The notes below the pieces were generated by a model. It searched no databases. It was not told where the DNA came from and saw only the letters and a list, made by a program, of their open reading frames with translations. The position numbers and the translations under genes are program-made. From a virus, in IMG/VR virus record IMGVR_UViG_3300022227_000049, positions 1 to 20,035 of that record: a DNA stretch of 20,035 nucleotides; one strand, 5' to 3'. Of this stretch, positions 1 through 20,035 are shown piece after piece. Positions within the stretch are counted from its first letter, which is position 1; the number at the start of each line of letters is the position of its first letter.

Positions 1-3000
1 GCCAGTAGCGTGTTCAATGTGAAAGAGGCCATTTGGCGAAGCCGTGCCAATCCCCACGTTGCCACTGGTGTCCATCACGAAGTCGTTGCCAGTTACGCCA
101 GCATCTGCACTAATCTTAAATACGCCATCACCGCCCTCATACCCCATTGAGAAAATGCCATTGCCATTGTTCTCCCAAATATTAAACACACTCATTCCAG
201 CACTGCCATTGTTATGGGTTATCTGTGCGCCACTTCCCTTTATGTCGAGGTCAGTGCCAGGCGATGACTCGCCAATCCCCACGTTGCCACCAGAGTCGAT
301 ACGCATGGCTTCTGCTGCATTTGTAGTATAAATCAAAGCATTATCAAGGTGACTATACTCTATCTTCCCAACGTCAGCATCTGCATCACCAAACAAAATC
401 CCCTGCACCGCTGTCCCCCCTGATGGAGCAGCAAATTGGATGTAGGAGTTTGTATTACCTTCTTCAATGATAATTCGTGCTGCAGCGTCAAAAGCAGCAC
501 CGCTGGAGTTAGCATTTGTTATATGAAGAATGCTTTGCGGCGAGGCTTCACCAATGCCTACGTTGCCACTGTTCTCGATCCTCATTACTGATGTGCCACC
601 GACCCTAAAATCTGCCACGTAATTTGCGTCAGATGAGTTTGCGCCAGTGTTATCAACGAGGAATCCATAAGGGTCTGTTGCGTATGAATTGTATACCCTA
701 AGACCTACCTCGGCAGTTGCGTGTGCGATGTCCAATCCTGCGGCGGGGCTTGCCGTGCCAATCCCAACTTTGCCACTATCATCAATACGCATTGCAGTTG
801 CGCCATTTGTACCAAAATACATATCATCTACATTGTGGTCGTAGCGTATCCATCCCATCGCATTGCTATCACTGTCACCAAAGAGAAGACCACCGAAAGA
901 TGTCGTACCGCTACCCAAAAATATCTGCGTATTAGCACTGTTCTCTACAGTAATGTAAGCCTCGCTCGGGATTGTTGCGCCACTGCTTGCCTTAAAAACG
1001 TGGAGCAGATTTTCAGGGGCTGTGCCAATCCCCACGTTGCCTGAAGAATCAATTGTTAAGTGAGGACCTGTATTATTAGTATTGAAATAAAGTTGTTCAT
1101 CTGAACCATAAAACATCCCTGCATGATTATTATCCGAGCCTCTACCAAACATTATTCCCGAATCAGTATCATCTGGTGTTAGAATATTTATGTAAGCATT
1201 ACCATCTTTTTCAATAACAAGTGGTGCATCTGATACTCCAGTTACTGAACCTGCACTTGCTTTAAATACGTGTAAAGTGTTATCAGGGACTGAGGTGCCG
1301 ATGCCGACGTTGGCATCACCAGAGATTGTGAATAACGTGTTTGTGCCATCGTGATCCTCTACTGCAAAAGCCCTGTCAGCAGATGTTGAACCACCCCTCA
1401 CTCTAAACCCATAATTTCGCCCATCAGTTGCCTCTGTGTTTTGTATTTGTGCGATCCAATCATTGTCTGCTTCCCCTGCTACTTCAAGTAGGTATGATGG
1501 ATCCGACATGCCAATCCCCACGTTGCCACTTGGCATTGTAACTTGTCCATCACCGCGAACAGAGAAATAGCTACTGCTATTAGTCTGATCAGCAACATCA
1601 AATGCGCCGTCAGAACTATTTGTTCCAGCGTGAATCCTCACCCCATAGCTCTGTCCAGCAGTTGCGTGGTCATTGTGAAACTCTGCGACATAATCATTCG
1701 CAATCGCTTTTTCAACTGCAAGAGCATTGGTGAATGACGTTGTGCCAATCCCCACGTTGCCACTTGAGTTGATGCGCATACGTTCTGCGAGCGTGGAACT
1801 TCCATCTGGCGATGTGCTGAACACCAATCTGCCAGGCATATCCGTTGTGCCACCGGGCGTTCCGTCAACATACGCCAATATAGATGCGGCATTTTGGAAC
1901 GACGTGTGATACCCCTTGAACGATAGACCGCCCAACAACTCACCGCTTGCAACGGCTGTTGGTGACGCTTCTGTGCCACCTGACTTCTGGAAGACAAGGC
2001 GCATATCGTGGGCGTCCGTATTTGAATAGTCGCTCAAATACACCTCTCCATACGTGCCACTTTCCACAACATCAAACTTGCCATCTGGCGAAGCCGTGTT
2101 AATCCCCACGTTGCCACTGGAGTTGATGTGCATACGCTCAGTGCCATTAGTCCACAATGCAATGGGTGCGGCAGCAGCAGCACTCAGCACCAATCCAGCA
2201 CTCATATTAGAGTCTGCCTCAATCAATCCACTGTCTTGTATACGGCTTCCGCTTGTGGTGTATGAGCCACCATGCGCGTCGATGTTTATCGCACCAGCAT
2301 TTGCTTGCGCTCTCAATCTTCCCACCGCAGCAGTTGTGCCATTGTCGTTAATAGAGCGCATTGCGGTAATACCATCTTGATCGCTACGTGCGTCTATCAC
2401 ACCGCCACCGTCAGGCGTTGCGCCAACAGCAAAGTTGCCACCCGTAATAGTAAAAGCATTAGCACTATGGGTGAGTAGTATATTGCCAGCATTAAAATTA
2501 ACAACTCCACCACTTGCTAAAAACAAATCACTAAAGCCTGTACCGCTGGCTCCCAATGCTCCACCATCATCTGCATTGCTTAAAATTGCTCCCGTGACAG
2601 TAAGCGCACCACTTGCAAGCGTTCCAGCAAATGTCGTAGCAGTAGTCCCTGTTGCAATACTCATCACTGTCGTGTCGTAATCGTTCTTTATCGTGACATC
2701 ATTCGTGCTACCCTGACCCGTAAGGATAAGCCCTTCTGTGGCTGTGTATCCCATCGCTGCGTTGTCGTTAATAGATGTGTCGCCTGTGGCTTCTACCGTT
2801 GTTCCTGTGATTACACCACCAGCAGTCAAAGACGTTGTTAAAGTGATATCATCAACAAACAGGTTTGCCCATCGCACACCTGTGGTGCCGAGATCATCTG
2901 TGGAGTCTAAATCACTAACAATGTTAGAACCAGATGTAATACCACCCGTATGCACAGATGCTGCTGTAAAGGTCGCCACGCCCGTAACACCCAATGTCTC

Positions 3001-3321
3001 GCTAATGGTCTGAGCACCCGTAACAATCAGCGTATCGGCACTTTCATCCCACAGCATAGACTTGCCACTCGTATCACCAAAGAACTTTACATCGACACCT
3101 ACATTATCAACACCCGTTGTCAATGTGCCGGTATGTACTTTAGCACCAGAGATGGTCTGAGCACCGTCTTTGGTGACAATACCGTCACTGGCATCCGAGA
3201 CATTTGCTGCGTCGATCTCTCCATTTACCAATGCCAACACCGTTGTCCAGTTGCTGTTCCAGTTAGATGCTGACGGAATAGCGCCAGCAACAAATGAATA
3301 TGTCTGTGATATTGCTCCCAT
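1..3321 (-). CDS. Long modular tail fibre protein, C-terminus cut off by the window edge
   Basis: The frame is open from an ATG at 3321 to position 1 (1107 codons, no stop), so the true protein is longer. AGGAAGG lies just upstream, overlapping the end of the previous gene 5 nt away. The N-terminus (residues 1-40, with PSASNWNSNWTTVLALVNG) looks like the virion-attachment head of phage fibres. Residues about 77-103 carry the fibre-type word FFGDTSGKSMLWDESAD, and a later LGTTGVRWANLFVDD is another common fibre word. From residue 403 the protein is built of nine modules of about 70-118 residues, each ending in a variant of MRIDSSGNVGIGTASP. The composition is rich in G, S, T, N and D, as in trimeric beta-structured fibres. 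Inference: this is the receptor-binding fibre. In known relatives such modules often precede a C-terminal self-cleaving chaperone (peptidase S74 type), which would lie off-window and is not seen here. Confidence 0.88.
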   Translation of the reverse strand, partial: MGAISQTYSFVAGAIPSASNWNSNWTTVLALVNGEIDAANVSDASDGIVTKDGAQTISGAKVHTGTLTTGVDNVGVDVKFFGDTSGKSMLWDESADTLIVTGAQTISETLGVTGVATFTAASVHTGGITSGSNIVSDLDSTDDLGTTGVRWANLFVDDITLTTSLTAGGVITGTTVEATGDTSINDNAAMGYTATEGLILTGQGSTNDVTIKNDYDTTVMSIATGTTATTFAGTLASGALTVTGAILSNADDGGALGASGTGFSDLFLASGGVVNFNAGNILLTHSANAFTITGGNFAVGATPDGGGVIDARSDQDGITAMRSINDNGTTAAVGRLRAQANAGAINIDAHGGSYTTSGSRIQDSGLIEADSNMSAGLVLSAAAAAPIALWTNGTERMHINSSGNVGINTASPDGKFDVVESGTYGEVYLSDYSNTDAHDMRLVFQKSGGTEASPTAVASGELLGGLSFKGYHTSFQNAASILAYVDGTPGGTTDMPGRLVFSTSPDGSSTLAERMRINSSGNVGIGTTSFTNALAVEKAIANDYVAEFHNDHATAGQSYGVRIHAGTNSSDGAFDVADQTNSSSYFSVRGDGQVTMPSGNVGIGMSDPSYLLEVAGEADNDWIAQIQNTEATDGRNYGFRVRGGSTSADRAFAVEDHDGTNTLFTISGDANVGIGTSVPDNTLHVFKASAGSVTGVSDAPLVIEKDGNAYINILTPDDTDSGIMFGRGSDNNHAGMFYGSDEQLYFNTNNTGPHLTIDSSGNVGIGTAPENLLHVFKASSGATIPSEAYITVENSANTQIFLGSGTTSFGGLLFGDSDSNAMGWIRYDHNVDDMYFGTNGATAMRIDDSGKVGIGTASPAAGLDIAHATAEVGLRVYNSYATDPYGFLVDNTGANSSDANYVADFRVGGTSVMRIENSGNVGIGEASPQSILHITNANSSGAAFDAAARIIIEEGNTNSYIQFAAPSGGTAVQGILFGDADADVGKIEYSHLDNALIYTTNAAEAMRIDSGGNVGIGESSPGTDLDIKGSGAQITHNNGSAGMSVFNIWENNGNGIFSMGYEGGDGVFKISADAGVTGNDFVMDTSGNVGIGTASPNGLFHIEHATG
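46..2115 (-). repeat. Nine in-frame fibre modules ending in GNVGIG
   Basis: On the plus strand the coded GNVGI[GN] word starts at 46, 271, 550, 757, 1024, 1297, 1510, 1744 and 2098. Spacings are 225, 279, 207, 267, 273, 213, 234 and 354 nt, all multiples of three, so the reading frame is kept. Within modules a second recurring pattern is seen three times, of the form FGDxDxxxxGxIxYxH followed by FxTN and MRID. The modules share motifs but little nucleotide identity outside the GNVGIG word, which suggests old duplication or module swapping rather than recent expansion. Confidence 0.9.
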
Positions 3322-3326
3322 AGCGT

Positions 3327-5189
3327 TTACCTTCCTATTCCACCAATAGTGGTAAGGGTATCATCCCTAACAGTTTTCAGTTCTATGCGTTCTCCAAATC
3401 GAGAAATAGCACTACCAAAATCTATCCCCCTTGCCATCTCTTCGGCAGGGATATCATCAATTAACTTTTGTACAGATGCTTCAAAAGCCCTTCGCGATTT
3501 TGCACTAATAGCACCAAGTTGCACTGCTATTTTTCCCATTATACGCGGAGAAGTTAGTGGAATAGCTAATAGCATGGTAGATGGGCCACCAAGTAATGGG
3601 ACTAAAGCAAGACCACCAGCAAAGGAACGTTGCTGCAACAATCTTGACGGGCCTGTTTGCAGTAACCCTTGAGACAATGACAGTCCTGCTGCCTGTGCTC
3701 CCAATTTCTCACCTGTGCGCTTTTCTAACTCTTCCAATGCTTCTCGACGTTTTTTTCCTGTAAACGTATCACCAAACAACCCCCCGGTCAGGCCTTCTAT
3801 TGCCGCATCTGATGTTTTACCACCTTTTCCTGCTCGGACAGTAGCAAGCATCTGCTCTACCACTTCAGTTTGTTCTATAAAATCTTGGGCAAATTTCTCA
3901 TACCCTTCAACTTTATCACCCAATTCCTTCCGCAAAATTTTACGTATATCTGTCAACAATGATTGCGATTGCTTGCCCCTTGTCAATGGTTGTATTTCAT
4001 CAATTTTACTTTGTACCTGGTGCATAAGTTTCTGCACAGCAACAGGAGAATTGTCTGTTTGCTGCATCACTTTTGCGATAACATCGGCAACAGCACTTCT
4101 TTCTGCGTCCATCAACGATGGAAAATCACTGGTATCTATCGCTTTCTTGTTTTTAAAAGCGCCAGGCGTTCGCTGGGTAGTAGATATGATAACTTCACCG
4201 TCAGGCCCAAAAAGATCCACTTTTTTTCCTGCTGTAATGCCAAATCGTGGACTTTCTGCTCTGGATAAAACCAGTTTCTGAACACTCTCTAAATCGATTG
4301 GATTGTCGGGATCTTTAAATTTGAATTTTGCAACATTGGCTTCTGCTGTAAGCCTTCGTTCTTCAACTAAATCTGCTAATCCATCTATAACAGCTTGTGC
4401 TACATTTTCCAAGTCCTGCGGGTTATCAAAACCCTTTCTAAAAGCGGTAAGACCATCTGTGTCATTTTTGTTTGCAATATCAAACGCTTCGTCTAATGCC
4501 TTCCCTTTCCCGCCTGTTGTAAGTTCAAATGTTCCTTTCGCAATGTTTTTTGCAGTTTTACCTATTTTACTGCCAGCAATTTTACCAAAACGTCCAACAT
4601 TCTTTAATACGCCCTTCGTCGGTGTCGCCATATCAGCTAAAATACCCAACACATCTCCCTGCTCGGTACGTTCACCGATGTCAAACATAGAAGCAACGCC
4701 TCCACCTAACTGTTGTCGCCCTTGTGGAGTAGTTGCAGCTTCCACAATATTGCCTACACCACCGATCATACCAGGCACATCCAAAAAACTTTTGAGCGCA
4801 TCTACCGACGCATTGCCAACCTGCTCAACAGAAGGTGCCTGTTCTGGCAACAATGAAATATCGCTTGCTCGGCTTGCTATTCCCTGAACTGCTTGCATAT
4901 TTTCCTGCGCAGATTTCTTTACTGATTCAGGGTTAAAAGGATTCGGAATTAGACCCCCTGACCCTATATTACTCAACGCATTGATTACATTGCTTTGTAG
5001 ATCCGAACCCAGTTTCGTTGCTCCAAATTGCGGCTGTCCTGCCGGAATATCTTCACCAGCAGCAAGTCGACTCCCCGTAAGACTGCTTTCAGCACGTTGT
5101 CGTTGTTCTTCTGTTAATTGAGTACCAGAAGATGATGGAACGAAACCGTCATCTAATAATCTTTGCCGTTGTTCTTCTGTAAGTTGCAT
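3327..5189 (-). CDS. Probable internal virion (ejection) protein, 620 aa
   Basis: No confident family assignment. It lies between the repeat and 414-aa proteins and the tail fibre, where short-tailed phages carry ejection proteins. ATG at 5189 directly abuts the TAA of the preceding gene, with an AAAGGGGA ribosome site overlapping that gene's end, so the two are probably translationally coupled. The N-terminus has QLTEEQRQR twice, 22 residues apart (from residue 2). It continues with a Gly/Ala/Ser-rich region with amphipathic stretches (about 60-220), a charged helical middle (about 220-460), and a Gly/Leu/Pro-rich hydrophobic stretch at 521-562 (FAGGLALVPLLGG, then MLLAIPLTSP) that could insert in a membrane. 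The end is an amphipathic basic and acidic tail. A hydrophobic patch in a mostly helical virion protein suits a protein ejected into the envelope, but that is inference. No lysozyme or transglycosylase motif was seen. Confidence 0.62.
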   Translation of the reverse strand: MQLTEEQRQRLLDDGFVPSSSGTQLTEEQRQRAESSLTGSRLAAGEDIPAGQPQFGATKLGSDLQSNVINALSNIGSGGLIPNPFNPESVKKSAQENMQAVQGIASRASDISLLPEQAPSVEQVGNASVDALKSFLDVPGMIGGVGNIVEAATTPQGRQQLGGGVASMFDIGERTEQGDVLGILADMATPTKGVLKNVGRFGKIAGSKIGKTAKNIAKGTFELTTGGKGKALDEAFDIANKNDTDGLTAFRKGFDNPQDLENVAQAVIDGLADLVEERRLTAEANVAKFKFKDPDNPIDLESVQKLVLSRAESPRFGITAGKKVDLFGPDGEVIISTTQRTPGAFKNKKAIDTSDFPSLMDAERSAVADVIAKVMQQTDNSPVAVQKLMHQVQSKIDEIQPLTRGKQSQSLLTDIRKILRKELGDKVEGYEKFAQDFIEQTEVVEQMLATVRAGKGGKTSDAAIEGLTGGLFGDTFTGKKRREALEELEKRTGEKLGAQAAGLSLSQGLLQTGPSRLLQQRSFAGGLALVPLLGGPSTMLLAIPLTSPRIMGKIAVQLGAISAKSRRAFEASVQKLIDDIPAEEMARGIDFGSAISRFGERIELKTVRDDTLTTIGGIGR

Positions 5190-6434
5190 TTATAATCCCC
5201 TTTCATTAAATTCAGCTACTGCATCTTCATCTCCATCTAATGCACGTTGTTTTATTTCGTTCTCATCCATCGTTTTATAATCAAGGGGTGGTTCATCCGA
5301 AGAAGAAGAGTCATCATCAAGACCAGGAACAAATGTATAATCTGAAAAGATATCTACATCTAACCCACGCTTTTTTGCTCTTTTTTGAAACTGTGATAAT
5401 CTTTTTTCATGCAAAGCTACTTGCCCATCATAGACACCTTTTGTGGTATTAAGAATCTCCTGCCGTTGAGCCTTAGTCAACCTGCGTGACGAATTGAAGT
5501 TTTCAATAATTTGCGTTGCAAATGCCGATATAGGCCCCGTTGCTTCAACCGTTCCAAATTCTGTTTCTCTTACAACACTGTCTGGATCGTGCATTTTCAT
5601 AAATGCAAAAATAAGTGCTATATCATCAAACCCACTTTCGCCTTTTGATAATTGCACAACTTTAGTCATACTGTCCTGGGCTGATAGCATTTTTTCAGAA
5701 CTTCTATCAAACTCGCCAATCAACTTGTCTTCTGCTTCTAATTGTCTTTCGCTGACACCACGAGATAAAGCATCTCTCTTCAAGGCTGCTCTATTTTCTT
5801 TCATCTCTTCAAGTTCTTGCACCACATCCATTGCTGATATCGCTTTGGCTCGGCCAATAAGAGCATCAAAATCTACCGACGGTTTTTCTGCTGACTTTCT
5901 TATATCCCGAACTTCAGTTTGTATTTTTGTGTCTACAGCAATTCTTGCTGCATCGCGTTGGGCTTTGTTGATCCGAGTCAGAACATCTAACCCTTGACCT
6001 TGCTGCCCTGCTGTTGCCAATGCTGTCGCTTCTTCTTTTGTTACTGGTCTACCAGGCTCTTCTCCCAATATCGTAGTAATAGGAGCAAAAGAACGTCCCT
6101 GTGTCCCTTCTATAAATGCGTCTGTAGCAGACTGCTCTTCAAGAATCTCTGCATCGCGCTGGGCTTTGTTGATCCGAGAAATTTCTGTTTGCTGTTCTTT
6201 GTCCTTAAACTCTTGAATTGATTCACTAATTATCGCTTCAAAGTCTGAGTCGGGGCGCGTCATAGACTTCTCCGTAACAGCCATACGCACTTCTTGCGGC
6301 AAGCCAGCAAGAAGTTGTCTCTTTCGCGCTTCTTCTTCTTGCCTACGTTGTGTGCGCGTCAAAGAATTTCTTTGCGTAGCCGTAGTGATGCCACTACCTA
6401 TCGATCCAAGAACATCTAAAACTCCGAGTCCCAT
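5190..6434 (-). CDS. Probable internal virion protein with DPDSVVRETEF motif, 414 aa
   Basis: The protein is strongly helical, charged and Gln-rich. Residues about 265-297 contain FAFMKMHDPDSVVRETEF, a word I associate with large internal or ejection-type proteins of many environmental phages (usual form: F.K..DPgSVVREgE). This is the main support for the call. The segment RINKAQRDA occurs twice, 67 residues apart, and is nearly identical at DNA level (5950-5976 and 6151-6177). The N-terminus (GLGVLDVLGSIGSGITTATQR) is small and hydrophobic. The C-terminus has an acidic/serine patch (DDDSSSSDEPP). The ATG at 6434 follows the previous stop by 34 nt, with GGAG about 8 nt upstream. The TAA abuts the next ATG. 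Role in the virion is inferred from motif and position; no enzymatic residues are recognised. Confidence 0.66.
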   Translation of the reverse strand: MGLGVLDVLGSIGSGITTATQRNSLTRTQRRQEEEARKRQLLAGLPQEVRMAVTEKSMTRPDSDFEAIISESIQEFKDKEQQTEISRINKAQRDAEILEEQSATDAFIEGTQGRSFAPITTILGEEPGRPVTKEEATALATAGQQGQGLDVLTRINKAQRDAARIAVDTKIQTEVRDIRKSAEKPSVDFDALIGRAKAISAMDVVQELEEMKENRAALKRDALSRGVSERQLEAEDKLIGEFDRSSEKMLSAQDSMTKVVQLSKGESGFDDIALIFAFMKMHDPDSVVRETEFGTVEATGPISAFATQIIENFNSSRRLTKAQRQEILNTTKGVYDGQVALHEKRLSQFQKRAKKRGLDVDIFSDYTFVPGLDDDSSSSDEPPLDYKTMDENEIKQRALDGDEDAVAEFNERGL

Positions 6435-6468
6435 ATCAATGCTCCATTATTGAAAAATGCTTCATCTA

Positions 6469-9400
6469 TTACTTAGGTTTGAATCCACCTTGCGGATACC
6501 ATCCAGGACCACTTGTCTGACCGTTTTCCCAACCACCTGGCGGACCGCGGAAGTTTGGATCACCCAAAGGAATACCACCAACACTAAATCCTCCAATACG
6601 ATCAATCAATGAGTTTAGTAACGAACCACCAATACTATCTTTTAAATCACCCGTAGACGTTAAAGCCAATTCAGCCAACGCTTTGATATTTGCTGCCTGT
6701 CTGTCGGCATTTGCTTGGGCGATTTCTGCCTGGATACGTTCCTGGTCTACATCTAACCGTCTACTACCCAAAACCTGGTCTAAGTCCTGGCCGCGCTGTG
6801 TTGCCATCAACAGAGCATTCGATACGCCCTGATTAATGTCTTGACCACGTTGCGTCACATCTTGCGCACCTTGCTGAATAAGCTGACTGATATCTTGACC
6901 ACGTGATATAACGTCCTGACCACGTGCTGTTACATCCTGACCCCTTTGCGCAACACCCTGCACACCTTCTTGGATCAACTGGTTAATATCTTGACCCCTT
7001 GCCGTTACATCTTGACCACGACCTGCTATGATGCGTTGCAAGTCCTGACCCCTTGTAGCGACAGATTGTCCAATGTCTTGACCACGTGCTGCGATGTCTT
7101 GATCGCGCCCTGCTGTGTAATATTGCAAGTCCTGGTTGCGCTCTGCAATTGCTCTATTGATGTCTTGACCACGACCCGTAATGTCCTGACCACGCTGAGA
7201 CACACCGGCTTGTAAATCTCCCAAAGCCCTTTGGACATCTTGCCCACGTTGCACGACACCTGCCTGTAATTCCTGCCCTGCTCGTGTGACATCTTGCCCA
7301 CGCTGAGATACTCCCGCTTGCAACTCTCCAAGTGCTCGTGAGACATCTTGACCACGTTGTGAAACACCTGCCTGTAATTCTTGTCCCGCACGAGTAACAT
7401 CTTGACCACGCTGGGTAACACCTGCTTGCAATTCGGACTGAAGACGTGACAAGTCCTGCCCACGTTGTGAAACACCTGCCTGTAATTCCTGCCCTGCACG
7501 GGTAACATCTTGCCCACGCTGGGATACTCCCGCTTGCAACTCTCCAAGTGCTCGTGAGACATCTTGACCACGTTGTCCAAGACCCGTCTGCAATTCCTGA
7601 CCACGCGATGTGATGTCCTGACCACGTTGTGAAACACCTGCTTGTAATTCACCCAACAACTGGTTGATATCTTGACCACGTTGTGCCGTTCCTGCTGTAA
7701 GCTCTTGACCTGCACGGGTAACGTCTTGACCACGTTGTGAAACACCTGCCTGTAGCTCAGACTGTAGACGTGACAAGTCCTGACCACGCTGTCCAAGACC
7801 CGTCTGCAATTCCTGACCACGCGATGTGATGTCCTGACCACGTTGTGAAACACCTGCTTGTAATTCACCCAACAACTGGTTGATGTCTTGTCCACGTTGC
7901 GATACACCTGCTTGTAGACCTGACTGCACCAGAGCACTTTGCAAGCCCCCAAGATCGAGAGCCTGCCCAACGGCACGGTCTCTACGTGCTTCCTGATTGG
8001 CAGAAAGAGCAAGGTCTTCACGTCCCTGTGCTTCACGTATCTTATTCTCTACAGCAATTCTGTCACCATCACGCAAGATGCCCTGACGTTGCAAGTCTTC
8101 AAGGCGTTGGTCTAACTGTGCTTGCTGGCGAATGTCTAAGTCCTGTTGCTCAAGTGCTGTTGAAGAAGCAAAAGGATCGTTGTTTAAAAAAGACTCTAAC
8201 CGTGTCTGTAGTGCTCCTAAGACACCAGGATTGGCAAGTTGTGTTGCATCTGTCGGTAAGGCACCAATTCCCTGCCTAGCTCTTATCGTTGTTGTCGGTG
8301 CTCCAACATCATCGGGCTTGCTGAAAACATCTTGCCTTGCACGTACCGTTGCTGACTGTTTTGCATCTATCGGTAAAGCACCAACTCCCTGCCTGCCTCT
8401 TATCGTTGTTGTCGGTGCTCCAACATCATCGGGGTTGTCGAAAACATCTTGCCTTGCACGTACCGTTGCTGACTGTTTTGCAGCATAGGGAGCATCAAAG
8501 ATGCCTAATCGATCTCCTATATCTACTGACCGATTAAAACTGTCTATGCCACCATGCCTGTTTGCCATGCTTTTAAAGTCTTCATCGCTAAATCCGGTAA
8601 TCGGCTTGTCGATAGCATTTGCTTCTAAGATGCGCTGTCTCATATCGTCAGTTAATGGTGCTGTTGGCAAGGCATCCAAACCAATACGGTCACCAACATT
8701 TACTGTCTGGCTTGCAGCATCTGGCGCGATCTTGCTGGCTTGCAACCTGTCACCAACTTCTATGTCGCTTACCGATGCTCCTGGCAAGCCACCCAACGGG
8801 TTCAATTCTCGCAACTTACCCGTTGTAGAATTGAATATCGGAATATCTGGTGATCCTACAGCACTGATGGGAGCAAGCGCACCGCTTGTTGTGCCTGTTG
8901 GGAATGTTTCGCGCCCTGGTAATGCTCCTACTGGTGCTCCTGGCAATCCTCCCTGTCTTACTCGTGCTACGCCAGCACTTCCCTTTACACGATCAAGATT
9001 GCTTCCTTCAAATGGACGCAGGTCTGCTGGGGGTATATACGTAGTAAATTCTCCACCAGGCCCTTGCGTTCCCCAAGGTGTATTAAGACCAGGGAAGAAA
9101 GGGGGTGGACCAAAGGGGGGTAGCTCAGGTTGCCCTTGCCCACCACCAGGAGGCTGACCACCAGGAGGCGTTGCAGATGTATCACCACTGGTATCTATAG
9201 GAAAATCTACCAATCCTTCATTGCTGCGCCATTTCAGAAATTCAGTCAAGGTCATGTTGGGAGGAGGCGTTGCACCGCCAGGGGGTTGCCCTTGACCCTG
9301 ACCTGGGGGTTGCCCTTGACCCTGACCTAGGGGAGCGCCGCTTGTTTCATTTAGCGGCATGGTAAATTGGGGATTGTTGGCGATCCACTCCTGTTGCTGT

Positions 9401-11331
9401 TGAGGAGACATCTTGTCAAAACTTCCTTTGAAGTTGGCTGGCAGTTCCTTCCAGTTGACTTGCGTGGGGTTGCTGGGGTCATTTGGATTGTTGTGCCAAG
9501 TGACATTGGGATCGTCTGGTCCTCCTCCTGTGCCACCAGCATTAGAACCATAAAAACCGGGTCGGATGTAGTCAAGTGGCAACCCTGTTTCGGGATGAAA
9601 ACCTGGGGCCGTCTGGTTGGGGTCATAGTCGTCAATCTCATCAGGATCCACCCACTTTCCGTCCCACCAAACCAGACCTTCATCATCTGGTCCTTCGCTA
9701 CCTACCTGACTCCAATGCAGCCCCGGCCCTGCCATGGGCACCTGGGTGCCGGCGAGTGACTCGTAAAGTGAATTGTCTTGTGTACCACCCTTAACCCACT
9801 GCCACACACCATTAACAAGACGTCGCACCATTCCTGGTGGTTGACCTGGTGGTTGACCTGGTGGTTGACCTGGTGGTTGACCTGGTGGTAGCCCCTGGTC
9901 TTCCGGTGGTCGGATGCCGGGGTCTCCCACGGGATTGCCATCAGCGTCCAGGCCCGTGGTCTCGACGCCCGGGGCTGCTCCGTTCCATCCGATAGGATGC
10001 CAAATGGGATGGTTAAGCCCTTCTCTTTCCATTCTTGTATGGTAGTCTGCGTTGCTTTCTCCTGCATAAGGGACTGGTGATCTCCCAGCCTCCACTTCAT
10101 CTAAAAAATCAGGCATTACTTCGCCTGCACGGGGATGACCTGCTGGATATCGCTGACCACCGGGAGGCTGTTGACCACCAGGAGGCTGACCACTGCCTGG
10201 TTGATCGGAATAATGACCAGGCAATATTTCTCGCAGATACGGATCTGCAAAAGGTATGCGAGACGCATCGGGATCAGGAGTCCATCCGATAGGATGATAA
10301 ATGGGATGGTTAAGCCCCAATCTTTCCATTCTTACGTGGTAGTCTGCGTTGCTTTCTCCTGGATAAGGAGCCTTCTCGTATGGCGTAGGCTGACCATATG
10401 TACCAGAAGGCTGAGCCGCCAGCCAATCACTCATCCAGTTATCCGGCCATCCACTGGTATCAACAGGCTGCTGACCACCGGGAGGCTGACCACCGGGTGG
10501 TTGACCTGCAGGTTTGGTCGAGACAGGTAATCCTTCATTGCTTTCATTAGGGCCTACACCCAATACACCTGTCGCTCCACCCTGCGCTAATCGTATCGCT
10601 CGTGCCAGATTGCTTTCATTGGATGGATTGCCGTATGTCTTAGGGCCTACACCCAATACACCTGTTGCGCCCCCCTGTGCTAATCGTATCGCTCGTGCCA
10701 GATTGCTTTCATTGGATGGATTGCCGTATGTCTTAGGGCCTACACCCAAACCTGCCAATCGGCTTTGTATCAAAGCTTGCCGTTCAGGGTCATTTAGATC
10801 AGCTTGTTTCTGCGCTTGCCACCTTGCGTCAGCTTGGTTTTTTTCTTCCTGCGTCATATAACCTGATGCAACGTCAGGATCTTTGATGTCAGTTGTCCTA
10901 ACCTGGTGCTGTGGCTGTTGTACCTGCTTGTTCTGATTTGCCGCAAAGATGATGAAGTCGTTAAAGTCCATCTTCCCGTCATTGTTCAGGTCGCCCACCT
11001 GCTCAAAAGATGTGGGAGTCTGCCCAGGTTGCAAAGGTTGCTGTGCTGTCTGGTTTGCCAATGGGTTTTGTTGCCCAGGCGCAGATGGCATCGGTGGTGC
11101 AGGTGGTGGTGGCGGGGGTGGTGGGGGCGCAGGTGCTTGCTGTGGAGCAGGAGCAGGTTGCTGTGCAGGAGCAGGGTGCTGACCAATGGAATATTGGTAA
11201 TTCTGCGGTCCGGGCTGCTGACCAATGGAATATTGGTAATTCTGCGGTCCGGGCTGCTGATACTGCTGATACTGCTGATACTGCTCACCTGTAAACCCTT
11301 TACCGCCACGTTGCTGAGTGTTGTATGCCAT
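6469..11331 (-). CDS. Giant repeat-rich virion-associated protein, 1620 aa
   Basis: Family not recognised. ATG at 11331 overlaps the nozzle gene's TAA by one base (TAATG), with AGGGG about 7 nt upstream. Order: Gln/Tyr/Pro-rich N-terminus with a doubled 13-residue unit (26-51); polyproline (about 53-80); one dockerin/EF-hand-like loop DLNNDGKMDFND (114-125); a tandem 31-residue repeat (195-256); Gly/Pro/Gln-rich linkers with a 28-residue motif copied twice and a GQPP run (about 290-760); a region with recurring GDR[LI] words and a tandem 39-residue repeat (951-1028); a charged helical stretch (about 1065-1138); 14 copies of an 18-residue repeat (1139-1390); an irregular RGQD array (1391-1527); and a Gly/Pro-rich C-terminus. 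No signal peptide or membrane segment is seen. Position between nozzle and fibre suggests a structural or ejected virion protein, perhaps an elongated rod. A tail appendage, needle or internal core component are all possible. Confidence 0.8.
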   Translation of the reverse strand: MAYNTQQRGGKGFTGEQYQQYQQYQQPGPQNYQYSIGQQPGPQNYQYSIGQHPAPAQQPAPAPQQAPAPPPPPPPPPAPPMPSAPGQQNPLANQTAQQPLQPGQTPTSFEQVGDLNNDGKMDFNDFIIFAANQNKQVQQPQHQVRTTDIKDPDVASGYMTQEEKNQADARWQAQKQADLNDPERQALIQSRLAGLGVGPKTYGNPSNESNLARAIRLAQGGATGVLGVGPKTYGNPSNESNLARAIRLAQGGATGVLGVGPNESNEGLPVSTKPAGQPPGGQPPGGQQPVDTSGWPDNWMSDWLAAQPSGTYGQPTPYEKAPYPGESNADYHVRMERLGLNHPIYHPIGWTPDPDASRIPFADPYLREILPGHYSDQPGSGQPPGGQQPPGGQRYPAGHPRAGEVMPDFLDEVEAGRSPVPYAGESNADYHTRMEREGLNHPIWHPIGWNGAAPGVETTGLDADGNPVGDPGIRPPEDQGLPPGQPPGQPPGQPPGQPPGMVRRLVNGVWQWVKGGTQDNSLYESLAGTQVPMAGPGLHWSQVGSEGPDDEGLVWWDGKWVDPDEIDDYDPNQTAPGFHPETGLPLDYIRPGFYGSNAGGTGGGPDDPNVTWHNNPNDPSNPTQVNWKELPANFKGSFDKMSPQQQQEWIANNPQFTMPLNETSGAPLGQGQGQPPGQGQGQPPGGATPPPNMTLTEFLKWRSNEGLVDFPIDTSGDTSATPPGGQPPGGGQGQPELPPFGPPPFFPGLNTPWGTQGPGGEFTTYIPPADLRPFEGSNLDRVKGSAGVARVRQGGLPGAPVGALPGRETFPTGTTSGALAPISAVGSPDIPIFNSTTGKLRELNPLGGLPGASVSDIEVGDRLQASKIAPDAASQTVNVGDRIGLDALPTAPLTDDMRQRILEANAIDKPITGFSDEDFKSMANRHGGIDSFNRSVDIGDRLGIFDAPYAAKQSATVRARQDVFDNPDDVGAPTTTIRGRQGVGALPIDAKQSATVRARQDVFSKPDDVGAPTTTIRARQGIGALPTDATQLANPGVLGALQTRLESFLNNDPFASSTALEQQDLDIRQQAQLDQRLEDLQRQGILRDGDRIAVENKIREAQGREDLALSANQEARRDRAVGQALDLGGLQSALVQSGLQAGVSQRGQDINQLLGELQAGVSQRGQDITSRGQELQTGLGQRGQDLSRLQSELQAGVSQRGQDVTRAGQELTAGTAQRGQDINQLLGELQAGVSQRGQDITSRGQELQTGLGQRGQDVSRALGELQAGVSQRGQDVTRAGQELQAGVSQRGQDLSRLQSELQAGVTQRGQDVTRAGQELQAGVSQRGQDVSRALGELQAGVSQRGQDVTRAGQELQAGVVQRGQDVQRALGDLQAGVSQRGQDITGRGQDINRAIAERNQDLQYYTAGRDQDIAARGQDIGQSVATRGQDLQRIIAGRGQDVTARGQDINQLIQEGVQGVAQRGQDVTARGQDVISRGQDISQLIQQGAQDVTQRGQDINQGVSNALLMATQRGQDLDQVLGSRRLDVDQERIQAEIAQANADRQAANIKALAELALTSTGDLKDSIGGSLLNSLIDRIGGFSVGGIPLGDPNFRGPPGGWENGQTSGPGWYPQGGFKPK
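6751..7161 (-). repeat. Irregular RGQD array with 7/11/18-residue spacing
   Basis: Continuing from the regular array, residues 1391-1527 of the 1620-aa protein carry QD-type words (RNQD, RDQD, RGQD, LDQ). The spacings of successive QD or terminal D residues are 11, 7, 11, 11, 7, 18, 7, 7, 11, 7, 18 and 11. Every spacing is 7, 11, or their sum, so the register of the upstream 18-residue (7+11) repeat is preserved although the sequence has drifted. This is what a continuous helical coat or rod would show (7 residues = 2 turns, 11 = 3 turns). Confidence 0.85.
7162..7917 (-). repeat. Fourteen tandem 54-nt (18-aa) repeats, consensus LQAGVSQRGQDVTRAGQE
   Basis: Fourteen uninterrupted units of exactly 18 codons (residues 1139-1390). 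QRGQD is invariant at unit positions 7-11. Position 1 is always Leu, position 4 always Gly and position 18 always Glu or Asp. Variation is concentrated at positions 12-17, which read NQLLG, TSRGQ, SRLQS, TRAGQ or SRALG types. There are no Cys, Trp, Tyr or Phe in the array. A higher-order period of four units (216 nt) is visible in near-exact DNA copies. Confidence 0.95.
8248..8481 (-). repeat. Tandem 117-nt (39-aa) duplication in the 1620-aa gene
   Basis: Two head-to-tail copies, transcribed 8481-8365 then 8364-8248. Each begins AKQSATVRARQDVF and continues DDVGAPTTTIR then RQG[VI]GALP. The plus-strand word cttgccttgcacgtaccg at 8331 recurs at 8448, exactly 117 nt away. High nucleotide identity indicates a fairly recent in-frame duplication. 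Confidence 0.92.
9833..9890 (-). repeat. 12-nt tandem repeat coding GQPP
   Basis: The plus-strand unit cctggtggttga is repeated four times from 9833, followed by a partial copy. It encodes a short GQPPGQPPGQPP run. The four-residue period does not fit a collagen Gly-X-Y helix, so this is more likely a flexible linker. Confidence 0.88.
9985..10365 (-). repeat. Two dispersed copies of a 28-residue motif (GESNADYH...HPIGW)
   Basis: Copies occupy 10282-10365 and 9985-10068, 297 nt (99 codons) apart. Both encode Y-x-GESNADYH, then RME, then GLNHPI and HPIGW, differing at a few positions only. The motif is well ordered (His, Trp, Tyr, acidic residues) inside otherwise low-complexity Gly/Pro/Gln linker, so it may be a small folded or binding module. 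I do not recognise it. Confidence 0.85.
10549..10749 (-). repeat. Tandem 93-nt (31-aa) repeat, two copies plus a fragment
   Basis: Copies at 10749-10657 and 10656-10564, each coding LGVGPKTYGNPSNESNLARA and then IRLAQGGATGV. A third, broken copy (LGVGP followed by NESNEG) begins at 10563. The plus-strand word agggcctacaccca occurs at 10549, 10642 and 10735, exactly 93 nt apart. The two full copies are almost identical, so the duplication is recent. Confidence 0.93.
10957..10992 (-). other. Dockerin/EF-hand-like calcium loop in the 1620-aa protein
   Basis: Residues 114-125 read DLNNDGKMDFND and are followed by FIIFAANQ. This has Asp at 1, Asn at 3, Asp at 5, Gly at 6, a hydrophobic residue at 8, Asp at 9 and Asp at 12, the classic ligand spacing of dockerin type I and EF-hand loops. 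Only one copy is present; a full dockerin has two. Calcium binding is inferred from the pattern. Confidence 0.72.
11179..11256 (-). repeat. Tandem 39-nt (13-aa) duplication near the N-terminus of the 1620-aa protein
   Basis: QPGPQNYQYSIGQ is repeated head to tail at residues 26-51 with one residue change visible at the junction to the polyproline stretch. The plus-strand word accaatggaatattggtaat occurs at 11182 and again at 11221, exactly 39 nt apart. Confidence 0.93.
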
Positions 11332-12866
11332 TATATTACCCCTGTTCCACGTTTATGCGTCTGCCCGATCTGACGATAAACACCTGTAAATTTACGGATA
11401 GAGAACTCTTCGGCAGATGTAGCATTTCGGTATTTCACCTGTATATGTGGGTCATATCCCAACAATAAACTGTCTACATTGCACACCAGAAGATCTTCAG
11501 CAGCAATGACAGATGTCCCAATCGTAAAAGTTGTCTCTATAGCATCGAATGTTCCTGACTGCACGACGACATCTGTGACTTCTGGATGACTCGGCATCGT
11601 AGCGGTAAACTCTATATCGTAATCTCCCACGATGTCTAAAGATGTCCTGCCATACAGCCACCGCTCCACTTCTGTCTCGCCCTGTGGTGCTGCCGATGAT
11701 GTCTGAAACCACGCATCTATAACATTTGCTGTTGTGCCATCGTTATCACTGAATGTGGTGGGTTCCTGATCGAAGATATATCCATCGCTGATACCGCCGG
11801 TATATGGCTTGTTGTTCACTATCGCGCAGGTGTTACGAGCAAATCCGCTCCATCGGGGATAGAAGATATTTAAGCGGTAGTTGTATACCAGAATATTATT
11901 CATCGTTGTCTGGCCGGATCCGTATGGCAGAAAAAACCATACTTCGTTGCGTGTCGGATAATCACAGGCAAATGCGTTGTTTAACGCTGATTCATTGATA
12001 TCATTCCAATATCTATCGCCATCCATACGTTCTGACAATTTCCTGCTGCTGTTACCGTCAAAGGCATAGATACCGTCTTCTCTCACATATACCTGCACTT
12101 CTCCAACTTCTGGTGTCGTAATCGTCTGTATAGAGAATGGTGCCACTGTCCCTTTTGCCTGTTTGGGAACTTTTCGGTATGGCGTTACAGAATTACCGGT
12201 AGGGACGAGAAGGTGTATGATATCGTCACCGTGTATCACTAAGAAATTGCTCATCTTCTTCAGACCCGTAACAATAGACCCTTGCTGAAAGAATGCTGTA
12301 GCATCCCATGTCTCGATGTCTGCAAGGTCGCTCCTCCATACCCTGTCTGTTCCTGACGACAAGTTTCCTGCCCATGCCCTGTTGTCCCAAAACTCCCAAT
12401 ATTTTGCTGTGGTGAATCGGCTGTTGACATCTAAGGTCTCTATATTCCCTGCTGCTGCTGTCCACTTGAAGATGATATCGCTACTTACTCCATCATGCCC
12501 AATCAATGTGCCGTTAGCGTCTGCTACTGACCACTTTTCCCCTGCTGTTATCGTTGCCGCTCCCGTCCTGGCCGTAAACCCTGTGCCTACTCCTGACGTG
12601 TCTTCATAAAAAGCACCACCCGCTATTGTCCATATCCGCTTAGTATCTGCATCAAACTTGTGCTGTCCTAAAGCATCTATCGTAGGAGTTCCAGCAATTA
12701 CAGTGTTGAATGTCGCAGATCCCGATCGTTGCCGTGCAGAACCGTCAGGGAATATCCGCACATTCTCACCATCATAGATTTCTTGCAGGTGCAAGTCATC
12801 ACTGGGCTTTGAAGCATTCCACCCATAAATCCAGGGACCATAGACATGATCTTGTCCGATGCGCAT
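11331..12866 (-). CDS. Tail nozzle / stabilisation protein (tail tubular protein B-like, P22 gp10-like role), 511 aa
   Basis: In short-tailed phages this protein assembles below the adaptor ring to form the tail nozzle and plug. The sequence is beta-rich with repeating aromatic/Gly strands suggestive of a propeller-like fold. Supporting words are an N-terminal LQEIYDGENVRIFPDGSARQ (early strand pair with conserved asparagine/arginine), VYVREDGIYAFDGNSSRKL around residue 263, and NNAFACDYPTRNEVWFFLP. These resemble the repeated 'DGiyafDG...W' blades in phage stabilisation proteins. The ATG overlaps the adaptor's TAA by one base (TAATG), and its own TAA overlaps the next ATG the same way, so three genes appear translationally coupled. 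The assignment rests on motif style plus position directly after the adaptor. It could instead be another beta-propeller tail protein, but the context makes the nozzle most likely. Confidence 0.75.
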   Translation of the reverse strand: MRIGQDHVYGPWIYGWNASKPSDDLHLQEIYDGENVRIFPDGSARQRSGSATFNTVIAGTPTIDALGQHKFDADTKRIWTIAGGAFYEDTSGVGTGFTARTGAATITAGEKWSVADANGTLIGHDGVSSDIIFKWTAAAGNIETLDVNSRFTTAKYWEFWDNRAWAGNLSSGTDRVWRSDLADIETWDATAFFQQGSIVTGLKKMSNFLVIHGDDIIHLLVPTGNSVTPYRKVPKQAKGTVAPFSIQTITTPEVGEVQVYVREDGIYAFDGNSSRKLSERMDGDRYWNDINESALNNAFACDYPTRNEVWFFLPYGSGQTTMNNILVYNYRLNIFYPRWSGFARNTCAIVNNKPYTGGISDGYIFDQEPTTFSDNDGTTANVIDAWFQTSSAAPQGETEVERWLYGRTSLDIVGDYDIEFTATMPSHPEVTDVVVQSGTFDAIETTFTIGTSVIAAEDLLVCNVDSLLLGYDPHIQVKYRNATSAEEFSIRKFTGVYRQIGQTHKRGTGVI

Positions 12867-13570
12867 TAGCTCAACGACCCTTCTTGTACTGTAAAGGCGA
12901 AGCCAGGAACTGCTTCATCAGCTCGCCACATGCGATGTCTCTGGTCACCATCTTCGGCATCTGCATCTACCTTTATCCCTGCACGTACAGAGTCTACATA
13001 TGCCAACATATCTTCCTGCTCACCCTGGAAGTCGCCAAGCTCTCCCTTGTATTTTGCAGATATGTAATATATCAACGCATTCTGTGTCCATGCTGGCATC
13101 GTAGCGGCAAGGTCTGTAGCGTCATCAGAAGATGTCTTATCGGCAATAAATGCGAAATACCGGTACCGTATCGTATCACTTGTCGTATCGGGTGTCGGAT
13201 ACAGGTCTACTTCCCAATACCCCGTTGTTGTGTTTATTCCAGAGACAAACACCGTCTGTGGTGTTCCTTCTTCATCTTCGTCAGGGTCTAACCGATCCAC
13301 GACATCGGGGTCGATCATCTCCATCTTGAAATTGTCTGTAGAATTACGAAAAGACAGGGGGCGCATAACATCAGAGCCTAACGAATAAGTCCGTGTAGAT
13401 GCCGTAGTCGTAAAAGAACTGTTCTTAAACAACCATCTCCACTGCCTACGCTCACACAGATCACGTAAGCCGATATTGAAATAGTCTCGTGCATTGTTGT
13501 TAAATGCCGAAGAAGAATCCGAGATGCCCACCCTGCGAAGGGCAACAGAAAGAACTTTTGATAAAAGCAT
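12866..13570 (-). CDS. Head-tail adaptor (tail tubular protein A-like / P22 gp4-like role), 234 aa
   Basis: Adaptor proteins of this type form a ring under the portal and connect it to the nozzle. The length (234 aa) is close to the usual for tail tubular A proteins. The N-terminal third is helical with LLSKVLSVALRRVG and ARDYFNIGLRDLCERRQWRW (residues about 27-46), the typical helix plus W-x-W word, followed by a strand signature TASTRTYSLGSDVMRP. The middle is beta-rich. A helical segment, MPAWTQNALIYYISAKYKG, and an acidic/basic tail follow. ATG at 13570 has AAGGGG about 8 nt upstream, right after the preceding stop. It overlaps the nozzle gene by one base. The neighbours (head proteins upstream, nozzle downstream) strongly support the role. 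Confidence 0.8.
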   Translation of the reverse strand: MLLSKVLSVALRRVGISDSSSAFNNNARDYFNIGLRDLCERRQWRWLFKNSSFTTTASTRTYSLGSDVMRPLSFRNSTDNFKMEMIDPDVVDRLDPDEDEEGTPQTVFVSGINTTTGYWEVDLYPTPDTTSDTIRYRYFAFIADKTSSDDATDLAATMPAWTQNALIYYISAKYKGELGDFQGEQEDMLAYVDSVRAGIKVDADAEDGDQRHRMWRADEAVPGFAFTVQEGSLS

Positions 13571-13584
13571 ATATAATCCCCTTC

Positions 13585-14562
13585 TTAGTCGTCAATTACC
13601 AACAATTCAAAGTCTACACTCACTTCAGTGATAGCGCCAGACCCTTGAGCTTCAAACCATATATCCGACTTCGCTGCGATAACAGAATCCGGCCCCCGTG
13701 GGATATAGCGAAAGTCTCCCAAAAGACCATCCCAATATAATTTCAAGCGCACACTATTAACAGCTGCTGAAGCATCATCAATATTTGCTCGTGTAAACAT
13801 CCTGACATCTGCCGCTTTGTTACCATCAACGATGACATGCACACTCATCAGATAAGCCGTTTTTCCTGTAGGCACTGTCCATCCAGCAAACTGCGACTGC
13901 CCTTCTTCCACGCCTATCTGCAACAAGTCAGTACCACCACCACTGTTCTCTATCGTTACTGCTGCGGTATTTGCTGCGCCATACACTCCTGCGCTTGATA
14001 CCCATGCGCTATAGATACGCCAAAAACTTGCCGTCGTAGCAGTAGAAGCATTAACACCATTCGTGGGTATAGCTTCGTTGAGTTCTGCAAAATTGCTGTC
14101 GATACCCTGAACTGTTACTTCTCTTGCGCCATTACCACCACTATCATCAGCAGCATCACCACCGGCTTTTATTCTCACCGTCGTAGCAGCAGACAAAGGC
14201 CATGCCGTAAACCCCAAAAGATTCACAAATTCAAATGACCCGTTAGGCACAGCACTGTTTCTGCCGGACTTATGCACCATCGTTTCACCGGTAATGTTCC
14301 CACGCTGAACTTCTACGAAATAATCCGTTGCAGGTGCCAAAGTATATGTCCTTGTATTTCCTGCGCCATCAGTGATTTTTATCATCAACCGATCATTTGT
14401 ACTGTCTACCCATACAATAGAAGTATCTGGTGGGGGATCGGCAGGGGTATCTGATCTCGCTTCGATGACCTGCTGACCAAACATAAGCAGAGAACCGTCA
14501 CCAGAAAAACCTGTAGCATCTAATATTTCAGGGTTCCTGCCAAACTGAGTTTCTTCTGGCAT
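13585..14562 (-). CDS. Beta-rich virion structural protein of unknown role, 325 aa
   Basis: Not assigned to a named family. The sequence is Ala/Gly/Thr/Ser-rich with alternating hydrophobic strands and almost no long helix, as in phage decoration, head-fibre or tail accessory proteins. Two landmark words are VPNGSFEFVNLLGFTAWPL and REVTVQGIDSNFAELNEAI, then FWRIYSAWVSSAGVYGA. I recall similar words in structural proteins of environmental phages but cannot name the family. There is a gap of 10 nt from the upstream gene, with a GGGGG-type ribosome site before ATG 14562. Its place between the lysine-rich unknown and the adaptor suggests a head or neck component. A head fibre, decoration protein or minor tail protein would all fit. 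No catalytic motif was seen. Confidence 0.6.
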   Translation of the reverse strand: MPEETQFGRNPEILDATGFSGDGSLLMFGQQVIEARSDTPADPPPDTSIVWVDSTNDRLMIKITDGAGNTRTYTLAPATDYFVEVQRGNITGETMVHKSGRNSAVPNGSFEFVNLLGFTAWPLSAATTVRIKAGGDAADDSGGNGAREVTVQGIDSNFAELNEAIPTNGVNASTATTASFWRIYSAWVSSAGVYGAANTAAVTIENSGGGTDLLQIGVEEGQSQFAGWTVPTGKTAYLMSVHVIVDGNKAADVRMFTRANIDDASAAVNSVRLKLYWDGLLGDFRYIPRGPDSVIAAKSDIWFEAQGSGAITEVSVDFELLVIDD

Positions 14563-14572
14563 CTATTACCCC

Positions 14573-15094
14573 CTACATCGTTGCTGTGGCAATCTGCTCT
14601 TGAACTTCAGCATCGTTCATATTGTCCCACTTGACATGTTCACCGTCTAACCACTTCTGATGGAAAGCGTAAACAGCTTGCTCTCCCAACTCTACAATGT
14701 ACTCAGGAGGCACCGGCAAGAAGTCTTCACTGTGCGTTGCACCACCAGTGGCCATTGCATTTGCTCTTACTTCTTCATCAGTAACCTTTTTTCTACGCCT
14801 TTTCGGTGCACCAATGGTAGGAGCAAGTCCAACCTCGCGTGCAAACTCAAGTTTTTCTTCTTGCGTTGCATTGTTCAGGGCATTCTTGATATCCGACATA
14901 CTGATCTTCGCAGCAGGGATCTTAGGCAGTTGTTTAGAAGAAACATTCTCTACGGGTTCAGATACCCCTTCGATATCTGGCACTGGCACTCTGTCAGGAA
15001 GTCCCGTTGGGAGTGTTGCCGATGGGTTGAGTTGTGCTTCGATTGCTTCGATCTCTCCTGCTGTTTTTTCGATATCTATTTTTTTCTTTGCCAC
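14573..15094 (-). CDS. Lysine-rich hypothetical protein with GTG start, 173 aa
   Basis: No family recognised. The start is GTG (plus-strand cac at 15092-15094) with AGGAG 7 nt upstream, directly after a strong RNA hairpin. N-terminus KKKIDIEKTAGEIEAIEAQL is a charged helix. It is followed by a Pro-rich linker, a basic patch PKRRRKK (about residues 97-103), and a C-terminal helical part with aromatic and acidic residues (VYAFHQKWLDGEHVKWDNMN). The basic patch could contact nucleic acid or the acidic capsid lumen, but this is speculation. It is the only gene in the block with a GTG start, which together with the hairpin may lower its output relative to the capsid genes. Confidence 0.6.
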   Translation of the reverse strand: MAKKKIDIEKTAGEIEAIEAQLNPSATLPTGLPDRVPVPDIEGVSEPVENVSSKQLPKIPAAKISMSDIKNALNNATQEEKLEFAREVGLAPTIGAPKRRRKKVTDEEVRANAMATGGATHSEDFLPVPPEYIVELGEQAVYAFHQKWLDGEHVKWDNMNDAEVQEQIATATM

Positions 15095-15109
15095 GTTTTT
15101 TCTCCTGTG

Positions 15110-15149
15110 AGAATATCGGGAGTGGCATTGTGACCACTCCCGATATTCT
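15110..15149 (-). terminator. Perfect 16-bp hairpin after the capsid/decoration genes (attenuator or RNA-processing site)
   Basis: The plus strand has agaatatcgggagtgg (15110-15125), an 8-nt loop (15126-15133), and its exact reverse complement (15134-15149). In the minus-strand transcript it starts 2 nt after the decoration gene stop and ends a few nt before the ribosome site of the next gene. No U-tract follows on the minus strand (the next bases are CACAGGAGAAAAAACG), so it is not a textbook intrinsic terminator. It sits where T7-like phages keep a terminator after the major capsid gene. A transcript-stabilising 3' end or an RNase III type cut site are alternatives. Confidence 0.7.
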
Positions 15150-15151
15150 TA

Positions 15152-15628
15152 TTATCCAAACATAATTGCAGCAGTGTTTGGCGAACCGGAATCGGCCTCT
15201 AACGCAAAGCCAAAGACAAACTCTTCTTCACCATCCCCCATCGTATCGCACTCACCATCAACGGTGTGTCCGATAACAGCATCAGCAGCAGCAACACCAT
15301 CATCGGTGCGTACTTCGCCAATCGTTCCAGGCTGACAAATCTGCACCCAGGTGTATGGGGCCTCAGAGATGTCTACGGTGCCAAGGGCAATGGCAGCAAC
15401 TTTAGCTGTCAAGCCAGAACCACCCGTGTAATCAATGGTATAGCTGTTGCCATCAACAGAGGCAGGATATAGGCATTCATTGACTGAACAATCCAAATCT
15501 ACGATCTTCACGAACTTATACAGTTTGTTATTTACCCACTTCAAGTCTCCATCATCTGCAATACCCAGGCGTTGAGCATCGGTATATACAGCAGTTAATG
15601 CTCCACTGTCAATCTGTGCCAATGACAT
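15152..15628 (-). CDS. Probable capsid decoration/stabilisation protein, 158 aa
   Basis: A small, acidic, Gly/Ala/Thr-rich beta protein encoded 14 nt after the major capsid gene, where many phages keep a head-decoration (cement) protein. No long helix, signal peptide or membrane segment is seen. It has recurring strand-like stretches (YTIDYTGGSGLTAKVAAIAL, YTWVQICQPGTIGEV) and ends FALEADSGSPNTAAIMFG, reminiscent of small trimeric head-decoration proteins. It contains four Cys. AAAGGA lies about 7 nt before ATG 15628. Expression is likely high and coupled to the capsid gene, since a strong hairpin lies just past its stop. The decoration role is inferred from position and composition, not from a diagnostic motif. 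Confidence 0.62.
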   Translation of the reverse strand: MSLAQIDSGALTAVYTDAQRLGIADDGDLKWVNNKLYKFVKIVDLDCSVNECLYPASVDGNSYTIDYTGGSGLTAKVAAIALGTVDISEAPYTWVQICQPGTIGEVRTDDGVAAADAVIGHTVDGECDTMGDGEEEFVFGFALEADSGSPNTAAIMFG

Positions 15629-15642
15629 ATCAATGTCCTTTC

Positions 15643-16620
15643 TTAGCTGATTGTGTGACCAACACCCAACCTGCGGGAGTTGTTCGTGGTCATCTGAACA
15701 CCAGTGACGATATACGCCACTTTTGCGAACTGATTGCTCGGCTCTTTAAAAGGAGTCTTGGCAAAGTTCAAGCTTCGCTCGATCTTCAGGGTGATATACT
15801 TGCTGTTCAAGCAGTACAGGAGAGTAGATCCACAATCACGATCATACCATACTTCTGCATTGCGGAACATCAAGTTGTTGCGTGTTTTCTGCGTCCCGAT
15901 GCCTTTACCATTGCGCTGTTCAATACGGGCATACCCTGTACCTTCAAGGATATTCTCATATTCACCAAACGTGGTCAGAGGCATTACGATACCGTCAGGT
16001 TGCGTATTACCTTCTGAGCTTGCATTATACAATGTTCCAAGGGCAATCAGACCATCATAGGAAGGAGCAGTCGCATTGTCGAAGTTGCCAATGCTTTGCG
16101 ATTGGTTAGCCCACCACGATTCGGCTGAACGGTCGATCCCACCAACGGTATTGGTGGATGTTGCTGCGATGATATCCTGAAAACCGAGCATGGTTTTGCC
16201 GGCAGCAGCAGCAAAGATGGCAGCATTGATGGTATCACGTTGCGTGTTCATCGATTGCTCTGTCTTTGCTACCAACAGTTTTTCGGCATCTTCAGACTTC
16301 TTGTTCTCAGTTTCTTCCGTCATCGAAACGGTAATCGGGGTGGAGACATATCTGCGGGGATAAAACGCAGCAGTTATGCCATCAACAGCCGTTGTAGGAA
16401 CTGTATCATACCCATCAAACCACGTAGATGCATTTGTTGCATATAAGAGATCTTCTTTAATCTCTTTGCCACCATTTTCAAATTCTACGCGACCGGCATT
16501 GCGCATCCATGCGAGAGTAGGATACTCGTCAAAGATGTTATCGGTCAAGCGTTTGCGATGCGCACGCATGGTAAGTGTCCACGCTGCATCCCAGGTTTCT
16601 GTAGTCTGTTGTGCTGCCAT
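15643..16620 (-). CDS. Major capsid protein (HK97-fold type), 325 aa
   Basis: Forms the head shell. It follows the scaffold gene directly and precedes the decoration gene, the standard position. The length of 325 aa is usual for HK97-fold capsid proteins. N-terminal arm: helical and polar with TWDAAWTLTMRAHRKRL, then an extended strand VEFENGGKEIKEDLLYATN (E-loop-like). It continues with a long helix rich in E/K/A (TEETENKKSEDAEKLLVAKT), the INAAIFAAAAG helix, a middle domain ending MPLTTFGEYENILEGTGYARIE, and a C-terminal FAKVAYIVTGVQMTTNNSRR, a word typical of phage capsid C-termini. ATG at 16620 has AAGGAAG about 7 nt upstream, partly inside a small hairpin (16623-16646). No separate protease gene is visible, and no N-terminal delta domain is evident. 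Confidence 0.85.
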   Translation of the reverse strand: MAAQQTTETWDAAWTLTMRAHRKRLTDNIFDEYPTLAWMRNAGRVEFENGGKEIKEDLLYATNASTWFDGYDTVPTTAVDGITAAFYPRRYVSTPITVSMTEETENKKSEDAEKLLVAKTEQSMNTQRDTINAAIFAAAAGKTMLGFQDIIAATSTNTVGGIDRSAESWWANQSQSIGNFDNATAPSYDGLIALGTLYNASSEGNTQPDGIVMPLTTFGEYENILEGTGYARIEQRNGKGIGTQKTRNNLMFRNAEVWYDRDCGSTLLYCLNSKYITLKIERSLNFAKTPFKEPSNQFAKVAYIVTGVQMTTNNSRRLGVGHTIS

Positions 16621-16622
16621 GA

Positions 16623-16646
16623 TCGACTTCCTTGTTTAGAAGTCGA
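16623..16646 (-). promoter_or_regulatory. 8-bp hairpin overlapping the capsid gene ribosome site
   Basis: The plus strand tcgacttc (16623-16630) and gaagtcga (16639-16646) are exact reverse complements separated by 8 nt. In the transcript this stem-loop lies between the scaffold stop and the capsid ATG. The Shine-Dalgarno sequence AAGGAAG begins in the loop and extends into the 3' arm, so the fold could partly mask it. It could tune capsid against scaffold synthesis or protect a processed 5' end. Functional role is inferred. Confidence 0.55.
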
Positions 16647-16647
16647 G

Positions 16648-17556
16648 CTATAGTTCAAAGCCGAGACTGCCCAGTCCTGCCTGTAAGTCTTCTCTCGTCA
16701 GCTCTCCCGTATCATTACCTACCGATGCAGGAGATGTGGACTGTGCCGGAGCGAGCTGTTGCTTGCTCTGTGTCCTGAAGGTGTTATTGGCATCAGTAAC
16801 AGCCTGTGCTGCCTGTGATGTCTTGCCAGATGCCGCTTCATACGCTTCTGTGATGCTGTAGACTTGCCCGGTCATGGGGTTGACTTGTGATATCAGCGCC
16901 ATGATGGGTTGTGTAAACCTGTCAACATCACCACCATATTTTGCTCTTGCGGCATTTGCTTCCGACAACAAAGCATTTTGCTGTCGCTGCTGAGACTGCT
17001 GCTGTAATGCCCAAAGTGTCTGCTGCATCTGCTGTATCTGTTCAGGCATTCCCTGCATTCCTGCGGTCTCTTGACCAATAACTTTCCTAACAGTTTCCAG
17101 TGCTGCTGATTGCTCGGGTGTCAGATTAGCAAATTCATCGTGCTGGTTGAGTTGAGCGATTGTTTGTGCTGCGGTGTTCTGCGCAAGAGACTGTTGCTGC
17201 TGAGTCTCTAAATCTCTCAACCGTGTAGCAAGTTCTTGATTTTGCCTGTCCAGGTCTGAGCGTACACTGTTTACTGCTTGCTGTGCATTTGTGACGAGTC
17301 CACGATACTGTTCAGGAACTGTGCTGACATCGACCCTTTGAAAGTCTATGCTCGACGGATCAAAAGTGTCTTGGGATGCTTCCGCAGAGTGTCGTGCACC
17401 GTCATCGCTCGAAGTTTCTGAATGAGTTTCGTCAGGCGAAGCTACCGTCTTTGTGGAGATCTCTTCGAAAAGACCATCTCCCATCGATTCGGCAGGCTCC
17501 GGCGACAAGTCATCAGAAGGTGTCTGAGCATCTTGTGCCAAGTCTGTTTCTGCCAT
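16648..17556 (-). CDS. Scaffolding-like acidic coiled-coil protein, 302 aa
   Basis: Scaffolding proteins guide capsid assembly and are then expelled or cleaved. This one lies immediately before the major capsid gene, the usual place. The N-terminal 70 residues are very acidic and Ser/Thr-rich, with low complexity. Residues about 85-135 form a predicted coiled coil (VNSVRSDLDRQNQELATRL onward), then a Gln-rich helix (about 170-195, QQMQQTLWALQQQSQQRQQN). A Gln/Ser-rich linker leads to a short conserved-looking C-terminus GELTREDLQAGLGSLGFEL that may contact the capsid protein. Residues 222-231 (ISQVNPMTGQ) nearly match a portal segment. GAAAGG lies about 11 nt before ATG 17556. No protease motif is seen, so it is a scaffold without a visible maturation protease. 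Confidence 0.78.
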   Translation of the reverse strand: MAETDLAQDAQTPSDDLSPEPAESMGDGLFEEISTKTVASPDETHSETSSDDGARHSAEASQDTFDPSSIDFQRVDVSTVPEQYRGLVTNAQQAVNSVRSDLDRQNQELATRLRDLETQQQQSLAQNTAAQTIAQLNQHDEFANLTPEQSAALETVRKVIGQETAGMQGMPEQIQQMQQTLWALQQQSQQRQQNALLSEANAARAKYGGDVDRFTQPIMALISQVNPMTGQVYSITEAYEAASGKTSQAAQAVTDANNTFRTQSKQQLAPAQSTSPASVGNDTGELTREDLQAGLGSLGFEL

Positions 17557-17575
17557 GTTATAAAAAACCTTTCAG

Positions 17576-17974
17576 TTACATTTTTGCGGTTGATACTGCT
17601 TCTTCTTCGCTTATATGCCACGCACTGCCATTGTCGGCAATGTCTTGTTGCCGTTGTGCATTGGTTTGTTCGTGCTTCCATGCTTCGTGTTTGGTATTTT
17701 CGCTTCTGCTCATGCCCTTTTCTTTCCACCCTGTCTCTTCAAGACCATGCTCTCTCAGCTGACGTTGTTTGTCTTCAACAGATGAATATGTCAGCCCTGT
17801 CTGTATATCTGTATAGGGATAACCTTTTGCGGAGTATCCGACAGTATGTGATGAGTAGTCTTGTTCCATAACACCCCCACATAAGCATCTCAGCGTCTGT
17901 GGTAGGGTGTTTAGAGAAAAATACTGATCGATCTTGGTATTTCCGCATGAGCATTTGAAGTTGTATATAGGCAT
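17576..17974 (-). CDS. FmdB-like zinc ribbon protein, 132 aa
   Basis: N-terminus MPIYNFKCSCG matches the start of FmdB-type zinc ribbon proteins (usually MPxYxYxC). Likely zinc ligands are Cys8 and Cys10, then Cys30 and Cys32, giving C-x-C knuckles rather than the usual C-x-x-C. The rest (residues 40-132) is hydrophilic, helical, and rich in Gln, Lys and Glu (EDKQRQLREHGLEETGWKEK), with no known domain. It begins 9 nt after the portal stop with AAGGG overlapping that stop. The gene sits between portal and scaffold. Small zinc ribbons of this kind are common in phage late operons, with unknown roles. A structural or assembly-regulating function is possible; DNA or RNA binding is not proven. 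Confidence 0.78.
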   Translation of the reverse strand: MPIYNFKCSCGNTKIDQYFSLNTLPQTLRCLCGGVMEQDYSSHTVGYSAKGYPYTDIQTGLTYSSVEDKQRQLREHGLEETGWKEKGMSRSENTKHEAWKHEQTNAQRQQDIADNGSAWHISEEEAVSTAKM

Positions 17975-17983
17975 GTCTACCCT

Positions 17984-20023
17984 TTACTGTGCATTTGCTT
18001 CTACATTTGCCTGTACCGCATTTGCGGTGTCTTGGGCTTGTGACCGTGTAACAGAGATAAGGTTGGTAGCTTTTGACTGTTCTGATGGGCGCGTCTGCCT
18101 GCCCTTTGTGCCACCTTCTTGATTCATCAGTTCTTGATGTGCCTGGTTGTGTTGGTCGCGCACTCCGATAGCTTGCTGTTGCTGTTCTGGTAACAGCTGC
18201 TGAAACTCTGCGGTTTGCTCAAGCTCGTTATGTACTTGCATATGTGTCTGATTATCTTGCCCAGGCTGCGGTGGCAGGTATGTAAGGCGCGACAGATATA
18301 CCACATTCTCCATCTGTGCAAGCCCTTGAGCATCTGGGCTAATCTCTGGCTGTAACATCTTGTCGAAGTTGACCTTACGGAAGGCCGTTCCGAGCAGTTT
18401 TACCACTTCTTTCTTGTTTGTAGGGAATGGCATAGCTATTAATCTGTCATACAATGCCAACGTGTCATTACGCTCAAGACTTTCATTCAACACCAGCATA
18501 GACCCTGGATCTATTTCTACGTCCCAGCGACCATCGAACCACCACGACTGCATAATCCCTGCTAAGAAAGGCTCCCCTTCTCGTGAGATATTTATGGCGA
18601 ACTCGTTGGGAAGGAAGCGTTGATCTGAGAACATGTTGAACATATTGGTAATGCCCCAGCGATACGCATTTGCTACTGGTACTTGCATCCATTCCCTGTT
18701 TATCTCTGTAGCCGAAGCACGTATCGCTGACTCTGTAGCAGAATCGGCACCTGGTGCGTCTACCTGTATGATCTCTGCTTCGTAGGAACGGGCATCACGC
18801 TCCAAATTTACCTGGTCGATAGGTGCTGTGCCGAAATCGATAGGTTGTAAAGCGCCTTGCGGGTTGTTTACCCACAGCACTGTAGAGTCTTCAGATTGGT
18901 CGAGCTTGTCGGGAAGTGCCTGATTCGCTTCTTTCTCTGCTACATCTCCCAATACGATACGTTTAAACCTTTTCAAGAGATCTTGGCGACGTGACAGGCT
19001 GTTGACAATCAGTTGTTCGACATCTGCTTCATATGCCATCATCGGCTGACCATAGAACTGATCGGAGATGTCATAAGACATGGTGTAATAAGGAAATCCA
19101 CCCGTTACCAGATAACTGTTCGTCGCTTCACTGGCTACTGTCATGTCTTGACCCGTCAGTGGGTTTACCTGGCTGATGGGGTCATGGCGCAACATAGGGT
19201 CGGGAATATCTTCGATGGGCTGTTGTATGTCGTTGGCGAATACGATGCGACGACGGTGTACCCTGTCATGTATCTCGTACAAGAGCACCATCTTCTCCAA
19301 ACTTCTCGCAGCATTTATTGCCTGGTCATCATTTTCCTGTGTATCGTTGAACTCGTGGCGCTGGTATATATCGCTTATCGCTTCGCCAAATCCTTCATCT
19401 TGTGTTTTTGCTACTGGGACGAACTGGTTGCGGAACTTGCGGAAGCGTGGATCTTTCTTTACAAATTCTAACGGCACAAACTGTCTTTCGATAACATCCA
19501 TTGCCGTGTAGAAGTTGTGAGGAGCAACGAGTGGGTCTACCAACAGGTTTTTCGCAGATACCCAGCAGATATATGGAAAATCTTCCTGCATATCGTCAGA
19601 AGAGACATATGGTGCTACTGCATCGGCACCTGGTGGGTTGTAGCCGATCTTGAGATAAGAACGGAATGTAAACAGTGCTTCAAACATGCACTGGTGCACT
19701 TCTCGCTTCATCTGTGTTATCTTCATCGCCTGATTGCCAGCACGCTCTAACGTGTCTTCAGCATTTATGTTCTCATCGAGTAGTGGCCCTTCGTCCATGT
19801 GTATAAATATTCTTGGGTAGTTATACGCTACAGAAGCGATGAGCTTGCGCACCAAAGGATAAAACCGAGACACTTTGACGACATGTTTCTTGTCCATACC
19901 TGCTACGGAAAGGTCAAGGTTGTACCGGCAGAACAGTTCGTCCCATACTACGCGCTTTTCCTTCATCCACTTCTCGCGCTGCGTTATTTTCTTGTGCCAC
20001 TGCTCTATCTCTTCAGTTTTCAT
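17984..20023 (-). CDS. Portal protein, 679 aa
   Basis: The portal forms the dodecameric DNA gate at the head vertex. Recognisable words: VSRFYPLVRKLIASVAYNYP (residues 51-70, typical 'RLYPLVRxIIAxVAYNYP' start of phage portals), KREVHQCMFEALFTFRSYLK followed by IGYNPPGADA, and DFPYICWVSAKNLLVDPLVA, which is the portal wing signature. The middle contains long helical/stem segments, and residues 283-292 read ISQVNPLTGQ. The C-terminal 80 residues are Gln-rich and hydrophilic, as in a portal barrel/crown. ATG at 20023 is supported by GGAG 5 nt upstream. The 12 bases above it could encode the end of an upstream gene finishing in the overlapping TGA (ATGA), perhaps terminase, but this is not visible enough to call. 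An in-frame upward extension cannot be excluded. Confidence 0.87.
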   Translation of the reverse strand: MKTEEIEQWHKKITQREKWMKEKRVVWDELFCRYNLDLSVAGMDKKHVVKVSRFYPLVRKLIASVAYNYPRIFIHMDEGPLLDENINAEDTLERAGNQAMKITQMKREVHQCMFEALFTFRSYLKIGYNPPGADAVAPYVSSDDMQEDFPYICWVSAKNLLVDPLVAPHNFYTAMDVIERQFVPLEFVKKDPRFRKFRNQFVPVAKTQDEGFGEAISDIYQRHEFNDTQENDDQAINAARSLEKMVLLYEIHDRVHRRRIVFANDIQQPIEDIPDPMLRHDPISQVNPLTGQDMTVASEATNSYLVTGGFPYYTMSYDISDQFYGQPMMAYEADVEQLIVNSLSRRQDLLKRFKRIVLGDVAEKEANQALPDKLDQSEDSTVLWVNNPQGALQPIDFGTAPIDQVNLERDARSYEAEIIQVDAPGADSATESAIRASATEINREWMQVPVANAYRWGITNMFNMFSDQRFLPNEFAINISREGEPFLAGIMQSWWFDGRWDVEIDPGSMLVLNESLERNDTLALYDRLIAMPFPTNKKEVVKLLGTAFRKVNFDKMLQPEISPDAQGLAQMENVVYLSRLTYLPPQPGQDNQTHMQVHNELEQTAEFQQLLPEQQQQAIGVRDQHNQAHQELMNQEGGTKGRQTRPSEQSKATNLISVTRSQAQDTANAVQANVEANAQ

Positions 20024-20035
20024 GCCAACTCCATG

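Follow-up and report, generated by a model that had tools for sequence, protein, structure and literature searches.

A length-variable, predicted helical repeat of 7- and 11-residue steps in a candidate ejection protein of a short-tailed phage

Background

To our knowledge, atomic detail on what forms the trans-periplasmic conduit is available for very few phages (T7 and phiX174). Gp14-type proteins are 181-240 aa long and form a hexameric channel in the outer membrane (PMC8954989), and ejected gp14 consists of two antiparallel helices and a short joining loop (PMC11784390). The H protein of phiX174 forms a decameric tube of 170 A, in which three hendecads are followed by eleven heptads and the lumen is lined with Gln, Asn and Arg (PMC7354561). 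Among coiled coils, 18/5 is a recognised helical periodicity, a straight helix having the value 3.63 (PMC4786415). Here we compare these systems with a 1620-aa protein encoded in IMG/VR virus record IMGVR_UViG_3300022227_000049. The window, that is, the whole stretch of DNA that was analysed, is 20,035 nt long.

Results

The 1620-aa ORF (6469..11331, minus strand) lies, by gene order, in the T7 gp14 / P22 gp7 slot of an ejection cassette. Its residues 1139-1390 (7162..7917, minus) form an array of 14 uninterrupted units of 18 residues, or 54 nt, with the consensus LQAGVSQRGQDVTRAGQE. QRGQD, Leu1 and Gly4 are invariant in all 14 units and position 18 is E or D in every one, just as the first-pass annotation had read them. 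The exact 54-nt period that it reported is likewise confirmed by TRF, by the unit listing and by the lag-18 identity, which is 0.63 over residues 1130-1381, whereas no lag in 2000 shuffles exceeded 0.22. TRF also detected higher-order periods of 108 and 216 nt, the latter of which is the remnant of later duplications; units 2 and 6 have the same DNA sequence. Synonymous divergence between units is near saturation (mean pS 0.69), with pN/pS of 0.34. Therefore the units are not fresh DNA copies, and the protein pattern is kept by selection. A second minus-strand frame (ORF 7026-8036) is also open over the array; we regard this as a side effect of the repeat.

Each unit splits literally into 7 + 11 residues (RGQDITS + RGQELQTGLGQ), and the periodicity of hydrophobicity has its peak at exactly 100.0 degrees per residue, or 3.60 residues per turn (power 48.9). 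The earlier arithmetic, 18 = 7+11 at 3.6 residues per turn, is thus found in the sequence itself. The 14 exact units stand as first delimited, but their end had been taken too early as the end of the array, as the pattern reaches about residue 1530. The motif Q[DE][ILVT] goes on past unit 14 up to residue 1513 with 7s and 11s in irregular order; motif spacings and phase analysis define this continuation as residues 1391-1530 (6742..7161, minus), with its faces in phase with those of the array. Over residues 1130-1530 (about 390 residues) each of the 32 distances between motifs is 7, 11 or 18, and the angular drift, when summed, stays within +/-40 degrees throughout. When face directions were computed at 100 degrees per residue and the phase was never reset, the hydrophobic direction was 52 degrees in the irregular part versus 40 degrees in the regular array, and none of 20,000 permutations was as strong. 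Gln clusters at 180-240 degrees in either part, within a Gln-rich polar face at 180-260 degrees. The other faces are Asp at 280-320 degrees, Arg near 0 and Gly around 80-120, and all five (hydrophobic, Gln, Asp, Arg, Gly) keep their directions over about 390 residues. Per 400 residues there are 82 Gln and no Lys, Pro, Phe, His, Trp or Cys at all; Gly makes up 15%, which is high for a helix. Taken together, phase and composition are as expected for a single straight amphipathic helix of about 390 residues.

AlphaFold2 was given residues 1025-1562 together with four relatives (5 sequences) and predicted, for a single chain, a near-continuous helix at modest confidence (mean pLDDT 65.6, pTM 0.23). 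The model contains one predicted helix of 152 residues (1150-1301; 7429..7884, minus) and another of 251 residues (1309-1559; 6655..7407, minus), about 228 A and 377 A long at 1.5 A per residue, with a predicted break at residues 1302-1308. Structure prediction of the array as a monomer, a check named when the repeat was first noticed, thus yields long helices. Predictors may favour helix for such sequences, and we take the model as support rather than proof. The straight helical rod proposed earlier is partly supported, by the constancy of the faces over ~390 residues and by the long predicted helices. Foldseek with the 538-residue model returned no significant match, long helices resembling many things weakly, and sequence searches of the PDB gave nothing significant.

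The array shares its periodicity and the near-straight helix with 18/5 (7+7+4) coiled coils (PMC4786415), and a hydrophobic stripe runs along it at 100 degrees per residue. Unlike them, it is Gly-rich and lysine-free with a single narrow hydrophobic stripe, and it consists of 14 exact units plus an irregular 7/11 continuation. The suggestion that the fold may be new is not supported, because 18/5 was already recognised (PMC4786415) and helices of 11+7 residues with Gln/Arg/Asn faces are present in the phiX174 H tube (PMC7354561).

The genes around the repeat are all on the minus strand. A 679-aa protein in the portal position is followed by a protein in the scaffold position, the major head protein (phrog_9953), two small genes, a 325-aa protein (phrog_8198) and a 234-aa SU10-type adaptor (Pfam PF24175; 12866..13570). 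Then come a 511-aa nozzle-like virion protein (PHROG match phrog_3287; 11331..12866), the 1620-aa protein, a 414-aa phrog_13634 protein (5190..6434), a 620-aa protein (3327..5189) and the tail fibre. The 414-aa protein is P22 gp20-like by its PHROG match and its Mx8 homologue, which has a further match to phrog_917 ('released from the phage upon host infection'). The 620-aa protein is assigned to the gp16 slot of the cassette by position only, in comparison with loci L009 and L008. In phage ct3Oc712, a P22_gp7-like protein (PF25688) is followed by a phrog_13634 protein and then by a match to a DNA transfer protein family. Gene order and the comparison with ct3Oc712 therefore put the 1620-aa protein in the place of T7 gp14 / P22 gp7, with the nozzle gene ahead of it and the gp15/gp20-like gene next in order. 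This context fits the earlier description of the product as a phage virion protein, here a putative one. The tail-fibre-like protein at positions 1-3321 contains many GNVGIGTxSP repeats and runs off the window.

Immediately upstream of the array, at about residues 1035-1138 (7918..8229, minus), alignments, AlphaFold2 and VIA-align delineate a helical hairpin with a T7 gp14-like predicted shape. It precedes the array or variable part in all same-slot relatives (11 aligned sequences), with the consensus ..LNRLG.L..GDTA...G.. and predicted helices on both sides. In the PDB, VIA-align placed T7 gp14 of the tail complex at rank 1 (101/102 residues, rmsd 4.0, Z 9.0) and gp14 after ejection at rank 3 (114/119 residues, Z 8.7), both below the level of about 13 that is decisive for helical models. 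AlphaFold2 thus predicts a hairpin where T7 gp14 (residues 25-143) has two antiparallel helices, and the structural likeness is suggestive. Foldseek found no significant match of the hairpin in the PDB or among viral models, hhalign did not detect homology of the hairpin to P22 gp7-like (P 0.25), Mx8-type (0.043) or T7 gp14 (0.51) proteins, and the Pfam family P22_gp7 has no match in the window. The protein thus shares with T7 gp14 / P22 gp7 the slot between the nozzle gene and the gp15/gp20-like gene and a predicted hairpin whose best structural match in the PDB, below the decisive level, is gp14. It differs from them in its size (1620 aa versus 181-240 aa; PMC8954989), in showing no detectable sequence homology, and in adding a 7/11 helix of about 390 residues and a PQG-rich N-terminus. 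Its assignment to the helical DNA-ejection or pilot proteins is based on function and slot and not on homology.

Relatives were collected as loci found via the head protein. Among them the gene after the nozzle gene is variable, and complete same-slot proteins are 691-1085 aa long. No array is present in three of these proteins (L017, L019 and L020; 691-724 aa). Units of 18 residues occur in L022, but with a different sequence (GRGQLGVSRDDLALRSEL), and L055 has units of 11, 18 and 29 residues; the RGQD motif is absent from both. The array is therefore not essential to the family. In L004, RGQDVTA alternates with RGQDINALIAG, and L029, L031, L034 and L056 contain long stretches that are weakly repeated. 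The 7/11 grammar recurs downstream of the hairpin in same-slot relatives whose array sequences are unrelated (lags 7/11/18/29). In five arrays that were not selected by pattern, the strongest autocorrelation lags are 18, 36, 54, 29, 25, 11, 58, 51 and 22, and of the 15 top lags, 12 shift the helical face by no more than 20 degrees, compared with 16% expected. An S74 intramolecular chaperone forms the C-terminal end of proteins in the gp7/gp14 slot or nearby at L022:11407-13935, L055:12221-15277 and L081:558-2840, and is also C-terminal at L008:6001-7002 and L077:2881-3957, in or near the same slot. Elsewhere, such domains are typically found on trimeric tail fibres.

Scanning for three RGQD motifs spaced 18 residues apart led to further viral contigs; loci found in this way are evidence for the spacings 7, 11 and 29 only and not for the 18 period. 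Their non-selected spacings are mostly 7, 11, 22 and 29. The RGQD-array protein of L080 matches phrog_4287, 'DNA ejection protein' (1e-10). That of L096 resembles gp20-slot proteins and matches phrog_2534, 'released from the phage upon host infection' (5e-16). Short RGQD 7/11/18 arrays are present in proteins resembling the gp20-like slot in L089, L093, L095 and L096, and L093, like L096, matches phrog_2534. Pfam gave weak apolipoprotein-type amphipathic repeats, below cut-off, for L080 and L083, and tblastn of these two array proteins against phage records found no match, low-complexity filtering possibly removing the repeats. Among the phage records searched, no cultured phage with an array of this kind came to light. 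A pattern scan of a genome collection returned mostly unrelated low-complexity or other-frame matches, of which L110 (a Bacteroidetes MAG) and L109 were kept as weak leads.

Two of the contigs, L002 and L113, mix RGQD with RYxTD hendecads downstream of a hairpin-like stretch. In L113 the repeat gene is preceded by an adaptor-family gene (phrog_2941) and a nozzle gene (phrog_3287), and its product matches both phrog_5158, a family of microvirus pilot proteins (2.6e-6), and phrog_4287 (1e-3). The RYxTD hendecads of L113 match the pilot protein of Dulem virus 142 at 57% over 61 residues, with nothing comparable in 200 shuffles. The microvirus motif [RK]Y.TD is thus nearly the same in a tailed phage that also carries RGQD repeats. 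The Dulem virus 142 gene (L112:1802-2848) is annotated as DNA pilot protein, and its RYxTD hendecads are nearly identical to those of L113. The window protein itself had no hit in PHROG, pilot families included. With spacings of 7, 11 and 18, it has the 11/3 + 7/2 units of a phiX174 H-type tube as a sequence pattern (cf. PMC7354561). It also shares with phiX174 H and microvirus pilot proteins a long helix of 11- and 7-residue units and a Gln-rich polar face. Which face would point inward, as the Gln/Asn/Arg lumen of H does, depends on the oligomer. In contrast to phiX174 H, it comes from a tailed dsDNA phage, it has an 18/5 alternation and not separate hendecad and heptad blocks, and its helix is about twice as long or more.

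The N-terminal two thirds of the gene (8260..11331, minus) are Pro/Gln/Gly-rich by sequence and TRF, with several tandem duplications and poly-Pro. The duplications in this gene lie at 8240-8482, 9833-9889, 10547-10749 and 11177-11260, with units of 117, 12, 93 and 39 nt that are 92-100% alike. They are more alike than the 18-residue units, and the gene therefore keeps growing by duplication. An EF-hand-like loop, DLNNDGKMDFND (10957-10992, minus), is present near the N-terminus with a poly-Pro run close by. It recurs in L004, L015, L017, L019 and L061 in surroundings that are not conserved, and in the loop of L003 Leu is replaced by Gln.

Three matches to the array were rejected. The Suprabasin GxHH repeat (PF21009) scored 41.9 bits, above the Pfam cut-off, but the array has no His in 400 residues and hence no GxHH; the profile match is taken as shared periodicity or composition only. 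Suprabasin is an animal epidermal protein. Bacterial collagen (PF15984) scored under the cut-off and was dismissed because the lag-3 identity is 0.12, with no Gly at every third residue. 'Tail protein I' of Acinetobacter phage Acibel004 was set aside as a match of composition with a different repeat, KADASALT.L. That protein (L010:2393-8834) has its own long KADASALT.L / QG array, unrelated to the window array.

Discussion

The reading that we favour, to which we give about an even chance, is that the 1620-aa protein is a greatly enlarged first ejection protein (T7 gp14 / P22 gp7 slot) of a short-tailed phage, and that its 18/5 helix is a straight rod or tube that extends the DNA channel. The 7/11 pattern is also present in pilot proteins of ssDNA phages, and the array is therefore suggested to be part of a genome-entry tube. 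Oligomerisation and a lumen are inferred. Copies of the protein would be stored in the head and would exit through the portal. At the nozzle or the outer membrane, the hairpin could then assemble into a ring like that of gp14. The arrays may pack side by side via the narrow hydrophobic stripe, with the glycines flanking it, into a straight rod or tube carrying the DNA channel onward; the Gln/Arg-rich polar face would be available to the DNA, in the manner of the H tube of phiX174. The reach of the conduit would be determined by array length. Some observations count against this reading. At full extension the helix would measure about 590 A, more than the usual periplasm. With the predicted break at 1302-1308 taken into account, the first segment would span about 228 A, close to the width of the periplasm, but this is a calculation from a low-confidence model. 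The S74 ends in L022, L055 and L081 are more typical of external trimeric fibres, and the undetected gp14/gp7 homology, the 15% Gly, the length of 1620 aa, the relatives with no array and the modest AlphaFold2 confidence also weigh against an ejection conduit.

The main rival, because S74 ends several proteins of the slot, is that the protein is an external trimeric structure, a tail needle or fibre beneath the nozzle. The array would in that case be a straight coiled coil of three chains that serves to poke or to space, and the protein would not be ejected. The gene directly follows the nozzle gene, straight coiled coils suit 18/5 stripes (PMC4786415), and the polyproline/Gly-rich N-terminus could serve as an extended spacer. 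S74, usual on trimeric fibres, ends L022 and L055 of the same slot, L081, p54 of Mx8 and gp17 of phage H6/1. However, H6/1 gp17 was annotated by its depositors as an ejection protein, and Pfam finds no S74 in the window protein. The position after the nozzle would also fit a needle of the P22 gp26 type, with neither an S74 domain nor a needle profile match in the window. Moreover, the next gene encodes a gp20-like ejection protein, RGQD-array contigs match ejection families, and the core stripe is narrow and broken by Arg and Gly, a poor core for a trimer. We consider an external rod unlikely.

We think it improbable that the array is a flexible or weakly structured Gln/Gly-rich spacer whose length drifts by tandem duplication, with no ordered rod. 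Such a spacer would be consistent with 15% Gly and 20% Gln, the modest pLDDT, the many further tandem duplications in the gene and the lack of an array in L017, L019 and L020. It is disfavoured by the phase evidence, namely the strict phase, spacings that are all 7, 11 or 18, and faces that stay constant over the irregular part; the pN/pS of 0.34, the same lags in unrelated relatives and the absence of Pro in 400 residues also speak against it. Before ejection, the ejection proteins of P22 and T7 are located near the portal, and in mature T7 the long helix of gp14 is wound around the barrel of the portal (PMC8402733, PMC11784390). By analogy, the protein could be an internal head protein whose long helices, acting as a spool or spring, pack against the portal barrel or within the DNA, with no conduit after ejection. 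This seems decidedly improbable, as it leaves the resemblance of relatives to microvirus pilot proteins unexplained, and a role in storage would leave room for a later one as a conduit. Wrapping around the portal before ejection is compatible with the conduit reading.

Conclusions

Two adjoining ejection proteins may use one helix grammar. More broadly, and with considerable doubt, we suggest that tailed dsDNA phages and ssDNA microviruses, whose genomes are unrelated, build envelope-crossing conduits from one interchangeable 7- and 11-residue helical code ([R/Q]..[D/E][I/L/V]), in which balanced 7+11 would give a straight tube of tunable length, the module being exchanged or re-invented. Gp14-type proteins have been reported as uniformly small, and the slot here holds a protein of 1620 aa. 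The strict 7/11 code, the length-variable helix and their recurrence in a microvirus pilot protein provide a sequence signature by which conduits may be recognised, and tube length, straightness and DNA-facing chemistry become directly testable.

Follow-up and report, generated by a model that had tools for sequence, protein, structure and literature searches.

A dockerin-related sequence module in a long protein encoded next to the predicted tail nozzle of uncultivated podophages

The window analyzed is the 20,035-base IMG/VR virus record IMGVR_UViG_3300022227_000049. The long genes described in it all lie on the minus strand and encode, in this order, products of 679, 132, 302, 325, 158, 173, 325, 234, 511, 1620, 414, 620 and more than 1107 aa. 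The 679-aa product is judged to be the portal, going by its size and place. The first 325-aa product, the major head protein, matches phrog_9953, the second phrog_8198; the 511-aa protein matches phrog_3287 (virion structural), and the 414-aa protein phrog_13634. The product longer than 1107 aa features repeats that look fibre-like by eye, and the 414-aa and 620-aa genes stand between it and the gene of the 1620-aa protein, referred to below as the long virion protein (LVP). The features of the region are listed in Table 1.

Table 1. Features of the tail nozzle and LVP genes in the window
Feature	Position	Strand	Basis or remarks
Tail nozzle, 511 aa, P22 gp10 / T7 gp12 fold (predicted)	11331..12866	minus	phrog_3287; AF2; Foldseek
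LVP, 1620 aa, module carrier	6469..11331	minus	ORF translation
Nine-proline run	11101..11127	minus	aa 69-77, upstream of the module; translation
Place of entering helix and linker	10996..11058	minus	aa 92-112; degenerate in the window; alignments
12-residue putative calcium loop DLNNDGKMDFND	10957..10992	minus	aa 114-125 of the 1620-aa protein; ligand positions kept in relatives
Exiting helix FIIFAANQ	10933..10956	minus	aa 126-133; modelled as helix
LVP family core, EDLNRLGIL.GGDTA.VLGE-type	7948..8208	minus	aa 1042-1128; core HMM and alignment
Helical repeat rod	6784..7896	minus	RGQD motifs mostly 18 residues apart, some 7 and 11

The gene just upstream of LVP codes, by predicted fold, for a podophage tail nozzle. 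The AF2 model, obtained from 23 sequences, has a mean pLDDT of 87.5, and in Foldseek it retrieved the solved podophage tail proteins of Pa223 (E 4.9e-22), VP1 (6.2e-21) and P22 (3.4e-16), T7 gp12 being also listed. The same identity had been indicated earlier, weakly, by a profile search in the PDB. The nozzle sequence found no match among isolated phages by tblastn, a search of the genome collection with its alignment gave no relatives, and the protein was placed by the fold search. The position of the LVP gene after a nozzle confirmed by fold supports the original prediction that the motif resides in a phage structural protein.

The loop near the N-terminus of LVP features the ligands D1, N3, D5, D9 and D12, with G6; over the same interval the plus strand reads VVKVHLPVIVQV. 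The motif had been foreseen from the sequence as a loop with all dockerin/EF-hand ligand positions, followed by FIIFAANQ and set between polyproline and linkers, and all of this holds: the motif is real, its coordinates are right, the minus strand encodes it, the proline run is found upstream, and a Q/P-rich linker flanks the loop on both sides. The entering-helix region reads FxxAF...GDxNY in most relatives. In 50,000 shuffles of the residues of the protein itself the pattern D.[DN].DG.[ILVM][DNST]..D, chosen post hoc, occurred 16 times, and a looser form, also chosen post hoc, 73 times; the retention of the loop in relatives is stronger evidence than these chance statistics. A model of the 66-aa module has a mean pLDDT of 62, with averages of 76 and 85 in the blocks that cover residues 31-50. 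Foldseek returned no match for it, leaving nothing for the structural aligner; the search is uninformative because the confident part spans about 20 residues.

The assignment of the module to the dockerins comes from the family more than from the window. A 54-residue piece of the window protein scores 15.9 bits against Dockerin_1 (cut-off 22.9) and 16.3 bits against EF-hand_1 (cut-off 25.4), and the window module alone falls below every Pfam cut-off. The related protein of locus L085, in contrast, passes Dockerin_1 with 31.5 bits and EF-hand_1 barely, with 25.5 bits. The profile built on eight single-copy modules, L085 being left out, has as best match in the PDB the dockerin 2y3n_B (E=2e-13), profile positions 5-41 being aligned to residues 26-62, which comprise the end of helix 1, the linker, loop 2 and helix 2. 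At 0.01, 42 PDB sequences are reached, many of them dockerins and others EF-hand proteins matched over loop and exiting helix. With L085 included, 2y3n_B is again the best match (E 2.3e-11). As a phmmer query, the 30 residues of the window have troponin C as their top match (E 1.1e-4); SCaMC-1 is among the best, and 2y3n_B is reached at 2.3e-4. The dockerin-like character claimed at the outset stands at the family level (31.5 bits in L085; 2e-13 for 2y3n_B), the window taken alone staying under both Pfam cut-offs.

Likeness to Dockerin type I (PF00404; 2y3n chain B) resides in the D-x-N-x-D-G-x-I/V-N/D-x-x-D loop, whose positions D1, N/D3, D5, G6, N/D9 and D12 are all found in the window, in the helix that follows, and in what is left of a first helix and linker ahead of the loop. 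The module differs from it because a dockerin domain contains two loop-helix repeats and the phage carriers, L085 excepted, half of that per chain, inside a phage protein and mostly in its N-terminal part. The EF-hand (PF00036) shares the 12-residue loop and the exiting helix. Position 12 of an EF-hand loop is usually E; in the module it is D, and the family profile covers only loop and exiting helix of calmodulins, whereas the dockerin match includes the preceding stretch. As there is one repeat, and the window remains under the cut-off, the module is best described on these comparisons as a half-dockerin, related to dockerins and distinct from a full dockerin domain.

Relatives were collected from IMG/VR in scans whose queries were the N-terminal piece, the 511-aa nozzle, the head protein and an alignment of nozzles (for the latter, the best 80 of 184 matches), which gave a set of 130 sequences, window included. 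The ORF sets exclude loci L002, L003 and L004, repeats of other loci or of the window. Of 109 nozzle matches, 97 are followed by an ORF, and these ORFs encode 67 distinct proteins. A module HMM, trained on several of the carriers, matches 13 of the 67 at E<=1e-10, including L001, L013, L046, L061 and L057, which had no part in the training; L083 matches weakly (E 0.0013). At E<=1e-10 the HMM matched ORFs of no other type in these loci. The calcium-loop regular expression likewise hits the post-nozzle protein and nothing else in the loci, eight hits outside the 67 being duplicates of these proteins where loci overlap, or truncated versions of the gene. The absence of the motif from close homologues, along with the lack of a profile match, was to count against the original prediction; the motif is kept, and the profiles match. 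By regular expression and HMM, all carriers, the window among them, have a single loop, except L085, which has five module copies in one chain, so that copy number ranges from 0 to 5 across the 67. The module sits mostly in the N-terminal part of the carriers, in a Pro/Gln-rich context. Among isolated phages, nothing matched the L085 protein nor, at E<=10, the 30-residue module of the window; the L065 module hit just four records, all of Salmonella phages (E 8-9).

In a hand-compiled list of 15 loops, D1, D5 and D12 are found in 15/15, N/D3 in 14/15 and G6 in 13/15. The window and L001, a near-twin, differ at one base in 2559, namely in position 2 of the loop, which contributes no ligand. Window and L008 modules sit at different places in their proteins and were left unaligned in the pair-rate test; a local alignment of 24 codons (Nei-Gojobori) shows 16 synonymous and 2 nonsynonymous differences (pN 0.033), against a pN of 0.32-0.48 where the gene was locally aligned elsewhere. 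The remaining pairs are heterogeneous. Compared with the remainder of the protein, the module evolves more slowly in L064/L065 (0.037 vs. 0.224) and L013/L015 (0 vs. 0.017), and its values are lower in L061/L064 (0.203 vs. 0.283) and L057/L064 (0.270 vs. 0.308). It is about equal to the rest in L057/L040 (0.359 vs. 0.358), faster in L061/L065 (0.171 vs. 0.119), and slightly faster in L074/window (0.574 vs. 0.526) and L074/L008 (0.649 vs. 0.528). Slow evolution of the whole module as a general rule was dropped after this nine-pair test; because the pairs other than window/L008 are mixed, it is the ligand set that is generally kept, not the whole stretch.

Such a pattern bears on two readings of the module. 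That it is a functionless relic of host origin, drifting in a tolerant linker, fits the occurrence of similar cellular words, a decayed copy in L016 and the several pairs in which the module as a whole is under no special constraint; it is rendered highly improbable by the ligand positions kept across a deep clade and by the excess of synonymous changes between the window and L008. A structural staple, in which permanently bound calcium would stiffen the linker with neither switching nor partner, would account for D1, D5 and D12 being invariant while other loop positions vary, and for the single copy within a low-complexity linker. A lone loop is usually a weak calcium binder, and the variation in copy number suggests more than a fixed staple; this reading appears unlikely.

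The distribution of the module was followed on a tree of 65 nozzle rows. Of these, 12 have the module and 39 lack it; in the other 14 the protein is cut, which leaves them undecidable. The weak loop of L083 was set by hand to present, and the carriers L064 and L065, whose nozzles are cut short, were left out. The tree is rooted at the midpoint, with L083 and L085 on long branches. One half of the tree (24 rows) includes all 12 carriers, 5 rows without module and 7 undecidable, that is 12/17 decidable rows; in the other half the module is found in 0/34 decidable rows, 7 being undecidable. The label changes four times on the tree, against a mean of 10.9 when shuffled, and 0/500 shuffles are as low. 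Under the midpoint root the simplest story is one gain followed by losses, and the data indicate that the module has been passed down inside a single clade of uncultivated podophages. It is dispensable, as 5 decidable members of the clade lack it. L016, adjoining L015 and L013, has at the homologous place a decayed loop, EYNPDGSVNLQG.

Dockerin-like words are found in cellular proteins as well, 13 loci being confirmed out of 315 pattern matches, in Phycisphaerae, another planctomycete, Gracilibacteria, Peregrinibacteria and a Bathyarchaeote. No cellular sequences closer than these were found; identity is 52-72% across short segments. They differ in being mostly near the C-terminus, several as tandem pairs, as opposed to the single copies of the phages (five in L085). 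The cellular words fit an old origin of the module from cellular dockerins, and their occurrence agrees with what was said in suggesting that it may be host-derived. A recent capture is unlikely because the module is inherited within one phage clade and several cellular words are tandem; recent host capture was accordingly rejected, the module following the phage tree. An inherited half-dockerin, rather than a recent pick-up, is argued for by the distribution, the one-clade tree, the L085 score and the 2y3n_B match.

LVPs share a core of about 90 residues, the core HMM matching 49/67 of them; of the 18 it does not match, 17 are truncated. The core profile gave in the PDB weak matches to ribosomal S4 and others, taken as chance. 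In the window protein the core is followed by the rod of helix-type repeats, and only in this rod did the protein find a match among isolated phages, to Acinetobacter phage Acibel004 (2 records). The N-terminal part is variable, with poly-proline, the module and short duplicated segments, and diverges strongly between lineages. C-termini differ as well. At the end of L018 and L051 stands a chaperone domain of the Peptidase_S74 type (36.2 bits in L018 and 40.6 in L051, against a cut-off of 22), which suggests a fibre and not an ejection protein. The glycine-rich C-termini of L057 and L064 match P22_gp7 weakly (18.2 and 17.4 bits, cut-off 28) and weakly resemble tape-measure families, which suggests an ejection protein. 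The window protein itself has no match to ejection proteins.

The LVP gene is found between nozzle (by fold) and tail fibre (by eye), a place shared with the genes of podophage ejection proteins (P22 gp7, T7 gp14/gp15/gp16), to which the glycine-rich C-termini of L057 and L064 add a second, weak likeness; LVP differs in being much longer, and in its poly-proline, calcium module and 18-residue helical repeats. Three proteins (1620, 414 and 620 aa) stand between nozzle and fibre in the window, which resembles the order of gp14, gp15 and gp16 relative to nozzle and fibre in T7. In a passage of PMC11784390, T7 gp14, gp15 and gp16 are described as forming an internal core. Gene order and the weak profile matches give about an even chance that LVP is a DNA-ejection protein packaged in the head.

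In a rival reading, for which the S74 domains speak, LVP is an external fibre or tail needle, and its half-dockerin would attach the virion to a cohesin-like or other ligand on the host surface. The dockerin homology (L085; 2y3n_B) and the strong divergence of the N-terminal regions agree with this, as does P22, whose needle gene comes next after that of the nozzle. Solved dockerins bind cohesin via two loop-helix units, however, and all carriers but L085 have half a dockerin per chain; the S74-bearing L018 and L051 proteins have no calcium module, whereas the module-bearing L057 and L064 have tape-measure-like, glycine-rich ends. Attachment by a fibre or needle is deemed improbable.

The explanation preferred, to which a probability of about 0.5 may be given as a whole, is that LVP is packaged in the head and ejected, and that its inherited half-dockerin serves as a clip for calcium-dependent folding or oligomerisation. 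The cytoplasm is poor in calcium, whereas sea water and the surroundings of the cell surface contain it at millimolar levels. As its ligands suggest, the module would bind one Ca2+ and be folded only in calcium; it would stay unfolded during virion assembly in the cytoplasm, and take up its fold on meeting calcium-rich water and the cell envelope. Once folded it would stiffen or clip the N-terminal region of LVP, and perhaps pair with the same module on a neighbouring chain. What the analysis establishes is the sequence, its homology, its inheritance and the nozzle next to it; the binding of calcium, the part played in ejection, the switch and the pairing are inferred. Several observations go against this explanation: the window module fails the Pfam cut-offs, its entering helix is degenerate and its model, of mean pLDDT 62, has no Foldseek match, the module is dispensable in its clade, the L016 loop is decayed, and slow evolution is not general. 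Against the ejection role stand the S74 domains of L018 and L051.

A stricter form of pairing, rated as quite unlikely, is a split dockerin, in which each chain supplies one half, a calcium-dependent domain being made up by two chains together. Assembly or locking of the ejection complex (or fibre) would then require calcium and take place away from the calcium-poor cytoplasm, and L085, with five halves per chain, would be a within-chain version of the same device.

Calcium is commonly required for phage infection, and the part of the particle responsible is often unknown. Encoded next to the nozzle and inherited, the dockerin-related module is a concrete candidate, small and expressible, for such a requirement, and extends dockerin-type sequences to virion proteins of uncultivated podophages. 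No earlier report of a dockerin module in a phage virion protein was found in open full-text papers, a set to which most subscription journals do not belong; open full-text papers on EF-hands and virions likewise gave no such dockerin module. A passage of PMC5967307 deals with an E. coli phage protein structurally similar to the carbohydrate-binding module of a cellulosome protein, a different thing from a dockerin module. An EF-hand-like calcium site in a phage protein is described in part of PMC4022735 for the lysin LysGH15, which differs from LVP in being the endolysin of a staphylococcal phage.

Five half-dockerin modules (remnant of a first helix, linker, 12-residue calcium loop and exiting helix) are carried by one 1102-aa protein of the related IMG/VR locus L085 (8505-11810), two of which lie 61 residues apart, both in the last third of the protein. 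The calcium loop found at the homologous place in L016 (14379-16490) has decayed to EYNPDGSVNLQG, a change which probably marks the loss of the calcium site. The gene place of the long protein of the window is taken in L018 (11407-13932) and L051 (12221-15274) by proteins lacking the calcium module, and having a Peptidase_S74 chaperone domain as C-terminus.

The segment starting TDDMRQRILEANAID is internal in the long protein of the window, whereas it is the N-terminus of the homologous proteins of L005, L008 and L074; about 890 residues thus precede it in the window. The gene features three duplications (see table), the 93-bp one encoding ESNLARAIRLAQGGATGVLG twice. RGQD-type motifs are spaced by 18 residues thirteen consecutive times, and by 7, 11 or 18 residues, in mixed order, thereafter. 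The repeat is of the helix type, 18 residues corresponding to five turns.

Features of the window
Feature	Position	Strand	Details
Segment starting TDDMRQRILEANAID, long protein	8515-8652	-	aa 894-939
RGQD-type motif repeat, long protein	6784-7896	-	behind the core
Tandem duplication, long protein gene	10547-10749		93 bp, 96% match
In-gene duplication, long protein gene	8240-8482		117 bp
In-gene duplication, long protein gene	11177-11260		39 bp
132-aa protein, CxC...CLCGG pattern	17576-17974	-	between portal-like and scaffold-like genes

The cysteine pattern of the 132-aa protein is zinc-ribbon-like by eye, and presumably resembles the FmdB type. A relative of this protein is found at the equivalent gene position in L002.
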